Source of the DNA: Epilithonimonas hominis
Lineage (GTDB): Bacteria > Bacteroidota > Bacteroidia > Flavobacteriales > Weeksellaceae
DNA: 64,000 nt
Reading direction: 5' to 3'
Assembly: GCF_003730015.1 (NCBI RefSeq)
Contig: NZ_RJTU01000079.1
Span: 1 to 64,000 of the forward strand
Part shown: positions 1-64,000 of the stretch, piece by piece
How the letters are laid out: each line of letters begins with the position of its first letter
How positions within the stretch are numbered: the first letter of the stretch is position 1
Made by a program: the position numbers and the translations under genes
The notes under the pieces: model-generated
Databases searched by the model: none
Told to the model about the DNA's origin: nothing
Seen by the model: the letters and a program-made list of their open reading frames with translations, nothing else

Positions 1-112
1 CAAGTTTTGAAACTAATCCCTAATCCATCTTCATAACATTTATAAGAACTGCTAACTTGAAAAGTATAGAGCATATCAAATGTTTCAGTATTGTTTCAGG
101 CAAAAATACAAA

Positions 113-139
113 AAGGGTTTTACATTTCTGTAAAACCCT
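113..139 (-). terminator. Rho-independent terminator of tRNA-Asn
   Basis: Ten-bp inverted repeat (GGGTTTTACA with TGTAAAACCC, loop TTTC) followed on the minus strand by a run of T. It lies about 10 bp past the 3' end of the tRNA. Confidence 0.7.
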
Positions 140-149
140 CTGTTTTAAG

Positions 150-223
150 CTCCTCCTGCTGGGCTCGAACCAGCGACCCTCTGATTAACAGTCAGATGCT
201 CTAACCAACTGAGCTAAGGAGGA
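150..223 (-). tRNA. tRNA-Asn (anticodon GTT)
   Basis: Read on the minus strand it folds as a standard cloverleaf: 7-bp acceptor stem (TCCTCCT with AGGAGGA), D-arm with the TTAGCTCAGTTGGTTAGAGC core, anticodon loop ctGTTaa between CTGA and TCAG, and a T-arm GCTGG-TTCGAGC-CCAGC. The discriminator base is G, as expected for Asn. CCA is not encoded. Confidence 0.96.
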
Positions 224-296
224 ATGTCCTTTGTTTTAAGTGGTGCAAATATAAGAGGAATTTCCTTTATCCACCAAATTTTTAAAGAACTTTTTT

Positions 297-1805
297 TTAA
301 TTTTTTTGAGTCAAAAATTGACTGATTACTTTAACTATGTCATTTCCAAATATTAACACCATCAGTCCTAGTAAGAAAATAACGCCTATCATCTGTGCAT
401 TTTCCAAAACTTTTTGTGGTACAGGCTTGCCTGTGATGATTTCCCAAAGCGTAAACAATACGTGACCACCATCTAATCCTGGAATTGGAATCAGGTTGAG
501 GAAAGCCAGCCATACAGAAAACATAGCAGTAAAGCCCCAGAAAAATTCCCAATCTATAGACAGTCTTCCATCATTACTCTTTTCAACGTGCATATTATTG
601 ACAATGGCAATTGGCCCGCCCACTTTCTTATAACCCTGCGTTTTGGTATTAAAGATGATTTTAAACTGTTTTATCTGCATAGTCAGAACATCTATCGTTC
701 TTGTAAATCCTCTCGGAACAGCTTCCAGGAAAGAGTATTCCTTGGTTACTTGGGACTTGTCAAGGTATTTTTGAGCTATTTTAGGATCAAAGGCGAATCC
801 AAGTTTAGCATCATCGCCAACATTTGCAGTCAATTTTAAAGGTTGCTTGTTACGAAGAACATCCAATTCTATAGTTTTACCTTTATTGATTTTTAATTCT
901 TCTGCCAATTGGTCAAAATAAACTGTTGGTTTGCCATTTACGCCAACGATTTCGTCCCCTTTTTGTAGCCCGGCTTTCATAGCTGGTTTGTTAGGAATAA
1001 CAGAATCAACAACAGCAGGGAAACGATTCATGAAATAAAGCTTCGCTTCGTTCGCATGAAGAACTTCGGCAACGCCATCTTCATTGATGGGGAATGTTAC
1101 TTCCTTTCCATCCCTCAAAACCGTTACATTATCCGCAAAAAGCATATTAATGCTGGATGTTTCCATTCTTTCAGCTGGTTTCCCATCTATTTTCAGGATT
1201 TTATCACCTGTTTTTAGTCCCATTTTCTGTCCAGCATCAGAAACAGCAATTCCATTTTCGAATTTGGAATTATCATGAAACTTTTCGCCAGTAAAAAAAG
1301 AAAGACAAGAATAAATCAACCACGCCAGAAAGAAATTAACCGTCACACCTCCCAGCATAATGATTAGCCGCTGCCAAGCTGGTTTTGCACGGAACTCCCA
1401 CGGCTGCGCCGGTTTCTTCAGCTGCTCGGTGTCCATGCTTTCGTCCACCATTCCTGCAATTTTCACATAGCCGCCCATTGGCAACCAGCCGATGCCGTAT
1501 TTCACACCTTCGTGTCTTCTCCAGTCATCTTCCGGAAGTGCGGAAGTGTCAATCGGTTGTGTTATTTTTTTACCGTTGATTTCAACCTCTTCATCCGTAG
1601 GCTGGTTTTTTGAAAAGAATTTATATTGCCATTTTCCATTGATTTTCTTCATGGCGAAGATGGAAAAATAAGGATCGAAGAATAAAAAGAATTTATCTAC
1701 TTTGGTTTTGAACCATTTCGCTGGCAAGAAGTGCCCGATTTCGTGTAATGTTACAAGGATAGAAATGCTCAGGATGAACTGAAATATCTTTAATGCTAAT
1801 TCCAT
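297..1805 (-). CDS. rseP: Site-2 zinc metalloprotease RseP (M50 family)
   Basis: Intramembrane protease that cuts transmembrane anti-sigma factors and remnant signal peptides in the inner membrane. The zinc motif HEIGH is at residues 21-25 in the first membrane helix. The second family motif, NLIPIPGLDGGH, begins near residue 437 and supplies the third metal ligand. Two PDZ-type regions lie between them (about 205-250 and 265-330; GLKTGDKILKIDG and GLQKGDEIVGVNG are typical). Length (502 aa) is slightly above the usual 440-450 because of an extra soluble stretch near residues 55-95. It is monocistronic as far as visible, and the start is the first ATG after a minus-strand TAnnTTTG box. No neighbouring sigma/anti-sigma pair points to its substrate. 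Confidence 0.93.
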   Translation of the reverse strand: MELALKIFQFILSISILVTLHEIGHFLPAKWFKTKVDKFFLFFDPYFSIFAMKKINGKWQYKFFSKNQPTDEEVEINGKKITQPIDTSALPEDDWRRHEGVKYGIGWLPMGGYVKIAGMVDESMDTEQLKKPAQPWEFRAKPAWQRLIIMLGGVTVNFFLAWLIYSCLSFFTGEKFHDNSKFENGIAVSDAGQKMGLKTGDKILKIDGKPAERMETSSINMLFADNVTVLRDGKEVTFPINEDGVAEVLHANEAKLYFMNRFPAVVDSVIPNKPAMKAGLQKGDEIVGVNGKPTVYFDQLAEELKINKGKTIELDVLRNKQPLKLTANVGDDAKLGFAFDPKIAQKYLDKSQVTKEYSFLEAVPRGFTRTIDVLTMQIKQFKIIFNTKTQGYKKVGGPIAIVNNMHVEKSNDGRLSIDWEFFWGFTAMFSVWLAFLNLIPIPGLDGGHVLFTLWEIITGKPVPQKVLENAQMIGVIFLLGLMVLIFGNDIVKVISQFLTQKN

Positions 1806-1830
1806 TAATATGTTTTAAAATTATAGTTGT

Positions 1831-1838
1831 CAAAGGTA
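1831..1838 (-). promoter_or_regulatory. -7 promoter box for rseP
   Basis: The minus strand reads TACCTTTG, matching the flavobacterial -7 consensus TAnnTTTG, 26 bp upstream of the rseP ATG. No clear -33 TTTG was identified. Confidence 0.45.
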
Positions 1839-1909
1839 ATCATTTAGTCAGAAACTATACCAATGTAAAAACCAGCCTTTTTTCTGCCAAATTTGCACTT
1901 GGTGCTAAT

Positions 1910-2000
1910 GATAATTTGGGCAGCTTATCCGCCCTCCGCTATTATCTTTTTGCTCGGCATAGCCTCTCGCAAAAAGGATAACCGCTCAGGTCGGGCTGCG
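1910..2000 (-). repeat. Dispersed intergenic hairpin repeat, copy 1
   Basis: On the minus strand this reads GCAGCCCGACCTGAGCGG, then ATCCTTTTTGC, a short loop, GCAAAAAGAT, then GCGGAGGGCGGATAAGCTGCCC. It aligns almost base for base with the copy at 25615-25705 and more loosely with 37398-37506. The ends and the A/T-rich core are inverted repeats, so the RNA would form a long imperfect hairpin. It occupies most of the rseP-pirin gap. Function unknown; similar elements are, from memory, common in Chryseobacterium intergenic DNA. Confidence 0.7.
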
Positions 2001-2077
2001 GGCGATTCAGCGGAAAATCAAAAGTGTAAATATTAGATAGAAATCCTTAATTTTAAATCCATATTAAAAATGAAATA

Positions 2078-2980
2078 ATGTCAAATATTGAGATGATAAT
2101 CGAGGAAAGAGCAGCAGATATCGGTAATTTTCTGGTTGGTAGATTGTTGCCGTTTTCTCAAAAGAGAAGCGTTGGGCCATTTGTATTTATCGATCATATG
2201 GGACCTGCTGCGCTCAAAGATTATGAGAATATGGATGTTCCACCACATCCACACATTGGACTTTCCACTTTGACATTTTTGTTCGAGGGGAGCATCATGC
2301 ACAGAGATTCTATCGGGACAGAAATCGAGATCAAGGAAGGCGCTGTCAATTGGATGACTGCCGGAAAGGGTGTTGCTCACTCCGAAAGAACACCTGAATA
2401 TCTCAGAACTACTGATAAAAACCTCCACGGATTACAGATTTGGGTCGCACTCCCAAAGGAATTGGAAACAATGGAACCCGAGTTTTTCCACATCAACAAA
2501 GAAGACATCCCAAGCTGGATAGACAACGGAATCAACTATAAATTAATCGCCGGCGAAATCCTCGGACGCAAATCTCCCGTTCCGGCTTATTCGCCGCTTT
2601 ACTTTCTGGAAGTCAAAAATACGCTCCAGGAAGATCGGGAAATCATTCTTGGCGATTATCTTTTTGGCGAGTCTTCTCTTTACATCTTAGATGGAAACAT
2701 AGAAAGTGAAGGCAATCTTTATACGCCGAAACACATCCTGATTGCGAAAGATGCCAAACTTTGCCATTTCACATTGAAACCGAATTCTACAGTTTATATC
2801 TTTGGAGGCGAAGCGTTTCCGGAACCAAGATACATCTATTGGAACTTTGTAGCGACTTCCCTGGAAATGATTGAAGACGGCAAAACCAGATGGCAAAACC
2901 ACGAATTCCCAAAGGTGATTAATGATGACGGTTATGTTCCTTTGCCGCCACAGAATAAAAATATTAAAATGAAAGAATGA
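2078..2980 (+). CDS. Pirin family protein
   Basis: Bicupin protein of the pirin family; bacterial members (YhhW type) can show quercetinase activity, others act as metal-dependent regulatory proteins. The N-terminal cupin carries the complete metal site: His57 and His59 (PPHPHIGL), His101 and Glu103 (AHSE). The second cupin (about 170-270) has no obvious metal ligands, as usual. Length (300 aa) is normal for the long pirins. The stop codon overlaps the ATG of the next gene by 4 bases (ATGA), so the two are probably translated together. A cytosolic location is likely as there is no signal peptide. The physiological substrate cannot be inferred from the neighbours. Confidence 0.88.
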   Translation: MSNIEMIIEERAADIGNFLVGRLLPFSQKRSVGPFVFIDHMGPAALKDYENMDVPPHPHIGLSTLTFLFEGSIMHRDSIGTEIEIKEGAVNWMTAGKGVAHSERTPEYLRTTDKNLHGLQIWVALPKELETMEPEFFHINKEDIPSWIDNGINYKLIAGEILGRKSPVPAYSPLYFLEVKNTLQEDREIILGDYLFGESSLYILDGNIESEGNLYTPKHILIAKDAKLCHFTLKPNSTVYIFGGEAFPEPRYIYWNFVATSLEMIEDGKTRWQNHEFPKVINDDGYVPLPPQNKNIKMKE

Positions 2981-3798
2981 GAAATGTAATTATTGGAAGT
3001 CTCTTGTTAATCTTCTCATTAGCAAACGCTCAAGTTCACAGATTTTATTACGAACTGACTTACAAGCCGACCAAAGATTCTATCACAACGGAAAAGGAAA
3101 TGATGGTTTTGGATGTTGGGAAAGATGAATCGCTTTTTATGCCTTACAAGCAGTTAGACTATGATTCTACCTTGACAGCCGGCATCAGAAAAGCTCAGGA
3201 AATGGGCACCGATGTAGATGCGACCATCATGGCGAAGAAGGCTCCGGTTATCAGCTACCGAATCAACAAACTGAAGAATGGGAAGTTACGGTACAAAGAT
3301 TTCATCGGAATGTCGGAATATTATGTTTATGAGGAGAATCCAAATCTGAAATGGCATATCTCGTCTGAAAAAGAAAAAATCGGTGTTTACCATACACAAA
3401 AAGCGTCAACCGAATTTGGCGGAAGACAATGGACTGTCTGGTTCACTCCGGAAATCCCGATTCAGGATGGACCGTATAAATTCTCAGGTTTGCCCGGACT
3501 CATTGTGAAAATCGAAGATGCTGTTCAGAATTACATCTGGACATTAGAAGGCAATAAAAAACTCAACCAAAACATCGACACCAACAAACAGAACTACCTG
3601 GAGTTTCAAATGGGAGAAGCGAAGAAAATCTCCAAAGACGGTTTCGTAAAAAGAATGAGTGAATACCGAAAAAACCCGATGGGACAGATGTCACAATGGT
3701 ATGAAGATAAGGATGCAGAGCTGATGAAGAAACTGAAAGAGCAGGAAACCCGCGAAAAACAAAAACTCAATCATTACAACAATCCTGTTGAGCTATAA
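2977..3798 (+). CDS. GLPGLI family secreted protein
   Basis: The defining hexapeptide GLPGLI is at residues 171-176, preceded by the usual GPYKFS context. This family is almost restricted to Bacteroidota and has no assigned biochemical role. A signal peptide (residues 1-19, ending LANAQ) predicts export to the periplasm or outer membrane. The C-terminal 40 residues are strongly charged (many Lys and Glu) and probably helical. It overlaps the pirin gene by 4 bases and is followed immediately by a strong hairpin, so the two form a short operon. GLPGLI genes more often sit beside TonB-receptor genes; that is not the case here. Confidence 0.85.
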   Translation: MRNVIIGSLLLIFSLANAQVHRFYYELTYKPTKDSITTEKEMMVLDVGKDESLFMPYKQLDYDSTLTAGIRKAQEMGTDVDATIMAKKAPVISYRINKLKNGKLRYKDFIGMSEYYVYEENPNLKWHISSEKEKIGVYHTQKASTEFGGRQWTVWFTPEIPIQDGPYKFSGLPGLIVKIEDAVQNYIWTLEGNKKLNQNIDTNKQNYLEFQMGEAKKISKDGFVKRMSEYRKNPMGQMSQWYEDKDAELMKKLKEQETREKQKLNHYNNPVEL

Positions 3799-3799
3799 A

Positions 3800-3831
3800 A
3801 AAAGCATTTCGGAATTTCCGGAATGCTTTTC
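3800..3831. terminator. Bidirectional terminator between convergent genes
   Basis: A near-perfect stem AAAAGCATTtCGGAA with TTCCGGAATGCTTTT has A-runs on one side and T-runs on the other. It sits between the GLPGLI gene (ending 3798) and the convergent gene ending at 3854, so it can serve both. Confidence 0.8.
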
Positions 3832-3853
3832 AATATATGATTTGGTGTAGAAT

Positions 3854-4291
3854 TTAGAAGTTGAAAGAAACCCCAATGCTTCCATTGTTACCAGCCTCGA
3901 TGTAAGCACCCACGCTGTCATTGAAGAAGTAGCGCACACCCAAGTGAACACCCAGTCCGAAATCGCTACCCAAAACTCCAAGATCTACACCCGGATAGAT
4001 GTCCCACTGGCTCGGCAAGTTCAAAGGGTCCTGTAAGTGGAAATTAACTCTACCGAAAACGAAGAAGTTATTATCCTTGTTATTATCTTTATAATCACTG
4101 AAGTAGATGTTTGCTCCACCTCCTAATGAAACGATTTTTGATAAACCATAGTCATAAGTTCCGGTAATCCCGGTTCCGTTACCCCAAGCATTTAGACCTA
4201 CTTGAAGTTTTTGGTCGCCTTTTCCTGTCCAAGCCTGTGCATACGATAGAACACCGGCGAAAAGTCCGAACGCTAATAATAGTTTTTTCAT
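3854..4291 (-). CDS. Small outer-membrane beta-barrel-like protein
   Basis: The 145-residue product has a clear signal peptide (MKKLLLAFGLFAGVLSYAQA) and then short alternating amphipathic strands rich in Gly, Tyr and Asn, ending in a phenylalanine (SFNF), a typical C-terminal signature of outer-membrane barrels. The length would allow about six to eight strands. I believe similar Bacteroidota proteins are labelled DUF6646, but that name is from memory. It is transcribed alone from a TAnnTTTG box and ends at a shared terminator. Function unknown. Confidence 0.7.
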   Translation of the reverse strand: MKKLLLAFGLFAGVLSYAQAWTGKGDQKLQVGLNAWGNGTGITGTYDYGLSKIVSLGGGANIYFSDYKDNNKDNNFFVFGRVNFHLQDPLNLPSQWDIYPGVDLGVLGSDFGLGVHLGVRYFFNDSVGAYIEAGNNGSIGVSFNF

Positions 4292-4330
4292 AAGCGTAAG
4301 TTTATTTTTTGATTAATAAATTTCAGGTAT

Positions 4331-4338
4331 CAAAAATA
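4331..4338 (-). promoter_or_regulatory. -7 promoter box for the barrel-like protein gene
   Basis: The minus strand reads TATTTTTG, an exact TAnnTTTG match, 40 bp upstream of the ATG at 4291. Confidence 0.45.
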
Positions 4339-4436
4339 AGACCATTAGTGCATTTTGTAGTTCTAGAAGGATTTTTTGCTGTTTTTTTTCTTTCCGAAAA
4401 TATTTTTAAATAAGTGTAAATAAATTTAAACAATAA

Positions 4437-5477
4437 TTAAGGCCTTTCAATAGATCGGCTTTTCACTTTTGATTTCCGGCTCTGGTCACCAAAAGAAATC
4501 AGCAGATAAAACAGAAAAGGCAGGATGAATATACTCCCAAGAACCAAGGCCCACCCAAGTGCTGCAATCGTTTTTGGGGCGGCACTTTCATCGAAAAGTG
4601 AAAGATGTGTACCGTTTGCAAATAAAATAATATTAGGATTATGCTGATATGTCGCCGCAACCAAAATCATAATAATCTGAAAACCTCCGAATACCCGAAC
4701 TAATAAAAACTGTTTTTTCTTAATGGCCTCATTGGTGAACAAAAGGCTAATGGTAGCCAATGTGATTACGACGATGCCAAGTGCGTTTGAGAAAATCCAG
4801 TTGAGCAATGGAATTTGAGAATAGTAAGCGCTTAAAAAAACCAAAATACCGGTTGCAACAACATATATAGCAGTTTCCCGCGCTTTCTGCACCATAACGG
4901 ACAATGCATCACTAAAACGGGCTTCGTGCAAAGAAAATAGTGAGGCTAGATAAGCACACAACGAAACCGTAAAAAAACCGACAGATATTCCGAAAGGATT
5001 GAGCCAACTGAAGATATAAAGACCTAAAAAATCTTTGGCTTCCGTGTCAATAGAACCGGAAATCGTGGCTGCAGCAATAATACCTAAAAAGAAAGGCGTC
5101 AGCAGGCTGGAGTAGTAGAAGATCTGAGTGTAGATTTTTTGCCAGCTGTCATCCACAGCATCGTAATTCCTGAAGGTAAATGCAGTTCCTCTAGCAATGA
5201 TGCCAATTAGCATCAGAACAACAGGAATATGCAGATAGGTAGAAACAGTAGTATAAATGGTCGGAAATCCAACAAATAAAATCACAACAGCAATTATCAG
5301 CCACATATGATTGGCTTCCCAAATCGGTGCAATTGATTTGGACATAATCTTTTTCGTTTTTTCACGATAAGTTTTTTTAGAGAACAGTTCAATAATTCCT
5401 GCCCCGAAATCGGCTCCGCCAGTAATCACATAAAGACAGATTGAAATCCAAAGAAATGCAATGACAACGTAAATCAT
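4437..5477 (-). CDS. cydB: Cytochrome bd ubiquinol oxidase subunit II
   Basis: Structural subunit of the bd-type terminal oxidase that reduces oxygen to water with quinol electrons. The N-terminus has the family signature FLWISICLYVITGGADFGAGI, followed by about eight or nine hydrophobic helices; 346 residues is normal. Its ATG overlaps the cydA stop by 4 bases, so it is translationally coupled to cydA. No cydX-like small ORF or cydDC exporter genes follow. The C-terminus is short and basic. Confidence 0.95.
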   Translation of the reverse strand: MIYVVIAFLWISICLYVITGGADFGAGIIELFSKKTYREKTKKIMSKSIAPIWEANHMWLIIAVVILFVGFPTIYTTVSTYLHIPVVLMLIGIIARGTAFTFRNYDAVDDSWQKIYTQIFYYSSLLTPFFLGIIAAATISGSIDTEAKDFLGLYIFSWLNPFGISVGFFTVSLCAYLASLFSLHEARFSDALSVMVQKARETAIYVVATGILVFLSAYYSQIPLLNWIFSNALGIVVITLATISLLFTNEAIKKKQFLLVRVFGGFQIIMILVAATYQHNPNIILFANGTHLSLFDESAAPKTIAALGWALVLGSIFILPFLFYLLISFGDQSRKSKVKSRSIERP

Positions 5478-6817
5478 AATGTTTTGTTTTTAGGATTATA
5501 ATTCGGGTCTGTCGGGTCATACAGTTTCGGAACCATTTTGATTTGTCTCAAAAGTAAAAAGATGATAATCAGTGATAACGAAATAAAAACTAATGTGAAG
5601 AAATAAAATGAGTATTGGATTCCCGGCATCGGTGTAACGGCATCTATGGTTTTCATAATACCATAAATGATCCACGGCTGTCTGCCAACTTCTGTTACTG
5701 TCCAACCCGCTTCTAATGCGATATAACCGAATGGAATTGCTGCAACGAACATTTTCAAATACCAGCTTTTGGTCAGCCATTCTTTTTTCCAAAAAGTGGC
5801 GATGAGGTAAACGAAGCCAATTAACATCATTACACTTCCAAAAAATATCATAATTTGAAAAGCATAATGAACGACTGCTACCGGTGGCCAGTGATCCTTG
5901 GGGAAATCCTTCAGTCCTTTTACCTCTGCATCAAAATCACCCCAGGCTAGAAAGCTGAGAAGTTTCGGAACTTTTATGGCATATTTTATCTGTTCATTCT
6001 CTTCATCCGGGATTCCACCGATGACGAAACTGGCGCCTTTTTCTGTTTCAAAATGCGCTTCCATTGCAGCCAGCTTTACAGGTTGTCTTTTGGCGACAGA
6101 CTTTGCAGCAATATCTCCGCTGATGGGCGCCAGAAGCGCACCTATAATAGCAAAACCTGCGGAGATCCTGAATGCTTTCTTATGAAAACTGACATTTCTT
6201 TTCTTTAAAACCATTAAAGCGTGAATACCCGCTACTGCAAATCCTGTTGCCGCAAAAGCAGCTACCGTCATATGAAATGCCTGTGGAAACCAAGCGTCAT
6301 TAAACATCGCTTTTATCGGATCAATATTCAGATATTCTCCATTAATATAATCGAAACCAGCAGGACTGTTCATCCACGCATTCGCAGCAACAACCAAAAT
6401 ACCTGAAGCTAATCCGCTGACGCCAACCACCACACCGCAAAACCAGTGAAACCACTTGTTGAACTTTTCCCAGCCGTAAAGGAAAAATCCTATAGCTATT
6501 GCCTCAATAAAAAAAGCGGTGCCTTCCAGAGAAAAGGGCATTCCGAAAATCGGACCGGCATGTTCCATAAATTTAGGCCAGAGTAATCCTAACTCAAAAG
6601 AAAGCATCGTTCCGGAAACAGCACCTGTTGCAAACAGAATAGCGACACCTTTGCTCCACGCTTTGGTGAGACCTTTGTAAACCTCATCTTGAGTTTTAAG
6701 GTATTTGTAATGAGAAAAAGCCATCAGAAAAGGCATTACCATTCCCACACAAGAAAATATGATGTGGAAGCCCAATGAAACGGCCATCTGAGATCGGGCA
6801 GCCAGAAAATCATCCAT
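5474..6817 (-). CDS. cydA: Cytochrome bd ubiquinol oxidase subunit I
   Basis: Haem-bearing subunit of the quinol oxidase in the inner membrane. His18 (LGFHIIF) matches the axial ligand of the active-site haem, and GWTVTEVGRQPW at residues 371-382 is the diagnostic CydA motif that lies near the quinol site. At 447 residues and with a short insert between the central helices it belongs to the short Q-loop (CIO-like) class rather than the E. coli long-loop class. High-affinity bd oxidases support growth at low oxygen and resist nitric oxide and cyanide; that is family knowledge, not visible here. It leads the cydAB operon, with 148 bp of upstream DNA that is not coding. Confidence 0.95.
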   Translation of the reverse strand: MDDFLAARSQMAVSLGFHIIFSCVGMVMPFLMAFSHYKYLKTQDEVYKGLTKAWSKGVAILFATGAVSGTMLSFELGLLWPKFMEHAGPIFGMPFSLEGTAFFIEAIAIGFFLYGWEKFNKWFHWFCGVVVGVSGLASGILVVAANAWMNSPAGFDYINGEYLNIDPIKAMFNDAWFPQAFHMTVAAFAATGFAVAGIHALMVLKKRNVSFHKKAFRISAGFAIIGALLAPISGDIAAKSVAKRQPVKLAAMEAHFETEKGASFVIGGIPDEENEQIKYAIKVPKLLSFLAWGDFDAEVKGLKDFPKDHWPPVAVVHYAFQIMIFFGSVMMLIGFVYLIATFWKKEWLTKSWYLKMFVAAIPFGYIALEAGWTVTEVGRQPWIIYGIMKTIDAVTPMPGIQYSFYFFTLVFISLSLIIIFLLLRQIKMVPKLYDPTDPNYNPKNKTL

Positions 6818-6933
6818 AATTTCAATTTTATTGTAAAGTTAGGATTTAATGATGTTACAATCACATATAATAAGAAGAGAAATATCATATTCGTAGTGAC
6901 TTTGGGATGATATTTTTCAATACTCTTACAACA

Positions 6934-6960
6934 AAAAATCCTGAAATTTTTCAGGATTTT
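6934..6960 (-). terminator. Terminator of the prolyl oligopeptidase gene
   Basis: Perfect stem AAAATCCTGAAA with TTTCAGGATTTT, loop of about 2-4 T, flanked by A/T runs. It lies 6 bp past the stop of the minus-strand gene at 6966. Confidence 0.75.
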
Positions 6961-6965
6961 AAATA

Positions 6966-9092
6966 TTATTTTGATGATTTCAGAGATCTGATTCCCATTT
7001 CATAAAGTGCAAAACTGAGCAGGTCAGCATTTTCGCCAATGATCTGTTCTGTAGATCTTCCTGCACCATGACCTGCATTTTTTTCAATTCTGAGTAATAT
7101 CGGATTGCTGCATGCTTGCTTTTCCTGTAGCTCTGCCCCGAATTTGAAGGAGTGTGCAGGAACCACACGATCATCATGATCACTCGTGATAATCATAGTA
7201 GAAGGATAGCAGGTTCCGGCTTTTACATTGTGAACAGGTGAGTAAGACTTGAGGTATTCGAACATTTCCTTGCTGTCTTCAGCGGTTCCGTAATCATAGG
7301 CCCAGCCCGCTCCGGCTGTGAATTTATTATACCTAAGCATATCCAGAACGCCTACTCCGGGGAAAGTCACTTTTGCCAGATCCGGTCGCATCGTCATTGT
7401 CGCACCCACTAGCAAACCACCGTTGGAACGGCCTGAGAGCGCCATATATTCTTTGGATGTGTAACCTTTTGCCTGCAGATATTCGCCGGCAGCAATGAAA
7501 TCTTCAAACACATTTTTCTTTTGCTGTTTTGTGCCTGCATCGTGCCATTTCTTGCCATACTCGCCACCTCCTCGGATGTTTGGAACCGCATAGATTCCGC
7601 CATTTTCCATCCAGATCGCATTCACAACCGAGAATGCAGGCTGAAGGCTGATGTTGAAACCACCATAAGAATATAAAATCGTTGGATTTTTACCATCCAG
7701 CTTTGTTCCTTTTTTATAGTTGATCATCATCGGAACTTTTGTACCATCTTTCGACGTATAAAAAACTTGCTCAGAAATGTAATTTTCTGGGTTGAATTTC
7801 ACATTTGGCTTCTCGTAGATCTCCGATTTTCCTAATGCTACATTATACTTGTAAATGGTTCCCGGCGTAATATAGTTTGTAAATGAGTAATAGATATCTT
7901 TATCCTCTTTTTTGCCACCAAATCCAGAAACAGTTCCTTTGCCTGGTAATACAATTTCTCTCACCACTTTCCCAGTTTTGTCGAATTGCTTCACAAGGCT
8001 GATGGCATCTTTCATATATTTACCGAAGAAGTAACCGCCAGCTTCAGAAACGCTGAGTACATTCTCCGTTTCTGGGATCACATCTTTCCAGTTTTCTGGG
8101 CTTGGATTTTTGATGCTTACTTTTACAAGCTTCATATTTGGAGCATCTTTATCGGTGAAGATGAAAAGGTCATCACCCTGAGTATCCACAATATTAGCAT
8201 TGATGTCAAAACCTTTGTTGATTTGCACAAAATCGCCACCGTTTTTCAGATCTTTTATATACAGTTCGTTTCCGTTGGTTGCGTTGGCTGCAGAGATGAT
8301 GAGAAATCTCTGATCTTCTGAAACACCTGCAGACAGATATCTTCTGGGTGTTTTTTCGCCGCCGAAAATCAGCTGATCTTCGGATTGTTTTGTGCCCAGT
8401 TTATGGAAATAAACCTTGTGTTTATCCGTCATTCCGGAAAGTACCGTTCCTTCTTTTGGTTTGTCATAGCTGGAGTAGTAGAAACCTTCATCACCTTTCC
8501 AAGCAATGCCACTGAATTTCACATCCACCATTGTTTCATCAATTTGTTTTTTGCTGATCGCATCGATGATGATTATTTTATTCCAGTCGCTTCCACCTTC
8601 AGAAATAGAGTAGGCGGCAAGATTCCCTTTTTTGTTGAACGACAGGTTGGAAAGTGAGGTAGTGCCTTTCTCAGAAAACGTATTAGGATCTAGGAAAACC
8701 TCGACTTTTTTGGTTTTGTTATTAGTTCTGTAAAGTACCGATTGTGCTTGTAATCCGTTGTTTTTGTAATTATAAGTGTAATCACCTTCTTTGAACGGTG
8801 CTCCTATTTTTTCATAGTTCCAGATGTCCCGCAGCTGATTCTTAATGGTTTCTCTGAAAGGGATTTTGGAGAGATAGTTCTGGCTGTAAGCCACCTCTTC
8901 GTCCACCCATTTTTTTGTAGCTTCTGAATCGTTTTCCAGATCGCGGAAAGGATCTGCGACCTGTGTCCCGAAATAATTGTCCGTTTGATTGCCTTTCTGG
9001 GCTTTTGGGTAATTGGGTTTTGCCATAGACTGTGCATTGACTCCAGTGTAGAAAACGACTGCGGCTGCAATCAGTATTGAGTATCGTTTCAT
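6966..9092 (-). CDS. Prolyl oligopeptidase family serine peptidase (S9A), secreted
   Basis: Peptidase that cuts short peptides after proline. An N-terminal beta-propeller (about residues 65-410) is followed by an alpha/beta-hydrolase domain. The catalytic serine is in GRSNGG (Ser556), the aspartate in SDHDDRVVP (near 640) and the histidine in NAGHGAG (His675). I use the ATG at 9092, giving 708 aa that begin with a good signal peptide (MKRYSILIAAAVVFYTGVNAQ). An upstream in-frame ATG at 9137 would add 15 residues before the signal peptide and would run through the promoter box at 9113-9120. Exported S9A enzymes in flavobacteria probably feed on peptides in the periplasm. It is monocistronic with its own terminator. 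Confidence 0.92.
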   Translation of the reverse strand: MKRYSILIAAAVVFYTGVNAQSMAKPNYPKAQKGNQTDNYFGTQVADPFRDLENDSEATKKWVDEEVAYSQNYLSKIPFRETIKNQLRDIWNYEKIGAPFKEGDYTYNYKNNGLQAQSVLYRTNNKTKKVEVFLDPNTFSEKGTTSLSNLSFNKKGNLAAYSISEGGSDWNKIIIIDAISKKQIDETMVDVKFSGIAWKGDEGFYYSSYDKPKEGTVLSGMTDKHKVYFHKLGTKQSEDQLIFGGEKTPRRYLSAGVSEDQRFLIISAANATNGNELYIKDLKNGGDFVQINKGFDINANIVDTQGDDLFIFTDKDAPNMKLVKVSIKNPSPENWKDVIPETENVLSVSEAGGYFFGKYMKDAISLVKQFDKTGKVVREIVLPGKGTVSGFGGKKEDKDIYYSFTNYITPGTIYKYNVALGKSEIYEKPNVKFNPENYISEQVFYTSKDGTKVPMMINYKKGTKLDGKNPTILYSYGGFNISLQPAFSVVNAIWMENGGIYAVPNIRGGGEYGKKWHDAGTKQQKKNVFEDFIAAGEYLQAKGYTSKEYMALSGRSNGGLLVGATMTMRPDLAKVTFPGVGVLDMLRYNKFTAGAGWAYDYGTAEDSKEMFEYLKSYSPVHNVKAGTCYPSTMIITSDHDDRVVPAHSFKFGAELQEKQACSNPILLRIEKNAGHGAGRSTEQIIGENADLLSFALYEMGIRSLKSSK

Positions 9093-9112
9093 TTTTATTG
9101 TTTGATGGTTTT

Positions 9113-9120
9113 CAAAATTA
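9113..9120 (-). promoter_or_regulatory. -7 promoter box for the prolyl oligopeptidase gene
   Basis: The minus strand reads TAATTTTG (TAnnTTTG), 21 bp upstream of the ATG at 9092. Its place inside the longer reading frame supports the downstream start. Confidence 0.45.
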
Positions 9121-9282
9121 ATAAAAATTATCTCCAAAGCTTTGTTACGTAGGATAAAATAATATAAAATTTTAATTTATATCAAGGATATTAAAAAAGT
9201 AGCGCCTAAGGTTATAATGGTTTTGCACGGGTTAAAAAAAGTTAATTTATTTTACTCTGAAAAACATTAGCCCGTAAAAGAT

Positions 9283-9290
9283 TATCTTTG
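9283..9290 (+). promoter_or_regulatory. -7 promoter box for the glycosyltransferase operon
   Basis: TATCTTTG matches TAnnTTTG 16 bp upstream of the ATG at 9307. With the minus-strand box at 9113 it makes the 214-bp gap a divergent promoter region. Confidence 0.5.
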
Positions 9291-9306
9291 CGAATTATTT
9301 TACTGG

Positions 9307-10023
9307 ATGAAGAAGCTTGTCATTATTCCGACTTATAACGAGAAAGAAAACATCGAAAAGATCATTTCGGCAGTTTTTGCTCTGCAGCAGGATTTCCACG
9401 TGTTGGTGGTAGATGATTCTTCACCGGATGGAACGGCTGAGATCGTGAAAAAACTTCGTGAAAAATATCCGTTGCAGCTTCACCTTACGATTAGAAAAAT
9501 AAAAGATGGGCTGGGCAAAGCCTATATACACGGTTTTCAGTGGGCGATTCATAACGATTATGATTTTATTTTTGAGATGGATGCCGATTTTTCTCATAAT
9601 CCAAAAGATCTGACCAGACTTTTCGAAGCCTGCAAAAGTGCAGATATGGCGGTGGGCTCTAGATACTCTCAGGGCGTGAATGTTGTAAATTGGCCGATGG
9701 GAAGAGTGTTGCTTTCTTACTTTGCCTCAAAATATGTAAGATTCGTGTTGGGGTTGCCAATTCATGATACTACGGCTGGTTTTGTGTGCTTTCGAAAAGA
9801 AACACTCTTAGCTATTGGGCTGGATAAAATCAAGCTGAAAGGCTATGGTTTCCAGGTAGAGATGAAATACCGGGTATTCAAGAAAAATCTTAAAATCGTA
9901 GAGGTGCCTATTATCTTTACGGATAGAACGGAAGGCGAAAGTAAAATGAATGGCGGAATTATCCAGGAAGCTGTTTTTGGCGTTCTGAATCTAAAATGGA
10001 AAAGTTTAATCGGGAAATTATAG
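9307..10023 (+). CDS. Polyprenol monophosphomannose synthase-like glycosyltransferase (GT2)
   Basis: Family 2 glycosyltransferase of the dolichol-phosphate mannose synthase type. It probably moves a sugar from a nucleotide donor onto a polyprenyl phosphate at the inner face of the cytoplasmic membrane. The N-terminal VIIPTYNEKENI and the VVDDSSPDGT motif bind the nucleotide; EMDADFSHNP is the metal-binding DxD region, and the FTDRTEGESKM segment near the C-terminus is typical of DPM1-like enzymes. With 238 residues it has only the catalytic domain and no C-terminal membrane helices. The next gene starts one base after its stop, so they form an operon. The sugar transferred cannot be determined from sequence. 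Confidence 0.88.
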   Translation: MKKLVIIPTYNEKENIEKIISAVFALQQDFHVLVVDDSSPDGTAEIVKKLREKYPLQLHLTIRKIKDGLGKAYIHGFQWAIHNDYDFIFEMDADFSHNPKDLTRLFEACKSADMAVGSRYSQGVNVVNWPMGRVLLSYFASKYVRFVLGLPIHDTTAGFVCFRKETLLAIGLDKIKLKGYGFQVEMKYRVFKKNLKIVEVPIIFTDRTEGESKMNGGIIQEAVFGVLNLKWKSLIGKL

Positions 10024-10024
10024 G

Positions 10025-10399
10025 ATGAGATTTTTTATTGCATATTTATTTCTTGCGATCTTTACATTATCCTGTACTGAAGCAATAGAAAAGCCGAAAG
10101 ATATTTTATCGGAGGAAAAAATGTCTGAGATCATTGCAGATTTTGCCATTAATGAACAAAGCTATACCATAGGCGGTAATATCAATACAGAAAATGCCAC
10201 AAGATTTATCCTGAAAAAATATAATATTAAAGGGCAACTGTTTACAGACAGCTATAAATATTATATGACCGATCCGGACACTATGAAAGAGATACTGGAC
10301 GAGGCACAGAAAATTATAGTATCAAAAGATCCTAATGCCGAAGCTTTTATCAATAAAAAACTGAAGGAAAACAGCGGAATTCCGGCACAGGCAAGATAG
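10025..10399 (+). CDS. DUF4296 domain lipoprotein
   Basis: The 124-residue product has a lipoprotein signal (MRFFIAYLFLAIFTLSC, Cys17 the expected lipidation site) and a helical domain with the DUF4296 features: LSEEKMSEIIADFAINEQ, then YNIKGQLFTDSYKYYMTDPDTM. The family is confined to Bacteroidota and has no known function. It is one base downstream of the glycosyltransferase gene and upstream of tgt, an arrangement I recall from other Flavobacteriia. Probably anchored in the outer or inner membrane facing the periplasm. Confidence 0.82.
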   Translation: MRFFIAYLFLAIFTLSCTEAIEKPKDILSEEKMSEIIADFAINEQSYTIGGNINTENATRFILKKYNIKGQLFTDSYKYYMTDPDTMKEILDEAQKIIVSKDPNAEAFINKKLKENSGIPAQAR

Positions 10400-10457
10400 A
10401 ATTATAAATATATGAATGACGTTCGGTAAAAACCGGAGGCGAAATCTACTACATACA

Positions 10458-11588
10458 ATGAAATTTTTTGAAATCGAAAAAAACTCGGAATCAAAAGCGA
10501 GAGCAGGCGTTATCACTACAGATCACGGAACCATTCAAACCCCCATTTTTATGCCTGTTGGAACGGTTGCATCTGTAAAAACAGTGCACCAGAGAGAGCT
10601 TAAAGAAGACATCAAAGCACAGATTATTCTCGGCAACACCTATCACCTGATGCTGCGTCCTAAAATGGATATTATGGAACAGGCAGGCGGTCTTCATAAA
10701 TTTATGAATTGGGACAGGCCAATACTTACCGATTCCGGCGGATATCAGGTTTTTTCTTTGGCAAAAAGCAGAAAGATTACTGAAGAAGGCGTGAAGTTCA
10801 AATCTCATATCGATGGCAGTCTGCATTTTATGTCACCAGAGGTTTCTATGCAAATCCAAAGACAGATAGGAGCAGATATTTTTATGGCTTTTGATGAGTG
10901 TATTGCCTACCCAAGTGATTACAATGCGGTGAAAACCTCTATGGAACTCACACACCGCTGGCTGAAAAGATGTATTAGCTGGACCGAAGAGAACAAAGAA
11001 TTGTATGGCCACAAACAGAGATTGTTCCCGATTGTTCAGGGTTCTTGTTTTTCTGACCTTAGAAAGATTTCGGCCGAGGTGATCTCAGAAGCCGGAGCCG
11101 ATGGCAATGCTATCGGCGGACTTTCCGTGGGCGAGCCAGAAGATGAAATGTACAGAATAACGAATGAAGTGACAGACATTCTCCCAAAAGACAAACCAAG
11201 ATATCTGATGGGTGTTGGCACGCCTTGGAACATCTTGGAAAGCATTGGTTTTGGAGTGGATATGATGGATTGCGTGATGCCGACGAGAAATGCCAGAAAT
11301 GCAATGCTATTCACTTGGCAGGGCGTAATGAATATGAAAAATGAAAAATGGAAAACCGATTTTTCTCCGTTGGATGAGTTTGGGACAAGTTTTGTGGATC
11401 AGGAATACAGCAAAGCTTACGTAAGACATCTTTTCGTGGCAAAGGAATATCTGGCAAAACAAATTGCTTCCATTCATAACCTTGCGTTTTATCTCGATTT
11501 AGTGAAAGTTGCGAGAGAACATATTGTTGCAGGAGATTTCTACCAGTGGAAAGAGCAGATTATTCCTCAGTTAAAGACAAGGCTTTAG
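10458..11588 (+). CDS. tgt: tRNA-guanine transglycosylase (queuine tRNA-ribosyltransferase)
   Basis: Swaps guanine 34 for the queuosine precursor preQ1 in tRNAs for Asp, Asn, His and Tyr. The substrate-base motif LTDSGGYQVFSL and the nucleophile region MDCVMPTRNARNA are intact, as is GGLSVGEP. I start at the ATG at 10458 (MKFFEIEK, 376 aa), because the 14 extra residues of an upstream ATG at 10416 are unlike the family. An oddity: the C-terminal zinc motif CxCxxC of most bacterial enzymes is absent; the segment between FSPLDEFG and AYVRHLF has no cysteine, although HNLAFYL is kept. Other queuosine genes are not in the window. Confidence 0.93.
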   Translation: MKFFEIEKNSESKARAGVITTDHGTIQTPIFMPVGTVASVKTVHQRELKEDIKAQIILGNTYHLMLRPKMDIMEQAGGLHKFMNWDRPILTDSGGYQVFSLAKSRKITEEGVKFKSHIDGSLHFMSPEVSMQIQRQIGADIFMAFDECIAYPSDYNAVKTSMELTHRWLKRCISWTEENKELYGHKQRLFPIVQGSCFSDLRKISAEVISEAGADGNAIGGLSVGEPEDEMYRITNEVTDILPKDKPRYLMGVGTPWNILESIGFGVDMMDCVMPTRNARNAMLFTWQGVMNMKNEKWKTDFSPLDEFGTSFVDQEYSKAYVRHLFVAKEYLAKQIASIHNLAFYLDLVKVAREHIVAGDFYQWKEQIIPQLKTRL

Positions 11589-11674
11589 GAAGTAAAAAGT
11601 GAAGCGTAAAAAGTAAAACGGATTCTAGCAAATTAAAAAGTAAATATCCCTCATCTAACTCACTACCTGACTTT

Positions 11675-12769
11675 ATGAAAATCATAGATCTTTACGTTAT
11701 TAAAAAATATCTGGGAACACTCATTTTTATGTTGATGTTGCTTTCTGTAATTGTCTTGGTAGTAGATGTACAATCTAAAACACCCAGAATAGAGAGTAAT
11801 GGTTTTACGGTGGGTTATTTTCTTCTGTATTTTTATCCGTTCTGGATTCTGAATCTCATACTGACATTTATGTCGATATTGATTTTTATTACAGTCATTT
11901 TCTTTACCTCTAGGATGGCTAATAATACGGAGATTGTTGCAATCATCAGCAGCGGTGCCAGTTTTCACAGATTTGCAAGGCCCTATCTTATTACATCGAT
12001 TCTTATCGCATGTTTTACTTTGGCGCTCAATCATTTCATCTTGCCTTGGTCCAACATCAAAAAAAATGTTTTGGAGCCTTACACCTACAATGCGATAAAC
12101 AGGGAAAAGTTATTGGGTAATATAACTATTGCCTCCAACCTCAATCCCAGCGAATATATTTTTGTAAACAGCTACAATAAAAAAGAAAACCGCGGTTCTG
12201 GGTATATGTATCAGAGGTTTGATAAAAACAAAAAACTGATTTATCAGATCACAGCTATGGATATCCAGTGGGAGCCGAAGAAAAAGCACTTTATAGTAAA
12301 TAATTTCTCCGAAAGAACTGTGAGAAAAGATGATACTGAGCTGCTGGCAAATGGAGCGTCTAAAATACAGGATTTTAAGATGCCGCCATCGGAGCTCTTT
12401 CCGGATGTTTTGGTTGCGCAGAACAAAACAACTCCGGAACTGATTGAAATGATAAAACGGGAAAAAATGAAAGGAAACAGCAATGTTACTTCTTTTTATA
12501 ACGAGTTGTACAAAAGGACATCTATGCCGTTTTCTATTATTATTCTGACTTTTTTGGGATTATCCTTGTCTTCGCAGAAAAAACGTGGCGGGCTTGGGCT
12601 GAATCTTGCTTTGGGAATTGCTTTGGCGTTTTTGTTCGTATTTTCTTTTCAGGTTCTTAATGTCGTTTCGGAGAATAAAACATTACCACCGTTGCTGGCT
12701 ATGTGGCTTCCAAACATCGTTTTTGCCCCTATAGCAGCATATCTTTACATCAAGAGAGCCAATCAGTAA
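11675..12769 (+). CDS. LptF/LptG family permease
   Basis: YjgP/YjgQ family membrane component of the lipopolysaccharide exporter that, with LptB, lifts LPS from the inner membrane into the periplasmic bridge. The 364-residue protein has three N-terminal membrane helices, a periplasmic beta-jellyroll domain (about 130-260) and three C-terminal helices; family features include FYNELYKRTSMPFSIIILTFLG near residue 270. Bacteroidota usually encode two such proteins at separate loci, and I cannot tell LptF from LptG here. It follows tgt, separated by about 85 bp that contain several GTAAAAAGT-like repeats, and converges with birA. Confidence 0.85.
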   Translation: MKIIDLYVIKKYLGTLIFMLMLLSVIVLVVDVQSKTPRIESNGFTVGYFLLYFYPFWILNLILTFMSILIFITVIFFTSRMANNTEIVAIISSGASFHRFARPYLITSILIACFTLALNHFILPWSNIKKNVLEPYTYNAINREKLLGNITIASNLNPSEYIFVNSYNKKENRGSGYMYQRFDKNKKLIYQITAMDIQWEPKKKHFIVNNFSERTVRKDDTELLANGASKIQDFKMPPSELFPDVLVAQNKTTPELIEMIKREKMKGNSNVTSFYNELYKRTSMPFSIIILTFLGLSLSSQKKRGGLGLNLALGIALAFLFVFSFQVLNVVSENKTLPPLLAMWLPNIVFAPIAAYLYIKRANQ

Positions 12770-12771
12770 AT

Positions 12772-13482
12772 TCAGTAAAGCATTTCGATTTCTTTATGAA
12801 AGAATTTTTGTAATCCTTCATTTTCTAAATCAATCCACAGATATCCCGCATTGTCAGCGTTTTTAACTATGCCATTTTGTCGCACTCTGTTTTTCTGAAA
12901 AACGGAAATTGCATCCCTCTTGAAAAGATGTAAATTATATTGTTCAAGAATTTTTTCTTCATCCGGGATATTCATAATTCTGGAAATAAAGTAAGTATGA
13001 AAATCCTGAATAAACGTTATCAAATCAATATTGACGCCTGTAACAGAAAGGATTGAGCCGGCTTTTGGCAGATTGCTAAAATCTTTTTGAAGGATATTAA
13101 TTCCAATACCGATAATAAAATAATCGTTACCGTTCTTTTTTGTTTTCTCGATGAGGATCCCACAAACCTTTTTTCCGTTCAGAATGATGTCATTTGGCCA
13201 TTTTATGCATGCAGATACATTTGTCATATTGTCTAGAAAATCCCTCACAATAATGGCGGTATAATAATTGAGGCATACACCGGAAATACTTATCTTATTG
13301 CGGATTACAGCTATAGAGTAAGCAAGGTTCTCGTTCGGAATCACTTCCCATTTATTACCATATTGGCCGCGGCCTTTGGTTTGATTAAAGGTAAAAACGG
13401 CGGTTGTTTCGTCTTCATTAATGAGGTTTATGATTTCGTCTTGAGTGGAAACACAATTTTCGAGATAGAGTAAACGGTTCAT
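12772..13482 (-). CDS. birA: Biotin--[acetyl-CoA-carboxylase] ligase
   Basis: Activates biotin as biotinyl-AMP and attaches it to the carrier protein of acetyl-CoA carboxylase and related enzymes. The biotin-binding loop GRGQYGNKWE and the KWPNDI motif are present. The protein is 236 residues and lacks the N-terminal winged-helix domain of E. coli BirA, so it is a monofunctional ligase and not a repressor. Its gene converges with the LptF/G gene with 2 bases between the stops. It is divergent from rsfS, with facing -7 boxes in the gap. Confidence 0.9.
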   Translation of the reverse strand: MNRLLYLENCVSTQDEIINLINEDETTAVFTFNQTKGRGQYGNKWEVIPNENLAYSIAVIRNKISISGVCLNYYTAIIVRDFLDNMTNVSACIKWPNDIILNGKKVCGILIEKTKKNGNDYFIIGIGINILQKDFSNLPKAGSILSVTGVNIDLITFIQDFHTYFISRIMNIPDEEKILEQYNLHLFKRDAISVFQKNRVRQNGIVKNADNAGYLWIDLENEGLQKFFHKEIEMLY

Positions 13483-13516
13483 TTATGAAAACTTTATGAG
13501 ATTATGAGGCACTAAA

Positions 13517-13548
13517 CAAAGATAAATAGATAAAAATCAATAAATTTG
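13517..13548. promoter_or_regulatory. Divergent -7 boxes for birA and rsfS
   Basis: On the minus strand TATCTTTG (13517-13524) serves birA; on the plus strand TAAATTTG (13541-13548) serves rsfS. Both match TAnnTTTG, and they are only 16 bp apart, so the two polymerases would compete for the same region. Confidence 0.5.
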
Positions 13549-13568
13549 CAATTACACAATTTTTTTGA

Positions 13569-13931
13569 ATGAGTAAAAGTACAGAAAAACAATTATTAGT
13601 CGACAAGATCGTTGAAGCGATTCAGGATACAAAAGGAGAAGATATTCAGATCTTTGATCTGTCGGGCATAGAAAATTCAGTAGCAGAGACATTTGTCATC
13701 TGCAGCGGAAACTCTAATACGCAGGTTTCTGCAATAGCAGGCAACATAGAAAAAAAAGTCAGAAATGATATCAGAGAAAGGCCTTGGCATGTAGAAGGAA
13801 CGGAAAATGCGATGTGGGTTTTGGTAGATTACGTTTCCGTTGTAGTGCACGTGTTCCAAAAACAGATCCGTGATTACTATGATATAGAAGAACTTTGGGG
13901 CGATGCTAAGATCACAAAAATCGAAAGCTAG
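13569..13931 (+). CDS. rsfS: Ribosomal silencing factor RsfS
   Basis: Binds ribosomal protein uL14 and keeps the 50S from joining the 30S when nutrients are scarce. The 120-residue DUF143 fold is complete: DLSGIENSVAETFVICSGNS, then RPWHVEGTENAMWVLVDYVSVVVHVF and a C-terminal YYDIEELWGDA. The start follows a TAAATTTG box by 20 bp. It precedes ftsH by 42 bp and probably shares its transcript; rsfS-ftsH is a common pairing in Flavobacteriia. Confidence 0.94.
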   Translation: MSKSTEKQLLVDKIVEAIQDTKGEDIQIFDLSGIENSVAETFVICSGNSNTQVSAIAGNIEKKVRNDIRERPWHVEGTENAMWVLVDYVSVVVHVFQKQIRDYYDIEELWGDAKITKIES

Positions 13932-13973
13932 AGATGTAATATGGGCATCAATAAATTTTTTTAAAAAACAAAA

Positions 13974-15935
13974 ATGAATAATAAAGGATTCAATTGGTTC
14001 ATACCAGTTTTATTAGGAATTATTTTACTCATATTTCTTCCGGGATTATTGGGAGATTCTATGGTAAAAAATATAGATGAAAAAGAATTTTACGGATTGG
14101 TTCAGCAAGGCAAAGTCAATGAAGTAATGGTTTACAGAGACAGCTTTAAAGCGGATGTTTATCTTACTAAGGAGGCTAAGTCTGAACTGCAAAAAGGCGA
14201 AAAGAAAAGCGATCCGCTTTCTATGATAAACGTGAAGCCGAGTCCGGATTTTGTATTAACTTATGGTGACCTGAGATATTTCCAGGAAAAGTTTGATGGT
14301 ATCAATTCCAAGCTTCCGAAACAGGCAAGAATGGAATTCGGGAAAAGTCAGGGCTTTTTCTCAGATCTTCTTTTTACAGCATTATTCTGGATTGGGATTA
14401 TGGCGTTATTCTATTTCGTCCTTTTCAGAAAAATGGGCGGTGGCGCAGGTGGTCCTGGCGGTCAGATCTTCAGCATAGGAAAATCCAGAGCTAAGTTGTT
14501 CGATGAAAAAGATAAAATCCAAGTAACATTTAAAGATGTTGCCGGATTAGAAGGTGCAAAAGAAGAAGTTCAGGAAGTCGTAGATTTCCTTAAAAACTCT
14601 GAAAAATATACCAAATTAGGTGGCAAGATTCCAAAAGGTGTTCTTCTAGTAGGTCCTCCGGGAACAGGAAAAACATTGCTTGCAAAAGCTGTGGCAGGTG
14701 AAGCAAAAGTACCTTTCTTTTCATTGTCTGGTTCCGATTTCGTAGAAATGTTTGTGGGTGTTGGAGCTTCCAGAGTAAGAGACCTTTTTGCTCAGGCAAA
14801 GGCAAAATCTCCGGCGATTATCTTTATCGATGAAATTGATGCTATTGGTAGAGCCAGAGGTAAAAACAATTTTTCAGGCGGAAACGACGAAAGAGAAAAT
14901 ACATTAAACCAGCTACTTACAGAAATGGATGGTTTTGGTACAGATACCAACGTTATTGTGATGGCGGCCACCAACAGAGCAGATATTCTGGATAAAGCAT
15001 TGATGAGAGCTGGGCGTTTTGATAGGTCGATTTATGTTGATTTGCCAGAGCTTCACGAGAGAAAACAAATCTTTGAAGTTCATTTGGCAAAGATTAAACT
15101 CGATCCGAATATTGACAGAGAATTCCTAGCTAAGCAAACACCGGGATTCAGCGGTGCAGATATCGCAAACGTTTGTAACGAAGCGGCTCTTATCGCTGCT
15201 AGAAACTCACACGAGTCGGTTACAAAACAAGATTTCTTAGATGCTGTGGACAGAATAATCGGCGGTCTTGAGAAAAAAAATAAAGCAATAAAACCTTCGG
15301 AAAAGAAAAGAGTGGCCTTCCATGAAGCTGGTCATGCAACAATTTCTTGGTTGGTAGAGCATGCTGCACCATTATTGAAGGTTACCATCGTCCCAAGAGG
15401 ACGTTCTCTAGGGGCAGCTTGGTATCTTCCGGAAGAGAGACAGCTCACCACCACAGAACAGATGCTTGATGAGATCTGTGCAACCTTGGGCGGTAGAGCT
15501 GCGGAACAGGCTGTTTTTGGAAATATATCTACAGGTGCTTTGTCCGATCTAGAAAGAGTGACTAAACAAGCTCAGGCAATGGTTACAATTTATGGTCTTA
15601 ATGATAAAGTCGGAAACATTTCTTACTATGACAGCTCAGGCCAGTCGGAAATTAACTTCGGAAAACCATATTCTGAACAGACGGCCAAAGTGATAGATGA
15701 GGAGATTAGTAAATTAATCGAAACGCAATATCAAAGAGCAGTTAATATTCTTACTGAAAATAGAGATAAATTAGATGCATTAGCGCAGAAGTTATTAGAC
15801 AAAGAAGTAATTTTCCGCGAAGATCTTGAAGAAATCTTCGGAAAAAGAGCTTGGGACCCGGAATTGACAGAAAAACCGGTGTCGAGTTTAGATAATCCTG
15901 CAGATGCTGGAAACGTCTTAAATACAGAGAGTTAA
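13974..15935 (+). CDS. ftsH: ATP-dependent zinc metalloprotease FtsH
   Basis: Membrane-anchored AAA+ protease that removes damaged or unassembled membrane proteins and short-lived regulators. Domains in order: a first membrane helix (10-27), a periplasmic domain, a second helix (about 132-152), the AAA domain with Walker A GPPGTGKT (227-234), Walker B IIFIDE (282-287) and the second region of homology ([20 protein letters not shown]), then the M41 protease domain with HEAGH at 450-454. Length 653 aa is standard. The Gly-rich linker after the second helix is typical of Bacteroidota. A strong terminator follows. Confidence 0.96.
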
Positions 15936-15957
15936 TTTTTTAAAACTCATTTTATAT

Positions 15958-15992
15958 AAAAAAAATCCTGGGGCAACCAGGATTTTTTTTAT
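15958..15992 (+). terminator. Terminator of the rsfS-ftsH unit
   Basis: A stem of A-run plus TCCTGG pairs with CCAGGA plus a T-run of eight, loop GGCAA. It starts 23 bp after the ftsH stop. Confidence 0.8.
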
Positions 15993-16033
15993 TAAAACAA
16001 TATTTTGGTTTTTAGATTATTATAATTATTCTT

Positions 16034-16041
16034 TACATTTG
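16034..16041 (+). promoter_or_regulatory. -7 promoter box for the LUD-cdsA-psd operon
   Basis: TACATTTG matches TAnnTTTG, 28 bp upstream of the TTG start at 16070. It follows the ftsH terminator, so the downstream genes have their own promoter. Confidence 0.5.
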
Positions 16042-16069
16042 TAATTAATAACAAAAAAAACCACAGTAA

Positions 16070-16648
16070 TTGAGCCTGTTCAAGAAATTCGTTAATAAAA
16101 TAATGAATCAGTCTGAGGAAGAAGAGCCGGATGTTACCAAACTTGCGGATCAACTTCGTGATGCAGATCTGGACTACAAGTTTGCCCAGCTCTTTACGCA
16201 TTCCGGGGGATTCTTTAATTATTGTGCAGATGAGTCTGAGGCATTGCAGACCCTGAACCAGATCATCAAGATAGAACAGATTAACGACGTATTTTGCTGG
16301 GATCAGGATCTAAGAAATTTTCTTGATGTCATCAAATGCAAATATTCTCCAGAACTTACAGAAGATAATGATGCTGCATTTATTACCTGCGAGTATCTGA
16401 TAGCTTTTGATGGCAGAATCATGCTGTCTCATAACAATATCCTTCATTATCATTCCTCTCGCTTGCCAAGCAAAATCATTATTATGGCTAATGTTTCACA
16501 AATTGCAAGCAATCTGAATGAAGCTATGATGAAGGTAAAACGCGCAGGAAATCTTAAAAACCTTACCTCAATAAGCGGAAGTCAGTCCAAATTGGATACA
16601 CCTAATAAGGATAATACCAAACTTTTCTTACTTTTGCTGGAAGATTAA
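16070..16648 (+). CDS. LUD domain protein (LutC/YkgG-like)
   Basis: A 192-residue protein with an LUD-type fold like the LutC subunit of lactate utilisation complexes, but without LutA or LutB nearby. The core reads FITCEYLIAFDGRIMLSH, followed by LPSKIIIMANVSQIASNLNEAM, both LUD features. The start is a TTG giving MSLFKKFVNKIMNQ; the first in-frame ATG is at 16103 (residue 12), and I prefer TTG because the promoter box suits it and this N-terminus resembles relatives I remember. It sits between ftsH and cdsA, a conserved flavobacterial position, so a role outside lactate metabolism is possible. Function uncertain. Confidence 0.7.
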   Translation: MSLFKKFVNKIMNQSEEEEPDVTKLADQLRDADLDYKFAQLFTHSGGFFNYCADESEALQTLNQIIKIEQINDVFCWDQDLRNFLDVIKCKYSPELTEDNDAAFITCEYLIAFDGRIMLSHNNILHYHSSRLPSKIIIMANVSQIASNLNEAMMKVKRAGNLKNLTSISGSQSKLDTPNKDNTKLFLLLLED

Positions 16649-16657
16649 ATTTCAGCT

Positions 16658-17533
16658 TTGGATAAAAATTTCTTTCAGCGCTCATTGTCGGGACTTGTTT
16701 ATGTTCTCGTTATAGCCATTTGTACTACGCCAGTCGGCGCATATCTGTTCAGTAGCTTTCTTCCGGAAGTCAAACAGCAATATCTTTTTTATGGACTGAT
16801 TACATTCTTTTTTGCCGTTGGCATTTTTGAATGCGTCAGAATCATGAAATTTGATAACGGTATCTATAAGTGGCTTGTTTTTCCGATTGCAGCATTTATT
16901 TACTACACTTTCACGAAACGGTTTTTTTATCATGGTTTTTTCTTCAATGTCAATCTGAGCGAGATGCTTTCTCTGGCACTGATTCCAATAGCCGCCATCA
17001 CATTATTTAAATTTCCCAAGGAGCTTTATTTTGAAAACGGAAAACTGATTTTTACTGTAGTTTATCTCGCTTTGCCTTTTGGGTTTGCTTTAGGCTTGCC
17101 AAAATTCAGTACTCTTGATCCGGAATATACTTTTACTCTAGAGGTTTTTATGCTTTTTGTTTTGATATGGAGCAGCGATACTTTTGCTTATCTAACAGGG
17201 AAGTTTTTTGGGAAACATAAAATGGCGCCTAAAATCTCCCCTAAAAAAACGTGGGAGGGATTTGCTGGTGGTGTAGTCCTCACATTGGTATTGGGATTCT
17301 TTGTAGAGCAGTATTTCCCTGAACTGAGAGGAAACTGGATGATTGTCGGATTGCTGGTCTCTATCTTTGCTCCATTAGGAGATTTGGTAGAAAGTCAGCT
17401 AAAGCGTAGTTTTGCAGTCAAAGATAGCGGAAACATTATTCCGGGTCACGGTGGCGTTTTGGACAGATTAGACAGCTTCATAATCTGTGCACCGGTTGTT
17501 TATCTGTATTTTATTTTAGAAAAATTATTTTAG
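16658..17533 (+). CDS. cdsA: Phosphatidate cytidylyltransferase
   Basis: Makes CDP-diacylglycerol from CTP and phosphatidic acid, the branch point of phospholipid synthesis in the inner membrane. The family signature is present near the C-terminus (SQLKRSFAVKDSGNIIPGHG). About eight hydrophobic helices are visible in 291 residues. The start codon is TTG (MDKNFFQRSLSG), 9 bp after the LUD stop; no ATG is available near this position. psd follows after 9 bp, so CDP-DAG synthesis and phosphatidylserine decarboxylation are cotranscribed. The intervening pssA step is not in this window. Confidence 0.94.
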   Translation: MDKNFFQRSLSGLVYVLVIAICTTPVGAYLFSSFLPEVKQQYLFYGLITFFFAVGIFECVRIMKFDNGIYKWLVFPIAAFIYYTFTKRFFYHGFFFNVNLSEMLSLALIPIAAITLFKFPKELYFENGKLIFTVVYLALPFGFALGLPKFSTLDPEYTFTLEVFMLFVLIWSSDTFAYLTGKFFGKHKMAPKISPKKTWEGFAGGVVLTLVLGFFVEQYFPELRGNWMIVGLLVSIFAPLGDLVESQLKRSFAVKDSGNIIPGHGGVLDRLDSFIICAPVVYLYFILEKLF

Positions 17534-17542
17534 AAACAGCAT

Positions 17543-18196
17543 ATGAAATTACATAAAGAATCAAAAGGTACATTGATCGTTGCAATACTGTTTATTGCAT
17601 TTGTCGGGGCAATTTCCATTTATTACCTGCATCTTTGGTCATTGCTGATTATGATCCCTCTTTTGATAATGTTAGGACTTATTTTCTGGTTTTTCCGGGT
17701 TCCCTACAGGGCCATTCTAGATCATAAAGAAAACGTAGTAGCGCCTGTTGATGGTAAAGTGGTGATGATAAAAGAAGTTTTCGAAGATGAGGTTCTCAAA
17801 GCCAATTGCATCCAGGTTTCTATTTTTATGTCGCCGCTCAATGTTCATATCTGCCGATATCCGGTAAGTGGAGATGTGATATATAAAAAATACCATCCAG
17901 GGAAATATCTCGTAGCGTGGCATGAAAAATCTTCTACGGAAAATGAAAGAACAACTGTGGCGGTAAAAAGTATGACGAACCATCAAGTGGTTTTCCGCCA
18001 GATTGCCGGTTATGTCGCCAGAAGAATTGTTTTCTATTGTAACATCGAAGACAAGGCAAAGGCAGGACACGAGTTTGGTTTCATCAAATTCGGATCCAGG
18101 ATGGATGTCTTCCTACCGCTTGATACGGAAATCCTCTGTAAGATTGGTGACAAGACCAAAGGCGGAATAGACGTCATTGCCAGAATGAAGGATTAA
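17543..18196 (+). CDS. psd: Phosphatidylserine decarboxylase (short type)
   Basis: Turns phosphatidylserine into phosphatidylethanolamine, the main flavobacterial phospholipid besides ornithine lipids. The 217-residue form belongs to the short, archaeal-like class. The self-cleavage site that creates the pyruvoyl group is Gly184-Ser185 (KFGSRMD). Two membrane helices lie at about 11-28 and 30-50. The pocket motifs VAPVDGKVV and FMSPLNVHICRYPVSG are intact. It ends the LUD-cdsA-psd operon with a terminator 20 bp downstream. Confidence 0.94.
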   Translation: MKLHKESKGTLIVAILFIAFVGAISIYYLHLWSLLIMIPLLIMLGLIFWFFRVPYRAILDHKENVVAPVDGKVVMIKEVFEDEVLKANCIQVSIFMSPLNVHICRYPVSGDVIYKKYHPGKYLVAWHEKSSTENERTTVAVKSMTNHQVVFRQIAGYVARRIVFYCNIEDKAKAGHEFGFIKFGSRMDVFLPLDTEILCKIGDKTKGGIDVIARMKD

Positions 18197-18216
18197 AACT
18201 GATTGATTTTAATACA

Positions 18217-18246
18217 AAGAGACTTATTCAGAAGTCTCTTTTTTTA
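18217..18246 (+). terminator. Terminator of the cdsA-psd operon
   Basis: Stem AAGAGACTT with AAGTCTCTT, loop about 6 bases, followed by T7. Confidence 0.8.
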
Positions 18247-18325
18247 TTTGTATGATGATTTTACAATTCAGTCATTATTTTGTACGGTTCAGTCGGATTA
18301 ATTTCTTTTAGAGATCCTGCCGCTC

Positions 18326-18333
18326 TATCTTTG
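18326..18333 (+). promoter_or_regulatory. -7 promoter box for the alpha/beta hydrolase
   Basis: TATCTTTG matches TAnnTTTG, 28 bp before the ATG at 18361. It lies inside a longer in-frame reading frame and therefore argues for the downstream start. Confidence 0.45.
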
Positions 18334-18360
18334 AACCATCAAATAAATAATTCAACAGCT

Positions 18361-19155
18361 ATGAAAACATCATTATTTTTCTCATTATTTTTATTATTAG
18401 TTTCGTTCTTCTCCAAAGCTCAGATGGATGATAAATTTTATCAGCCTAAAAAGGAGATGAAAACGTTAGAATTCAAAAACATTGAAAACATAAGCCTTCC
18501 CGTTGAAAGCGATACGATAACAGCAGTGGTTCTAAAGCCGGAATCAAGACAAATCAAAAAAACAATCCTTTTTTTCCACGGTGCAGGCGGTAATATATCA
18601 ACCTATCAGTTTATGACAAAGCCTTTGGTGGAAGCAGGATTTCAGGTTGTCATGATCGATATGAGAGGTTACGGGAAATCTACAGGAAAGCCAACACATC
18701 TTAATGTGGCTGCAGATGGCCAGAAAATGTTTGATTATCTGTTGTTGAGAAAAGACATCAGCAATACAAAAATTTATGTTTATGGCGCTTCCTTAGGATC
18801 TCAGATCGCAACGCACCTGGCAAAAGATAACCTATCGAAAATCTCAGGTCTGATTTTGGAAGGCGGAATGTCATCATTCACAGATATTGCAATTTTTTTC
18901 AAACCGGAGTACAAGGAAGTTATTGAGAAATTTGTTGTTTCTCCTTATTCTGCAAAAGAAGATGTAAAATCTCTTGCCGGACTTCCTAAACTATTTATTT
19001 ACAGTAAAAATGATAAAACAGTTCCTTTTGAGCACGGCCAGCTTATTTACAATAATGCTCCGGAACCAAAACAATTTCTGGAATATAAAGCAGATCATCT
19101 GGAAGCGATATCATCTGAAAAAGATCAGGTTCTGAAAGCTATTGAGAAATTATAA
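18361..19155 (+). CDS. Secreted alpha/beta hydrolase
   Basis: Serine hydrolase of unknown substrate, 264 residues. The signal peptide (MKTSLFFSLFLLLVSFFSKAQ) sends it to the periplasm. The oxyanion region is FFHGAGGN, the nucleophile is Ser144 in YGASLGS, the acid is Asp in YSKNDKTVP and the base is His in ADHLEA. The overall pattern is that of the BEM46/YfhR (peptidase S9-like) hydrolases. An upstream ATG (18280) would add 27 residues that look like leader DNA and include the promoter box, so I reject it. Monocistronic. Confidence 0.85.
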   Translation: MKTSLFFSLFLLLVSFFSKAQMDDKFYQPKKEMKTLEFKNIENISLPVESDTITAVVLKPESRQIKKTILFFHGAGGNISTYQFMTKPLVEAGFQVVMIDMRGYGKSTGKPTHLNVAADGQKMFDYLLLRKDISNTKIYVYGASLGSQIATHLAKDNLSKISGLILEGGMSSFTDIAIFFKPEYKEVIEKFVVSPYSAKEDVKSLAGLPKLFIYSKNDKTVPFEHGQLIYNNAPEPKQFLEYKADHLEAISSEKDQVLKAIEKL

Positions 19156-19160
19156 TACAA

Positions 19161-19189
19161 CAGGGAAGATTATCTTCCCTTGCATTTTT
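19161..19189 (+). terminator. Terminator of the hydrolase gene
   Basis: An 8-bp stem AGGGAAGA with TCTTCCCT, loop TTA, then a T-rich stretch. It lies 6 bp past the stop. Confidence 0.65.
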
Positions 19190-19321
19190 AGCTATACAAA
19201 GTTTAATTTTTTCTCCATTATTAATCAGCATCCATAGAAATGATGAAAATCGAATGGCAACGAATTCTAATTAAACTCTTTTTTCTTATACCAAGATTAT
19301 CTTATGACGAATTTGTAAAAT

Positions 19322-19354
19322 AAAAATATCCGTCTGGTTTGGACGGATATTTTA
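19322..19354 (-). terminator. Terminator of lon
   Basis: Stem AAAATATCCGTC with GACGGATATTTT, loop of about 8 bases, A/T runs on both sides. It lies 21 bp past the minus-strand lon stop. Confidence 0.75.
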
Positions 19355-19374
19355 TTCGTTATGACAAGTTATTT

Positions 19375-21777
19375 TTATTTCAATGCGATTTCAATCACCT
19401 CGCTCATATTAGAAACATAGTTGATTTTTAGATTATTCAGGTAATCTTTTTTGATTTCCCCTACATCTTTTCTGTTCGCCTCACAAAGAATCACTTCTTT
19501 AATACCAGCTCTTGTCGCCGCCAAAAGTTTCTCCTTAATTCCACCAACAGGAAGAACTTTTCCTCTCAAAGTAATCTCGCCGGTCATTGCCAAATGAGAT
19601 TTCACTTTTTTGTTTTTGTAGCTGGAAACCATTGAGGTTAACATTGCGATACCTGCAGACGGTCCATCTTTCGGCGTTGCGCCTTCAGGAACGTGGACGT
19701 GGATATTTTTTTTCTCTATATCTTCTTCGGAGATGCCCAGATCTTCGTGGTGCGCTTTGATGAATTCTAGAGCAATTGTTGCAGATTCTTTCATCACGTT
19801 TCCAAGATTTCCTGTCATTGTTAGACCGCCTTTTCCTTTGGAAAGGATACTCTCGATGAATAAAATGTCACCGCCAACACTAGTCCAAGCTAAACCTGTC
19901 ACAACACCTGGCACATCTGTAATCTCCGATAATGTTTTCGGTCTCGGAACACCAAGAATTTCATCTACTTTTTCAATAGAAATTTTTGGGTTATATTGCT
20001 TTTCCATAGCCAGCTGCAAAGCAACCCAACGGGCAATTCCCGCAATTCTTTTTTCCAAAGTTCTCACACCGCTTTCAGAAGTATGCGCATCAATGATATG
20101 TTTTAGTTCAGCATTACCTATTTTCAATGATTTGGCATCCAAACCATTTTCCTGAAGTTGTTTTTTGATTAAGTGTCTTTTAGCAATTTCAATCTTTTCT
20201 TCTAAAGTGTAACCCGCAATGCTGATGATTTCCATTCTATCCAAAAGCGGACGCTGTACAGACGAAAGCGAGTTAGCTGTCGCAATGAACATTACTTTGG
20301 AAAGGTCGTAACCACATTCAAGGAAATTATCATAAAAGTTACTATTTTGTTCAGGATCAAGGACTTCTAATAGGGCTGAACTTGGGTCTCCGTGAATCCC
20401 TTGTCCGATTTTATCGATCTCATCCAAAACGATCACAGGATTAGATGTTCCGGATTTTTTGATAGATTGGAGTATTCTTCCCGCCATCGCACCGATATAA
20501 GTTTTTCTGTGTCCACGGATTTCACTTTCATCATGCAAACCGCCGAGAGAAACCCGAACATATTTCCTACCCAAAGAATCTGCAATTGACTTTCCAAGCG
20601 AAGTTTTTCCAACTCCCGGAGGACCAACGAGACAAAGGATTGGTGATTTCATATCGTTCTTCAGTTTCAGAACAGCAATATGTTCCAGGATGCGTTTTTT
20701 GATATCTTCCAGTCCAAAATGTTCTTTATCCAAAAGTTTTTCGGCTTTGTGGAGGTCAAAATGATCCTTAGAATAGTGTCCCCAAGGCAAATCTGTAAAA
20801 AAGTCCAGATAATTTCGCTGAACATTATAATCTGGCGAGTTAGGATGCTGCCGCTGAAGCCTCTGTAATTCTTTCTGGAAGTGATTTTCAACGTCAGTAC
20901 TCCAAGTGATTTTTGCAGCCTTTTTCTTGAACTCATCTACATCAGATTCTGCACCACCACCTAACTCTTCCTGAATGGTTTTAATCTGCTGGTTCAGGAA
21001 ATACTCCCGTTGCTGTTTGTCAAGATCTTTGCTTGTTTTTTGATGAATCTGATTTTTCAATTCCAAATGACGGTAATCGTCGTGCATCATTTCATATAAA
21101 GCATTAGCACGTCCAATCAATGTCTTTTCATCTAGCAATTTTTGTTTTTTGTCAGAAGAAAAATTACCGTTGGCAGAGACAAAGTTGAGCAGTTCTTCTT
21201 CACCTTCGATGTTTTTTAGCGCAAACTGCGCAGCATTTGGAATATTTGGATCAATATTGATAATTTTTTCTGCAAGATCTTTGATGTTGTCCATCAAAGC
21301 CAAAAATTCTTCTTTATCTTTTGGTTTAAAATCTTTTTGCGTTATGATTTTGGCAATAAAATACGGTTCATTAGAAACCATTTTTTTGATTTTGAATCGG
21401 TAATAACCTTTCGTAAGGGCTGTGATATTGCCTTCCGGAAGTTTGATGATCTTGATAACCTTTGCCAAAGTTCCGATAATGTAAAGGTCTTTCTCTGTTG
21501 GATTTTCCTCATTTGGGTTTTTTTGGCAGATAATTCCTATAAATTTATTTTCCTTTTGTGCATCTTCCAGTAATTTTTTGGATTTTTCCCTTCCAGCGGT
21601 AATTGGTGTAACCACAGACGGGAACATTACCATATTTCTTACAGGAAGAATCGGGAAAAGGTCTTGAGACTGATGGTTCTCTATCTCATCTAAGTCCGAA
21701 AAATTAATTTCTTCTGCGATGATTCCGAGACCATCGTCAAGAATCTCTTCAAAATTGATATTTTCAAATTCTGTCAT
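19375..21777 (-). CDS. lon: Endopeptidase La (Lon protease)
   Basis: Cytosolic AAA+ serine protease for misfolded and regulatory proteins. Domains in order: an N-terminal substrate-binding LON domain (about 40-240), a coiled region, the AAA module with Walker A GPPGVGKTS, and the S16 protease domain with the Ser707 (DGPSAGIAM) and Lys750 (GGIKEK) dyad. At 800 residues it is a normal LonA. The acidic N-terminal extension before LFPILPVRN is usual in Bacteroidota. A 13-bp palindrome lies just upstream of the start. No SD-like site is visible. Confidence 0.96.
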   Translation of the reverse strand: MTEFENINFEEILDDGLGIIAEEINFSDLDEIENHQSQDLFPILPVRNMVMFPSVVTPITAGREKSKKLLEDAQKENKFIGIICQKNPNEENPTEKDLYIIGTLAKVIKIIKLPEGNITALTKGYYRFKIKKMVSNEPYFIAKIITQKDFKPKDKEEFLALMDNIKDLAEKIINIDPNIPNAAQFALKNIEGEEELLNFVSANGNFSSDKKQKLLDEKTLIGRANALYEMMHDDYRHLELKNQIHQKTSKDLDKQQREYFLNQQIKTIQEELGGGAESDVDEFKKKAAKITWSTDVENHFQKELQRLQRQHPNSPDYNVQRNYLDFFTDLPWGHYSKDHFDLHKAEKLLDKEHFGLEDIKKRILEHIAVLKLKNDMKSPILCLVGPPGVGKTSLGKSIADSLGRKYVRVSLGGLHDESEIRGHRKTYIGAMAGRILQSIKKSGTSNPVIVLDEIDKIGQGIHGDPSSALLEVLDPEQNSNFYDNFLECGYDLSKVMFIATANSLSSVQRPLLDRMEIISIAGYTLEEKIEIAKRHLIKKQLQENGLDAKSLKIGNAELKHIIDAHTSESGVRTLEKRIAGIARWVALQLAMEKQYNPKISIEKVDEILGVPRPKTLSEITDVPGVVTGLAWTSVGGDILFIESILSKGKGGLTMTGNLGNVMKESATIALEFIKAHHEDLGISEEDIEKKNIHVHVPEGATPKDGPSAGIAMLTSMVSSYKNKKVKSHLAMTGEITLRGKVLPVGGIKEKLLAATRAGIKEVILCEANRKDVGEIKKDYLNNLKINYVSNMSEVIEIALK

Positions 21778-21788
21778 AATATCGTTGA

Positions 21789-21801
21789 TGACATAATGTC
21801 A
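21789..21801. promoter_or_regulatory. Palindrome upstream of lon
   Basis: TGACAT-A-ATGTCA is a perfect 6-bp inverted repeat with a one-base centre, 12 bp before the lon start codon. The size and place suit an operator for a dimeric regulator acting on lon, but no known regulator can be named. Confidence 0.35.
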
Positions 21802-21967
21802 TTAATCTTAATTAATATAAAAATTGTTTCTCTATATTTCTTAGAAAATCAATCAGGTTGTATGTTGGATTATAATTTCGCAAGAGGTATGCCATTGGAA
21901 AAAACAATACAATTTGGCAGAAATATTATTAATAATTCTTATCTTAGTATCAATAAATAAAAATAAA

Positions 21968-22429
21968 ATGAAAAACTTACTTAGAATATTTTCTATTATT
22001 ATAATGATTTCAAGCTGTTCCTTCTATGGACAAGCACCATCCATCAACAAAAATGTGACTAATAATTCTTTCCGAGTAGAAACTTGGGGACAATTAGGAG
22101 CTGGAAATATTGTTGAAGATTATGAAACTGCGAAAGCAAAAACAAAAGACAAATCTAAACTCAAAGAATTGGTTTTAGATGCTATTTATAATAATGAGCA
22201 AGAAAAAAAAGCATTGGACGTTAAATCTTCTGAAAAAGAACAAATAATCAATAAATTAAAATATCAATTACAAAAGATTGAAGACAAGGATTCTTCTAAA
22301 TATAAAAAGGCTGACGAAAAATTACAAAAAGAACAAACAGAATACAATACTATAACTAGTAGATTGGTAAAAAATCTTAAGGATAGTAATAAACTCCAAG
22401 AAGAGTATCAGCAAATTACGGGAGACTAA
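21968..22429 (+). CDS. Small coiled-coil lipoprotein, unknown function
   Basis: I do not recognise this 153-residue product. It starts with a lipoprotein signal (hydrophobic stretch ending ISSC; Cys17 the expected lipidated residue). The mature part is charged, with heptad-like Lys/Glu/Leu patterns from about residue 65 to 150, so a long helix or coiled coil is likely. The ATG at 21968 is preferred over an upstream ATG at 21914 whose 18 extra residues would bury the signal peptide. Base composition is clearly more A+T-rich than lon, as in the adjacent accessory genes. It converges with the bacteriocin operon and ends in a strong bidirectional hairpin. Confidence 0.6.
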   Translation: MKNLLRIFSIIIMISSCSFYGQAPSINKNVTNNSFRVETWGQLGAGNIVEDYETAKAKTKDKSKLKELVLDAIYNNEQEKKALDVKSSEKEQIINKLKYQLQKIEDKDSSKYKKADEKLQKEQTEYNTITSRLVKNLKDSNKLQEEYQQITGD

Positions 22430-22462
22430 TAAAAAGACTGTTTTTAAACAGTCTTTTTATTA
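22427..22462. terminator. Bidirectional terminator at the edge of the accessory island
   Basis: An almost perfect palindrome (TAATAAAAAGACTGTTT with AAACAGTCTTTTTATTA) overlaps the stop of the small lipoprotein gene. It has an A-run on one side and a T-run on the other and may also stop the convergent transcript. Confidence 0.75.
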
Positions 22463-22521
22463 GTCGAAGTTTTCCTAATGTTAATCATACAAGCTATTCT
22501 TAGATTTTATTTTAATTCTCA

Positions 22522-23175
22522 TTACTTATTGATTCTAATTTTTGACAAAGCAAAAAATTCAAAAGCAACAATCAATGGAAAAGAAAATGAAATTAATAAT
22601 ATTTTTAATGAGGGTTTATCAAAAATAAACATTCCAAAAGTCAAATATAGAAATGTCGGAATCAAGAAAAATATTAAAATGTTTATTTTAAATATTTTTA
22701 TAAAATAAAAATAGAATAAAGGAATTATTAGATATAAAAAATATAAAACAATATAGGGTTCAAATTTAAGAAACATTACAAAAAAAGATTGAAGTAATAT
22801 TGGCGAAAGTCCAACGAATAAACTTAATTTAGAATGAAAATCAAATCGAGATAGAATTAACCCTATCGAAAAAGAAATAAAATAAAGTGGAAATTTTCTT
22901 GTGAAAAATAATTCTAAAACAAAATCATTTTTTGGTGCCGAATTGATTATTAAGAAGAGTAACACTGATATTACAAAAACAAAAATTTTATCTTTAAAAA
23001 AATCTTTATTTAAACCTAACAAAAAATATAAAACTATTTGCCCAACGAAAGGTATAATTGTATAAATATTTTTGTTGTAGAAAATATTAATTAGGGCTAA
23101 CAATGTTAACCCTAAAATTAAGAAACATTTATTTTTTTTATTCAATTTATACAAAATTAAGGAACATAAATACAA
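22522..23175 (-). CDS. Multi-pass membrane protein, candidate bacteriocin partner
   Basis: A 217-residue, very hydrophobic protein with about seven membrane helices and mostly basic loops; I recognise no family motif and there is no CxxC. It has no ATG near its N-terminus: the best start is a TTG at 23175, inside the last 19 bases of the bacteriocin gene, so translation is probably coupled to it. Other TTG codons close by are possible. Gene order and overlap suggest a role tied to the bacteriocin-like protein, for example immunity or export, but this is inference only. The coding sequence is extremely A+T-rich, consistent with acquired DNA. Confidence 0.6.
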   Translation of the reverse strand: MYLCSLILYKLNKKNKCFLILGLTLLALINIFYNKNIYTIIPFVGQIVLYFLLGLNKDFFKDKIFVFVISVLLFLIINSAPKNDFVLELFFTRKFPLYFISFSIGLILSRFDFHSKLSLFVGLSPILLQSFFVMFLKFEPYIVLYFLYLIIPLFYFYFIKIFKINILIFFLIPTFLYLTFGMFIFDKPSLKILLISFSFPLIVAFEFFALSKIRINK

Positions 23176-23804
23176 TAAGCGTCACAAGGCTCTCCATTCC
23201 ACCATCCACAACCTGTTGTGGTTGAAACACATCCGCCAGCTTTACAAGGGTTGTCCATCGTACACATAGTACACCAGCTTGTGTAACAATCTCCACTACC
23301 AGTACCTCCTCCTGGAGTCGGATCCGGCATTTTGTGAGAAATAAAATATGGTGTTAATTGCTTTGTCGTTTTGTCAAAATTACTAAGATTTTGAAAATAT
23401 AATTTCTCCTCATAATCTGAAAATCCTCCTTTTTGAGCAACAGTAGTAAGTTTTTGAAGGTCGCTTAACCCATTAATAGTTAGCTCTTTTATAATTTGCT
23501 CAACCACAAACTTTTGCTTTTTGTTCAAATCAACATTTTGCAAAATAAATTCCATTTTATTTATCCATAATTTCTTTTTTTGTTCATCATTCATTTTATT
23601 ATAAACAAAATATCGAGAATAGTTATCATATTTTACAAATTCATTTCTATCAGAGTATTTTGTCAAATCAGGATTTTTAGCATAAGATTCTTCTATAGTC
23701 TCTTCTAAATGTTTTTGTTGGCTAATTATTTCCTGCTCTCGACAAGAGTGAAAGGATATAATACCAATTGTCATCAAAATAAAAGTAATAATTTTTTTCA
23801 TCAT
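23157..23804 (-). CDS. Fulvocin C-related bacteriocin precursor (lipoprotein)
   Basis: A 215-residue protein with three parts. Residues 1-21 are a lipoprotein-type signal (ending FHSC). Residues about 22-155 are helical and charged, with LWINKMEFILQNVDLNKKQK typical, as I recall, of Bacteroidota proteins annotated fulvocin C-related. A Pro/Gly linker (158-171) leads to a C-terminal domain of about 44 residues with eight cysteines at 173, 178, 181, 187, 192, 199, 207 and 211. Fulvocin C of Myxococcus fulvus is likewise a peptide of about 45 residues with eight cysteines, and both share a TGCG-W-C-x-C like end. Toxic activity is not proven. A membrane-protein gene overlaps its 3' end and an XRE regulator is divergent. 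Confidence 0.7.
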   Translation of the reverse strand: MMKKIITFILMTIGIISFHSCREQEIISQQKHLEETIEESYAKNPDLTKYSDRNEFVKYDNYSRYFVYNKMNDEQKKKLWINKMEFILQNVDLNKKQKFVVEQIIKELTINGLSDLQKLTTVAQKGGFSDYEEKLYFQNLSNFDKTTKQLTPYFISHKMPDPTPGGGTGSGDCYTSWCTMCTMDNPCKAGGCVSTTTGCGWWNGEPCDAYCIYVP

Positions 23805-23829
23805 ATAAATTTTTAATTGTTAATAATTA

Positions 23830-23837
23830 CAAACTTA
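23830..23837 (-). promoter_or_regulatory. -7 promoter box for the bacteriocin operon
   Basis: The minus strand reads TAAGTTTG (TAnnTTTG), 26 bp upstream of the start at 23804. The palindrome at 23877-23902 lies about 40-70 bp further upstream, suited to control from a divergent operator. Confidence 0.45.
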
Positions 23838-23876
23838 TTGAAGTTTTCTCCTATTATATCAACAAAAAACTCACAA

Positions 23877-23902
23877 ATTTTGTGTAAATATTTACACAAA
23901 AT
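23877..23902. promoter_or_regulatory. 26-bp palindromic operator between bacteriocin and XRE genes
   Basis: A perfect inverted repeat: half-site ATTTTGTGTAAAT followed directly by its reverse complement. A third half-site, CACAAA at 23872-23877, forms a second, overlapping inverted repeat with TTTGTG at 23879-23884. The palindrome abuts the -7 box of the XRE gene (23905-23912), so occupancy should block that promoter. Autoregulation by the XRE protein is the simplest reading. Confidence 0.65.
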
Positions 23903-23904
23903 CT

Positions 23905-23912
23905 TAACTTTG
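23905..23912 (+). promoter_or_regulatory. -7 promoter box for the XRE regulator
   Basis: TAACTTTG matches TAnnTTTG, 16 bp upstream of the ATG at 23929 and 2 bp downstream of the palindrome. Confidence 0.5.
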
Positions 23913-23928
23913 CTTTAAAACATAACCG

Positions 23929-24255
23929 ATGATAGTTGGAAATAACCTGAGAAGACTTAGAATAAAATCTAAAAAGTCTCAACAAGACATTGCAGATTTA
24001 TTAGAAATAGACCGTCGTACTTACATTAATTGGGAGAACGAAGAAAATGATGTGAAATCTGAGTATATACCTAGAATTGCAAAAATTTTTGATGTAGATA
24101 TAAAAGATTTATTTCAAGACTCTAAAAGTAATATTCAAAATATTAATCAAGAAAATAAAGACAATTCAATTAATGGGGTTGTTTTTGTCTTGACTGATAA
24201 AGAAAATATTGATAGATTAACTGAAATATTAAAGATTAGTTTAGAAAAAAGATAA
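23929..24255 (+). CDS. XRE-family helix-turn-helix regulator
   Basis: DNA-binding protein of 108 residues. The XRE helix-turn-helix occupies about residues 5-62 (NNLRRLRIKSKKSQQDIADLL, then DRRTYINWENEE and IPRIAKIFDVDIKDLF). The C-terminal 45 residues are Asn/Lys-rich and may dimerise. It is divergent from the bacteriocin operon with a 26-bp palindrome at its own promoter, so it is probably an autorepressor that also controls the operon. Low GC content matches the operon. Confidence 0.85.
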   Translation: MIVGNNLRRLRIKSKKSQQDIADLLEIDRRTYINWENEENDVKSEYIPRIAKIFDVDIKDLFQDSKSNIQNINQENKDNSINGVVFVLTDKENIDRLTEILKISLEKR

Positions 24256-24321
24256 TTTTCTAAATAAACCTTTTCAAAGTTCTGAACTCTGCAAGGGTTT
24301 TGAAATTTTATTTGAATTGAT

Positions 24322-25542
24322 TTATACCAACATTCTCTGTGCTTTTTTCACACCCTCAACCAAAATATCAATTTCTTCCAAAGTATTGTAAACTGCAAAA
24401 CTTGCACGAACTGTTCCAGCGATATTGAAAAAATCCATAATCGGTTGTGTACAATGATGTCCGGTTCTCACAGCAATTCCCATTTTGTCGAGAATCATTC
24501 CTGTATCAGAAGCTATTCCTGCACCTTCCAGATTGAAAGAAACAACTCCTGTCCTATTGGCTTTTTCTCCATAGATTTTGATTCCATCTAGTTCCAGAAG
24601 TTTTTTCTGAGCGTAAGCCAGAAGTTCGTTTTCGTGGATTTGAAGATTATCGTGACCGATTTGATTAATGAAATCAACAGCTGAACCCAAAGCGATATTT
24701 CCACCTACATTAGGTGTTCCAGCTTCGAATTTGAAAGGTAAACCTGCGTAAGTTGTTTTCTCGAAACTGCAAACCGCAATCATTTCGCCACCGCCGTGGA
24801 AAGGATGAAGATTTTCCAAAACAGATTCTTTTCCGTAAAGAATTCCGGTTCCCATTGGTGCATACATCTTGTGTCCTGAGAAAACAAAGAAATCACAGTC
24901 CAATTTCTGAACATCGATTTTGAAATGAGGCGAAGATTGTGCGCCGTCTATCAAAACATAAGCGTTGGAAAGTCTTCTTATTTTTTCAATGATTTGTTCG
25001 ATTGGATTGATTATTCCCAAAGCGTTAGAAACCTGATTTACAGAAACGATTTTCGTTTTTTCATTAAGCCAAGAATCCAAAACATCGATTTGAAGAATTC
25101 CGTTTTCGTCCATTGGAATGACGCGAAGTTTTGCACCAGTTCTTTCGCAAAGCATCTGCCAAGGAACGATGTTGGAATGATGTTCCAGATATGAAATGAT
25201 AATCTCATCATCTTTCTTGATTTGATTGGTCAAAGCATAAGCTACCAAATTGATTCCTTCGGTTGTTCCTTTTGTGAAAATAACTTCGTAATCGTGTTTT
25301 GCATTGATGAATCTTTGGATTTTCTTTCTGGAAAGTTCCATTTCTTCCGTTGCAATCTGACTCAATGTGTGAATCCCGCGATGAACATTGGCATTGATGG
25401 TTTCGTAATATTTTTCCCAAGTTTCTAAAACTGAAATCGGTTTTTGTGATGTTGCAGCGTTGTCCAGATAAACCAATGGTTTTCCATTAACCTGTTGATT
25501 TAGAATTGGAAATTGTGTTCTTATGTTGTTGTTATCAAACAT
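24322..25542 (-). CDS. sufS: Cysteine desulfurase SufS
   Basis: PLP enzyme that takes sulfur from cysteine for Fe-S cluster assembly by the SUF system. The PLP lysine is in FSGHKMYAPMGTG and the catalytic cysteine in RTGHHCTQP; the short loop after it is typical of group II (SufS) enzymes. Other conserved points are RGIHTLSQIA and DGAQSSPH. Length 406 aa is standard. In many Flavobacteriia sufS follows sufBCD; those genes are not visible on this side, so only this member lies in the window. Confidence 0.93.
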   Translation of the reverse strand: MFDNNNIRTQFPILNQQVNGKPLVYLDNAATSQKPISVLETWEKYYETINANVHRGIHTLSQIATEEMELSRKKIQRFINAKHDYEVIFTKGTTEGINLVAYALTNQIKKDDEIIISYLEHHSNIVPWQMLCERTGAKLRVIPMDENGILQIDVLDSWLNEKTKIVSVNQVSNALGIINPIEQIIEKIRRLSNAYVLIDGAQSSPHFKIDVQKLDCDFFVFSGHKMYAPMGTGILYGKESVLENLHPFHGGGEMIAVCSFEKTTYAGLPFKFEAGTPNVGGNIALGSAVDFINQIGHDNLQIHENELLAYAQKKLLELDGIKIYGEKANRTGVVSFNLEGAGIASDTGMILDKMGIAVRTGHHCTQPIMDFFNIAGTVRASFAVYNTLEEIDILVEGVKKAQRMLV

Positions 25543-25555
25543 TTTGGATGTAGAT

Positions 25556-25583
25556 ATTAGATGTTAGAATTTAGATGTTAGAT
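25556..25583. repeat. Short tandem repeat upstream of sufS
   Basis: Two consecutive 14-bp units, ATTAGATGTTAGAA and TTTAGATGTTAGAT. Such TTAGATGTTAGA strings often sit between flavobacterial genes; no function is known to me. Confidence 0.5.
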
Positions 25584-25614
25584 TGAAATCCAATGTTTAA
25601 AACGTTGAATTATT

Positions 25615-25705
25615 GCAGCCCGTCCTGAGTGGAAATCCTTTTTTGTGGCTGGAAAAGCCCTGGCAAAAAGATTGGGAACGGAGGACGGAAAAGCTACCCA
25701 AATAA
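25615..25705 (+). repeat. Dispersed intergenic hairpin repeat, copy 2
   Basis: It reads GCAGCCCGTCCTGAGTGG, AAATCCTTTTTTG, a loop, GGCAAAAAGATTGG and ACGGAGGACGGAAAAGCTACCC. It matches the reverse complement of 1910-2000 closely and shares its boundaries with 37398-37506. It fills much of the 329-bp sufS-sodA gap, whose remainder holds the tandem repeat above and the sodA promoter; no gene is seen there. Confidence 0.7.
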
Positions 25706-25825
25706 TTAAAATGGTGTTTATAATTATTTAGAATGGGTCAAAGTTACGGCAAAATTTATTAAAAATTTCGATGTTAAATATTTATAAAATGAGTGTGATA
25801 ATTGGATTAAGGAATAATTATTGAG

Positions 25826-25833
25826 TATTTTTG
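25826..25833 (+). promoter_or_regulatory. -7 promoter box for sodA
   Basis: TATTTTTG matches TAnnTTTG, 38 bp upstream of the sodA ATG. Confidence 0.4.
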
Positions 25834-25871
25834 AGCAATTCATTTATTAATAACAAAATAAATACGAAACT

Positions 25872-26468
25872 ATGGCATTCGAATTACCAAAATTAGCTTA
25901 TTCGTACGATGCGTTGGAACCAACAATCGATGCGAGAACAATGGAAATCCACCACTCTAAGCACCACCAAGCTTATGTGGACAATCTTAATAACGCAATT
26001 GCAGGAACAGACCTTGAAGGAAAATCTCTTGAAGAAATCCAAAAAATAGGTACAGATAAACCAGCCGTGAGAAATAACGGAGGCGGACATTACAATCATT
26101 CACTTTTCTGGGAACTTTTGACGCCAGGAGGAAGCAAAGAACCAGTTGGAAATGTGAAAGCTGAAATCGAGAAAATCGGTGGTTTTGAAAAATTCAAAGA
26201 AGATTTTTCTAACGCTGCTAAGACTAGATTCGGTTCTGGATGGGCTTGGCTTGTAAAAAATGCTGACGGATCTGTGGTTGTTTCTTCCACACCAAACCAG
26301 GATAACCCACTAATGCCTGTTGCAGATGTGCAAGGAACTCCAATTCTTGGATTAGATGTGTGGGAGCACGCTTATTACCTGAATTATCAGAACAGAAGAC
26401 CGGATTATGTTTCTGCGTTTTTTGATGTGATTAACTGGGATAAGGTTGAAGAGCTTTATAATAAATAA
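25872..26468 (+). CDS. sodA: Superoxide dismutase (Fe/Mn family)
   Basis: Converts superoxide to oxygen and hydrogen peroxide. The metal ligands are in [10 protein letters not shown] (first His), [10 protein letters not shown] (second His) and DVWEHAYYL (Asp and His). The N-terminal [15 protein letters not shown] is typical. There is no signal peptide, so it is cytosolic. Length 198 aa. The Gly-Gly-Gly before HYNH fits Mn or cambialistic forms, but metal choice cannot be settled from sequence. A hairpin series follows the stop. Confidence 0.94.
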
Positions 26469-26469
26469 G

Positions 26470-26509
26470 ATAAAAATTGTGGCCCCAACCCTAAAGGGAG
26501 CAATTTTTA
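26470..26509. repeat. Imperfect hairpin containing a CCCTAAAGGG core
   Basis: An outer stem AAAAATTG with CAATTTTT encloses GGCCCCAACCCTAAAGGGAG, whose CCCT-AA-AGGG forms an inner hairpin. I recall similar CCCCAACCCTAAAGGGAG strings after many flavobacterial genes. It may act as an mRNA 3' stem or attenuator. Confidence 0.45.
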
Positions 26510-26516
26510 AAATAGA

Positions 26517-26544
26517 AAACCACCAAAATTTTGGTGGTTTTTTT
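26517..26544. terminator. Bidirectional terminator between sodA and the DUF4126 gene
   Basis: A perfect 26-bp palindrome with half AAAACCACCAAAA, followed by T-runs. It serves sodA on the plus strand and overlaps the end of the convergent gene at 26543. Confidence 0.85.
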
Positions 26545-27136
26545 ATGGATTATCAATAGTTGTATTCCTGATTTTTCGCCAGATTTTTCGCCCAAAAATA
26601 ATAACTAAAATCAAGAGAGCTAATGCCAGTATGAAAGCAATAACCGGTAAAAAGATTGAGAGAACAGACATCAATCCAGCTCCGGCTGTTTCTGTTGTAG
26701 CTATGACGTTATTACCTATTCCTGCAGTAGTTGCGGTAGAAGCGGCACGTGTTCCGGCAAACCCTGCTGCTATGGTTGCTGCTGTTCCGCCACCTGCAAT
26801 TATTGCCAAAGCCCATTGTGGAAATGTACCTAACTCTATAAACTGACTTGCAAAAAGAACAGAGCCAGCTACTGTGGCGAGTGGAACAGTTACGGTATCT
26901 AGAAAATTATCAACCACGGGAATGTAGTAAGCCAGAATTTCTACTAATGTTGCGACTCCTGTGACAATGAGTGTAGGCAGACTAGACAACCATTGGAAGT
27001 TATCATTCATAGGAATCCAGCCTAGATATGAGGCAAGACTCACGGCAAACAAAGGTAAAAAAACACGAAAACCTGATGCCGCAGCAAGACCGATTCCAAT
27101 GAAGGAACTCAGGATGTAAGGTAAAATATCACTCAT
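26543..27136 (-). CDS. DUF4126 membrane protein
   Basis: A 197-residue integral membrane protein with about five helices. The start (ILSSFIGIGLAAASGFRVFLPLF) and the central SLPTLIVTGVATLVEILAYYIPVVDN segment are the marks of DUF4126, a family of unknown function. A Gly/Ala/Thr-rich stretch (about 115-150) resembles a re-entrant or packed helical region. The C-terminal tail is basic (RKIWRKIRN). It is transcribed separately from rnpA, 43 bp away. No partner suggests a substrate. Confidence 0.8.
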   Translation of the reverse strand: MSDILPYILSSFIGIGLAAASGFRVFLPLFAVSLASYLGWIPMNDNFQWLSSLPTLIVTGVATLVEILAYYIPVVDNFLDTVTVPLATVAGSVLFASQFIELGTFPQWALAIIAGGGTAATIAAGFAGTRAASTATTAGIGNNVIATTETAGAGLMSVLSIFLPVIAFILALALLILVIIFGRKIWRKIRNTTIDNP

Positions 27137-27179
27137 TTGTAATTTTTATAAGATTAAAATTACAAATTAAAAAAGAATA

Positions 27180-27551
27180 TTATCTCGTTTTCTTTTTACA
27201 AAGTTCAAGGAAATTCTTTTCCAAATCTGAATAGTGCTCAGGCATTTCCTTGGAAACCCAAAATAACATAGCCAAAGATTTCTCTCCAAATGCTTCTTTA
27301 TATATGGATTTATTGAGTCTGTAAGCTTCTCTGAGTAAACGTTTTAAACGATTCCTGTCGACGGCCTTTTTAAAGAATTTTTTAGATACGGATACTCCCG
27401 TTTTGTTGCTGTCTAAAGTGGCTGTATCATTGGGCGTTAGATAAATAATCCTGATATTGTCCACAGAAAGCCATTTCCCTTTTTTGAACAAAAGGTCAAT
27501 ATCTGATTTTTTTTTCAGCTTTTCTTGTTTCGGAAATCCGTGCTGTTTCAA
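27180..27551 (-). CDS. rnpA: Ribonuclease P protein component
   Basis: Basic protein that helps the RNase P RNA remove 5' leaders from pre-tRNAs. The family motif is clear: VSVSKKFFKKAVDRNRLKR followed by LLREAYR, residues about 50-80. It has 123 residues. The start is TTG at 27551, one base after the tcdA stop; there is no ATG in a suitable place, and the N-terminal FPKQEKLKKK fits the family. Unusually for bacteria generally, it is not beside rpmH or dnaA but behind tcdA. Confidence 0.9.
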   Translation of the reverse strand: MKQHGFPKQEKLKKKSDIDLLFKKGKWLSVDNIRIIYLTPNDTATLDSNKTGVSVSKKFFKKAVDRNRLKRLLREAYRLNKSIYKEAFGEKSLAMLFWVSKEMPEHYSDLEKNFLELCKKKTR

Positions 27552-27552
27552 A

Positions 27553-28281
27553 TTAATTTTTTCTTCCTGTTAGATAATTGATGACCTCTGCAGCAGCATA
27601 CAATCCAAAAATGGCTGGAATAAAACTGATGGTTCCATAAAAAGATTTTTTAAAGTTGCTTCCATCCGTTAGTTTAAGGCTGTTTTCATCTTGTAGCTCT
27701 GTAGAGAAAACACATCTAAAACCTTTAGTGATTCCTTCTTTTTTCAATCTTTTTCTTACCTGCTTTGCCAGCAAACAGTTGTTTGTTTTTTGCAGGTCTC
27801 GTACCATTACTTTACTCGGGTCCGATTTTCCGCCGGCGCCCATTGACGAAACGAGTTTAATTTTGTGTCGTCTGCAGGTTTTTATAAGCGTAAGTTTTGG
27901 GGTGAGAGAATCTATGCAGTCTAGCACGTAATCAAATTTTTCTGATTTTATGAGCTCTTCCATTCTTTCTGGCTCCAGAAACTCGTTGATTTTTGTAAGC
28001 TTGAGTTCTGGGTTAATGTCCATCAGTCTGTCTCCAACCAATTCCACTTTATGCTGTCCAATTGTAGAATGTAATGCTGGTAGCTGTCTGTTGATATTGG
28101 TAATATCCACCACGTCACCGTCTGCAATGATCATCGTTCCGATTCCGGCTCTTGCCAGAAATTCTGCGGCAAATGAACCAACTCCCCCTAATCCCACAAC
28201 TAGGACTTTTGCATTTTGCAATCTTTCTAATCCTTCGTTTTTTATAAGCAGCTCTGTACGCTCCAGCCAGTATTTATCCAT
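27553..28281 (-). CDS. tcdA: tRNA threonylcarbamoyladenosine dehydratase (TcdA/ThiF family)
   Basis: E1-like enzyme that uses ATP to cyclise t6A37 of tRNA into its hydantoin form (ct6A). The Rossmann nucleotide motif VVGLGGVGSFAAEFLARAG, the ADGDVVDITNINRQ segment and SSMGAGGKSDPSKV are TcdA features. I start at the ATG at 28281 (MDKYWLERTELLI, 242 aa); the 17 upstream residues of a longer frame lie inside tatD and are unlike the family. It overlaps tatD by 8 bases and is followed directly by rnpA, so three RNA- or nucleic acid-related genes form one operon. Confidence 0.88.
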   Translation of the reverse strand: MDKYWLERTELLIKNEGLERLQNAKVLVVGLGGVGSFAAEFLARAGIGTMIIADGDVVDITNINRQLPALHSTIGQHKVELVGDRLMDINPELKLTKINEFLEPERMEELIKSEKFDYVLDCIDSLTPKLTLIKTCRRHKIKLVSSMGAGGKSDPSKVMVRDLQKTNNCLLAKQVRKRLKKEGITKGFRCVFSTELQDENSLKLTDGSNFKKSFYGTISFIPAIFGLYAAAEVINYLTGRKN

Positions 28282-28897
28282 TATGTCGAATATTGCCAAG
28301 ATTTTCCCACATTTGATTCTTAAGATTTTCAACAGAAACAGATCTAACTTCGGCTATTTTTTCATATAAATCTTGTATGCTGAAATCCGAATTGTCTGTT
28401 TCCAAAAACAACCTGTCTATGGGAATATTTCTGATAATTTTTTGCAAAGATAAACTTTCCAAAGCTGCTCTTCCAAAACTGAGATAAAAACCAGAATTCA
28501 GAAGTTCTTCCGCAATCTTTTCTTTCTTATTAAATCCGTGGATAATTAATGGGATTTTAGCTTTTTTGAAATGTAGAATCTGTGAAAAACGTCTCACACA
28601 ATGGATGATTACAGGTTTTCTAATTTCTTCTGCCCAAGATAAATGAGCCTGGAATACTTCATTCTGCAGTTTTTCATCAACTGTAATTAGTCCGTCCAGC
28701 CCGCACTCGCCTACTGCAATACAGTTTTTATCTGACGTTTTTTTTTTAATTTCTTCAAAATCTGACTTCCAGTTTTTTGTAATATCCTTAGGGTGTATTC
28801 CTGCTGAAAACATAGAATCTGGAATGGCTTCTAGATGATTAAGATTATATATTCCCTGCTTAATCTGTTTATGATGATGAAAATCTAGAAAATCCAT
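28274..28897 (-). CDS. TatD family metal-dependent hydrolase
   Basis: Amidohydrolase-fold protein of the TatD deoxyribonuclease group. Metal-ligand motifs visible are FHHH at the N-terminus, the glutamate in AVGECGLDG, HCVR and LETDNSDF. The product is 207 residues, shorter than E. coli TatD (260), as in many Bacteroidota. I use the ATG at 28897 (MDFLDFHHH); a longer frame to 28933 adds 12 hydrophobic residues without support. First gene of the tatD-tcdA-rnpA group. Confidence 0.82.
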   Translation of the reverse strand: MDFLDFHHHKQIKQGIYNLNHLEAIPDSMFSAGIHPKDITKNWKSDFEEIKKKTSDKNCIAVGECGLDGLITVDEKLQNEVFQAHLSWAEEIRKPVIIHCVRRFSQILHFKKAKIPLIIHGFNKKEKIAEELLNSGFYLSFGRAALESLSLQKIIRNIPIDRLFLETDNSDFSIQDLYEKIAEVRSVSVENLKNQMWENLGNIRHNG

Positions 28898-29056
28898 AGT
28901 CAAATATAAAAAGTTTATATTAAATAAAAACATTTTGAGATGAATTAACTCATTGACTTTCTTTTAAATTTCCCTACAAATTCTATAATAGATTCGATTG
29001 CTAAAATGTTTTATAATTGATGAAATAATATTATTTTTACATTCTGTTCTATATAT

Positions 29057-29686
29057 ATGAAAAAAAAATTTACAGAGAAACAAATAAAAATTCTTGATGT
29101 CGCTGAGGAGCTTATTGCTAAAAAAGGCTTTGATGGTACTTCGGTTAGAGATATCTGCTCAAAGGCAAACATTAATGTTGCAATGATTTCCTACTACTTT
29201 GGCTCCAAGGAAAAGATGATGTCCTATCTTTATCAATATCGGGTGCAACGTACAAAAGAAAGTTTCTCCGAGTTTGCTCAGACTATAAAGGAGGGAAAAC
29301 CAGAGATGCAGATGAAGGAGATTGTAAATTATGTGATCTCACTGCTATTCAAATACAGTTATTTTCACGGATTTGTGACACAGGAAATGCGCTCATTAGA
29401 TAATGTTAAAGATGATCTACTGGAATTTTATCAGACTTGTGTTATAAGGATAGAAGAAATAGTGAAAAGAGGGATCGTTTCCGGAGTTTTCCATAACGCA
29501 CCGAAATCCGAAGATATTCTTACAATGATTATTGGTTCCGCATTATTCGTCATCAGAAATAAAAATTTTTATGAACAGTATGTTCCTACAAATAATGAGG
29601 CACAATATCAGAAAGAATCAGAACAAAAACTGAAAAATAGCATACTACTAAGTGTTTTTGCTATTTTGGACTATGAGCAAGATTAA
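29057..29686 (+). CDS. TetR family transcriptional regulator
   Basis: DNA-binding repressor type. The N-terminal helix-turn-helix is clear (ILDVAEELIAKKGFDGTSVRD, then ISYYFGSKEKMMSYLY), residues about 10-58, followed by a helical ligand-binding domain. Relatives I remember from Chryseobacterium sit beside RND efflux operons; here the neighbours are tatD upstream and a serine hydrolase convergent, so the target is unknown. Its TAA stop overlaps the stop of the convergent gene (shared TTAA at 29683-29686). Confidence 0.87.
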   Translation: MKKKFTEKQIKILDVAEELIAKKGFDGTSVRDICSKANINVAMISYYFGSKEKMMSYLYQYRVQRTKESFSEFAQTIKEGKPEMQMKEIVNYVISLLFKYSYFHGFVTQEMRSLDNVKDDLLEFYQTCVIRIEEIVKRGIVSGVFHNAPKSEDILTMIIGSALFVIRNKNFYEQYVPTNNEAQYQKESEQKLKNSILLSVFAILDYEQD

Positions 29687-30828
29687 TTTTTAGTCATCAT
29701 TTTCAATACCTCATCAATATAAAGTTCGGTTTCTTTTGGCCTGTTTTTGCTATCTTTCTCGTCGCCTTCTTTCTTCCCTAGACGGATGATGATCATATCA
29801 TATTGGGGGATAACTACTACATATTGCCCGTTGAGTCCGCGCATATAATAATGGGGAATTCTATAGTCATTATTAATCCATAATCCCATTCCATAGGCGC
29901 CATTAGAGTTTTCGGTGGGAGTTGTCATCTCATTGATAAAGTTTTCACTGATGAGCGGAACACCGTCAATTTTTCCTTTATTAAGAATCAGATATCCGAT
30001 TTTAGCAATATCCCTTGCGTTAGACTGGATGCAGCAAAAAGACTTTTCTATACCCATATCGTCTGTAGACCAATCAGCATCATTTTCCATACCAAGAGGT
30101 TTCCAAAGCATTGAAGATGCGTACAGTGATAAGGGCATTCCTACAGCTCTGCCAATAGCAAATCCTAAAAGTTGTGTGGCGCCACTCTGATATTCGAATT
30201 TTTCGCCAGGCATTGTTATTAGTTTTTTATTAAAGACAAGATCTGCCAATGAAAATCCATAATACAGAGCGGCATTTGGACCTAATGGATTTTTATAATC
30301 TTCTTTCCAGTCCAGCCCGCTTTCCATAGAGGCCAGATTTCTGAGGGTGAGATTTTTACCAAAATCATTAGGACTAAACTCAGGATAAAAGTCTGAAAAA
30401 TTCTGATCTGCATTTAGAAATCTACCATCATCAATAGCTTTTCCAAGAAGAAGAACCGTGATGGTTTTAGCTAATGAAAAGGAATTGCTTGGTTTATATT
30501 TTCCATAGCCGTACCAATAATGTTCCTGAAAAATTTTTCCGTTTTTCACTACCAAAAAAGCTGTAGTTTCTGTTTCTTCAAGATGTTTTTTTAGAGAGTT
30601 TGTCAGTTTTATTTTATTATAAAAATCATCTGTGGTCCAGCGTTTTGGTTGCCCTTTAGAAATAATCTTCGAGGGAAAATATTTTCCATCATCTATCGTA
30701 GAACTATTTTCACCTTTCAGATAAGTTAATCTTGCAGCACGGAACAGATAACTATAACCGGAGACGTATATGAGAAGAATTATAGAAGCAATGACGAGTA
30801 GGAAAACCTTGAAGATCTTTTTTAACAT
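29683..30828 (-). CDS. Serine hydrolase (beta-lactamase/class C-like family)
   Basis: Penicillin-recognising fold enzyme of unknown substrate. The catalytic SxxK is SLAK (in NSFSLAKTITVLLLG), and the tyrosine motif appears as YQS in FEYQSGATQ. An N-terminal membrane segment (MLKKIFKVFLLVIASIILLIY) anchors it or acts as a signal. I use the ATG at 30828 (381 aa) rather than 30867, which adds 13 residues before this segment. Such proteins in Bacteroidota are esterases, peptidases or EstB-like enzymes; resistance to beta-lactams should not be inferred. Convergent and overlapping at the stop with the TetR gene. Confidence 0.83.
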   Translation of the reverse strand: MLKKIFKVFLLVIASIILLIYVSGYSYLFRAARLTYLKGENSSTIDDGKYFPSKIISKGQPKRWTTDDFYNKIKLTNSLKKHLEETETTAFLVVKNGKIFQEHYWYGYGKYKPSNSFSLAKTITVLLLGKAIDDGRFLNADQNFSDFYPEFSPNDFGKNLTLRNLASMESGLDWKEDYKNPLGPNAALYYGFSLADLVFNKKLITMPGEKFEYQSGATQLLGFAIGRAVGMPLSLYASSMLWKPLGMENDADWSTDDMGIEKSFCCIQSNARDIAKIGYLILNKGKIDGVPLISENFINEMTTPTENSNGAYGMGLWINNDYRIPHYYMRGLNGQYVVVIPQYDMIIIRLGKKEGDEKDSKNRPKETELYIDEVLKMMTKN

Positions 30829-30874
30829 TCTTGATAGATTTGTTGTAAAAATATTTAATTTAATCAAATATTGA

Positions 30875-30882
30875 TAATTTTG
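30875..30882 (+). promoter_or_regulatory. -7 promoter box for the DUF445 gene
   Basis: TAATTTTG matches TAnnTTTG, 29 bp before the ATG at 30912. Confidence 0.4.
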
Positions 30883-30911
30883 TTTGGAACGATTTTCGAT
30901 TTTTCTAAGAT

Positions 30912-32153
30912 ATGAATGATGTACAGAAAAAACAGCAACTCAGGCAATATAAGACATTAGCAACAGGATTATTTATCCTGATGATGATGACTTTTATAGC
31001 GATGACCATTTTGCAGAAACAAAGTCAGTCGCATTGGATAGGATATATTAGAGCCTTTTCAGAAGCTGCGATGGTAGGTGCTTTAGCAGATTGGTTTGCA
31101 GTGACTGCGCTTTTTAATTATCCGTTAGGTGTTAAAATTCCGCACACCAATCTCATCGAAAATTCGAAAGAAAAGATAGGCGATAATCTAGGGAACTTTG
31201 TGGTCGATAACTTTCTTTCTCCGGAAAATATTCGTCCTTATATTCAGAAACTAAAAGTTTCGGTTTATGTTGGGGATTGGCTTTCCAAAGAGAGGAATCA
31301 AGATGTTTTGATTAATGAATTATCTTCAATTATCAAAGATATTGTCAATAAACTGGATGACGATGCTGTGGTAAAATTCATCTCTGGAAAAGCTGAGGAA
31401 ATGACAGATTCCATCAAATTAAATTCCATCATAGGCAATGGGATCGAATATCTTCTCAGTAAAAATGATCATCAGAAAATCATCACCAACCTGAGCGCTC
31501 AAGTCAAAGGTTACATTCTCGAAAATCAGCAAATGATTTCTGAAAGAGTGCGAAAGGAGAGTTTTTTCCTGATTCCAAAATCAATTGACAATAAAATCGC
31601 AGAAAAAATCACCAAAGGTTTGAGCGATTATTTTCTGGAAGTGGAGCAAAATGCAAATCATCCTTTACGAAGTGAAATCACCAATAAAATCCTCGATTTT
31701 TCGAAAGAGCTGAAAGATGAGCCAAAATGGAAAACGGAATTTGAATCCATCAAATCTGATTTTCTTCAAAGTGATAAAATCAAACAATATTCATCCGATA
31801 TCTGGCAATCTTTGAAATCGTCATTAATCAAAGAACTTTCAGAAGAAGATTCTACATTGAAATCTTACGTCAAAAAAAATATAGACGAATTTGTCGCAAA
31901 TCTTCAAAACGATGAACAGTTCCAAAACCGAATTGATGGCTGGGTGAGATTAACAGCGTATAAATATATTCTGAAAAACACACAGAATTTTGGTGAACTC
32001 ATCAGCACAACTGTTGGCAACTGGGAGGGAAAAGAACTCAGCAGAAAGTTAGAGCTTGAAGTTGGAAAAGATTTGCAATTTATCCGAATCAACGGAACCA
32101 TTGTTGGTGGCCTGGTAGGTCTGCTGATTTATACGATTGCGAATTTTATTTAA
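30912..32153 (+). CDS. DUF445 family membrane-anchored protein
   Basis: A 413-residue protein with the conserved DUF445 opening: a first membrane helix, then FSEAAMVGALADWFAVTALF and PHTNLIENSKEKIGDNLGNFV. A long, mostly helical middle (about 100-380) is rich in Lys, Glu and Ile, and a final membrane helix ends the protein (GGLVGLLIYTIANFI). DUF445 proteins resemble the Bacillus YheB/SbcC-like membrane proteins, of unknown function. Both ends in the membrane with a large soluble domain suggest a scaffold. A hairpin terminator follows. Confidence 0.85.
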   Translation: MNDVQKKQQLRQYKTLATGLFILMMMTFIAMTILQKQSQSHWIGYIRAFSEAAMVGALADWFAVTALFNYPLGVKIPHTNLIENSKEKIGDNLGNFVVDNFLSPENIRPYIQKLKVSVYVGDWLSKERNQDVLINELSSIIKDIVNKLDDDAVVKFISGKAEEMTDSIKLNSIIGNGIEYLLSKNDHQKIITNLSAQVKGYILENQQMISERVRKESFFLIPKSIDNKIAEKITKGLSDYFLEVEQNANHPLRSEITNKILDFSKELKDEPKWKTEFESIKSDFLQSDKIKQYSSDIWQSLKSSLIKELSEEDSTLKSYVKKNIDEFVANLQNDEQFQNRIDGWVRLTAYKYILKNTQNFGELISTTVGNWEGKELSRKLELEVGKDLQFIRINGTIVGGLVGLLIYTIANFI

Positions 32154-32165
32154 AATTCAAAATAA

Positions 32166-32190
32166 AAAAGCCTCCAATTAGGAGACTTTC
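32166..32190. terminator. Probable bidirectional terminator
   Basis: Stem AAAGcCTCC with GGAGaCTTT (one mismatch), loop AATTA, between convergent stops at 32153 and 32195. Confidence 0.55.
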
Positions 32191-32194
32191 AATT

Positions 32195-33862
32195 TTATTT
32201 TTTCTCAAGGATTTTCTCGATGATTTTATGTGTAATCATATAGGTTGGTTTTACACCAGTCAATCCAAGTCCACCAGAAGAAAGTGTGCTTCCTGTCTCT
32301 AAAGGATTATCCGAAGCGTAATAAGCATACATTACAAATAAATCAGGAGAAATATGATGACGGATTTTGCTTGCTACCTGAATCGCTTTTTGATAATGCG
32401 CTCCTTCCATTTCCAGTCCAATCGCTTTCCAAGAGGTTGTCATAAAGTAAGATAAAATGTCTTTGTTCTGAAGCGATGTTCCCAAAACAGTGATCATCGG
32501 TCCTTCGAAAGATTTGATCTCATCATCTACAAAATCAGTCGCTTTTAGAGCGTTTTCGAAAACGTAATTATCAGCAGTTCCTTCAAAAATGTGAGAAGTT
32601 GGAATCATAATATCACCTTTTCCTCCGGTTAGGATTCCTGCTTTACCCATTATAGAAACGGATTTAACCTTCATCATATATACTTCGCCTTTCACTTCGT
32701 ATGGTCTTAGCAATTCGTCCATTACCTCAAAAGCTTGTTCCCCAAATGCGTAGTCAAAAACCAGGATAACATCATCTCCTTTGAATTTCTGATCCGCAAA
32801 AACCGTGTTTTTAAGTTCAGTTTTAGCAAGGTCTATGATTTGAACGTCGATATTGCTGCCGCTGTTATCATCAATATAAATCATTCCCTGTTTTTCAGCA
32901 TATTCTAGGACTTTAGTTTGAAGTTCTTTTTTGTTACTGATGTCCGCAAATAATTTATAATCAACCTCTTTTGTTCCTTTTTTATTAAGAGCATCATTGG
33001 CAAAAACCATATTTTTAACCGAGTGCATATTCGCACTGATGATGTGAAGCGGACGCATATGAAGGTCGTTTTCTACCAGGACTTTCTTGATTTTGTTTGC
33101 CCATCTTTCCCCGAAAAGGTGATGGCCAACTCTTTCCTGAAGAATTGCTGAAAAGTAAATTTCTCTTTCTCTGTTTTCCTTCCAGTCTTCCAGGCTAATC
33201 TGACCGAGCCAGTAAATAATCTTGAACAAGCGGTCGGGATTTTTATCATCTCCGAAGTTGTTATAAGCATTAAGTGTTTCATCAAAAGTTCGTCCTAAAA
33301 AAGAAGAAAGATGAATCAATGCGACTTCTTTTTCTTTTCTGCTGTATTTTTTTTCTCCTTTCGCAACTTCTTCAATGATATTCCAGGTTCTCTTGGCGCG
33401 GCCTTCATTTTCCAAATCGAAACCGATATTCCTGATTTTGTCAGCTTCTAAATAAAGGAAAGTCAAGTGAGTCAGTATGTCATAAATCTCAGAACGTCCC
33501 AAAAGAACTTCGATGTTCATTTGATGTTCATCGATTCTATAGCAGTTTCTTCTACGTTTTTTCGGAACAATAGGTTCAAAACTTCCTTTGTCAAAACCTT
33601 CGTCAGAAGTCAGGTGGATGAAAGAACACTCCTCGATGCCTTCCGGAAGACGGTCAAGAACATAAAGTAAACCGTCCAGCTCTATTTTATTGGGGATGCT
33701 CATGCTTCCGTAGATTTCCGGATTGATTACCATTAAGAGTTTTCTTAATGACTCACCCGACACTCCAGACGGTTTGAAAAATCCTCTATAGAATAAGTGT
33801 CTCATAGAGACATATAATCTTTCGATAGCTTCTGTGGTTTCTCTTGCTCTTGAATTTGCCAT
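32195..33862 (-). CDS. Large conserved protein with phosphorylase-like C-terminus (DUF6909?)
   Basis: A 555-residue cytosolic protein. I believe it is the Bacteroidota family called DUF6909, but the name is from memory. The N-terminal half is helical and highly charged. The C-terminal 200 residues resemble the nucleoside phosphorylase/AMP nucleosidase fold: KAGILTGGKGDIMIPTSHIFEG, then ITVLGTSLQNKDIL and WKAIGLEMEGAHYQKA, where the MEGA string recalls the ribose-binding MES/MEG motif. A purine- or nucleotide-related hydrolase role is therefore possible but unproven. It stands alone, divergent from glnA over a 358-bp gap. Confidence 0.6.
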   Translation of the reverse strand: MANSRARETTEAIERLYVSMRHLFYRGFFKPSGVSGESLRKLLMVINPEIYGSMSIPNKIELDGLLYVLDRLPEGIEECSFIHLTSDEGFDKGSFEPIVPKKRRRNCYRIDEHQMNIEVLLGRSEIYDILTHLTFLYLEADKIRNIGFDLENEGRAKRTWNIIEEVAKGEKKYSRKEKEVALIHLSSFLGRTFDETLNAYNNFGDDKNPDRLFKIIYWLGQISLEDWKENREREIYFSAILQERVGHHLFGERWANKIKKVLVENDLHMRPLHIISANMHSVKNMVFANDALNKKGTKEVDYKLFADISNKKELQTKVLEYAEKQGMIYIDDNSGSNIDVQIIDLAKTELKNTVFADQKFKGDDVILVFDYAFGEQAFEVMDELLRPYEVKGEVYMMKVKSVSIMGKAGILTGGKGDIMIPTSHIFEGTADNYVFENALKATDFVDDEIKSFEGPMITVLGTSLQNKDILSYFMTTSWKAIGLEMEGAHYQKAIQVASKIRHHISPDLFVMYAYYASDNPLETGSTLSSGGLGLTGVKPTYMITHKIIEKILEKK

Positions 33863-34220
33863 ATAATAAAATTTTTGTAAAAGTTTGCTAAGATATGAAA
33901 TTTATTTTAAATCATATTTTAATTCTTAATGATTTGAATTTCAAATAGTTTGATATTAAAAGTGTTTTGATTATTCAAATTTTATAACAGTTTCTAAAGT
34001 TAAACTTTCCCCACTGATTTCAAAAATTAAATTAGATTTATATTCAGTTGAAATAATCGTAATTTTTATTTTATATAATTGATGGGTACTGTATTGTATA
34101 TTAAAGGGTGTCTTAATGTATTTTTTAAAATTTTATCAAAGTTAATTAAAAAATGAGGGGGCGTTTTAATTTTGAATTGTATTTTTTGTAAATTTGCCCT
34201 GTTTAAAATAACACACTTTT
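33863..34220. other. Long AT-rich divergent intergenic region
   Basis: A 358-bp stretch between the divergent DUF6909-like gene and glnA. It is almost entirely A and T apart from a short GAGGGGGCG string (34154-34162). It holds the glnA -7 box at 34189-34196. I see no gene, RNA or clear operator in it; its length suggests regulation of the glutamine synthetase. Confidence 0.5.
34189..34196 (+). promoter_or_regulatory. -7 promoter box for glnA
   Basis: TAAATTTG matches TAnnTTTG, 24 bp upstream of the ATG. A TTTG at 34171-34174 is nearby but spaced closer than the usual -33 element. Confidence 0.5.
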
Positions 34221-36419
34221 ATGTCAACATTAAGATTTAAAGCCTTAGCCGAGCTTCCTTTCAGAAATTACCGAAAAGATAATTTCGTAGAAGTTCCTGC
34301 AAAACTATCCGAATTGTTTTGTCAGAATGTATTCTCAGAAGAGACAATGAGAGAATATTTAACAAAAGAAGCATTCAATTCTATTTTGGATGCGATTAAA
34401 AAAGGAACAAAAATCCAGAGACATATTGCAGATCAGGTGGCGGTGGCTATGAAAGATTGGGCTTTGTCAAAAGGTGTGACGCATTACACGCACTGGTTTC
34501 AGCCGTTGACAGGTGCAACTGCAGAAAAACACGATTCTTTCTTTACGCCAATTGAAGGGGGTAGAGCAATCGAGAGATTCAGTGGCGGTATGTTGATTCA
34601 GCAGGAGCCCGATGCTTCTTCTTTCCCAAATGGTGGAATCAGAAACACTTTCGAAGCCAGAGGTTATACCGCTTGGGACCCAACTTCTCCAGCTTTCATT
34701 ATGGGGACTACACTTTGTATTCCTTCCATTTTTATTTCTTATACAGGAGAAGCATTAGATAATAAAACCCCTTTGTTAAGAGCGCTGAATGCTGTTGACG
34801 AAGCGGCTACAGATGTAATGAAGTCTTACTTCGATAAAAATGTAACCAAAGTTTCTCCAACTTTAGGGTGGGAACAAGAATATTTCTTGGTAGATACAGC
34901 TTTGTATCAATCTCGTCCAGATTTGGTTATGACTGGAAAAACTTTGTTAGGACATTCTCCGGCGAAGGGACAGCAGTTAGATGATCATTATTTCGGTTCG
35001 ATTCCTACAAGAGTAATGAACTATATGAAGGAATTGGAAATAGAATGTATGAAGTTGGGAATTCCTGTAACGACTCGTCACAATGAGGTGGCGCCTAACC
35101 AATTCGAGTTGGCTCCAATGTTTGAAGAAGCGAACGTTGCGGTTGATCATAATTCTTTATTAATGGATATTATGGCGAGAATTGCTCATAAGCATCACTT
35201 CCATATTTTATTTCACGAGAAACCATTTGCTGGCGTAAACGGAAGTGGTAAACATAACAACTGGTCTCTTGGAACGGATACAGGTGAAAACCTTTTGAGC
35301 CCAGGAAAAAATCCTAAGAAGAATCTTCAGTTCTTAACTTTCTTTGTTAACACTTTGAAAGCAGTTCACGATTATGCAGATTTGTTGAGAGCAAGTATCG
35401 CATCTGCAAGCAATGACCACAGATTAGGAGCGAATGAAGCGCCACCAGCTATTATCTCTGCATTTATCGGAAGTCAATTATTCGGCGTTTTGGAGGAGCT
35501 TGAAAAAGTAACCGATGGAAAATTATCTCCTGAAGAAAAAACCGAACTTAAACTTAATGTTGTAGGAAAGATCCCTGAGATTCTTTTAGATAACACAGAT
35601 AGAAACAGAACTTCTCCATTTGCTTTTACTGGAAATAAGTTCGAAATCAGAGCAGTTGGTTCTTCTGCAAACTGTGCGGAAGTAATGACGGTGATGAACG
35701 TAATTGCTGCAAAACAATTAAGAACTTTCAAAACTGAAGTAGACGCTTTGATTGAAACTGGTCTTAAGAAAGATGAAGCTATTTTCAATATCCTTAGAGA
35801 ATATATCAAGCAGTCCAAGAATATTATGTTCGAAGGTGACGGTTATTCCGAAGATTGGGCGCAAGAAGCAGAAAAAAGAGGACTCAACAACCTTAAAACT
35901 ACGCCAGAAGCACTTAAGGAAGAATTGAACAAAAAATTTGTTGACCTGTACGAAGAACTAGGAATATACTCGCACCGTGAGTTCGAAGCTAGAAACGAAA
36001 TCAAGCTAGAGAAATATTCTACTGTAATTGATATCGAAGCCAGAGTTTTGGCAGATATCGCAAGAAACCACATTATTCCTGCAGCACTTAACTATCAAAA
36101 CAGATTGATTGAGAACGTTAAAGGTCTGAAAGAAATCTTCGGAGACAAAGAATTCAAAACTTTGGCAAAAGAACAATTGGAATTGATTTCTGATATTTCC
36201 CGAAATGTTTCTCAAATTAAAGTTGGCGTTGACGAACTGCTAGCAGCCAAAGAAAAAGCTAAAAATACTTCTGGAAGTCAAAAACAAGCCGAAGAATATT
36301 GTAATAACGTCATTCCTTTCTTCGAGGTAGTAAGAAAAGCTTCTGATGCATTGGAAATGATGGTTGATGACGAATTATGGCCAATGACGAAATATAGAGA
36401 ATTGTTATTTACTAGATAG
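34221..36419 (+). CDS. glnA: Type III glutamine synthetase
   Basis: Joins ammonia to glutamate using ATP, the main nitrogen-assimilation step. At 732 residues it is the large GSIII (GlnN) class common in Bacteroidota. Conserved segments: RHNEVAPNQFELAPMFEEANV, HEKPFAGVNGSGKHNNWSL, and GANEAPPAIISAFIG. The C-terminal extension is helical (about 560-720). Single gene with its own promoter and a strong terminator; nearby there is no glnB or amtB. Confidence 0.95.
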   Translation: MSTLRFKALAELPFRNYRKDNFVEVPAKLSELFCQNVFSEETMREYLTKEAFNSILDAIKKGTKIQRHIADQVAVAMKDWALSKGVTHYTHWFQPLTGATAEKHDSFFTPIEGGRAIERFSGGMLIQQEPDASSFPNGGIRNTFEARGYTAWDPTSPAFIMGTTLCIPSIFISYTGEALDNKTPLLRALNAVDEAATDVMKSYFDKNVTKVSPTLGWEQEYFLVDTALYQSRPDLVMTGKTLLGHSPAKGQQLDDHYFGSIPTRVMNYMKELEIECMKLGIPVTTRHNEVAPNQFELAPMFEEANVAVDHNSLLMDIMARIAHKHHFHILFHEKPFAGVNGSGKHNNWSLGTDTGENLLSPGKNPKKNLQFLTFFVNTLKAVHDYADLLRASIASASNDHRLGANEAPPAIISAFIGSQLFGVLEELEKVTDGKLSPEEKTELKLNVVGKIPEILLDNTDRNRTSPFAFTGNKFEIRAVGSSANCAEVMTVMNVIAAKQLRTFKTEVDALIETGLKKDEAIFNILREYIKQSKNIMFEGDGYSEDWAQEAEKRGLNNLKTTPEALKEELNKKFVDLYEELGIYSHREFEARNEIKLEKYSTVIDIEARVLADIARNHIIPAALNYQNRLIENVKGLKEIFGDKEFKTLAKEQLELISDISRNVSQIKVGVDELLAAKEKAKNTSGSQKQAEEYCNNVIPFFEVVRKASDALEMMVDDELWPMTKYRELLFTR

Positions 36420-36457
36420 ACAATTTCTAAAACGTTAAAAAGTCTTAACTAAAATTA

Positions 36458-36497
36458 AAACCGCAAAATCTAAATAAAGGCTTTGCGGTTTGTTTTT
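36458..36497 (+). terminator. Terminator of glnA
   Basis: Stem AAACCGCAAA with TTTGCGGTTT, loop of about 14 bases, followed by GTTTTTC. Confidence 0.75.
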
Positions 36498-36583
36498 CTT
36501 TAACATTCTAAAAAAGACTGTTAAATTATGTTAAACTGAAGTGCGATGAATTTGATTTCAAATGCCCTGTCATGAGTATTGGC

Positions 36584-36591
36584 TATTTTTG
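36584..36591 (+). promoter_or_regulatory. -7 promoter box for the NlpC/P60 gene
   Basis: TATTTTTG matches TAnnTTTG, 51 bp upstream of the ATG at 36643. Confidence 0.4.
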
Positions 36592-36642
36592 CTATGCAAT
36601 GACAAAAAAAACCTCAAGTTTAACACAAATAATTAAATATAT

Positions 36643-37299
36643 ATGAAGAAAAGAGTTCTAATTTATATCGTATTTGTGACCACATTTTTTTCGCTTCAGT
36701 CTTGCGTTTCTAACTATGTGGTTTCTAATAATGAAACATACAAAACTGATGCCAAGTTTGCGTCATTAAACATTCAGCCGGTTGTAAATAATACGCCAAG
36801 TAAAACGCAAAAAGTTTTAGCAGCTATTTCTAACACCAGCGCAGACATCAAAAGATCTGCAATAGAAAACGCCATCAAACACAGCAATACAATAGACAAC
36901 ATCTTGTCCGAAGCTGAAAGTTACCTAGGAACACCGTACAGGTTCGGAGGAACTTCCAGAAGCGGAATAGACTGTTCAGCGTTCGTATTGTCCGTTTTTG
37001 GTACAGCAGCTGGGCTGAATCTTCCAAGAGTAGCAGCACAGCAATCCCAAGAAGGTGATTCTGTAGAAAAAACAGAACTTCAGAAAGGTGATCTGGTGTT
37101 TTTCTCACACAGAGGCAGCAGAATTTCGCACGTAGGAATCGTGGAAGAAGTAACAGCGGACGGGCAAATAAAGTTTATACATGCTGCAACATCTAAGGGT
37201 GTTATGGTTTCATCTCTGGATGACAGCTATTGGGGTCCAAAATTCAGATTTGCAAAACGAATTATTTCCGAAAACAAACTAAGTGTATTAAATAATTAG
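36643..37299 (+). CDS. NlpC/P60 family peptidoglycan hydrolase, lipoprotein
   Basis: Cell-wall endopeptidase that probably cuts between D-iGlu and mDAP in stem peptides. The lipoprotein signal ends at Cys21 (FSLQSC). The papain-like catalytic set is Cys111 (GIDCSAFV), His163 (ISHVGIV) and His180 (FIHAAT). Opening of the domain is YLGTPYRFGGTSRSG. Residues 22-85 are a Ser/Asn/Thr-rich linker. It is 218 aa, in line with the E. coli Spr/MepS class. Monocistronic, with a terminator right after. Confidence 0.9.
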   Translation: MKKRVLIYIVFVTTFFSLQSCVSNYVVSNNETYKTDAKFASLNIQPVVNNTPSKTQKVLAAISNTSADIKRSAIENAIKHSNTIDNILSEAESYLGTPYRFGGTSRSGIDCSAFVLSVFGTAAGLNLPRVAAQQSQEGDSVEKTELQKGDLVFFSHRGSRISHVGIVEEVTADGQIKFIHAATSKGVMVSSLDDSYWGPKFRFAKRIISENKLSVLNN

Positions 37300-37318
37300 A
37301 GAGACTGAAAATATTTCA

Positions 37319-37352
37319 GAAAAAACCTTAGAAGCAATTCTGAGGTTTTTTT
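37319..37352 (+). terminator. Terminator of the NlpC/P60 gene
   Basis: Stem AACCTTAGAA with TTCTGAGGTT (one G-T pair), loop GCAA, flanked by A-runs and T7. Confidence 0.8.
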
Positions 37353-37397
37353 ATTTTTATGTCATAGCGAAGCAGGAAGTACTCTAAAGAAAATGCT

Positions 37398-37506
37398 AAG
37401 GAGCTATTTCCCGCTTTCCGTTGCAATCTTTTTTGCAGACAATTTCCATTTCTATAAACCCGAAGTTCACGCAAAAAACGATTTCCACTGCAATCGGGGC
37501 TAGGGA
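37398..37506 (-). repeat. Dispersed intergenic hairpin repeat, copy 3 (diverged)
   Basis: On the minus strand: TAGCCCCGATTGCAGTGG, AAATCGTTTTTTGC, a longer internal segment, GCAAAAAAGATTGC, then AACGGAAAGCGGGAAATAGCTCC. It has the same layout as 1910-2000 and 25615-25705 but the middle loop is about 20 bp longer. It lies in the 273-bp gap between the NlpC gene and the phosphotransferase gene. Confidence 0.65.
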
Positions 37507-37572
37507 TTTTCTTTATCCAAACAGCATTTGTCAGTTAAATTTTATTGTCATTTGGCAATGAGACTCTCGAAC

Positions 37573-38586
37573 TCAGTCAATAATCAATGTCTCAATTTTG
37601 GCTTGTACTTCTTTACTCTTCAACCTTAAGATAATAAAATACAATTCCGGAAACTGCAGTGCGATCTCATCCCAGCTTTGTGTTAGTTCATAAGCGTTTT
37701 CAATGCCTTGTACCAGACTAGCCAGAAAATGCTTTTTACGCTGGATCAAACCACGGAAACCATAAGCGCCCAGAACCTGAAGAAAACGCATCAGTTTCAT
37801 CCATTCAAAAGATTCTGCTAGGTTTTTTTTATCATCATCATTCCAAAAGGAGAGATAATAATCCAACATTTCAGATTTGAATTCTTTTGTGAAATTTGCC
37901 TTTGCCTGAAAAAGAAAGGAAATCACATCATAGGTTGCCGGACCTTCCATCGCAGATTGATAATCAATAAAGAAAACCTCATCATTATCACTCACTAAAA
38001 TATTTCGCGACTGGAAATCCCGGATCATCAAGGTTTTTGGCTTCAGATTCTGGATTCTTTCAGAAATTAGCTTGAATTCTTTAAGTAATGTTGATTTATG
38101 ATACTCAATTTCCAGCACATCCACTAGGTAGTTTTTAAAATAATAGAGATCGTGTGTGATGGGCAGATCATCATACTTTTCATATTCGAAGCTGTTGCGA
38201 AATTCTGTTTTTCCCAAAGTTTTCATCTGTAACTGGAATAATTTTTCAAGACTTTTCCGCACCAGTGATTTTACACGTTCACTTTGCCCTTCATTAGAAA
38301 TTACTTCGGAAAGCGTTTCATCCCCAAGAAATTCCTGAATGTAAAGCGTATGATCTGTATTGATTTTGAGGATTTTGGGCGTGTTAAGATTCAGACTTTC
38401 AAATAAATCTGATAAATAAAAAAATGCATTATTCTCGCGGAGATTTTCATTGTAGGTTACGACATACTTCTGCGTTCCTGACTGTCCGATATAATTGATT
38501 CTTGAAGATCCGCTTTGTGGCAGCGCTGTGAAAAAATCTGCTTTCGCTTCTATAAATTCTTCAAAAAATTCCTGATGATTCTGCAT
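37573..38586 (-). CDS. Phosphotransferase of the aminoglycoside kinase-like family
   Basis: A 337-residue kinase-fold protein (APH/choline kinase). The catalytic loop is MIRDFQSRNILV (here RDFQSRN in place of the usual HGDxxxxN) and the metal aspartate is in FFIDYQSAMEGPATYDVISF. The pattern resembles AmgK sugar kinases that phosphorylate N-acetylmuramic acid during wall recycling, but the nucleotidyltransferase MurU that normally accompanies them is not next to it, so the substrate is open. The -7 box lies only 5 bp from the ATG, suggesting a leaderless message. Confidence 0.75.
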   Translation of the reverse strand: MQNHQEFFEEFIEAKADFFTALPQSGSSRINYIGQSGTQKYVVTYNENLRENNAFFYLSDLFESLNLNTPKILKINTDHTLYIQEFLGDETLSEVISNEGQSERVKSLVRKSLEKLFQLQMKTLGKTEFRNSFEYEKYDDLPITHDLYYFKNYLVDVLEIEYHKSTLLKEFKLISERIQNLKPKTLMIRDFQSRNILVSDNDEVFFIDYQSAMEGPATYDVISFLFQAKANFTKEFKSEMLDYYLSFWNDDDKKNLAESFEWMKLMRFLQVLGAYGFRGLIQRKKHFLASLVQGIENAYELTQSWDEIALQFPELYFIILRLKSKEVQAKIETLIID

Positions 38587-38590
38587 AAAA

Positions 38591-38598
38591 CAAAGTTA
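38591..38598 (-). promoter_or_regulatory. -7 promoter box for the phosphotransferase gene
   Basis: The minus strand reads TAACTTTG (TAnnTTTG) just 5 bp upstream of the ATG at 38586, so transcription would begin at or inside the start codon. Confidence 0.4.
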
Positions 38599-38642
38599 AT
38601 TAATAATAGAATTTGAACCACGAAAAATTGTAATTTTACTTT

Positions 38643-39173
38643 ATGAAAGATTTTCTTCCCGTTCTGAAGATCCTGCTGAGATTTGTGATTATTTATATAG
38701 TTCTGGTATTGCTTTACCAATTTTATCTCAATTCCTATTCTGCGGAGGTGGTAGATCCGTTTACTAGAAATGTAGCAGAACAGGTCGCATCTTTCCAGTA
38801 TTTTCTAGGTTTTCCGACGACTTTGGTAGACAGCATGAAACTCCACAGCGTACTTTTTCAGACTTCCGGAAAATATACGACAAGAATGGTGGAAGGTTGC
38901 AATGTGATATCTGTTGTGATTCTTTACGCCGCTTTTATTTTTGCGTTTTATAAAGGCGCCAAAACTTTTCTATATGGGTTGGTAGGCATTTTTTTGTTAC
39001 ATATTCTAAATGTTCTAAGAATTGTATTGCTTAATATTATTTTCCTGAAGTACCCTCAATATGAAAAAATCGGACACGATTATATTTTTCCGTCAATCAT
39101 TTATGGCGGCGTTGTCATTCTGTGGCTGGTTTGGATTCAGTTTTTTGCATTGAAAAGAGAAAAAGATGCTTAG
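38643..39173 (+). CDS. xrtF: Exosortase XrtF
   Basis: Membrane transpeptidase-like enzyme of the exosortase/archaeosortase superfamily. About six or seven helices in 176 residues. The catalytic set is Cys86 (RMVEGCNVIS), Arg126 (NVLRIVLL) and His145 (KIGHDYIFP). The XrtF subgroup is confined to Flavobacteriia, where it is thought to process surface proteins with a C-terminal sorting signal. It overlaps its partner gene by 8 bases. No candidate substrate with a PEP-CTERM-like tail was seen in this window. Confidence 0.88.
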   Translation: MKDFLPVLKILLRFVIIYIVLVLLYQFYLNSYSAEVVDPFTRNVAEQVASFQYFLGFPTTLVDSMKLHSVLFQTSGKYTTRMVEGCNVISVVILYAAFIFAFYKGAKTFLYGLVGIFLLHILNVLRIVLLNIIFLKYPQYEKIGHDYIFPSIIYGGVVILWLVWIQFFALKREKDA

Positions 39174-39591
39174 ATGGATTCTAGTTTTAGCCGGTTTTAT
39201 AGGGCTGATTGCAGTGCGCGGCTTAGAAGGCAAGATTTTCTACGATCCATTTCTGGCCTATTTCAAGTTGGCAGATCAGTCTGCTTCATTCCCAGAGTTT
39301 GTGTGGGGAAAACTATTTTTCAGCTATCTTTTCAGATTCGGCTTGAACACTTTTTTTTCTTTGATAATCATTCATTCTATCTTCCAAAATAAACATTGGA
39401 CAAAGCAAGCATTGGTATTAATACTTCTTGTTTTTGCCATTACTTTTCCGATCTACTTGTATTGTATCAATGATGAGTTCCGATTCGGATATCTTTTTTC
39501 TTTTTATGTGAGAAGATTTGTCATTCAGCCATTAACGCTGATTCTCATTATTCCGATTTTTTATTACAGAAAAAAGATGATTCTGAATTAG
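39166..39591 (+). CDS. Exosortase F system-associated protein
   Basis: A 141-residue membrane protein with four hydrophobic helices that follows xrtF with an 8-base overlap. This pairing is the described XrtF companion. The N-terminus (MLRWILVLAGFIGLIAVRGLE) and the tail (FYVRRFVIQPLTLILIIPIFYY) fit the companion family as I recall it. Its role is unknown; it may stabilise XrtF or aid substrate binding. Its TAG stop overlaps the convergent CDF gene's stop (TTAG at 39588-39591). Confidence 0.82.
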   Translation: MLRWILVLAGFIGLIAVRGLEGKIFYDPFLAYFKLADQSASFPEFVWGKLFFSYLFRFGLNTFFSLIIIHSIFQNKHWTKQALVLILLVFAITFPIYLYCINDEFRFGYLFSFYVRRFVIQPLTLILIIPIFYYRKKMILN

Positions 39592-40586
39592 TTTTCCTGC
39601 GTGTGTTTATCTGGCTGCGAAATATTCTCACCATTCCATTCTATCTTTTTTGTAAATGCTTGCTGGCGAACTGGGCAGTTATCAACCCGACAAATAGCAC
39701 AAGAGGTTGGTTTGCAATCATCCATATGAAAATTGAATTCCACTGTTCTATCGGTGTTTTTTGCAATTAGTTTAATGACTTCTTCCATCTCATCGTGAGC
39801 TGTTCTTAACTCGAAATACCAGGGCAAAGTAATGTGTGCATCTATATGAAGCCTGCTACCAAATTGCTGGATTTTCATATTATGAACATCAATCCATTCT
39901 GGTTTTCGATTTTCATTAAGGAAAGTGGCTAGTCTTTCCAGCATCTCAGGATCAGCTTCATCCATAATTCCACTTAGAGATTTTCTGATGATTTTGTATC
40001 CGATGACAATAATGTAGAATCCAAAAATTAGCGCTACTACAGAATCTAACCAAATCAATTTTGTGAAGTAAACCAAAACTAAACTGGCAACAACCCCCAA
40101 AGTCGTAATAGTGTCAGATTGCAAATGCTTTCCAGAAGAAATGAGGACAATAGAATTCTCTCTATTCCCTTTCCGAATCGAGATATAGCCAATAATGTAA
40201 TTGATAATAGCCGTTGCTGCGATAATCCAAATTCCTAAATCCAGTTTACTAAGAACTTTGCCAGAAATCAAGCTGTTGGTACCTTCGTAGATAATCATTA
40301 CACCGGCAATACTAATCAAAGAACCTTCAATAGCGGATGTTACAAATTCGACTTTCCCGTGTCCGTAAGGATGATTTTCATCTTTTGGTTTTGCAGCAAG
40401 ATATAAGGAATAAAGTCCAAGAAAAGCACTGATTACGTTCACGATGCTTTCCATTGCATCGGAGAATACAGCATCAGAATTTGTCAATTTCCACGCAACT
40501 AATTTTCCAACGAAAAGGATAATCCCGACAACAGCGATCCATTTTTGAAACGCAATATTGGAATTTGTTTTTTTATTTGTCTTCAT
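39588..40586 (-). CDS. Cation diffusion facilitator family transporter
   Basis: Proton-coupled exporter for zinc or another divalent metal. Six membrane helices; SDAMESIVN in helix 2, HPYGHGKVEF in the loop after helix 3 and SDTITTLGV in helix 5 are CDF features. The C-terminal cytoplasmic domain (about 215-290) ends in FNFHMDD, followed by an unusual tail with four closely spaced cysteines (C-x4-C-x2-C-x4-C in CKPTSCAICRVDNC), likely a metal-binding site. 332 aa. Convergent with the exosortase pair. Confidence 0.87.
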   Translation of the reverse strand: MKTNKKTNSNIAFQKWIAVVGIILFVGKLVAWKLTNSDAVFSDAMESIVNVISAFLGLYSLYLAAKPKDENHPYGHGKVEFVTSAIEGSLISIAGVMIIYEGTNSLISGKVLSKLDLGIWIIAATAIINYIIGYISIRKGNRENSIVLISSGKHLQSDTITTLGVVASLVLVYFTKLIWLDSVVALIFGFYIIVIGYKIIRKSLSGIMDEADPEMLERLATFLNENRKPEWIDVHNMKIQQFGSRLHIDAHITLPWYFELRTAHDEMEEVIKLIAKNTDRTVEFNFHMDDCKPTSCAICRVDNCPVRQQAFTKKIEWNGENISQPDKHTQEN

Positions 40587-40593
40587 TACTAAA

Positions 40594-40624
40594 AAAGAAT
40601 CTTCGAGATTTTCGAAGATTCTTT
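40594..40624 (-). terminator. Terminator of asd
   Basis: Stem AAAGAATCTTCGA with TCGAAGATTCTTT, loop of about 5 bases, between the asd stop (40638) and the CDF start, with A/T runs. Confidence 0.75.
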
Positions 40625-40637
40625 AGATTTTGTTAGT

Positions 40638-41657
40638 TTAAACTAAGTTGTTTGCTACTAGGTATTCTGCAATCTGAACTGCGTTTGTAGCAGCGCCCTT
40701 TCGGAGATTGTCTGCTACAATCCAGAGGTTGAGCGTTTTAGGTTGAGAAAGATCTCGACGGATTCTTCCAACGAAAACGTCATCTTTTCCTTCAGAATAT
40801 AATGGCATTGGATACTCATTATTTCTCACATCGTCTTGAAGTGTTACACCAGGCGTTTCAGAAAGTATTCTTCTTACTTCATCAAGATCAAATTCATTTT
40901 CGAATTCGATATTAACACTTTCAGAATGTCCGCCTTGTACAGGAACTCTAACAGCAGTTGCAGTCAAATTGAAAGTATCGTCGCCTAGGATTTTCTTAGG
41001 CTCTTTCATCAATTTAATTTCCTCTTTGGTGTAATCGTCATCAGCGAAAACATCACAATGCGGCAATGCATTTTTGAAGATTTGGTAAGGGTAAACTTTC
41101 TCAGGACTTTCTCCTTTGATTTGGCTCTCTCCGTTCACCGAATATTCTATTTCAGAATTCAATTGATCAACAGCAGCTTTACCAGTTCCGGTTACAGACT
41201 GATAAGTAGAAACTACAACTCTTTTGATGTCGTATTTTTGATTCAAAGGGTGAAGAACCATTACCAATTGGATTGTAGAACAATTTGGGTTAGCAATGAT
41301 TTTATCTTCTTTTGTCAGAACATTAGCATTGATTTCAGGAACAACCAATTTTTTAGTCGGATCCATTCTCCAAGCCGATGAGTTATCGATCACTACTGTT
41401 CCAACTTCGGCAAATTTTGGAGCAACTTCCAAAGAAGTTCCACCGCCAGCTGAAAAAATAGCGATCTCGGGTTTGACTGCAATAGCGTCGTCCATGCTAA
41501 CGATAGTGAATTCCTTGTTCTTAAACTTAATCTTCTTACCAACAGATCTCTCTGATGCTACAGGAATTAATTCGGTGATTGGAAGATTTCTCTCTTCCAA
41601 AACTTTCAGCATAACTTGTCCAACCATTCCGGTTGCGCCTACTACAGCTACTTTCAT
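40638..41657 (-). CDS. asd: Aspartate-semialdehyde dehydrogenase
   Basis: Reduces aspartyl phosphate with NADPH, leading to lysine, mDAP, methionine and threonine, so it feeds the wall cluster further on. The NADP motif VVGATGMVGQVML, the catalytic cysteine in IANPNCSTIQ, and VPVQGGHSES (histidine) are present. Length 339 aa is standard. Monocistronic; no lysC nearby. Confidence 0.95.
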   Translation of the reverse strand: MKVAVVGATGMVGQVMLKVLEERNLPITELIPVASERSVGKKIKFKNKEFTIVSMDDAIAVKPEIAIFSAGGGTSLEVAPKFAEVGTVVIDNSSAWRMDPTKKLVVPEINANVLTKEDKIIANPNCSTIQLVMVLHPLNQKYDIKRVVVSTYQSVTGTGKAAVDQLNSEIEYSVNGESQIKGESPEKVYPYQIFKNALPHCDVFADDDYTKEEIKLMKEPKKILGDDTFNLTATAVRVPVQGGHSESVNIEFENEFDLDEVRRILSETPGVTLQDDVRNNEYPMPLYSEGKDDVFVGRIRRDLSQPKTLNLWIVADNLRKGAATNAVQIAEYLVANNLV

Positions 41658-41689
41658 TGTTTTAAATTAATTAAAATTGTTAATAATAT

Positions 41690-42118
41690 TTATCCAAAAA
41701 CTCTAGCCCAAGGGAATGCAAATACAAAAAGTGCAATTGCAACCAATCCTAATGACATAATAGGAATAGTCAGTTTTTCGATTGTTTTGAATTTTTTATT
41801 GATGATTGTCATTAACACAGCTGCGATTAACATAGAGAATGGATGTTCTACATAAGTGAATCTTAAATCAGCATTTTTCATCACCATACTCATATCCAGC
41901 CCCTTTGTGAAATTGGTTATCAACATTACGATTCCAATCAAAAACTGAACGTGAAAAAAGATCATTGTAAACAAAGTTACTTTTCTGAATGCTTTGGAAA
42001 TGTTACCGCTGTAACCAAACATTGTAACCAATAAAAGGATAAGAAATGCGGCTACAAGTAATAGCTCAAGATAAGCAAAACCTTTGTGAGCGTGAAGTAG
42101 AATGTTATAAAATTCCAT
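41690..42118 (-). CDS. Four-helix membrane protein with conserved histidines
   Basis: A 142-residue integral membrane protein; I start at the ATG at 42118 (MEFYNILLHAHKG) because the 8 residues of a longer frame overlap the -7 box region. Four hydrophobic helices are visible. Histidines at LHAHKGF, MIFFHVQF and YVEHPFSM lie near helix ends and could bind haem, as in the small cytochrome b-like family to which I think it belongs; that is not certain. It lies between asd and the TonB receptor gene. Confidence 0.6.
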   Translation of the reverse strand: MEFYNILLHAHKGFAYLELLLVAAFLILLLVTMFGYSGNISKAFRKVTLFTMIFFHVQFLIGIVMLITNFTKGLDMSMVMKNADLRFTYVEHPFSMLIAAVLMTIINKKFKTIEKLTIPIMSLGLVAIALFVFAFPWARVFG

Positions 42119-42139
42119 AGTCTGATTTTTTTTGATTAG

Positions 42140-42147
42140 CAAATATA
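42140..42147 (-). promoter_or_regulatory. -7 promoter box for the four-helix membrane protein
   Basis: The minus strand reads TATATTTG (TAnnTTTG), 22 bp before the ATG at 42118. Confidence 0.45.
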
Positions 42148-42149
42148 GA

Positions 42150-42175
42150 AAAATCCCGACAGATTGCCGGGATTT
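42150..42175 (-). terminator. Terminator of the TonB receptor gene
   Basis: Stem AAATCCCG with CGGGATTT, loop of about 9 bases, followed on the minus strand by TTTTTC. It lies 30 bp past the receptor stop. Confidence 0.7.
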
Positions 42176-42204
42176 GAGTTGTTAATTAAAATGTAATTCT
42201 ATGA

Positions 42205-45200
42205 TTAGAAAGAATATTTAAATCCTAACATCATATTCCAAGTAGTAGCAGTTGTGCTTGCTGGTCTTGTTGGTTTTTTTAGAAGTTCATTATTATCACG
42301 TAACATCGTGAAGCTTGGGTCTGGAGTAGCTGCAGTTCCTGATTTTGCTAATACGGCAGCACCATATGAGCTAACCATATAATCCTTGATTCCCCAATCA
42401 GAATTAATTAAATTACCGATGTTAACAATATCCAAAGTAATCTGAACTTTGTCTCCTTTCGTAGCCATATTGTTGAAAATAGTCTGGCTTAAACGAACAT
42501 CAACCCTGTTTGTCCAAGGAAGTAAGAAACCGTTTCTTGGAAGAATCTGTCCTCTGTATTTTTCAAGACCATTGTCAGAGATAAACTGATCAAAAGCTTG
42601 CTGCTGCTGAGCTGCAGTATATTGAACTTGTCCGTTTGAAACAATATCAACAAATTTTACACCTTGTGCAGCTGTAGGGATATACATCAAATCATTTGCA
42701 ATACCGTCACCATTCACGTCATTAGAATAATAATAAGAGAACCTACCCTGGCTAGAACCGGAATAGTAAATACCAATCGTTGTATTCTTTATATTATAAG
42801 TAATGTTTGCAACCACTCTATGTGGGATCGCATAGTTGGATAGTTGTAATACTTCTTCATTAGGCGAATCGATTGTTGGAGAACCACCCCAAGCAGATGA
42901 TGCACTTGATCCTGCATTCGCAGATACTTCTTTTGCTTTTGAGTAAGTATAGAATACAGATCCAGAAAGACCATTCCAAGGAGCTATGTTAAATCCACCT
43001 GTTGCAGAAAAAGAATATCCTTTTTTATCTGTGTTTGTTAAGACATAAGCATTGTTTGCTCCAAGTGCTGTGTTGTATTGATAAGAAGCAGCAGTTGGAT
43101 AATATGCTCTATCTGCGTATGTCATTCTTTCAGTTGATGCTTTTCTGTTTGCGCCAAACTGGAAGATTGCATTAACATCTCTTGTGTAAAGAATATCTGA
43201 AGTGAATGTTACTTTAGTATTCGGGATTTTATAATCGATACCTAAACTTGATCTCCAAACAGAAGGCATTTTAAAGTTCTGATCTACTAAAGAAAAAGAA
43301 GATGGAGCACCAACTTTTGGACTAGAAATAAATGGTGTTACCTGAGCTCCATTAGCGGTGTAATAAATAGGATTATTTACATAATAGTATGGATCTGTTT
43401 GGAAACGAATTTGTCCAATCCATGGAGCGACAGCTGCGTAACCATTAGGCTCAATTGTATTTTGTAGTACTCCTGCACCTGTTGGCATGTTAGTTAACCA
43501 TACAAATGGTACACGTCCTGTGAAAATACCACTTCCCCCGCGGATAATTAAACTTCTGTCTCCAGCAACATCATAGTTAAAGCCAAATCTTGGCGATAAC
43601 ATTACTTTAGAATTAGGCCATTCTCCAGAAGAATAATTTTTAGGATTTCCATTTACATCTAATAATGTTAATGCATCAATAGATGGATTTGGAGTTAGGT
43701 CATTAAGATAAAGTGGTAACTCAGCTCTTAAACCTAATGTGAAGTTGAATTTTTCATTAACTGTAAATTTATCTTGAATATAAGCTGAAGCTAAACCAAA
43801 ATTAACTCTTGCATATGTATCTTGGCCAGCATATGGATAAGTCAGACCATACATAATTGGCGCCACTTCGTTAGCTGTACCTGTTGTTAAGAAATCCTCA
43901 ACAGATTTATACCTATAATATCCAGTTCCCATACGAGTGTAGGAATTTCCGAATTTTTGCAATTCGAAAGCAACACCTCCTGTAAAAGTATGTTTTCCTG
44001 ATGTATATGTAAGGTTATTGATGAATGAATAGTTATTGTTTATAACATCATTCTTATAAGAGAACAATTCTGTTCCAAAGCTCATGTAGTTTCCTCCTGT
44101 TGCAGAACCATCCCAGATATCTACAAATGGGAATAACTGATTAGAAGGTGTAGATCTTGTATCTTGAATTTGAGAATAAGTGAATAACAACTTATTAGAT
44201 AACTTGCTATTGAAAGTTGAGTTCAACTCGGCAGTAATAGACTGTACAATATTTTCAAATCCATAATTACCATTCTCAAACGTCATAGAGTTTGCAGAAA
44301 CACGATTGAAAGAAGATCTTGGCTGAGGACCAGAGTTTCCGTTAGCGATTTGCATAGAATTCGCTTTCATATAATTATAACGAACAGCAAACTTGTGTTT
44401 ATCACTAATGTTCCAATCTAGTCTTGCTAAGATTTTATCTCCACTTTGTTCTGCTTCATTAGCATAGCCTTGGTATCTTCCTGGATCATAGCCCCAAACA
44501 TTAATCAAGTGATTTCTAACTGCAATTAGATCAGATTCTTTAACTCTTGTAATGTTATTTGCCGCGTCTGCTACTCCATTCTGAGAAGCTTTCCAAAGAT
44601 TAGCTCCAGAAGCATTAGCTCCGGTAGCAATTTCTCTTTCCGCACTTAAGAAAAAGAATAATTTATCCTTAACTATTGGCCCACCTACAGTAAGACCGTT
44701 AGTCATTTTCACACCAGATACTTGGTCTAATTTGTCACCGTTGATTTTCCAGCCAGTTAGCTCTTTTCCAGTATAATAACCATAAAGAGATCCGTGAAAT
44801 TTATTTGTACCCGATTTTGTTACAGCATTGATACCAGCTCCCGTGAAACCAGATTGTGTAATATCAAAAGGAGCAATGTTTACAGAAATCTCTTGGATAG
44901 CATCCAAAGAAATAGGCTGTACAGCTCCACCTCCAGGAATAGGGTTTGAACTTAAACCAAATCCATTATTAAAGTTAGCACCATCAATTTGCAAATTGTT
45001 GTATCTTGCATCTCTACCAGCAAATGAATTTCCATTAGCCTGAGGCGTCAATCTTGTAAATTCTGTAATGCTTCGTGACGTTTGAGGTAGCTCTTGGATT
45101 TGTTTTTGTCCAACGTTGGTTGCTGCACCATTTTTATTAGTGTTAGTCTTTCTGTTTCCAGTTATGACAACTTCACCAATATCAGTAGTTTTTACACCGT

Positions 45201-45507
45201 CTTTAGCATTAGCATTCAACACAAAAGGTTGACCTAATTCCAAATAAACATCTTCATAAATAAGTGGCTTCTCGTTACTTTTAGAAATTTCTATTGTATA
45301 CGGACCACCAACACGCATGTTCGAAATCGTAAAACTTCCAGAAGAATTAACTGTTCCTGTATAGACAGTTCCTGTTGGGACGTGGGTTGCTTTTACCGTT
45401 CCACCGGCTGCGTTTGCATATACACCTTGCACACTACTTGTTGTTACCTGTGCAGTTGCAGTGAAAAAACCGGCAAGTAAAATTGCAACGATTAGAGTCT
45501 TTTTCAT
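42205..45507 (-). CDS. TonB-dependent receptor with carboxypeptidase-like N-terminal domain (Oar type)
   Basis: A 1100-residue outer-membrane receptor. In order: signal peptide (MKKTLIVAILLAGFFTATAQ), a carboxypeptidase regulatory-like beta domain (about 24-105), a linker with IGEVVITGNR, the plug domain (about 120-240; ELPQTSRSITEFTRLTPQANG, then RYNNLQIDGANFNN), and a long beta-barrel to the C-terminal Phe (MLGFKYSF). This layout is that of Myxococcus Oar and its many Bacteroidota relatives. There is no SusD partner gene, so it is not a typical glycan system; the ligand is unknown. A single gene with its own terminator. Confidence 0.9.
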   Translation of the reverse strand: MKKTLIVAILLAGFFTATAQVTTSSVQGVYANAAGGTVKATHVPTGTVYTGTVNSSGSFTISNMRVGGPYTIEISKSNEKPLIYEDVYLELGQPFVLNANAKDGVKTTDIGEVVITGNRKTNTNKNGAATNVGQKQIQELPQTSRSITEFTRLTPQANGNSFAGRDARYNNLQIDGANFNNGFGLSSNPIPGGGAVQPISLDAIQEISVNIAPFDITQSGFTGAGINAVTKSGTNKFHGSLYGYYTGKELTGWKINGDKLDQVSGVKMTNGLTVGGPIVKDKLFFFLSAEREIATGANASGANLWKASQNGVADAANNITRVKESDLIAVRNHLINVWGYDPGRYQGYANEAEQSGDKILARLDWNISDKHKFAVRYNYMKANSMQIANGNSGPQPRSSFNRVSANSMTFENGNYGFENIVQSITAELNSTFNSKLSNKLLFTYSQIQDTRSTPSNQLFPFVDIWDGSATGGNYMSFGTELFSYKNDVINNNYSFINNLTYTSGKHTFTGGVAFELQKFGNSYTRMGTGYYRYKSVEDFLTTGTANEVAPIMYGLTYPYAGQDTYARVNFGLASAYIQDKFTVNEKFNFTLGLRAELPLYLNDLTPNPSIDALTLLDVNGNPKNYSSGEWPNSKVMLSPRFGFNYDVAGDRSLIIRGGSGIFTGRVPFVWLTNMPTGAGVLQNTIEPNGYAAVAPWIGQIRFQTDPYYYVNNPIYYTANGAQVTPFISSPKVGAPSSFSLVDQNFKMPSVWRSSLGIDYKIPNTKVTFTSDILYTRDVNAIFQFGANRKASTERMTYADRAYYPTAASYQYNTALGANNAYVLTNTDKKGYSFSATGGFNIAPWNGLSGSVFYTYSKAKEVSANAGSSASSAWGGSPTIDSPNEEVLQLSNYAIPHRVVANITYNIKNTTIGIYYSGSSQGRFSYYYSNDVNGDGIANDLMYIPTAAQGVKFVDIVSNGQVQYTAAQQQQAFDQFISDNGLEKYRGQILPRNGFLLPWTNRVDVRLSQTIFNNMATKGDKVQITLDIVNIGNLINSDWGIKDYMVSSYGAAVLAKSGTAATPDPSFTMLRDNNELLKKPTRPASTTATTWNMMLGFKYSF

Positions 45508-45568
45508 TTTCCTTAAGATTTATGTCGCAAAAGTCTTAAAAAAAATGATAACTCCTGTTAAGAAAGTG

Positions 45569-46432
45569 TTAAATTTTTAAAGCCTTGAGACTCAGGTCGA
45601 TATTGCTCGAAGAGTGAGTTATTGCACCCGCTGAGATAAATTTAACGCCAGTTTTTGCCACCGAATTTAGCACCTCGCGCGTAATTCCACCGCTTGCTTC
45701 TGTCTCAGCTTTTCCATTAACTAGATTTACTGCTTTAGCCATCATTTCCACATCCATATTATCAAACATAATTCTGTCAGCACCAGATTTTACAGCTTCT
45801 TCAACTTCTTCAAGGTTGCGTGTTTCAACCTCAATTTTAAGTTTCAGCTTGTTTTTCTTGACATAATCTTTTGCCATTTTCACGGCATTGGTAATACTTC
45901 CGTTATAATCGATATGATTGTCTTTCAGCATTATCATATCATAAAGGCCATATCTGTGATTGGTTCCGCCACCAATGGCAACTGCCCATTTTTCACAGAC
46001 GCGGAAGTTTGGTGTAGTTTTTCTGGTGTCAAGAAGTTTTGTTTTGGTTCCGACTAATCTGGAATCCCAATCGTGAGTCATAGTTGCAATGCCACTCATT
46101 CTTTGCATACAGTTCAGAACCAAGCGTTCAGTAGAAAGAATCGACCTCGCTTTTCCGGAAACTATAAAAGCAACATCCCCTTTTTTAGCAGGCTGCCCAT
46201 CTTTAATAAAAACTTCAACATTGAGATTTTTATCAAAATATTTGAAAATAATTTCTGCCAATTCAACACCAGCTAAAATGCAGTTTTCTTTGACCAAAAG
46301 CTGTGCTTTCTGCTCCAGATCTTTTGGAATGGTTGATAATGTAGAATGATCTCCATTTTGGATGTCTTCTTCCAAAGCTGTTTTTATGAATTCTTTTAAA
46401 ACTTTATCTGTTGCGTATGCTGGTCTTTTCAT
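45569..46432 (-). CDS. nadC: Nicotinate-nucleotide pyrophosphorylase (carboxylating)
   Basis: Makes nicotinate mononucleotide from quinolinate and PRPP in NAD synthesis. Conserved: RLVLNCMQRMSGIAT, KLLDTRKTTPNFR, KWAVAIGGGTNHR, MLKDNHI and IMFDNM, then EASGGI. 287 aa. Its start overlaps the nadB stop by 4 bases, so nadB and nadC are coupled. nadA is not beside them. Confidence 0.95.
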   Translation of the reverse strand: MKRPAYATDKVLKEFIKTALEEDIQNGDHSTLSTIPKDLEQKAQLLVKENCILAGVELAEIIFKYFDKNLNVEVFIKDGQPAKKGDVAFIVSGKARSILSTERLVLNCMQRMSGIATMTHDWDSRLVGTKTKLLDTRKTTPNFRVCEKWAVAIGGGTNHRYGLYDMIMLKDNHIDYNGSITNAVKMAKDYVKKNKLKLKIEVETRNLEEVEEAVKSGADRIMFDNMDVEMMAKAVNLVNGKAETEASGGITREVLNSVAKTGVKFISAGAITHSSSNIDLSLKALKI

Positions 46433-48036
46433 TGCTTTTTAATTTCTTTTATCAATAATGGTTTCGTCGCCAAATCTTTATTATAAAATGCGCCTTTGTT
46501 CTCTTTCATTTCCAGAGAATGTTTAATAATCAGATAAGAAACATTCACAAGATTTCTCAGTTCAGAAAGCTGTGGCGAAAGTATGGAATAATTATAAAGT
46601 TCTGTCACAGCTTCATAGATCTCACGTTGTTTTTTCTTCGCCAATTCTAATCTCGCATTACTTCTCACGATGGCGACCAAATCGCTCATCATTTCCTGAA
46701 GTTGTTTTCTGAGATAAGTTACCAGAACCATTTCATCCATCATTTTCATTCCTTCTTCATTCCATTCCGGAACAGCTTTCAAATCATCAAAATTAAAATC
46801 ATTTTCTTTAAGAAGTTCCACTGTTTTCATCGCTGCATTATGACCAAAAACCAAACCTTCCAATAAAGAATTCGAAGCTAAGCGGTTGGCACCGTGAAGT
46901 CCAGAATTGGTGCATTCTCCAACTGCAAAAAGATTTTTGATGGAAGATTGACCATTTTTGTCCGTTTCAATTCCGCCCATCAGATAATGACAAGCTGGAA
47001 CCACGGGAATCAATTCTTTCATCGGGTCGATGCCTTCATCCATACATTTTTGATAGATATTCGGAAAGTGATGCAGGAATTTTTCTCTGTCCATTTCCCG
47101 GCAGTCCAAGCCTACATAATCGTCTCCGCTGATTTTCAGTTCATTATCAATGGCTCTTGCAACAATGTCCCGAGAAGCCAATTCTTCGCGTTCATCGTAT
47201 TTTTGCATAAAAGGTTTTCCGTTTTTGGTGCGAAGTTTTGCGCCATCCCCACGAACGGCTTCGGAAATCAAAAACAACATTCCGTCTCTTTTAGAATACA
47301 TCGCCGTTGGGTGAAACTGATAATACTGCATATTCGAAACCTTGCCTTGTGCTCTGTGAACAAAGGCAATTCCGTCTCCAGTTGCGATAATCGGGTTGGT
47401 TGTGTTTTTATAAACGTGACCAGCGCCGCCAGTTGCAACTAAGGTAATTTTCGAAGTGATTTTTTTGATTTTCTTATTTTTCTCATCCAGGATATATGCA
47501 CCATAACAGTCAATGTTTCCTTTGTCAAATTCCTTTCCGGGAACGTGGTGTTGGGTAATAAGATCGATGACATAATGATGAGGAAGAATCTCGATATTCG
47601 GAGAATTGTTAACGGTTTCCAAAAGTGCTCTTTCGATTTCGAAACCTGTGATATCTTTATGATGAACAATTCTGTTTTCTGTATGTCCACCTTCTCTTCC
47701 TAATGAATATTTCCCTTTTTCTTGATCAAATTTTGCGCCCCATTCCACGATTTCATTAAAACGATGAGGAGCTTCTTCCACCACCATTTTTACAATTTCT
47801 GGGTCATTGATGTAATCTCCAGCCCGCAAAGTATCGTCGATGTGTTTTTGGAAATTATCTTTAGAGAAATCTGTTACGACAGCCAATCCGCCTTGTGCGT
47901 ATTTGGTATTGCTTTCGTCTTCGTTGGATTTGGTGACGATTGTTATTTTAGTGTCTGGTAATTGTTCGGCAATTTTGATGGCGTAAGATAAGCCCGAGAT
48001 TCCGGAACCGATTACAAGAACGTCTGTTTTTATCAT
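46429..48036 (-). CDS. nadB: L-aspartate oxidase
   Basis: FAD enzyme that oxidises aspartate to iminoaspartate, the first step of de novo NAD synthesis. The FAD motif VIGSGISGLSYAI is at the N-terminus. Catalytic-domain features are YAQGGLAVV, REGGHTENRIVHHKD, QFHPTAMY, LISEAVRGDGA, and CHYLMGGI. The C-terminal helical domain is complete. 535 aa. First gene of nadBC. Confidence 0.95.
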   Translation of the reverse strand: MIKTDVLVIGSGISGLSYAIKIAEQLPDTKITIVTKSNEDESNTKYAQGGLAVVTDFSKDNFQKHIDDTLRAGDYINDPEIVKMVVEEAPHRFNEIVEWGAKFDQEKGKYSLGREGGHTENRIVHHKDITGFEIERALLETVNNSPNIEILPHHYVIDLITQHHVPGKEFDKGNIDCYGAYILDEKNKKIKKITSKITLVATGGAGHVYKNTTNPIIATGDGIAFVHRAQGKVSNMQYYQFHPTAMYSKRDGMLFLISEAVRGDGAKLRTKNGKPFMQKYDEREELASRDIVARAIDNELKISGDDYVGLDCREMDREKFLHHFPNIYQKCMDEGIDPMKELIPVVPACHYLMGGIETDKNGQSSIKNLFAVGECTNSGLHGANRLASNSLLEGLVFGHNAAMKTVELLKENDFNFDDLKAVPEWNEEGMKMMDEMVLVTYLRKQLQEMMSDLVAIVRSNARLELAKKKQREIYEAVTELYNYSILSPQLSELRNLVNVSYLIIKHSLEMKENKGAFYNKDLATKPLLIKEIKKQ

Positions 48037-48069
48037 TTTAATTTTGAAATTGTAGGATTATTAAGGATA

Positions 48070-48363
48070 TTAAATCTTTGGATAACTGTCAGGATTGGAT
48101 TTGGCAAAACGAATGCCGTAAACCTTGACTACTTTTTCCTCTTCATTAATAATATAATGAATCATAACGGGGAAGTTTTTGACTTGTCTCAGACGAAACT
48201 CATCAAATCTTATTTGGAAATAGGGAATTTCTTTAAGTTGGTCTAATGTATCATTGAAATTAGTAAGAAATCTTGCCTTAAGTTCTTTAGAAATTGCTCC
48301 ATAATAATCACTAGCATCTCTAAGGTCAGATTTCGCACTTTTTAGAATTGAAACTTTGAACAT
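48070..48363 (-). CDS. RelE/ParE family toxin
   Basis: A 97-residue protein of the plasmid-stabilisation type: SAKSDLRDASDYYGAISKELKARF, then FPVMIHYIINEEEKVVKVYGIRFAKSNP at the C-terminus. ParE relatives target DNA gyrase and RelE relatives cut mRNA; the closer resemblance is to ParE, without assay evidence. It shares one base with the antitoxin stop, the usual coupled order antitoxin then toxin. Confidence 0.83.
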   Translation of the reverse strand: MFKVSILKSAKSDLRDASDYYGAISKELKARFLTNFNDTLDQLKEIPYFQIRFDEFRLRQVKNFPVMIHYIINEEEKVVKVYGIRFAKSNPDSYPKI

Positions 48364-48587
48364 TATAAAAAGTTATCTTTAATAGCGTCCCAATCTTCAA
48401 AATCTGCTTCTTTAGCTTCTGCAAGACGCTTTCTCATTAATGCTTTCTCATCTTCAGAAATTTCAAAATCAAGTTCTTCTTCTTTCGGAAAAATGATAAC
48501 CTCAGCATATTCTGCATCGAAGTTTTCTGGAAGTTCGATGTTTAACTTATGGTTTTTGACCTCAACGATTTGTCTGATAGCATTCAT
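48363..48587 (-). CDS. Antitoxin of the ParE-type pair
   Basis: A 74-residue protein upstream of and overlapping the toxin gene. The N-terminus (VEVKNHKLNIELPENF) looks like a short beta DNA-binding or dimer domain, and the C-terminus is acidic and helical (SEDEKALMRKRLAEAKEADFED), suited to wrap the toxin. The assignment rests mainly on position and size. Confidence 0.75.
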   Translation of the reverse strand: MNAIRQIVEVKNHKLNIELPENFDAEYAEVIIFPKEEELDFEISEDEKALMRKRLAEAKEADFEDWDAIKDNFL

Positions 48588-48682
48588 TTTATTTGAATTA
48601 ATAATTAAAATTACAGAAATTTGATGAACTTATCTACAGGTTTTCTGACTTTTTTGAAATTCTGGAAAATATTATCTTTTGT

Positions 48683-48709
48683 AAAAACAACAAACAGACA
48701 GGTTGTTTA
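48683..48709 (-). terminator. Possible terminator after tenA
   Basis: Stem AAACAAC with GTTGTTT, loop of about 10 bases, with T5 on the minus strand after it. It is 9 bp past the tenA stop and would separate the thiamin operon from the toxin-antitoxin pair. The stem is weak. Confidence 0.4.
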
Positions 48710-48717
48710 GGTTTTAA

Positions 48718-49368
48718 TCAGTTCCATTTTTTCAAATCATAAGCCGCTTCCCAAAAATAATATTCCATTTGTGATGCTGTGATAAAAGCTTCGGTCATTT
48801 TTTCTCGAATAGCTTCGGTTGTTTCGGAGGCAATTTTGTCGCAAATATCAATTGCTTGCTGTACAGCAACGCCGAATTCTTCGCCACCATAAGTATCAAT
48901 CCATTTCTGGTAAGTATTGTTTTCTGATTTTAAGTTGTGATAGATATGGTCTCCTACTTTTTTATAAATCCAAAAGCAGGGCAAAACGGCAGCCATAGCG
49001 ATTTCTATTGCATCTAAGGCTGCTGTACTTTTTAAAAAATGAATATAATGATGACAAGCTGGCTGGATTTTTCCTTTTTCCGTTAATCCAAAATCCTCAA
49101 AATAAGATTCGTGTAAATTATTTTCTACAACTATTGCATTTTCTGCAAATCGGGTAAAGATTAATGTATCTTTTGCATCATAAGCTCGGGCTGCAATTAA
49201 TGCCAAAGCTCTCCCGAAGTGCTCAAGGTACAAAGAATCCTGCGCCATGTAGAACTGGAATTTTTCTTTGGGTAAGCTTCCGTTTGCTAACTCCTGAATA
49301 AAAGGCATTTCTAAAATAGATTGGTATCTATTTTCTATTTGTTTCCACGCAGTTTCAGACCAATTCAT
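48718..49368 (-). CDS. tenA: Thiaminase II / aminopyrimidine aminohydrolase
   Basis: Recovers the pyrimidine (HMP) moiety from degraded thiamin. The catalytic cysteine is in AAVLPCFWIYKKVG, and the C-terminal glutamate region is YYFWEAAYD. 216 aa. It overlaps thiD by 14 bases and ends the salvage operon. With ThiD, it returns breakdown products to the thiamin pathway. Confidence 0.92.
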   Translation of the reverse strand: MNWSETAWKQIENRYQSILEMPFIQELANGSLPKEKFQFYMAQDSLYLEHFGRALALIAARAYDAKDTLIFTRFAENAIVVENNLHESYFEDFGLTEKGKIQPACHHYIHFLKSTAALDAIEIAMAAVLPCFWIYKKVGDHIYHNLKSENNTYQKWIDTYGGEEFGVAVQQAIDICDKIASETTEAIREKMTEAFITASQMEYYFWEAAYDLKKWN

Positions 49369-50188
49369 TTTTGATTAATTTATCTGGGTTAAAAAAGTGA
49401 TTCAGAGGACCGTTTCCTTTTCCGGTAACAACATCTTTTCCGTTTTCAATTGCTTTATAAACATATTCTTGAGCCAAAGAAACGGCTTTGTTAAGAGACT
49501 CTCCTCGAGCTATATACGAAGCAATAGCAGATGAAAGCGTACAGCCAGATCCGTGAGTATTATTAGTTAAAAATTTATTGGTTTCAAAAGAAGATTGTTT
49601 TCCGTTTTCTTCAAAAAGCAATGATGTGATAGTAGAAGTTTGCTGATGTCCACCTTTTAGGAGAATGTTTTTACAACCTAATTTTGAGATTTTCTCCCCT
49701 GCAATATGCATGTCATCCAAATTTTTAACAACCATATCAGCTAATATTGCGGCTTCGTCCATATTTGGTGTAATTATGTCTGCAATTGGAAATAGTTTTT
49801 GGACAATTGTGTTGATAGTTTCTTCTTCAATCAATAGATGTCCGCTTGTGGCAACCATTACAGGATCAAAAACGATGGGTACTTTTTTATATTTGCTTAA
49901 AGTTTTTACTATTATTTCTACCAATTGTGGTGTGTGAACCATTCCAATTTTTATAGCTTGGGGAAAGATGTCATCAAGGATTGCCTCGATTTGATCTGCA
50001 ACAGCTTCCATCGGGATCGGGTATATTTTGCGCACACCTTGTGTGTTCTGTATTGGAAGAGCTGTTAATACGGAAGTTGCATAACAGCCTAATGAGGAAA
50101 TCGTTTTAATATCTGCTTGAATTCCTGCTCCGCCGCTACCATCAAAACCGGCAATAGTTAAGACGGAACTATAAGTATATTTTTTCAT
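49355..50188 (-). CDS. thiD: Hydroxymethylpyrimidine/phosphomethylpyrimidine kinase
   Basis: Phosphorylates HMP twice to HMP-PP. The ribokinase-fold substrate site GFDGSGGAGIQADIKT, VFDPVMVATSG, TPNMDEA and the anion hole NTHGSGCTLSSAIA are present. 277 aa. It overlaps thiE by 4 bases upstream and tenA by 14 downstream, so translation is tightly coupled. Confidence 0.94.
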   Translation of the reverse strand: MKKYTYSSVLTIAGFDGSGGAGIQADIKTISSLGCYATSVLTALPIQNTQGVRKIYPIPMEAVADQIEAILDDIFPQAIKIGMVHTPQLVEIIVKTLSKYKKVPIVFDPVMVATSGHLLIEEETINTIVQKLFPIADIITPNMDEAAILADMVVKNLDDMHIAGEKISKLGCKNILLKGGHQQTSTITSLLFEENGKQSSFETNKFLTNNTHGSGCTLSSAIASYIARGESLNKAVSLAQEYVYKAIENGKDVVTGKGNGPLNHFFNPDKLIKNELV

Positions 50189-50823
50189 TTCAGTATTTCA
50201 TTTTTAAGCTTATAAGCTGCTTTTTCCGGATTGTCAGAACCACAAATTGCAGATACAACAGCAACCGAATCTGCGCCAGCTTTAATAATTGAAGAAGCGT
50301 TATTTATATTAATATTTCCAATCGCAACCAATGGTTTTTTGGTAAGAGAACGTATTGTTGAAAGTCCGTTTAGCCCCCATTCGGTTACGGTGTCTTTTTT
50401 AGTATCAGTAGAAAATATTGGGCTGATGCCTAAGTAGTCTGATAATGCGGTATTATTGTTTTCTAGCTGATCAAGATACTCGATAGAATATCCTATCAAT
50501 TTATTTTGAAAAACGCCATCTTTTCTCAATTCATAAGGAGTGATATCATTATTCCCTACATGAATTCCGGCAGCAGCAGATTTTTCAGCCACTTTGGGAT
50601 TGTCATTGATAATCAGTGGGGTGTTGTGTTTGTCTGTAATCTCTTTTAAGAATAAGGCTTTTTTAAGGAAGTCCTTAGTAGAAATATCTTTTTCCCTTAA
50701 TTGGATAATATCAACACCGCCAAGAATGGATTGTTCTGCAACTTTAAGAAAGTCTTTACCTAAACAATCTTTTTCGGAAATCACAAGATACAGCTGATAT
50801 GGAAATGATGGATGGAGAGCCAT
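50185..50823 (-). CDS. thiE: Thiamine phosphate synthase
   Basis: Joins HMP-PP and thiazole phosphate to thiamin phosphate. TIM-barrel motifs: DIIQLREKD, LIINDNPKVA, GIHVGNND and AIGNINI, then AGADSVAVVSAI. 212 aa. It overlaps thiM by one base and thiD by four. Confidence 0.94.
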   Translation of the reverse strand: MALHPSFPYQLYLVISEKDCLGKDFLKVAEQSILGGVDIIQLREKDISTKDFLKKALFLKEITDKHNTPLIINDNPKVAEKSAAAGIHVGNNDITPYELRKDGVFQNKLIGYSIEYLDQLENNNTALSDYLGISPIFSTDTKKDTVTEWGLNGLSTIRSLTKKPLVAIGNININNASSIIKAGADSVAVVSAICGSDNPEKAAYKLKNEILK

Positions 50824-51617
50824 TATTTTGTTAGCTTTAAATGAGAATTAAATTCTTTATCCGTAATATTATAAAGCTTATCAATAATATTGAGCTGTAA
50901 ACTTCCTGGTCCGGAACTATTTTTGGCAGCTAATTCTCCAGATATGCTAAGTAAGCTCAAAGCGGCTGCTGCGGCTTCGGATTTGTTTTCTATAACACCA
51001 ATGAAAGCACCGACAAGAGCCGTAGCTGTACATCCAAGACCTGTAACCTTTGTCATTAATGGATCGCCATTATCAAGAAAAAGACATTGATGTTTATCTA
51101 TAACTATATCGGTTTCCCCCGAGATACAAACCACGGAATTATGATTTTTAACAAGGGTTGTTGCTGCATCAATCGCTTCATTGCTCATAGCTGTACTGTC
51201 TACTCCTTTCGTAACAGTGTTGTTAAGTTTCGCAAGTGCGATAATTTCAGAAGCATTACCACGAATAACAGTAGGATTTAAAGATAATATTTCGCTTAGA
51301 ACAACATCCCGATAGGGGGTTGCACCCGCTCCAACAGGGTCTAACACCCATGGTTTTTGTAAAGAATTTGCTTTTTTCGCCGCAATCATCATTGATTCAT
51401 GCCAATATTCATCCAAGGTACCGATATTAATGACCAGAGAGTGGGAAATGCTTACCATATCCTCTACTTCGGGTTTTGCATGCGCCATAATAGGCGAAGC
51501 ACCGATTGCCAAAAGTGCATTGGCGGTATTGTTCATCACTACATAATTGGTGATGTTATGAACGAGAGGTGAGGATGTTCTTACTTGGAGGATGTGTTGC
51601 CAAAGATGATTTTCCAT
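50823..51617 (-). CDS. thiM: Hydroxyethylthiazole kinase
   Basis: Phosphorylates salvaged thiazole alcohol (HET). Features: PLVHNITNYVVMN, DPVGAGATPYR, RGNASEI and TGLGCTATALVGAF. 264 aa. First gene after the TPP riboswitch. Having thiM, thiE, thiD and tenA with no thiC, thiG or thiH nearby marks this operon as a salvage route. Confidence 0.94.
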   Translation of the reverse strand: MENHLWQHILQVRTSSPLVHNITNYVVMNNTANALLAIGASPIMAHAKPEVEDMVSISHSLVINIGTLDEYWHESMMIAAKKANSLQKPWVLDPVGAGATPYRDVVLSEILSLNPTVIRGNASEIIALAKLNNTVTKGVDSTAMSNEAIDAATTLVKNHNSVVCISGETDIVIDKHQCLFLDNGDPLMTKVTGLGCTATALVGAFIGVIENKSEAAAAALSLLSISGELAAKNSSGPGSLQLNIIDKLYNITDKEFNSHLKLTK

Positions 51618-51693
51618 TTTGATATTTATTTAAAAAAACAAACGCTTCAGGATAATCCGGAACAACAGTCGGTAGTTTAGAATACAAACTTAT

Positions 51694-51766
51694 TGCTTTT
51701 TCCTACGCCGATATTAGCCGGATCAGGTTCAAAGGGACTCTCTCAATTCTTTTCAGAATACCCCTA
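51694..51766 (-). ncRNA. TPP riboswitch (THI element)
   Basis: On the minus strand it begins with GGGGTATTCTG, continues with TTGAGAGAGTCCC, and contains the conserved core TTTGAACCTGATCC, then GGCTAATATCGGCGTAGGAAA, the diagnostic TPP aptamer sequence. It precedes thiM by about 77 bp. The gap 51618-52000 (383 bp) holds this element, its promoter and the mraZ control region. Expression platform: a weak hairpin (AGTTT with AAACT, 51677-51690 region) and a T-run before thiM are visible, but the switch mechanism cannot be resolved by eye. Confidence 0.93.
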
Positions 51767-51776
51767 AAGCATATTA

Positions 51777-51784
51777 CAAAAGTA
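51777..51784 (-). promoter_or_regulatory. -7 promoter box for the thiamin operon
   Basis: The minus strand reads TACTTTTG (TAnnTTTG), 10 bp upstream of the riboswitch aptamer, so transcription would start at the aptamer edge. Confidence 0.5.
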
Positions 51785-51950
51785 TTGAAAAATATTTAAA
51801 TGAAAATGAGAAGAGATACAACCAGTAAGCAATTAAAAGAAAAGCCTATAATAATACCTGTTTTTGATAATTTCCATATAATCCATTTGAACTCAAATAA
51901 TTAACAATATATATGATTGTTGAAAAAAGTTATGAACATTAAGTAAAAAT

Positions 51951-51980
51951 GTGGGCAAAAGTGGTAAAATGTGGTAAAAA
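51951..51980 (+). promoter_or_regulatory. Probable MraZ operator: three 10-bp GTGG repeats
   Basis: Three direct repeats in register: GTGGGCAAAA, GTGGTAAAAT, GTGGTAAAAA, one per helical turn. They lie directly upstream of the mraZ -7 box. E. coli MraZ represses its own operon through TGGGN repeats spaced 10 bp apart, so an autoregulatory operator is the natural reading. Confidence 0.7.
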
Positions 51981-51986
51981 TTTATA

Positions 51987-51994
51987 TAAATTTG
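51987..51994 (+). promoter_or_regulatory. -7 promoter box for mraZ and the dcw cluster
   Basis: TAAATTTG (TAnnTTTG) ends 6 bp before the mraZ ATG at 52001, so the mRNA would be leaderless or nearly so. Confidence 0.55.
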
Positions 51995-52000
51995 CTCCAA

Positions 52001-52468
52001 ATGAAAAATTTCATTGGAACATATGAGTGTAAAATAGATGACAAGGGGCGCATCAAACTGCCTGCTTCGCTTACGAAGCAGATGGAACACTTTGCAGATG
52101 AGCCATTTGTAATCAAGCGTTCGGTGTTTCAGAAGTGTCTTGAGGTCTATCCTATGAAACCTTGGGAAAAACTGATGGCAAAAATAAACGGTCTCAACCG
52201 ATTTATCAAACAAAATGCAGATTTCATCAGGATGTTTACGGCTGGAGTCAAAACCGTGGAGATGGATAACGTTGGTCGTCTGCAAATCAGCAAAGATTTG
52301 ACGCAGTATGCTAATCTCAGTAAAGAAATTGTGATTACAAGCGCGGGTGAGCTTTTCGAGATTTGGGATAAGGATTCTTACGAACAAGTCATTTCTGTTA
52401 GCGAATCTGATTTCGCCAATCTTGCAGAAGATGTGATGGGAAACCTTGATTCCGAGGAGTCAAATTAA
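52001..52468 (+). CDS. mraZ: Division/cell wall cluster transcriptional regulator MraZ
   Basis: A ring-forming DNA-binding protein with two AbrB/SpoVT-like half domains; it represses the dcw operon. First half: FIGTYECKIDDKGRIKLPASL; second half: VEMDNVGRLQISKDL. I take the ATG at 52001 (155 aa): an extended frame from 51971 would add 10 residues that cover the promoter and operator. First gene of the cluster. Confidence 0.93.
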   Translation: MKNFIGTYECKIDDKGRIKLPASLTKQMEHFADEPFVIKRSVFQKCLEVYPMKPWEKLMAKINGLNRFIKQNADFIRMFTAGVKTVEMDNVGRLQISKDLTQYANLSKEIVITSAGELFEIWDKDSYEQVISVSESDFANLAEDVMGNLDSEESN

Positions 52469-52549
52469 TAATTAAGAAAGAGTAATTAATAGGTTCTGAA
52501 ACCGATTATTAAATCATTTATCAATCATCATTCATCAATTATAAAAACA

Positions 52550-53443
52550 ATGTATCATAATCCTGTCTTATTAAAACAAAGTGTAGATGCTCTGGTTACC
52601 AATCCAGACGGGATTTATGTGGACTGTACTTTTGGTGGAGGCGGTCACTCTAGAGAAATTTTAAGCAGGCTTTCCGAAAAAGGAAGGTTATTTTCTTTTG
52701 ACCAAGATTTGGATGCGTTGAAAAATACGATTGATGACCCGAGATTTACTTTGGTCAATCAGAATTTTAGGTTTATAGAAAATTCGATGTTGGCTTATGG
52801 GATTTCTCACGTTGATGGAATTTTAGCAGACTTAGGAGTTTCTTCTCATCAGTTTGACGAAGCGGAAAGAGGATTTTCCACAAGAAGCAATGCGCCTCTT
52901 GATATGAGAATGAATGTGATGCAAGGTCTTGATGCAAAGAAAATCATCAACGATTATGAAGAAGAAGACCTCGCGAATATCTTTTATCAATATGGAGAAT
53001 TGAGAGAATCTCGAAAATTGGCAAGAGAAATCGTTCATCACAGAAAAACTAAAAAAATCAATACGACTGAGGATTTGAAAAATCTCTTCAGTTATATTCC
53101 TGCATTTAAGCAGAACAAATTTTTTGCTCAGGTTTTTCAGGCAATCCGAATTGAGGTTAATCAAGAGCTGGAAGTTTTGAAAGAAATGTTGGTTCAATCT
53201 TACAAGATTTTAAAAGTTGAAGGAAGATTGGTCGTGATTTCTTACCATTCTTTAGAAGATAGATTGGTAAAACGTTTCCTGAAAAACGGAATGTTCGAAG
53301 GTGAGCCTCAGCGTGATATTTACGGAAATTATGCAAAGGCTTTTGAGTTATTAAAGACAAAAGCAATCATTCCGGACGATAAAGAAATAGAAGAAAACTC
53401 AAGAGCGAGAAGTGCAAAAATGAGAATTGGAATAAAATTGTAA
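52550..53443 (+). CDS. rsmH: 16S rRNA (cytosine1402-N4)-methyltransferase
   Basis: Methylates C1402 of 16S rRNA with SAM. Motifs: YVDCTFGGGGHSREIL (SAM), GILADLGVSSHQFDEAERGFS, PLDMRMN, VISYHSLEDRLVKRF, and the tail NSRARSAKMRIG. 297 aa. Second gene of the dcw cluster, as in most bacteria. Confidence 0.96.
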   Translation: MYHNPVLLKQSVDALVTNPDGIYVDCTFGGGGHSREILSRLSEKGRLFSFDQDLDALKNTIDDPRFTLVNQNFRFIENSMLAYGISHVDGILADLGVSSHQFDEAERGFSTRSNAPLDMRMNVMQGLDAKKIINDYEEEDLANIFYQYGELRESRKLAREIVHHRKTKKINTTEDLKNLFSYIPAFKQNKFFAQVFQAIRIEVNQELEVLKEMLVQSYKILKVEGRLVVISYHSLEDRLVKRFLKNGMFEGEPQRDIYGNYAKAFELLKTKAIIPDDKEIEENSRARSAKMRIGIKL

Positions 53444-53471
53444 TGCTGGGTGCGGGAAGCTAGATGAACTT

Positions 53472-53500
53472 CTGACACCCGACATCTGACATCTGACAAG
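53472..53500 (+). repeat. Short TCTGACA-type direct repeats before ftsL
   Basis: Four tandem, imperfect copies of a 7- to 8-bp unit (TCTGACA, CCCGACA, TCTGACA, TCTGACA) just upstream of the ftsL start. Such strings recur in flavobacterial gaps; no function assigned. Confidence 0.4.
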
Positions 53501-53502
53501 AA

Positions 53503-53874
53503 ATGGCAAAGCAGACAACCTATAATAAGCAGAAAAAGAAACTCACTTTTATGGACATCATAAAAGGGAATTTTCTTAACCGTGATGAGGTAAAGGCACA
53601 TTACAAATATTTTCTGTTCATTTTCGGATTGTTGATGGTGATGATTTACAGTAATCACTTGGTTAACAAAAAAATAGAGCAAGTTAACAAGCTTAAAGAA
53701 GAAACGGAAGAATACAAATCCAGAAATGCTTACGCACAAAGTAGGCTAATCAAAATAAGAATGGAATCCGAACTAGGAAAAGAAATGGTTCAGGATTCTC
53801 TAGTGAGTTTGGAAAGCCACCCGATGAAATTATTGATAAAAGTAGACAGCACAGATGGTAAAGCAGCCAAATAA
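53503..53874 (+). CDS. ftsL: FtsL-like cell division protein
   Basis: A 123-residue bitopic membrane protein: a basic cytoplasmic N-terminus, one helix at about residues 42-58 (YFLFIFGLLMVMIYSNH), then a periplasmic coiled coil (KKIEQVNKLKEETEEYKSRN). Position between rsmH and ftsI is that of FtsL, a regulator of the FtsWI septal synthase; sequence identity in this family is weak, so the call rests on architecture and order. It overlaps ftsI by 20 bases. Confidence 0.82.
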   Translation: MAKQTTYNKQKKKLTFMDIIKGNFLNRDEVKAHYKYFLFIFGLLMVMIYSNHLVNKKIEQVNKLKEETEEYKSRNAYAQSRLIKIRMESELGKEMVQDSLVSLESHPMKLLIKVDSTDGKAAK

Positions 53875-55852
53875 CAATTACGAAAAAAAACGTTCCAATG
53901 CGTTGAAGTGGGGCTACCTTTTTGTTTTGGGAGCTTTCATTTTGTTTGTCATCTTTTTGGGTAGAATTATGATTCTTCAGAATACCAATGTTGAAGAATT
54001 TGAGAATAATTATATCAGTAAAAATTACCGCGAAGCAACTTTGAAAGCAGCTCGTGGAAATCTATTTGCTTCCGACGGTTCTATCTTGGCGACGACAGTG
54101 ATGCGTTATGATATCTATCTGGATTTCAAATCAATGAGAGATACAATCTATTCCAATAATATTGGAGCTTTGACAGATTCTCTCAGTAAAATGTTCGATA
54201 AGCCAAGAAGTTATTTCAGAGCAAAACTGGATGCACAAAACAAGAAAAACAATCAATATTATCTTTTAGCAAAAGGTTTGGACTTCGATCAATACGATAG
54301 AATTCGTGAGTTTCCGATTTTCAAAAAAGGTAAGAATAAAGGTGGTTTCATTGTAGAGAGAAATTTCCGAAGAGAATTGGCAACCACTCAAATTGGAGCT
54401 GGAACAATCGGCGCTGATAACGGCGAATCAAAATCAGGTTTGGAAGGTGCTTTTAGTAAATTCTTAACTGGAATTGATGGAAAAAGATTGGAGCAAAAAA
54501 TCACTTCTACACAATGGAAGCCAATCGATTACTGGAAAGTTAAAGAGCCTGTTGATGGGCAAGATGTTTATACTACTCTTGATTTAAGGATTCAGGATAT
54601 TGCCCATTCGGCATTGGAAAATCAGTTGATAAAATTCGATGCAGATCACGGTTCGGTGGTCGTAATGGAAACAGGAAGCGGGAAGATCCGCGCTATGGTC
54701 AACCTTAGAAGAACAGAACCGGGAATTTATGTTGACGCTTACAATTATACTGTAAAAGACGCTCAGGAACCAGGTTCCACATTCAAAACAGTGTCACTTC
54801 TGGCTGCAATGGATGATGGCTTCATTGATGAGAACACACAAGTCAACATCGGAAACGGAATCTGGAACTATGCAGGACAAAGAATTACCGATGGACACGG
54901 TGGTGGAACTTATGATGTGAGCGATGTGTTGGCAAAATCCAGTAACGTGGGTGCCGCAAAGCTGATAATATCACATTATGCAGACAAACCTCAGGTTTTC
55001 ATAGACCATTTGAAACGTTGGAAAATGTTCGATAAGATGCAAATCGAATTGCCGGGAATTGCAAAGCCATCCATTCAAACGCCGGAGAGCAAGCGTTGGA
55101 ACAAAGCCACATTGGCTTCTTTGGCTTATGGTTACTCGTCAAGATTTCCGCTGTTGCAGCTGGTTACTTTTTATAATGGTATCGCTAATAAAGGTAAGAT
55201 GGTAAAACCTCTTTTCATTGACAAAATAATGAAAGATGGTAAAGTTCTTTATGAAGCGAAACCTGAGATTATGGTTAAGAAAATGGCTTCTGATAAAGCG
55301 ATTACGATGATGACACACGCTTTGACAAAAGCAGTTGAAAAAGGAACGGCAAAAAGTATCTATACTCCGAATCTTAAAATTGCAGGAAAAACCGGAACAG
55401 CAAGATTCGAATATTGGAAAGCTGGACCGATGAAATATCAGGCATCATTTGCGGGTTTTTATCCAGCTGACAATCCGAAATATACGTGTATCGTAGTTAT
55501 TAATCAGCCAGATACATCAAAGGGTTTTTATGGAGGAACAGTTTCTGCTCCGGTTTTCAAAGAAATTGCAGGAAAGACTTTCCTGAAAACGCCTTTGAAT
55601 GTTGAAAAAGACCTTTTGGTGGAACATAAAGTTAATCTTAACAAAATGACTGCACCAAATGTAAAGTTAAATGTCAGAAAAGACTCTATGCCGAATTTGG
55701 TTGGAATGATTGGAAAGAATGTGATTCCTCAACTTGAAAATTTGGGTTACAGAGTAGACTACAAAGGTGTTGGAAAAATCACAGGACAATTTCCGGCGGA
55801 AGGTGCAAACATTGGAAAAAACCAGAGAATTTATCTGAATCTTCAAAACTAA
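53855..55852 (+). CDS. ftsI: Penicillin-binding protein 3 / FtsI-like transpeptidase with PASTA domain
   Basis: Septal peptidoglycan transpeptidase. One N-terminal helix (18-42), a pedestal domain, then the transpeptidase domain with SxxK (Ser308-Lys311 in EPGSTFK), SxN (362-364) and KTG (512-514 in AGKTGTARF). The C-terminus carries a PASTA domain (about 605-665; MPNLVGMIGKNVIPQLENLGY), not present in E. coli FtsI but usual in Bacteroidota. 665 aa. It overlaps ftsL by 20 bases. Confidence 0.93.
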   Translation: MVKQPNNNYEKKRSNALKWGYLFVLGAFILFVIFLGRIMILQNTNVEEFENNYISKNYREATLKAARGNLFASDGSILATTVMRYDIYLDFKSMRDTIYSNNIGALTDSLSKMFDKPRSYFRAKLDAQNKKNNQYYLLAKGLDFDQYDRIREFPIFKKGKNKGGFIVERNFRRELATTQIGAGTIGADNGESKSGLEGAFSKFLTGIDGKRLEQKITSTQWKPIDYWKVKEPVDGQDVYTTLDLRIQDIAHSALENQLIKFDADHGSVVVMETGSGKIRAMVNLRRTEPGIYVDAYNYTVKDAQEPGSTFKTVSLLAAMDDGFIDENTQVNIGNGIWNYAGQRITDGHGGGTYDVSDVLAKSSNVGAAKLIISHYADKPQVFIDHLKRWKMFDKMQIELPGIAKPSIQTPESKRWNKATLASLAYGYSSRFPLLQLVTFYNGIANKGKMVKPLFIDKIMKDGKVLYEAKPEIMVKKMASDKAITMMTHALTKAVEKGTAKSIYTPNLKIAGKTGTARFEYWKAGPMKYQASFAGFYPADNPKYTCIVVINQPDTSKGFYGGTVSAPVFKEIAGKTFLKTPLNVEKDLLVEHKVNLNKMTAPNVKLNVRKDSMPNLVGMIGKNVIPQLENLGYRVDYKGVGKITGQFPAEGANIGKNQRIYLNLQN

Positions 55853-55876
55853 AAATTAAAGCGAAAGCCTAGATAT

Positions 55877-57346
55877 ATGATTTTAAAAGACTTATTACAA
55901 AGAATCCAGATTCTGGAAACTATCGGAACTCTTGCACTGAGCGAAGTCGAAGTGTCGGAATTGGTTTTTGACAGCCGAAAAGTTGTTGAAAATTCTTTGT
56001 ATGTTGCATTGAAAGGAACAGTTTCAGACGGACATTCTTACATCAATCAAAGCATCGAAAAAGGTGCAAAAACGATTGTTTGTGAAGTATTGCCTTCAGA
56101 AATTAATGAGGAAGTAACTTATTTGAAAGTTGAAAATTCATCGAAAACTTTAGGACATTTGGCTTCTAATTTTTACGGAAATCCTTCTGAGAAATTAAAC
56201 TTAATTGGCGTTACAGGAACCAATGGAAAAACTTCTGTAACAACTTTATTATTTGATATTTTCAAAAATTTGGGTTATCAATCTGCTTTGATTTCCACTG
56301 TTGAATACAGAATTGCTGACGAAATTATTCCTTCAACGCACACAACGCCGGATGTAATTCGTCTAAATCAAATGTTGGCAAAAGCGGTTGAAATCGGATG
56401 CGAATATGCTTTTATGGAAGTAAGTTCTCACGGCATTTCTCAAGACAGAATTGAAGGTTTACATTTCAAAATCGCTGGTTTTACAAACATTTCTCACGAC
56501 CATTTAGATTATCACAAAACTTTTCAGAATTATATCTACGCGAAGAAAAGATTCTTTGACGAGCTGGAAGATTCTGCGATTGCCATTACGAATGCCGATG
56601 ATAAAAACGGTATGGTAATGCTACAAAATACCAAAGCGAAAAAGAAAACTTTTGCTTTGAAAACGATGGCAGATTTCCACGGTAAAGTTGTGGAAATAGA
56701 TTTCAACGGAATGTTGCTGAATTTCAATAACAAAGAATTCTGGACAACATTGACGGGCAAATTCAATGCTTATAATTTGTTGTTGGCTTACGGAATTACC
56801 TTGGAATTAGGAATGGACGAAACAGAAGTTCTTCAGGCGATTTCAACATTGAAAAGAGTGAATGGAAGATTCGAAACGATAAAATCCGACAGCGGAATTT
56901 TCTTCGTAGTTGATTATTCTCACACGCCGGATGCATTGGAAAATGTGTTGGACAGCATCAACGAAATCAGAACTAAAAACGAAAGATTGATTTGTGTTTT
57001 TGGGTGTGGAGGCGACAGAGACAAAACCAAACGTCCTGAAATGGGAGACATTGCAACCAAAAAATCGACTTTGGCTATCATCACTTCGGACAATCCAAGA
57101 ACTGAAGAGCCAACGCAGATTATCAAAGAAATAGAAGCCGGTGTTCAACCGCAGAATTTCAGCAAATACACTTCGATTCCAGATAGAAGAGAAGCCATAA
57201 AAATGGCAATTAAATTTGCCGAACCAAAAGATATTGTGTTGGTGGCGGGAAAAGGTCACGAAACATATCAGGAAGTAAATGGTGTGAAACATCATTTTGA
57301 TGACAAGGAAACGATTAGGGAACTATTACAATTAATGGGAAAATAG
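55877..57346 (+). CDS. murE: UDP-N-acetylmuramoyl-tripeptide ligase (mDAP-type MurE)
   Basis: Adds the third amino acid to UDP-MurNAc-L-Ala-D-Glu. ATP loop GVTGTNGKTSVT, HTTPDVI, and the SDNPRTEEP motif that marks the meso-diaminopimelate-specific enzymes. 489 aa. An oddity lies near the N-terminus: residues 18-26 (ALSEVEV and neighbours) are encoded by a 20-bp sequence that resembles a dispersed flavobacterial repeat (55935-55954), apparently tolerated in frame. Follows ftsI by 24 bp. Confidence 0.95.
   Translation: MILKDLLQRIQILETIGTLALSEVEVSELVFDSRKVVENSLYVALKGTVSDGHSYINQSIEKGAKTIVCEVLPSEINEEVTYLKVENSSKTLGHLASNFYGNPSEKLNLIGVTGTNGKTSVTTLLFDIFKNLGYQSALISTVEYRIADEIIPSTHTTPDVIRLNQMLAKAVEIGCEYAFMEVSSHGISQDRIEGLHFKIAGFTNISHDHLDYHKTFQNYIYAKKRFFDELEDSAIAITNADDKNGMVMLQNTKAKKKTFALKTMADFHGKVVEIDFNGMLLNFNNKEFWTTLTGKFNAYNLLLAYGITLELGMDETEVLQAISTLKRVNGRFETIKSDSGIFFVVDYSHTPDALENVLDSINEIRTKNERLICVFGCGGDRDKTKRPEMGDIATKKSTLAIITSDNPRTEEPTQIIKEIEAGVQPQNFSKYTSIPDRREAIKMAIKFAEPKDIVLVAGKGHETYQEVNGVKHHFDDKETIRELLQLMGK
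55935..55954 (+). repeat. Repeat-like 20-bp sequence inside murE
   Basis: CACTGAGCGAAGTCGAAGTG has CACT/AGTG inverted ends and matches a repeat I recall as abundant in Chryseobacterium and Flavobacterium genomes (usually intergenic). Here it codes for LSEVEV in frame within murE. I did not find another copy in this window. Confidence 0.5.
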
Positions 57347-57352
57347 AACATC

Positions 57353-58594
57353 ATGCTATATTATCTATACGAATATTTAACTGCTCACGGGATTCACGTT
57401 CCGGGAATGAATTTGTTCAAGTACATTTCGTTCCGGGCAGCGATGGCCGTTTTGTTTTCGCTGATAATTGCCTTGGCATACGGTAAAAAAATCATCAATT
57501 TCCTAAGAAAAAAACAGATGGGTGAACTGGTTAGAGATCTTGGTCTGGAAGGGCAAAAGCAGAAAGAAGGAACACCAACAATGGGCGGTTTGATTATTAT
57601 TTTGGCAACCATCATTCCGGTTTTGTTGTTTACAAGAATTACCAATGTTTACATCGTTCTTTTGATTATCTCAGTTTTGTGGATGGGAGCGATTGGCTTT
57701 TTGGACGATTATCTAAAAAAAGTTAAGAAAAATAAAGACGGTTTAAGTGGAAAATTTAAAGTCATTGGGCAAGTTGGTTTAGGCCTAATTGTCGGAGTTA
57801 CAATGTATTTCCATCCTGATGTCGAGGTTAGGAGAAAGTACGCCGATGCTACAGTTATTAACAGAAATAATGTGGAGAAGAATTTTATGCAAGATGAAAA
57901 AATTCCGGTTTCCACGGTTCCGTTTACTAAAAATAATGAGTTCGATTACAGTGGAATTTTATTCTTGATGGATGATGCAAAAGCGCACGAATGGGCTTGG
58001 ATTGTCTTTATTCCAATCGTGATTTTCATTGTAACAGCAGTTTCCAACGGAGCGAATATTACTGATGGGATTGATGGCTTGGCCGCAGGAACAAGTGTAG
58101 TGATTTTGCTGACTTTAGCATTTTTTGCCTACGTTTCCGGAAATATGATTTTCGCAGATTATCTGAATATTATGTTTCTTCCACATATGGGAGAAACCAC
58201 CATTTTTGCGCTTGCTTTGGTGGGAGCTGTGATTGGTTTTTTTTGGTACAATACTTATCCAGCTCAGATTTTTATGGGTGATACAGGAAGTCTGATGTTG
58301 GGCGGTGTGATTGCCGTTTTGGCAATTATCCTTAGAAAAGAATTATTAATTCCTGTTTTATGTGGCGTGTTCCTTATCGAAAATCTTTCCGTGATTTTGC
58401 AGGTGATGGTTTTCAAATACAGAAAGAAAAAACATGGGCTGGAATATGCTCAAAACAATAGATTATTTAAGATGTCTCCACTACATCATCATTATCAGAA
58501 AGAAGGTTTTCACGAGAGTAAAATCGTGAATCGAATGATAATCATAGGTGTTATGCTGGCAATTATTTGTCTAATCACTTTGAAAACTAGATAG
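57353..58594 (+). CDS. mraY: Phospho-N-acetylmuramoyl-pentapeptide-transferase
   Basis: Attaches the UDP-MurNAc-pentapeptide phosphosugar to undecaprenyl phosphate to give lipid I. About ten helices. Conserved: [21 protein letters not shown] (catalytic Asp pair), [13 protein letters not shown], and the histidine motif [12 protein letters not shown]. 413 aa, longer than E. coli (360) owing to an extra periplasmic stretch at about 160-200, common in this phylum. Starts 6 bp after murE. Confidence 0.96.
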
Positions 58595-58599
58595 AGAAC

Positions 58600-58713
58600 T
58601 GTAAAATGTAAAAAGTATAATATATAATGTATTTTTTACAGAATAATTAAAATTAATAATGAGTTGATGTACAATTTATAAGTCATTTTACTTCGTACAA
58701 AATACATTTTACA
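58600..58713. repeat. Short inverted repeat bounding the mraY-murD gap
   Basis: TGTAAAATGTA (58600-58610) and its perfect reverse complement TACATTTTACA (58703-58713) flank about 92 bp of AT-rich DNA that fills the gap. It resembles a small miniature element, but no target duplication is obvious. Confidence 0.35.
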
Positions 58714-58721
58714 AAATAGTT

Positions 58722-60065
58722 ATGAGAGTAGTAATACTTGGAGGAGGCGAAAGCGGCGTCGGAGCTGCGTATCTGGCAAAAGCCAAAGGCTTTGATGTCT
58801 TTCTTTCGGACATGGGAAAAATCCGTGAGAATTACAAAAAAGAATTAGATAAGCTTGGGATAGACTACGAAGATGGAACTCATACAGAAGAAAAAATCCT
58901 GAATGCCGATTGGGTCATCAAAAGTCCTGGGATTCCGAAAAAGGCGGAAATGGTGCAGAAGATTCAGGAGAAAGGAATCAGATTGTCTTCTGAGATTGAA
59001 TTTGCATCAGAATTTACAGATGCGAAAATTATTGCGATTACAGGAAGTAATGGAAAAACGACGACAACGTCTTTGATTTATTACATTCTGAAAGAAGACG
59101 GATTCAATGTCGGATTGGGCGGAAACATCGGAAAAAGCTTTGCAAAACAGGTGGCTAAGGAGAATTTTGATTATTATGTATTGGAAGTAAGTAGTTTCCA
59201 ATTGGATGATATTCAGAATTTTAGACCATACATTTCATTGTTATTGAATTTATCCAAGGACCATCTTGACCAGTACAATTACAATTATGAAGAATATGCT
59301 TTGGCTAAATTCAGAATTGCTGAAAATCAGGATGCTAATAATTTTTTCATTTACAACAAAGATGACGAAATGAGCAAATCGATTCTTGAAAAATTGGATT
59401 TGAAAGTAACTAAAGTTCCATTTTCGCTAGAGGAAAAATTAGAAAAAGGTGCTTTCTCGATTGATGAGAATTTTGTAGTCAATATCAATGAAGGATTCAC
59501 GATGAAGATTGACGAATTATCATTGGTTGGAAAACATAATGTTGCGAACAGCTTAGCGGCAAGTATTGCGGGAAAGTTATTGGAAATCAGTAATGAAAGC
59601 ATCCGACATTCGTTAATGACATTCCAGGCAGTTGAACACAGATTGGAACCTGTAGCAGAAATCAAAGGTGTGAAGTTCATCAACGATAGTAAGGCAACAA
59701 ACGTGAATGCTACTTACTTCGCTTTGGAAAGTATGAAACAGCCAGTTGTTTGGATTGTTGGCGGAAAAGACAAGGGAAACGATTACTCCGAAATCGAAGA
59801 ATTGGTCAAGAAAAAAGTTAAAGCAATTGTCTGTTTAGGTGTTGATAATCATAAGATTATTGACTTTTTCAAAGACAAAAAAACCGAGATTTATGATACT
59901 TCGAGTATGCAGAAAGCAGTAGAAGTTTCAAAATCTCTTGCAGAAAAAGGAGACGTGGTTTTATTGTCGCCTTGTTGTGCCAGTTTTGATTTGTTCAATG
60001 GTTATGAAGACCGAGGAAATCAATTCAAAAAAGAAGTTTTACAAGAATTGACAATGAAGAATTAG
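58722..60065 (+). CDS. murD: UDP-N-acetylmuramoylalanine--D-glutamate ligase
   Basis: Adds D-glutamate to UDP-MurNAc-L-Ala. N-terminal UDP-binding GGGESGVGAAYLAKAKG, ATP loop ITGSNGKTTTTSL, NLSKDHLDQ, INDSKATNVNAT, and WIVGGKDKG. 447 aa. Normally followed directly by ftsW; here the RAYT/REP block is inserted after it. Confidence 0.96.
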   Translation: MRVVILGGGESGVGAAYLAKAKGFDVFLSDMGKIRENYKKELDKLGIDYEDGTHTEEKILNADWVIKSPGIPKKAEMVQKIQEKGIRLSSEIEFASEFTDAKIIAITGSNGKTTTTSLIYYILKEDGFNVGLGGNIGKSFAKQVAKENFDYYVLEVSSFQLDDIQNFRPYISLLLNLSKDHLDQYNYNYEEYALAKFRIAENQDANNFFIYNKDDEMSKSILEKLDLKVTKVPFSLEEKLEKGAFSIDENFVVNINEGFTMKIDELSLVGKHNVANSLAASIAGKLLEISNESIRHSLMTFQAVEHRLEPVAEIKGVKFINDSKATNVNATYFALESMKQPVVWIVGGKDKGNDYSEIEELVKKKVKAIVCLGVDNHKIIDFFKDKKTEIYDTSSMQKAVEVSKSLAEKGDVVLLSPCCASFDLFNGYEDRGNQFKKEVLQELTMKN

Positions 60066-60071
60066 AATTAT

Positions 60072-60134
60072 CAATAGGATTGGGCTTTAGCCTATTCTAA
60101 AAATGAACGAACAAATTGGCTTTAGCCAAAATAA
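60072..60134 (+). repeat. REP unit upstream of the RAYT gene
   Basis: Contains two palindromes, TGGGCTTTAGCCTA (60081-60094) and TTGGCTTTAGCCAA (60116-60129), separated by AATGAACGAACAAA. The whole block recurs at 60688-60750 in direct orientation, flanking the transposase gene. Confidence 0.8.
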
Positions 60135-60136
60135 AA

Positions 60137-60574
60137 ATGCCTTTTGTAAAAGTTTACATACACATTGTTTGGAGTACAAAAAACAGAATTCCTTTTCTCA
60201 ATTCCAAAGACTTGAGAATCAATGTTTGGAAACATATAAAACAAAATGCGAATGAAAAAGGGATTTTTATAGATGTTGTAAATGGATATTCAGACCATTG
60301 TCATTGTTTAATTTCTTTGTCAACAAATCAGACAATAGAAAAAGTATTACAATTGATAAAAGGAGAATCTTCATTTTGGATTAATAAAAATAATTTGACT
60401 GAAGAGAAATTTGCTTGGCAAGATGAATATTTTGCAGTTTCTGTTTCAGAATCGATGATAGAAAAAGTCAGAAATTATATTATTAATCAAGAAAAACATC
60501 ATTTGACGAGAAGTTTTTCTGAGGAATATGAAGAATTTATTTCAAAATATAAGTTCAATTCAAATCAAAAATAA
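60137..60574 (+). CDS. REP-associated tyrosine transposase (RAYT, IS200-like TnpA_REP)
   Basis: A 145-residue HUH endonuclease. It has the N-terminal FVKVYIHIVWSTKNRIPFL, the HUH pair His54 and His56 (DHCHCLI), and a candidate nucleophile Tyr114 (RNYIINQEKHH). RAYTs are domesticated single-copy transposases that recognise REP hairpins. I use the ATG at 60137; a TTG seven codons upstream lies inside the REP palindrome and codes for an implausible MALAKIK. The gene sits between murD and ftsW and is flanked on both sides by REP palindromes, with its stop 3 bp before one of them. Confidence 0.87.
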   Translation: MPFVKVYIHIVWSTKNRIPFLNSKDLRINVWKHIKQNANEKGIFIDVVNGYSDHCHCLISLSTNQTIEKVLQLIKGESSFWINKNNLTEEKFAWQDEYFAVSVSESMIEKVRNYIINQEKHHLTRSFSEEYEEFISKYKFNSNQK

Positions 60575-60577
60575 GTT

Positions 60578-60626
60578 TTGGCTAAAGCCAATTCGAGAAT
60601 GATAAGAAACATCCGGCTAAAGCCGG
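60578..60626 (-). repeat. REP palindromes directly after the RAYT gene
   Basis: Two palindromes in inverted orientation relative to the flanking blocks: TTGGCTAAAGCCAA (60578-60591) and CCGGCTAAAGCCGG (60613-60626). Confidence 0.75.
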
Positions 60627-60687
60627 ACGCAATTGAAAATAAATAGAGAATATATTCAATAAATCAGAAATATTGAATTGCAAATAT

Positions 60688-60750
60688 CAATAGGATTGGG
60701 CTTTAGCCCATTCAAAAAATGAACAAAAAAGATTGGCTTTAGCCAAAATT
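60688..60750 (+). repeat. REP unit upstream of ftsW
   Basis: Direct copy of 60072-60134 with TGGGCTTTAGCCCA (60697-60710) and TTGGCTTTAGCCAA (60733-60746). It ends 10 bp before the ftsW start, so it forms the whole ftsW leader. Confidence 0.8.
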
Positions 60751-60760
60751 TATAATAAGA

Positions 60761-61996
60761 ATGAGCGAACAAACTACAGAAAACAAATTCGAATTACTGA
60801 AAGGCGACAAAGTCCTTTGGTCGGTTATCATTTTGATTTCCTTCCTTTCCGTATTTCCGGTTTATTCCGCAAGTTCGAATCTGGAATATATCGTGAACAA
60901 CGGGACTACAACTGGTCATGTTTTCAAGCATATCGTTTTCGTTTTCATTGGTTTGGGCATTATGCGTTTCGTGGGAACAGTTAAGTACGAATACATCGGA
61001 AAACTGAGTTCCATTCTGCTTTTAGTTACAATTGGATTGTTATTAATAACAATGTTCACCGGACAAAAGATTGAAGGTGCGAGTGCTTCACGTTGGTTAA
61101 AGATTCCGGGAACACCGATTTCTTTTCAGCCATCATCATTCGCTTATTTGATGCTGATTATTTATCTGTGCAGATATTTAACTAAGAAAATCAAAAGAGA
61201 AAGACTTCCTCTGGAGAATATCATTTACATATTCGGACCAATTCTGATTGTTTTCGGATTGGTTGCAAAAGACAATGGTTCAACCGCTTTGATGATTATG
61301 ATGGTTTCGATTATCATCTTGATTATCGGTCAGTTGGCTTGGCAATATGTAGCGGGATTTATCTCGCTTTCAGTAGTTTTCATCGTAATGTTTTTAGTGA
61401 TTGCATTGAATACTAATTTACTTGGCGGAAACCGTGTTCACACTTGGATGAGCCGTATAGAAACCTTCTCAAACTCGAAAAAAACGGCAGATGTAGAAGA
61501 CGAAAGTTTGAAGGCGAAAAACTATCAGGTAATGCAAGCGAAAGCGGCCATTGTTCACGGCGGATTCAATGGAATTGGACCAGGGAAAAGTGCTTTGAAG
61601 CAGACATTGCCACAATCAGTTTCGGATTTTATTTTCGCCATTATTGTGGAAGAATATGGCTGGATTGGAGCCTTCGTTCTAGTTAGCCTTTATATGATAA
61701 TGATTATTAGGATTGTGATGATAGCCAGTAAAATGCCCGCATTTTTCGGGTCGTTGCTGGTTCTAGCGATTGGACTGATGATTTTTGTTCAATTGTCAGT
61801 TAACATTGCAGTTGCCGTGAATCTGATTCCGGTAACAGGTCAGCCTTTACCACTGATAAGTTATGGAGGAACATCGATGTTAGTAACCTACATTCAGTTG
61901 GGAATTATTTTAAATGTAAGTTCCAGAATTCAGGTTTTTGATGAAGAAGGTTTGGGGAAAAAACAGAGTGTTGAAGAAATAAATGATATCGCGTAA
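60761..61996 (+). CDS. ftsW: Peptidoglycan glycosyltransferase FtsW
   Basis: SEDS-family membrane enzyme that polymerises lipid II at the septum with FtsI. About ten helices in 411 residues. Features: KIEGASASRWLKIPG, FQPSSFAYLMLIIYLCRY, GPGKSALKQTLPQSVSDFIFA, IVEEYGWIGA and GQPLPLISYGGTSM. The start follows the REP block; no separate promoter is evident. Confidence 0.95.
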   Translation: MSEQTTENKFELLKGDKVLWSVIILISFLSVFPVYSASSNLEYIVNNGTTTGHVFKHIVFVFIGLGIMRFVGTVKYEYIGKLSSILLLVTIGLLLITMFTGQKIEGASASRWLKIPGTPISFQPSSFAYLMLIIYLCRYLTKKIKRERLPLENIIYIFGPILIVFGLVAKDNGSTALMIMMVSIIILIIGQLAWQYVAGFISLSVVFIVMFLVIALNTNLLGGNRVHTWMSRIETFSNSKKTADVEDESLKAKNYQVMQAKAAIVHGGFNGIGPGKSALKQTLPQSVSDFIFAIIVEEYGWIGAFVLVSLYMIMIIRIVMIASKMPAFFGSLLVLAIGLMIFVQLSVNIAVAVNLIPVTGQPLPLISYGGTSMLVTYIQLGIILNVSSRIQVFDEEGLGKKQSVEEINDIA

Positions 61997-63103
61997 ATGA
62001 GCAAAAAACTAAAAATATTAATGAGCGGCGGCGGAACAGGTGGGCACATCTTTCCTGCGGTTGCGATTGCTCAGGAAATCCAGAAAAGATTTCCCGACGC
62101 AGAGTTTTTGTTCATTGGTGCGAATGGAAAAATGGAAATGGAAAAAGTTCCTCAATCCGGATTCAAAATCGAGGGATTGAATATCGCTGGATTTGACAGA
62201 GGTAATCTTCTGAAAAATATCGGATTGCCGTTCAAAGTCATTTCCAGTTTGGTAAAAGCCAAGAAAATCATCAAAAATTTCAAACCGGATTTTGCGGTTG
62301 GAACTGGTGGTTTTGCAAGTGGCCCAGCTTTATACATTGCTGCGAAAATGGGAATTTCGACTTTTATTCAGGAGCAGAATTCTTTGCCGGGAAAGACCAA
62401 TGTTTTCAATGCTAAAAAAGCAAAAGCTGTTTTCACGGCTTATCCGGATATGGAGAAATTTTTCCACGGAACGAAAACTTACTTTTTAGGAAATCCGATT
62501 CGTCAGAATATCATAACTGATTTGATTGATAAGGATTTAGCTAAAGAAAAATTAGGTTTAGATAAAAATAAATTAACGATTCTTTCAGTTGGCGGTTCTC
62601 TTGGTTCGAGAACTTTGAACAACGGCTGGAAAGATAATTTTGATAAACTGAAAGAAAAAGATTATCAGTTAATCTGGCAGACTGGAAAAACGGATTTTGC
62701 TGAAATAACTTCCAGCATCCAACCTCCAGCTTCCATCCAAATAAAGGAATTTATCTCAGATATGGCTTTGGCGTATTCGGCGGCGGATATAATTGTTTCC
62801 AGAGCTGGTGCAATTGCTATTTCAGAACTGGCAGTTGCGAAAAAGCCGGTTTTACTGGTTCCGTTTCCATTTGCAGCGGAAGACCATCAAACCAAAAATG
62901 CATTGACTTTGGTTGATAAAAATGCGGCAAGAATGGTCAAAGATTCTGAGATGAAGGATAAATTCTGGAACACACTTTCAGAAATCTGTGAGAACGAAAG
63001 CGTGAGAAAAGAAATGTCGCATAATTTAGAATTCTTTGCAAAGCCAAAAGCAGCTGAAGAAATTGTGGACGAGATAATTAAAAATTTAAATTTTAACCAA
63101 TAA
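61997..63103 (+). CDS. murG: Undecaprenyldiphospho-muramoylpentapeptide beta-N-acetylglucosaminyltransferase
   Basis: Adds GlcNAc to lipid I to make lipid II at the inner face of the membrane. GT28 motifs: GGGTGGHIFPAVAIA, GTGGFASGPAL, SVGGSLGSRTLN, and SRAGAIAISELAVAKKPVLLVP. 368 aa. Begins immediately after the ftsW stop. Confidence 0.96.
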   Translation: MSKKLKILMSGGGTGGHIFPAVAIAQEIQKRFPDAEFLFIGANGKMEMEKVPQSGFKIEGLNIAGFDRGNLLKNIGLPFKVISSLVKAKKIIKNFKPDFAVGTGGFASGPALYIAAKMGISTFIQEQNSLPGKTNVFNAKKAKAVFTAYPDMEKFFHGTKTYFLGNPIRQNIITDLIDKDLAKEKLGLDKNKLTILSVGGSLGSRTLNNGWKDNFDKLKEKDYQLIWQTGKTDFAEITSSIQPPASIQIKEFISDMALAYSAADIIVSRAGAIAISELAVAKKPVLLVPFPFAAEDHQTKNALTLVDKNAARMVKDSEMKDKFWNTLSEICENESVRKEMSHNLEFFAKPKAAEEIVDEIIKNLNFNQ

Positions 63104-63107
63104 CTAT

Positions 63108-63515
63108 ATGAAAACTAAATTATTAGGACTGTCAATTTTGATTTCAGCATTATTTTCTGCACAAAAATTAGATTCAAAAATGATTGGATGTTGGAAGGGA
63201 ACAGAAACTGACCAGCAAATGGAAGGAATGAGTAAATATTGGATTTCTTGCCGACAAGATGATGGGAAAAGTATTCTATTATTCATTGCTCTGAGGGATG
63301 GAGAGGTAATACAGCAATCTACAGAAAATGGAAAATGGTGGACGAAAGATGGGAAATATTATGAACTCCACGATTATGATGGAATTACGGATGTTTATAA
63401 TTATAAATTAGTAGGAGATAATAAGGTTGAATATAGATCTGTTGAACTATTTGGTAAGCCAGATACATCTTATGTTTTCAGTGATGAAAGAATAATTGAA
63501 ACAAGAAAAAAATAA
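63108..63515 (+). CDS. Small secreted protein, lipocalin-like
   Basis: A 135-residue product with a signal peptide (MKTKLLGLSILISALFSAQ). The mature part opens with MIGCWKGTETDQQ and continues as beta strands with many aromatic residues, like small lipocalin-type domains. I recognise no named family. It starts 4 bp after murG and ends 15 bp before murC, so it is read through with the cell-wall operon, though it is not a usual member; it is more likely a local insertion than a wall enzyme. Confidence 0.55.
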   Translation: MKTKLLGLSILISALFSAQKLDSKMIGCWKGTETDQQMEGMSKYWISCRQDDGKSILLFIALRDGEVIQQSTENGKWWTKDGKYYELHDYDGITDVYNYKLVGDNKVEYRSVELFGKPDTSYVFSDERIIETRKK

Positions 63516-63530
63516 AGTTCGCTAAATATA

Positions 63531-64000
63531 ATGAGCATCTTAAATAAATATCAAAACTTCTATTTCATCGGAATCGGTGGAATTGGGATGAGTGCGCTGG
63601 CGAGATATTTTCACGCCAACGGCAAAAATGTTTTAGGTTATGATAAAACGCCAACAAAACTGACGGCTCAGCTTGGTGTTGAAGGTGTTGATATGACATT
63701 TGAAGATGTGATCGATGAGAAAATTATAGCGTTGGACAAAGAATCAACTTTGGTGATTTATACGCCGGCAATTAAGAAATTGTCAATTCTGGATTACTTA
63801 ACCAGCGAAGGTTTCGTCATCCTGAAACGTGCAAAGGTTTTAGGTTTGATTACTGAAAATACAGATTGCATCGCTGTTGCAGGAACACACGGAAAGACCA
63901 CAACTTCTACTTTAATTGCGCATTTGTGCAAAGAAGCCAATCTTCCGTCGTCCGCATTTTTAGGCGGGATTTCCGAGAATTTTAAATCGAATTTTGATTA
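63531..64000 (+). CDS. murC: UDP-N-acetylmuramate--L-alanine ligase, 5' part
   Basis: Adds L-alanine to UDP-MurNAc. The first 156 codons are present and the frame runs off the right end without a stop. Visible: the N-terminal UDP-binding FIGIGGIGMSALARYF and the ATP loop AVAGTHGKTTTSTL. The ATG at 63531 gives MSILNKYQNFYFIG, the family start. Order murG-murC is normal for the cluster, apart from the small gene before it. Confidence 0.93.
   Translation, partial: MSILNKYQNFYFIGIGGIGMSALARYFHANGKNVLGYDKTPTKLTAQLGVEGVDMTFEDVIDEKIIALDKESTLVIYTPAIKKLSILDYLTSEGFVILKRAKVLGLITENTDCIAVAGTHGKTTTSTLIAHLCKEANLPSSAFLGGISENFKSNFD

Follow-up and report, generated by a model that had tools for sequence, protein, structure and literature searches.

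A fulvocin C-related lipoprotein gene with a divergent XRE switch, inserted between lon and sufS: a candidate antibacterial-peptide cassette in Bacteroidota

The 64,000-nucleotide stretch of DNA analysed here (the window) carries, between lon and sufS, an AT-rich insert in which a fulvocin C-related lipoprotein gene is followed by the gene of a seven-helix membrane protein and is divergent from an XRE regulator. The interpretation we prefer, to which we would give an even chance, is that of a mobile antibacterial-peptide cassette made up of a lipid-anchored toxin with eight cysteines, a membrane immunity protein and an XRE switch. The peptide family itself is known, and what is new is a cassette that is driven by a switch, moves between sites and changes partners. 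The cassette is real, inserted and fast-evolving, and the proposed function is plausible.

The window comes from a genome assembly of 2.92 Mb in 94 contigs (G000). In all 22 other genomes of the genus lon and sufS are adjacent, and the gap between them measures 195 to 871 bases, against 2544 bases in the window. By blastn, the first 142–148 bases or so of the window gap are matched by the gaps of all 22 genomes, and the last 60 or so by those of five (L050, L051, L052, L062 and L066); because both ends match in this way, the insert can be placed at about 21920–24262, with approximate ends at 21919–21925 and 24256–24263. Its GC content is 25.4%, compared with 38.3% for lon and 37.5% for sufS, and is the lowest in the window for its length (none of 617 segments of the same length, taken in steps of 100, is as low). 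A first-pass annotation had described the three genes as a block more AT-rich than its flanks; the composition bears this out, but the real block is larger than was drawn, starting near 21920 and including, near lon, a lipoprotein-type open reading frame (ORF) of 153 aa on the plus strand (21968–22429). This ORF matches no Pfam or NCBIfam family above cut-off and has relatives in none of the 17 precursor loci described below; its body is charged and coiled-coil-like. The four longest lon–sufS gaps of the other genomes, which are those searched for ORFs, carry different accessory genes, and the gap is a small insertion hot spot in the genus. The genes seen there (L058, L061, L063 and L069) encode a lipoprotein in three cases and an XRE-type protein with hydrophobic stretches in one.

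The precursor gene occurs in two of the 23 genomes of the genus, that of the window and one other (G115), in which the three-part arrangement proposed from the window recurs once more, with the XRE gene again divergent from the precursor. Protein identity between the two genomes falls from 98% for SufS to 83% for the XRE protein and 28% for the precursor, a gradient expected of fast-evolving toxin–immunity cargo behind a stable switch; in global DNA alignments it is 80% for the XRE gene, 69% for the intergenic region, 56% for the precursor gene and 41% for the membrane gene. The gene downstream of the G115 precursor encodes a membrane protein of 109 aa with three hydrophobic peaks, whose relation to the window's membrane protein goes undetected by hhalign (probability 0.2%). 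That the membrane partners vary behind a stable switch suggests a toxin and its immunity protein. The G115 cassette lies elsewhere, next to a gene that by eye encodes an amylomaltase-like protein; this second site is empty in the remaining 22 genomes of the genus, where the amylomaltase-like gene is directly followed by the next gene on that side. So patchy a distribution, with two different insertion sites, argues for mobility. Two copies of a palindromic, terminator-like repeat, AACCCTTTCAGAGTTTNNAACTCTGAAAGGGTT, bracket the G115 cassette 1.5 kb apart. The repeat is found 5–14 times per genome (forward strand, at most three mismatches; e.g. L016:6097–6125) in six genomes of the genus (G000, G115, G037, G008, G123 and G054) and 0 times in reversed controls. 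A degenerate form lies near 24265–24300 of the window, which holds no copy at three mismatches or fewer, and insertion of the window cassette through this repeat is not claimed.

The precursor (P0001; 23157–23804, minus strand; 215 aa) consists of a signal peptide, the lipobox FHSC with its cysteine at residue 21, a leader domain, helical in a low-confidence AlphaFold2 model, a Pro/Gly linker and a tail of 44 residues (172–215). After Cys21 its cysteines stand at residues 173, 178, 181, 187, 192, 199, 207 and 211, so that the lipoprotein-type precursor with a Pro/Gly linker and an eight-cysteine end domain is as first described; among the 62 window ORFs of at least 60 aa, it is the sole one with at least six cysteines per 45 residues. 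Against the NCBIfam model NF033852 (‘bacteriocin fulvocin C-related protein’) P0001 scores 69.6 bits, with a curated cut-off of 35 (E 5.2e-19), and the match spans residues 66–211 and profile positions 3–149 of 150; no other of the 18,950 NCBIfam models, and no Pfam family, exceeds its cut-off. Membership of the fulvocin C-related family is thereby upheld, and the view of the gene product as a lipid-anchored, probably regulated precursor is likewise backed. The lipobox predicts anchoring in the envelope. As for export to the surface, the portion of PMC5080379 available gives the signal of Bacteroidota surface lipoproteins as C-X-K-(D/E)2-X, or a polar residue and an acidic run; the window's C-R-E-Q-E-I fits the former poorly, which counts against the preferred interpretation.

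The tail has the GCG core (TGCGWW) and ends in the spacings 6,7,3, as in its relatives. Searched alone, it matches NF033852 at positions 110–149 (19.8 bits, E 0.0011), and the sequence that we take to be that of fulvocin C matches at positions 108–148 (29.5 bits, E 1.1e-6); both are fragments that score under the 35-bit cut-off, and the shared end of the profile, together with the full-length match, favours a bacteriocin cassette. The cysteines are spaced 4,2,5,4,6,7,3 in the window tail as against 1,6,5,4,6,7,3 in that of G323. Twelve of 13 tabulated tails have eight cysteines and that of G115 has six; the table leaves aside G802 and G424, one of which is available only as a frame translation near a contig end while the other is frameshifted. 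All twelve end in 7,3, and the other eleven start with a spacing of 1, whereas the window tail lacks this first CxC pair, one of its cysteines lying elsewhere than in the usual CxC. In G115 the cysteines aligned to the fourth and eighth are both absent, which suggests that these two may pair. With such changes the tails of the window and of G115 may not keep the same disulfides, and the deviant cysteines speak against the preferred interpretation. The tail is modelled at a pLDDT of 25–31 by single-sequence AlphaFold2, too poor to read a fold, and the best matches of profile A1 among solved structures reach E 0.22 and 0.26. A degenerate-motif search of genome contigs for the fulvocin C gene itself gave one match, among respiratory-complex genes (by eye), which was set aside as chance.

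With NF033852 at E ≤0.001, matches came from 3 of the 296 genomes sampled in the family, 6 of 395 in the order and 4 of 395 in the phylum, and, in the families of G847 and G323, from 4 of 88 and 8 of 204, respectively; the samples overlap, and none of 14 control genomes gave a match. These amount to 17 distinct genomes, of which 15, the window's and G115 included, have the fulvocin-type tail. In nine of the 15 (G844, G847, G901, G1023, G1051, G1078 with two copies, G1100, G1103 and G1125) the gene after the precursor codes for a multi-helix membrane protein whose C-terminal domain is of the thioredoxin type, with a CxxC, and it overlaps or closely follows the precursor gene (gaps of –17 to +28, one of 252); this association favours the antibacterial cassette. 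Eight of these partners were scanned against Pfam and NCBIfam, G1051 lying outside the scan: those of G1078, G1023, G1103 and G1100 pass Pfam thioredoxin or AhpC-TSA cut-offs, those of G844 and G1125 match these families below cut-off, and those of G847 and G901 match no Pfam thioredoxin type and are included on their alignment and CxxC only. A match to the NCBIfam ResA model, far under its cut-off, is shared by the six family-matching partners. A profile built from ten partner proteins matched none of 322 control ORFs, a redundant set drawn largely from one bacterial family; its ten test matches are its own training rows. The remaining six of the 15, one of them cut by a contig end (the membrane gene of G802), have no membrane-thioredoxin gene downstream, which weighs against the preferred interpretation. 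In one of them (G575) two genes on the divergent side match the partner profile, at E 1e-11 and 4e-10, and in the window and G115 the membrane partners lack a thioredoxin domain and no nearby gene matches the profile. A DUF1573 lipoprotein is encoded directly downstream in G323; in G1125, G1103 and, by eye, G1051 one is encoded behind the thioredoxin gene, and G424 has a DUF1573-like ORF by eye; the three DUF1573 proteins scanned against Pfam and NCBIfam match the OS_HP2 (seleno)protein model under cut-off. Since relatives have redox-type neighbours, oxidation of the tail outside the cytoplasm is suggested, and the membrane-thioredoxin and DUF1573 genes would offer a concrete maturation route for fulvocin-related proteins.

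The leader is also found with other tails. G1018 has three leader genes with a different, four-cysteine tail, which match NF033852 at positions 3–88, 3–88 and 3–87, below cut-off (two of the three were rescanned), and G215 has a frame-broken leader gene with a similar CxxC...GPC tail (loci L109 and L110 in G1018, L024 in G215). All four are followed by a gene for a protein of 272–291 aa, secreted by eye and not a thioredoxin, with no family above cut-off in the two scanned. Homologues lacking the cysteine tail, which the first-pass annotation had named as evidence against its reading, were therefore encountered in part, as leader homologues without the eight-cysteine tail in these two genomes. 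Because the leader is combined there with another tail and another partner, it looks like a carrier module whose partner goes with the tail, and a wider modular class is suggested.

The alternative that fares best, though we consider it rather unlikely, is that P0001 is a lipoprotein of the surface or periplasm, rich in disulfides but not toxic (a signal, an adhesin or a metal-binding protein), that needs redox partners in order to fold, the fulvocin name being misleading for most of the family. The dominance of thioredoxin-like and DUF1573 partners in the neighbourhoods speaks for it, as does the joining of the leader to a quite different tail. The bacteriocin status of the family reportedly rests on one peptide sequenced in 1981; NCBIfam names the fulvocin-related proteins bacteriocins, and full-text searches of the fulvocin literature found no Bacteroidota member that had been tested for activity, which supports the non-toxic alternative and counts against a toxin. 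In the parts of the sources available, fulvocin C is named in a list of myxobacterial RiPPs (PMC8708641) and in a keyword table (PMC12333140). The three-part arrangement is described in none of the titles and abstract openings listed by searches of the open full-text literature. Against a non-toxic lipoprotein stand the patchy spread, the two sites, the fast divergence and the unrelated membrane partners, all ill-suited to housekeeping, and the match of the fulvocin C sequence used here to the same segment of NF033852.

A Kyte-Doolittle scan of the membrane protein (P0002; 22522–23175, minus strand; 217 aa) shows seven hydrophobic peaks. The seven-helix gene said to overlap the 3' end of the precursor gene by 19 bases is present, with this overlap only if translation starts at the TTG at 23175, the first ATG, GTG or TTG of the frame. 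By rough arithmetic, an open frame of 218 codons at 20% GC has a chance of about 3e-10, and this hints at selection acting on P0002. The protein has neither a Pfam or NCBIfam match nor a CxxC motif; a search of the 296 family genomes returned itself and one weak match of 51 residues, and relatives were found neither in the 17 loci around precursor genes nor in viral contigs. Co-occurrence of the same membrane gene with homologues, proposed at first as a check, did not hold up: P0002 is absent from the other loci and the G115 partner is unrelated. As P0002 has no relatives, a role in immunity is conjectured from where the gene lies and how variable it is, which counts against the preferred interpretation. 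It is also conceivable, but quite improbable, that P0001 is a toxin while P0002 is an export or folding helper that takes over from the thioredoxin partner's membrane half. P0002 does occupy the position of the membrane-thioredoxin gene of the relatives, and shows weak pairwise scores to the G847 and G901 partners (reached by 7 and 14 of 300 shuffles, respectively). Homology to their membrane half, plausible by eye, is unsupported by profile comparison (over 24 columns the probability is 2.5%, at E 0.019, while the best of 30 shuffles reaches 2.0%), and this and the lack of a CxxC argue against a helper.

The regulator (P0003; 23929–24255, plus strand; 108 aa) is a short XRE/Cro-type protein that matches HTH_19 with 44.9 bits (cut-off 30.2). 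The perfect palindrome reported between it and the precursor gene was found at 23877–23902 (26 bp, 13+13, 100% complementary) and is a candidate operator; its 24-base core occurs once in the 64 kb at three mismatches or fewer, and in none of 100 shuffles. The Bacteroidota –7 box has the consensus TANNTTTG, which is matched by a –7-like box of the XRE promoter, TAACTTTG (23905–23912, plus strand), and by a box of the precursor promoter, TAAGTTTG (23830–23837, minus strand). The palindrome ends 2 bases from the former and lies 40–65 bases upstream of the latter, so autorepression would be more secure than an effect on the precursor. G115 keeps both promoter boxes, with a match to TANNTTTG at –23 in the XRE promoter and TAAATTTG where the window's precursor box aligns, and part of the operator without its perfect symmetry; this restriction of the perfect palindrome to the window counts against the preferred interpretation. 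A half-site, TGTGYAAAT, was seen by eye upstream of the window and L030 genes; G115, L027 and L028 have part of it.

Co-occurrence of the XRE gene with fulvocin homologues had also been thought worth surveying; a P0003 relative is present in one of the 17 loci, that of G115. P0003 itself has relatives (E ≤1e-25) at 20 places outside the window. Of the 246 family genomes, 20 have such a gene, that of the window among them. The neighbours at the 20 places were read by eye on 1.5-kb flanks. At nine of the 20 places they accompany a short cysteine-bearing, mostly secreted-looking protein and a GLPGLI-family protein, the latter above the TIGR01200 cut-off in all nine; a tenth scanned neighbour, at L030, has no match, and there the relative stands with a secreted protein and a 194-aa neighbour. 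The nine are L029, L032, L033, L037, L038, L040, L043, L044 and L045, and the XRE frames of L029 and L033 contain a stop. Outside the scan, L036 has a GLPGLI-like ORF by eye. A divergent lipoprotein stands beside three relatives (L027, L028 and L035), the G115 relative lies beside its fulvocin cassette, and at five places (L031, L034, L039, L041 and L042) nothing obvious was seen by eye. These neighbourhoods are no more than suggestive of a link between P0003-type regulators and small secreted peptide genes, and possibly point to a wider peptide class of XRE relatives, cysteine-bearing peptides and GLPGLI proteins. At L027 (1959–2833) the XRE relative is divergent from a lipoprotein of 227 aa with no family above cut-off and a Gly/Ala-rich hydrophobic tail flanked by cysteines, followed by a 61-aa two-helix ORF, a layout like that of a bacteriocin and its immunity gene. 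A broader proposal, which we put forward as speculative and doubtful, is that in this bacterial family the XRE switch and its palindromic promoter form a stable, site-hopping chassis for swapped, mutually unrelated secreted peptides with cysteines and for the partners specific to each. Fulvocin-type lipoproteins would go with small membrane proteins and short peptides with GLPGLI proteins, and other lipoproteins would be a further kind of cargo; the whole would be a polymorphic, lipid-tethered or secreted antagonism system of Bacteroidota.

Two further explanations have little to recommend them. A defence or superinfection-exclusion cassette, in which the regulator, the lipoprotein and the membrane protein block phage entry, would suit an XRE-controlled, AT-rich insert in a gap that holds other small accessory genes in four genomes, but is very improbable, as P0001 has no relatives in plasmids, phages or viral contigs and the redox partners of its homologues would be left unexplained; an origin from phages or plasmids was dropped on the same searches and on those of viral contigs with P0002. 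That the locus is a decayed remnant, with its redox partner lost, P0002 encoded by an unrelated adjoining gene and a tail that has ceased to fold, would account for the deviant tails of the window and G115 and for the want of a nearby thioredoxin-partner gene, but is scarcely credible when the frames have stayed open in both genomes, with promoter-like boxes and the divergent XRE gene still in place, and when the P0002 frame is so long for its base composition.

In an antibacterial cassette, the precursor would be exported, lipidated at Cys21 and held at the envelope by its leader, while the tail, folded as a small domain that is rich in disulfides and resembles fulvocin C, would damage neighbouring related cells, either on display or after release; a protease for release was not found, which counts against this scheme. 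P0002, if co-translated with the precursor, would protect the producer, and the XRE protein may bind the palindrome, repress its own promoter and set the expression of the precursor. In most relatives the membrane protein with its thioredoxin-type domain, sometimes with DUF1573, would mature the disulfides, for which the genus of the window, with no dedicated redox partner, presumably uses general disulfide enzymes. Family membership, the order of the genes, the insertion, the exchange of partners and the redox genes beside relatives can be read from the sequences; display at the surface, release, killing, immunity, the part played by the redox proteins and the sign of the regulation are inferred. 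The genomes of the window and G115, from close species that share the switch while their tails have diverged and their membrane partners are unrelated, offer a natural pair for reciprocal killing and immunity.

Among known systems, the nearest is the fulvocin C-related family itself (NF033852; fulvocin C of Myxococcus fulvus), with which the window shares a leader and tail over the cut-off, the GCG core and the eight cysteines; it differs in its rearranged first CxC, in the absence of the thioredoxin partner that most tail-bearing relatives have, and in being XRE-switched. Gallocin A, in the part of PMC10100652 available, needs disulfides and a thioredoxin-domain protein; as a disulfide bacteriocin with a co-located thioredoxin (BlpT) and immunity gene (GIP) it resembles the relatives of the window locus, but it is a streptococcal, unrelated two-peptide system with a double-glycine leader and ABC export, and the window cassette is without a thioredoxin. 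The SitA proteins, according to the available part of PMC5562445, are myxobacterial lipoprotein toxins with an immunity gene (SitI) immediately downstream. Their tails are nuclease or tRNase domains that act in the cytoplasm, unlike the 44-residue disulfide domain of the window. By architecture, the window cassette can be likened to them in its lipobox, N-terminal carrier, variable C-terminal domain and small downstream gene: the leader is shared with G215 and G1018, and both the tails and the downstream genes differ there. The proposed chassis with swapped cargo would be comparable to SitA in its logic.
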